A stretch of 6,451 bases of DNA from a bacterium (lineage in GTDB: Bacteria > CSSED10-310 > JAJRTK01), in the NCBI GenBank assembly GCA_024278345.1, contig JAJRTK010000149.1, positions 1 through 6,451 on the forward strand. The letters run 5' to 3'. Every line of letters starts with the position of its first letter. Position 1 is the stretch's first letter. The notes beneath the pieces were generated by a model. That model was not told the origin of the DNA. It ran no database searches and saw only the letters and a list, made by a program, of their open reading frames with translations. This document shows, one piece after another, positions 1 to 6,451 of the stretch. A program made the position numbers and the translations under genes.

Positions 1-735
1 CCAGGCTGGCCTTGAGGAAGTCGCGGTTCATCTTGGCGATCCAGTCGATGCTGATCTCCTTGGGGCAAACGGCGGAACATTCCCCGATGTTGGTGCAACT
101 TCCAAAACCCTCGCGATCCATGGCGGAGACCATATCCAGGGCTCTGGAAACGCGCTCGGGCTGGCCTTGGGGCAGAGTGCCCAAGTGCCCGATCTTCGCG
201 GCGGTGAAAAGGGAAGCAGAGGCATTGGGGCAGGCGGCGATACAAGCGCCACAACCGATGCAGGAGGCGGCGTCCATGGAGATGTCGGCGGCTTCCTTGG
301 GAACTGGGATGGCGTTGCCGTCCGGGGCGTTGCCCGTGGAAACGGAGATGAAACCGCCAGCCTGGATGATCCTGTCAAGAGCATTCCGATCGACCACGAG
401 ATCCATGATGATGGGAAAGGCTCTGGAGCGCCAGGGCTCGATGACAATCTCATCGCCATTTTTGAAGGCGCGCATGTGGAGCTGGCAAACGGTGGTGCCG
501 GGCCATGGGCCATGGGCTTCACCATTGATGACCATGCCACACGCGCCGCAAATGCCTTCCCGGCAGTCGTGCTCGAATGCGATAGGTTCTTCACCCTTCT
601 CGATAAGCTCTTCATTCACGACGTCGAGCATTTCGAGAAAGGACATGTGCTCGCTGATGTTCTTGGCCTGGTGGGTGACAAAGCTTCCGCTGTCACCACC
701 ATTTTTCTGGCGCCAAACGTGGAGAGTCAGGTCCA

Positions 736-736
<1 letters not shown>
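1..736 (-). CDS. sdhB: Succinate dehydrogenase/fumarate reductase iron-sulfur subunit (3' end cut by window)
   Basis: This subunit carries electrons from the flavin of SdhA through three Fe-S clusters to the membrane quinone site of complex II. My translation gives 245 codons with no stop before the window edge. Relatives are about 240-250 residues long, so only a few C-terminal residues should be missing. The [2Fe-2S] ligands are C58, C63, C66 ([11 protein letters not shown]) and C84. C159, C162 and C165 ([12 protein letters not shown]) with C224 fit the [4Fe-4S] cluster. C169, C214 and C220 fit the [3Fe-4S] cluster, with the spacing seen in Wolinella FrdB. All eleven expected cysteines are present. 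The ATG overlaps the sdhA stop as TAATG. A GAGGAG ribosome site at 746-751 lies 9 nt upstream, inside the end of sdhA, which suggests translational coupling. The direction of physiological flow, succinate oxidation or fumarate reduction, cannot be read from the sequence. Confidence 0.96.
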
Positions 737-2655
<1,919 letters not shown>

Positions 2656-2677
2656 GGTCTTTTGAACCTCCAGACTC

Positions 2678-3346
2678 CTAGGAAACGAGACCCGTCAGTA
2701 CGGCCAACGGAATGAGCACGAAGCCCACGAAGAGTACCGTCGCCACCACCGCCGACAAGACCTTGCGCCAAGCGTTGTACCGGGGATGGTTCAACCCCAA
2801 CGTCTGGAAGAGGCTCCAGACTCCGTGCAACAGGTGAAACCCGATCACAAACATGGCCACTATGTAGATGACAGCGATGGCTGGATGCGAAAAGTCGGTC
2901 ACAACGTTTTGGTAGACCGCCTCGTGATTGAAATTCGGCGCCGTGGAATGGAAAGTGCCCACGGTGAAATGAAGCAGATGGTAGACAAGGAAAACCAGAA
3001 TCGCCGGACCCGTGATGAACATCGACCGCGACGGAATCCCCGCGATGATCGGCTTGTATTTGCGATAACCGATGGCCCGGCTCCGGCGGTTTCGCAAGAA
3101 AAGCTGCACAATGCAGGCGATGTGGAGCACCAACGCCGACAGCAAGACCAGCCGCGCAACGTAGAGAAGGCCAGGCTTGCTCTTGAGAAACTCCGCGTAA
3201 TGGTCGAAAACCTGCTGCCCCATGAAGATCTGCAAGTTCCCCAGCATGTGTCCGATGAGGAAGCCAAAAAGGATGATGCCTGTCACGGCAACCATCGCTT
3301 TCTTCCCCACCGTGGTCTTGTAAAAGGATAGTGCGCGAACAATCAT
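2678..3346 (-). CDS. sdhC: Succinate dehydrogenase cytochrome b558 membrane subunit
   Basis: This is the membrane anchor and quinone-reacting subunit of complex II, of the single-polypeptide, five-helix, diheme class known from Bacillus and Wolinella. It has 222 residues. Hydrophobic segments lie at about 17-37, 61-84, 109-131, 154-178 and 195-219. The N-terminal [23 protein letters not shown] segment resembles the start of the b558 family (TIGR02046-type). Heme-ligand candidates, one per central helix, are H33, H75, H123 (or H126) and H171 (or H174), spaced as in Bacillus SdhC. No separate SdhD is present or needed for this class. The ATG has GGGAG at 3355-3359, 8 nt upstream. A 5-bp hairpin with a TCG loop at 3358-3370 overlaps that ribosome site and could slightly reduce initiation. 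It is the first gene of the sdhCAB operon. Confidence 0.95.
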
Positions 3347-3471
3347 GTTGGTCTCTCCCTCTTCGAGAGGAATGTCCCGGCCGTGGACCCCGCCTCGAGC
3401 TCGGACGCTCCCTATCCGCCACGGGAATTGGCATTGCGAGCTCTTCTGCCATGAGCGTCGCCAACGGGCTC
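3347..3471 (-). promoter_or_regulatory. Intergenic region expected to hold the sdhCAB promoter
   Basis: This 125-bp gap between the glycosidase stop and sdhC is the only non-coding space before the sdh operon, so a promoter is expected here unless sdhCAB is read through from upstream. I see no convincing -35/-10 pair. An imperfect hairpin (about 3459-3486; CGCCA pairing TGGCG with further bulged pairs) overlaps the glycosidase stop codon, but it has no T-run on the minus strand and is a poor terminator. The assignment rests on position alone. Confidence 0.3.
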
Positions 3472-4689
3472 CTATGGCTCGTGGCGGCAGTTCGTCATCA
3501 GTCGTGGCGAACGCCCTCCAGCGGGTTGCTCTTCAGGGCCGAGTCGGGGGGAAACAGCAACTCCCGAATCAAGCCGACCACCGGCCAGCTCGTGGAGGAA
3601 CCGCTTCAATACCTCCTCCGCCGGCTTGCGCCTGGGCGTGTAGGTCCGGTCCTCGGGACCACCGTCTCCCCACCAATCGTAGAAAAAAATTCCGGACAAG
3701 AGATCGTCCTGGGCGAAACTATAGCGGATCGCCTGATAGCAAAGCGCTTGCTCAGCGAGATCCAAAGGTCCCTCCATGACGTAGTTCCACGGATCTTCGT
3801 TCGCTCCGTCGATGCTCGGGTACCCGATCTCTGTGAACACGATGGGCTTTCCGTGCTCCCGCCTCCATTCCCAGAGACGCTCTCTTATGGGCTTCCAGGC
3901 TTCCACAAGCTCCCGCAAATCCGGATCACTCTTGCCAGTGAGCGAGAAGTAGCCCGAAATTCCAATAAAGTCCAGCGCGTCAAAGAACCTTGCCACATTA
4001 TAGTGGTCCCAATTGGCGGCATAAGTGACCTCTCCACCATAGAGAGCACGGACCTCCGCGATCAAGCCTCGCCAAAACCCCTCGTGCTTTTCCATGGAAC
4101 AAAGCTCAGAGCCAACACTCAAGGCTTCGATCCTCTCCCGCTGGGCAAGACGCGCATAACTCAAGAGCATCACCCGGTACGACTCGGACCACTCCTCCAA
4201 AGGCTCCGGTTCGATGTTGCCACGCCAGTCCTCCTCACCAGGGTTCGACAAAAGAACGATGGGCAGAAGAAGCACTTTCAAGCCCTGTCGATGCGCCTGA
4301 CAAACCGCCCTGGCAATCTCTTCTTCTGTCGCCGTGAGAAGCGGGTCCGGGCCAATACAGGTCGAATGGCGGCCCTCCTGGTATTCCGGCACGAGAATCT
4401 CCACCCAGGTCGCCCCCAACTCCCGGATCTCCCGCATGTGCCGCTGGTAGCTGAAACCCTCCTCCTTGCCGTAAAGCCCCAGCACTACCCCTGCCCGCAT
4501 CCGATACGGTTCCGCCGAAGCCAGCGGTATGGCCAGCCCCACCGCCTCGTCTCCTAGGAGATCTTCTCTCCCCGGAGACTCCTCTGCCCCAAAGAAAATC
4601 CAAACGCACGCGCCAACGATCACCATAAACATCGAGCCGGGAGCCCATCCACTCATCCGCTTTGAAAAAAGCCGGAAAAGAACCTTCAT
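3472..4689 (-). CDS. GH113-like glycoside hydrolase, secreted or membrane-anchored
   Basis: Residue numbers are from the ATG at 4689, giving 405 residues. A basic N-terminus (MKVLFRLFSKR) precedes a hydrophobic stretch at about 20-34, which looks like a signal peptide or membrane anchor. The rest reads as a TIM barrel of the GH113 type, a family that includes endo-beta-1,4-mannanases. Visible motifs are GVVLGLY near 68, SVGSEL with E195 as probable acid/base, TYAANWDHY near 222-230, DFIGISGYF near 240, FTEIGYPS with E287 as probable nucleophile, and a YDWWGDGG...YTPRRKPAEEVL tail. Both catalytic glutamates are present, so it should be active, but the substrate is unknown because many GH113-like proteins are untested. 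The frame is open upstream to a GTG at 4872. I prefer 4689 because the upstream part runs through a palindrome-rich spacer. ATG at 4743 or TTG at 4770 (behind AGGAGG) remain possible, and no start has an ideal ribosome site. Confidence 0.8.
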   Translation of the reverse strand: MKVLFRLFSKRMSGWAPGSMFMVIVGACVWIFFGAEESPGREDLLGDEAVGLAIPLASAEPYRMRAGVVLGLYGKEEGFSYQRHMREIRELGATWVEILVPEYQEGRHSTCIGPDPLLTATEEEIARAVCQAHRQGLKVLLLPIVLLSNPGEEDWRGNIEPEPLEEWSESYRVMLLSYARLAQRERIEALSVGSELCSMEKHEGFWRGLIAEVRALYGGEVTYAANWDHYNVARFFDALDFIGISGYFSLTGKSDPDLRELVEAWKPIRERLWEWRREHGKPIVFTEIGYPSIDGANEDPWNYVMEGPLDLAEQALCYQAIRYSFAQDDLLSGIFFYDWWGDGGPEDRTYTPRRKPAEEVLKRFLHELAGGRLDSGVAVSPRLGPEEQPAGGRSPRLMTNCRHEP

Positions 4690-4986
4690 GAAAACCGCAC
4701 CCCAACAGACAAAAGCCCCAACACCACGATCAAGAGAGGCCATTTTTCCCCATAAACCGACTTGAATCAACTGCCCTCCTACCTCTCCCCCTTCGAGGAG
4801 CCTGCCCTCCAGGGCGCAACTCCCGTAAAAACAGCCTGTTTTTTTTGGTTTGACTTCCGCTCCCGTCGGCACGACCCGCGCCTAAGGCGCGAGTTCCCCC
4901 GGTCCGCCGCCACTCGCCCATCATCCCCCCGGACGCTGCCCATTCCCCGAAACCCGAGACAGCCGCAAAATACCTTGACGGGGTGG
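4690..4986. other. Palindrome-rich spacer with no recognisable gene
   Basis: About 300 bp lies between the glycosidase start and the hairpin element. Two frames stay open on the minus strand, but their translations are low in complexity and match no family I know. It contains a GCCCT-CC-AGGGC inverted repeat at 4804-4815, an AT-rich inverted repeat AAAAACA-GCC-TGTTTTT around 4827-4843 with a T-run on the plus strand, and a perfect CGCGCC-TAA-GGCGCG hairpin at 4877-4891. On the minus strand a TTGATT at 4765-4770, 17 nt from AAAAAT at 4742-4747, is a weak promoter candidate for the glycosidase. The stop of the long frame reading through from the peptidase remnant lies at 4730. Confidence 0.5.
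4877..4891. repeat. Perfect 6-bp-stem hairpin with TAA loop
   Basis: CGCGCC, loop TAA, GGCGCG. It is perfectly paired and GC-only in the stem. It is not followed by a T-run on either strand, so it is not an intrinsic terminator. Its build (short GC stem, 3-nt loop) is like the hairpins of the element at 4987-5178. Confidence 0.6.
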
Positions 4987-5178
4987 TGGTCATCGTTTCG
5001 GCCACCCGATAAAAGCGTGCAGCGCACAAAAATGTGGGTCCAGGGAGCGCGCTCCCTGGCGTGGGCCTGGGAGCAGCGCTCCCAGCGGAGGTCCGGAGGC
5101 GGAGCCTCCGCCGGGTTCCAGGGCCGGAGGCCCTGGGGCGGCGCCTGAGATTCTGCAGGGTGGCCGAAACGATGACCA
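4987..5178. mobile_element. 192-bp non-coding element with 21-bp perfect terminal inverted repeats (MITE- or REP-like)
   Basis: The left end (4987-5007, starting TGGTCATCGTTTCGG) and right end (5158-5178, ending CCGAAACGATGACCA) are perfect reverse complements over 21 bp. The 150 bp between them encodes no plausible protein and is filled with hairpins. The peptidase homology on its right stops at about 5179-5180, within a base or two of the inverted repeat, which is what an insertion would leave. I find no target-site duplication: the outer flanks differ. The remainder of the interrupted gene is not found on the left side, so a deletion may have accompanied or followed insertion. A non-autonomous transposable element, or a composite REP-type element moved by a transposase encoded elsewhere, is the best guess. 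A structured RNA or recombination site is an alternative. Confidence 0.7.
5017..5136. repeat. Array of five hairpins with regular spacing
   Basis: There is a small hairpin GTGC-AGC-GCAC at 5017-5027, then four perfect ones: 5040-5059 (a 20-bp palindrome, CCAGGGAGCG and its complement), 5067-5085 (CTGGGAGC, loop AGC, GCTCCCAG), 5094-5110 (CGGAGGC, loop GGA, GCCTCCG) and 5118-5136 (CCAGGGCC, loop GGA, GGCCCTGG). The last four start 27, 27 and 24 bp apart. The 7-8 bp spacers are G-rich and related (GTGGGT, GTGGGC, GGAGGT, GGGTT). Arm sequences differ between units while pairing stays perfect. No T-run follows any of them, so they are not ordinary terminators. Confidence 0.85.
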
Positions 5179-6297
5179 AGGCCGCGATTTTAAAACCAGC
5201 GTCAGTGGTAAACCAGATTGTGCGCCGAGTTTGTGTTTCATTGTTATCCAAGGGAATCTGGTGCCAGCCGGCCCAAGCCATGAGGTTCCTGGAATAGCCG
5301 GGTGGTATGGACAGATAGTTGGTGTTGTCGAGCTGAGAGTTGCCTACACGAACTTCGGAGAGGACTTGCCGGCGATGGGTCAATGCAGAGTTTACAAGAC
5401 TTCCCAGGGTCGCTGAGAGATAAAGCTCAGATCGGTCCTCCACGCGGTAGGCTAGGAAATAGGGTCTTTCTCCGTTGTCTGGCGGTCCCATCTCCACCTT
5501 CACTGCCTCACCACGAGCTGTATCGGCACCTGGATACGTCGTTTGGTCTTCGTCGGAGTTTCCCGCGGCGGGAGGCGAGGAGGGACCAGTGTCGGAAAGC
5601 CTTAGCTGTTCCATTGATCGATGAAGTTCTTGTTCCAGGCTGCGAAAGAGAAATTCATCGGTCGATTCTGGAATGATCGACTTTAGATTTTCCTCAGACT
5701 TCGAGACGACCAAAGACTCGGTTTCTTGGGGGCTGCTGCCTTCTAGTGCCTCCGGGGTCTGATGCGTGCGGTCGCTGGCCGGAGCGGGAAGCAAGGGAGG
5801 GCGATCCTGGGACCATTCAGTCTTTTGGAGTTCGATCCTGGAAATAAGAAGTTCTGGTGCCACCGCTGCCACCGGTACCTGCCCCGATTCCGCACCACAA
5901 GTTCCATTGAAGACCGACATCTGATCACCGCTTGAGACAACGTTCCTAAGGGCTGTAAGGGGAGTTCCGATGATGCGGGAGCCTCGTATGAGTTCTTTGT
6001 GCCCGTCGGGAAAAAGGCGGTAAACCAAGGTAGGTTCCACGTGGAACGAATTGAGGCTCGAACGACTTGTATGGGCGACGCCGCCGTTGATTTCTTCGAC
6101 CCAAAGGCCGTAGGGAAGGCCCTCTTTCTTGACCTGTTCAAGGAGTTGTTGACGAAGCTCTTTGGCGGGCATCGGTTCAGATGTCTGAACGAAGAGCCTC
6201 GACTGGCGGGAGACAGGAGCATATCCGATCTCCTTCCGGCCGTGGCCGTGAGAGCGGAGAAATCCCTCGATGGGAGAACGGGACATAAGGAACCCGC

Positions 6298-6451
6298 GGG
6301 ACCTATCAGATCCGGTTGACAAGTCCACGCACGAAAGGAACCCACCGTTCAATTTCGTGAATCCCATCCAGCCCGCCACCGGCAAGATGCCGGTGCCACC
6401 GTTTCGGCGAAGACAATTGTAAAGCAAAAACACGACAATTTGATAGGTCCC
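6298..6451. mobile_element. Inverted-repeat-bounded segment, probable small insertion (may extend past window)
   Basis: GGGACCTATCA at 6298-6308 is the exact reverse complement of TGATAGGTCCC at 6441-6451, the last bases of the window. The pairing may continue outside. Peptidase homology begins directly at the left repeat (the codons for GFLMSRSP lie at 6272-6295), so this looks like a second small element inserted in the peptidase gene. It holds a bulged hairpin at 6330-6359 (CACGAAA with TTTCGTG), the perfect hairpin at 6377-6395, and two direct copies of GACAATT (6411-6440 region). No credible protein is encoded. An 11-bp repeat could arise by chance, so the coincidence with the homology break is the main support. 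Confidence 0.5.
6377..6395. repeat. GILPV-type dispersed palindrome
   Basis: CACCGGCA, loop AGA, TGCCGGTG is a perfect 8-bp stem. On the minus strand the surrounding bases read GGCACCGGCATCTTGCCGG, which translates in one frame as GTGILPV. I know this signature from spurious ORFs made by a dispersed palindromic repeat in Verrucomicrobiota, Planctomycetota and some other phyla. That link is from memory and not checked here. Confidence 0.65.

Follow-up and report, generated by a model that had tools for sequence, protein, structure and literature searches.

The window, the whole 6,451-nucleotide stretch analyzed here (contig C69 of the assembly), contains a TldD/PmbA-like coding sequence broken at one side, and next to the break lies a 202-bp noncoding element with inverted repeats at its ends and a row of hairpins between them. 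The features are listed in Table 1. The window closes on the right (6380-6451) with a different dispersed repeat, ACCTATCAAATTGTCGTGTTTTTGCTTTACAATT...GGTGGCACCGGCATCTTGCCGGTG, which is also found in the contigs C80 and C332.

Table 1. Features of the window. Copies A and B are the two MITE copies discussed under the window junction.
Feature	Position	Strand	Basis
Left target duplication of copy A, CCTTGACGG	4973..4981	+	Partner in contig C122
Complete MITE copy, 202 bp	4982..5183	+	Alignment of 30 genomic matches; target duplications
Left 24-bp terminal inverted repeat, GGTGGTGGTCATCGTTTCGGCCAC	4982..5005	+	21 bp of the end region pair perfectly with the right end
Hairpin 1, CCAGGGAGCGCGCTCCCTGG	5040..5059		DNA fold; ten-copy pairing analysis
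Hairpin 2, CTGGGAGCAGCGCTCCCAG	5067..5085		Both-sided changes at three pairs among copies; fold and pairing analysis
Hairpin 3, CGGAGGCGGAGCCTCCG	5094..5110		Ten-copy pairing analysis
Hairpin 4, CCAGGGCCGGAGGCCCTGG	5118..5136		Both-sided C-G to T-A change shared by half of the copies in the alignment
Right 24-bp terminal inverted repeat, minus-strand reading, GGCCTTGGTCATCGTTTCGGCCAC	5160..5183	-	Same 24-mer in unrelated genomes
Right target duplication of copy B, GCGATTTT	5184..5191	+	Partner in contig C425
TldD/PmbA-like coding sequence split by copy B	5192..6345	-	Frame goes on in C425; upstream limit approximate

Ends and hairpins of the element

An earlier sequence-only reading had drawn the element at 4987-5178, with perfect 21-bp inverted repeats at its limits. 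The repeats are exact in a self-match, 4987-5007 pairing with 5158-5178, but the alignment of copies shows the true element to be longer (4982-5183). Mismatch between its 24-bp ends is confined to the outermost bases, which are GGTGG on the left and GGCC on the right.

Folded as DNA, the element region gave -83.7 kcal/mol, compared to a mean of -47.8 kcal/mol for shuffled sequences (z = -9.4), in keeping with the REP-like hairpin interior ascribed to it. The hairpins are kept among the MITE copies by paired changes: across ten divergent copies, the ends and hairpins have standard pairs in 96.4% of cells, and 10 pairs have changed on both sides, a number reached by none of the shuffles. The interior lacks coding potential, as had been proposed; the MITE has no transposase of its own, and the open reading frames crossing it are mechanical, with no family matches. 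A search of the element against Rfam matched no families. A role of the hairpins in transposition or in transcription termination might be guessed at. Hairpin arrays akin to the MITE interior, lacking the MITE ends, are seen at L102 (4628-4711), L111 (4768-4864), and L106 (6853-6901).

Copies in the source genome

Rather than the single copy that the sequence-only reading had named as grounds for rejecting mobility, a BLAST search of the source genome with the element returned at least 45 matches (40 candidates scored) with distinct flanks unrelated to one another. The copies sit in both orientations, within genes, and within other transposons. The 24-bp end occurs at 233 sites in the source genome at up to three mismatches, compared to none for the reversed control, and there are more than a hundred MITE copies. 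Target duplications of 8 bp, agreeing at 7 or more bases, flank 13 of the 28 complete copies and duplications of 9 bp flank 4, giving 17 of 28 with one or the other; L006 and L019, both among the 28, have common flanks and may be one site. In the duplication control, 7 of 8 bases were reached in 2 of 756 mismatched flank pairings. The proposal of a repeated, nonautonomous element with fixed ends is thus upheld by these counts. Among 40 further genomes, seven of them from the same phylum, the element was found in none.

Four MITE variants (L005, L027, L099, and L114) have one or both ends interrupted by roughly 36 bp of inserted sequence, GTGGTGCCTTCGGCAGCTCTCGCTGTCGCTCGGACC or one like it, and are probably immobile. 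In L114 (contig C456), CGTGACCCTTCGAGTCACGCAAA units also form a short tandem array where the contig starts, at 40-150.

The window junction

The right end of the element does coincide with the break in the TldD/PmbA gene, and the flanks of the window copy agree at 0 of 8 bases, which means that this copy has no target duplication. Both points had been noted earlier, and a deletion event had been deduced from them; the deduction does not hold. At its end, contig C425 has the left 124 bp of the element, identical to the window and preceded by GCGATTTT. Contig C122 has the right 121 bp, again identical to the window, followed by CCTTGACGG; this partner of the window's left flank was found with a variable gap allowed. 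If C425 is joined to the right part of the window, with copy B and one duplication taken out, an uninterrupted TldD/PmbA frame runs over the junction, and the joined frame matches the PmbA/TldD C-terminal domain (PF19289) with E = 7.6e-13.

C69 is a crosswise joining of two identical copies, of which copy A links the left part of the window to C122 and copy B links C425 to the right part. Because all four flanks of these copies are present in the assembly, the missing duplication and the missing half gene require no deletion: the terminal part of C425 supplies the other half of the gene and the matching duplication, and that of C122 supplies the partner of the left flank. A chimeric assembly join is the simplest and best reading of C69, a recombinant being less likely, and the apparent gene deletion would come from MITE repeats that broke the assembly rather than from a real event. 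A contig end lies within 300 bp at 27 of the 30 end sites checked, where 8% would be expected, and for this reason the repeat is probably a main cause of assembly fragmentation.

Insertion sequences bounded by the same ends

A search through a collection of 84,980 species genomes yielded at least 20 stretches matching the end sequence, where by our own estimate well under one would be expected by chance. The matches come from Chromatiaceae, Magnetococcales, Desulfobacteraceae, other Deltaproteobacteria, Verrucomicrobia, Anaerolineae, and Litorilinea, and include Chloroflexota. In several of these taxa the ends enclose insertion sequences of 1.8 to 1.9 kb with 8- to 9-bp duplications and a protein of the DUF6399 family (PF19936), the only type of gene found with these ends. 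The element at 1827-3708 of the Magnetococcales contig L135 measures 1882 bp between the ends, is flanked by the duplication CCAATCTT, and encodes a 587-aa protein that matches PF19936 with E = 1.7e-47, together with subthreshold helix-turn-helix and integrase-core matches. A second DUF6399 element, on a Thiodictyon plasmid (L146), has the duplication GTCCAACC and a protein 41% identical to that of L135. Whole genomes that carry the ends supplied three more DUF6399 elements with duplications, L154 (GCGCATTG), L165 (AGCCGGTTG), and L169 (GGAATTGC), and others, L155, L158, L160, and L168, with paired ends and no duplications.

In a whole-genome search, 6 of 11 genomes carrying these ends had DUF6399; the C-terminal DUF6399 domain was unmatched in the other 5, in one of which (L129) an N-terminal fragment adjoins an end. 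No exact match to the end was found in viral contigs, and one DUF6399 relative was found there (L175, 2901-4594), an element with different 23-bp ends (GGCTACCC...; GGCTACCCACTTAAAGCGGGACA) and the 8-bp duplication TTCATTTT. This suggests that DUF6399 elements have at least two types of ends. In contig C188 of the source genome, an L175-like end comes after a DUF6399 remnant. A literature search found no paper naming DUF6399 or PF19936, and the papers with a matching end string were unrelated.

Outside the source genome, too, short hairpin MITEs are bounded by ends of this kind: 124 bp in Lamprocystis (duplication GACGACCG), 140 bp in Desulfobacteraceae (AAAACAAC), 122 bp in Litorilinea (GGCAACGA), and 160 bp in Thiodictyon (GTTGCGCC). 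The hairpin core GGCTGGAAGCC is found within MITEs of both Lamprocystis and Desulfobacteraceae (L122, L131, and L136) as well as within those of the source genome.

DUF6399 remnants and transposase genes in the source genome

The autonomous copy with the same ends that the sequence-only reading had suggested looking for exists elsewhere, as the DUF6399 insertion sequences; the source genome bin, which is 88% complete, has only decayed copies and no intact DUF6399 gene. In C80 a DUF6399 fragment stops 23 bp before an end, and in C507 a fragment adjoins an aged end and has a MITE nested inside it, with the duplication GAAAGCGA. Further fragments are in C387 and C188.

Other candidate partners were considered and rejected. 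A PF00872 search of the source genome for an IS256-type transposase gave no matches, and DDE_Tnp_1 matched just once, in a gene fragment with which a contig begins. The IS1595-type copies do not share the MITE end but have GGCTCTATATGCG instead; two such transposase copies, L093 and L094, are bounded by GGCTCTATATGCGATCC. A second insertion sequence, seen in C33 (L095, 39-1657) and at the end of C464 (L116), has ends TGGGGTGGTGAATTT and a 423-aa protein that matched no Pfam or NCBIfam families. It is not the MITE parent but is instead nested in a MITE, with ends of its own and the 9-bp duplication GGTCCAGGG.

Transposase-like signature of the DUF6399 protein

Transposases of the prokaryotic Mutator-like (p-MULT) group have a D-D-E triad, a C/D(2)H motif 11 to 19 aa past the second D, and a helical insert of 99 to 138 aa from the second D to the E, and their elements have ends of 18 to 39 bp that carry a terminal C, flanked by duplications of 8 or 9 bp (PMC3942029). 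In all eight DUF6399 proteins compared, D178, D232, D252-x-x-H255, and E505 are invariant. The 19 residues separating D232 from D252 fall at the edge of the p-MULT range, still within it, and the 24-bp terminal-C ends and 8- to 9-bp duplications of the elements agree with the group as well. The distance from D232 to E505, predicted to be helical, is 273 aa and lies outside the range. We therefore propose that the DUF6399 protein works like a Mutator-type transposase and claim no membership in a named p-MULT family, because the insert is 273 aa rather than 99 to 138.

Matches of the protein to NCBIfam were subthreshold only, and a comparison with solved structures found no credible relative. 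Structure predictions were of low confidence (mean pLDDT of 41 for one sequence and 51 for two sequences); the strand order near the acidic residues fits an RNase H-like fold, at pLDDT values below 50, and a fold search returned only coiled-coil and other helical proteins.

Origin of the element and alternatives

We think it very probable that the element is a high-copy MITE, a hairpin array set within 24-bp ends and served by a DUF6399-type transposase, and that the window is a chimeric join. Copies of the MITE have constant ends and target duplications, the same ends bound DUF6399 genes elsewhere, and decayed DUF6399 genes with these ends remain in the source genome. In the mechanism we propose, a DUF6399-type (PF19936) DDE transposase, supplied by complete insertion sequences that share the ends, would bind the MITE ends and mobilize the element, catalysis presumably following a Mutator-like course, with insertion by staggered cuts of 8 bp and sometimes 9 bp; any part taken by the hairpins would be additional conjecture.

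The bin has no intact DUF6399 gene, as might be expected if another transposase moved the MITE and the DUF6399 elements matched it through borrowed ends only. We hold this to be decidedly unlikely: the IS256-type, DDE_Tnp_1, and IS1595-type candidates fail for the reasons given above, the C33/C464 insertion sequence is a guest in the MITE, and only DUF6399 genes were found with the MITE ends. The hairpin interior would suit a REP/RAYT-like element, for which a Y1 transposase had been suggested as the mover. Fixed long inverted ends with 8- to 9-bp target duplications, as found here, are a hallmark of DDE transposases, however, and a Y1 enzyme would leave no target duplications around the copies it inserts, making such a mover highly improbable; the partner indicated by sequence would be the DDE-type DUF6399 protein. 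We give almost no credence to a functional RNA or regulatory element conserved at a single fixed locus, which would account for the stable fold and covarying hairpins but not for so many copies scattered over unrelated loci, oriented either way and lying inside genes and other transposons, nor does it find a match in Rfam.

A different alternative concerns the junction alone. No differences separate copies A and B where they can be compared, so recombination between them is conceivable, and an inversion or translocation would have left a real junction with mixed flanks, the element still being a MITE. Such an event seems unlikely, in that all four flanks persist, that C425 and C122 both end inside the element, as assembly breaks would, and that end sites so often lie near contig ends.

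With a DUF6399-type transposase as the preferred mover, a Pfam family of unknown function gains a likely function, tied to a recognizable end and a target duplication, and a partner is predicted for hairpin MITEs in several phyla. We somewhat favor the broader view that DUF6399 represents an undescribed, phylum-crossing insertion sequence family with a Mutator-like signature, which repeatedly yields hairpin MITEs, one of them in more than 100 copies here.

Comparison with known systems

The p-MULT families (IS256, ISH6, ISLre2, and ISKra4/ISMich2/ISAzba1; PMC3942029) resemble the present system in their inverted repeats, which measure 18 to 39 bp and have a terminal C, and in their duplications of 8 or 9 bp, and resemble DUF6399 in the D-D-E triad, the D(2)H about 20 aa past the second D, and the long helical insert. 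In contrast, the Pfam IS256 model detects nothing similar in the source genome, the NCBIfam transposase models never rise above cutoff with DUF6399, and the D2-E spacing of DUF6399 is about twice as long. The IS1202 family likewise combines a large DDE transposase with inverted repeats of 24 to 26 bp, but has TGT/ACA ends and, in its Acinetobacter members, 5-bp duplications, compared to GGCC ends and 8 to 9 bp here; in the wider IS1202 group, duplications are 3 to 5, over 15, or 0 bp (PMC10132070).

REP, BIME, and REPIN sequences share the tandem GC-rich hairpin modules, whereas the long DDE-type ends and target duplications belong to the MITE described here. Other bacterial MITEs, such as MITEAba12 (PMC6382973), are similarly short and noncoding, with inverted ends, target duplications, and high copy number, but they hold a deleted transposase gene inside, where the present element has a GC-rich hairpin array and a likely DUF6399 partner.
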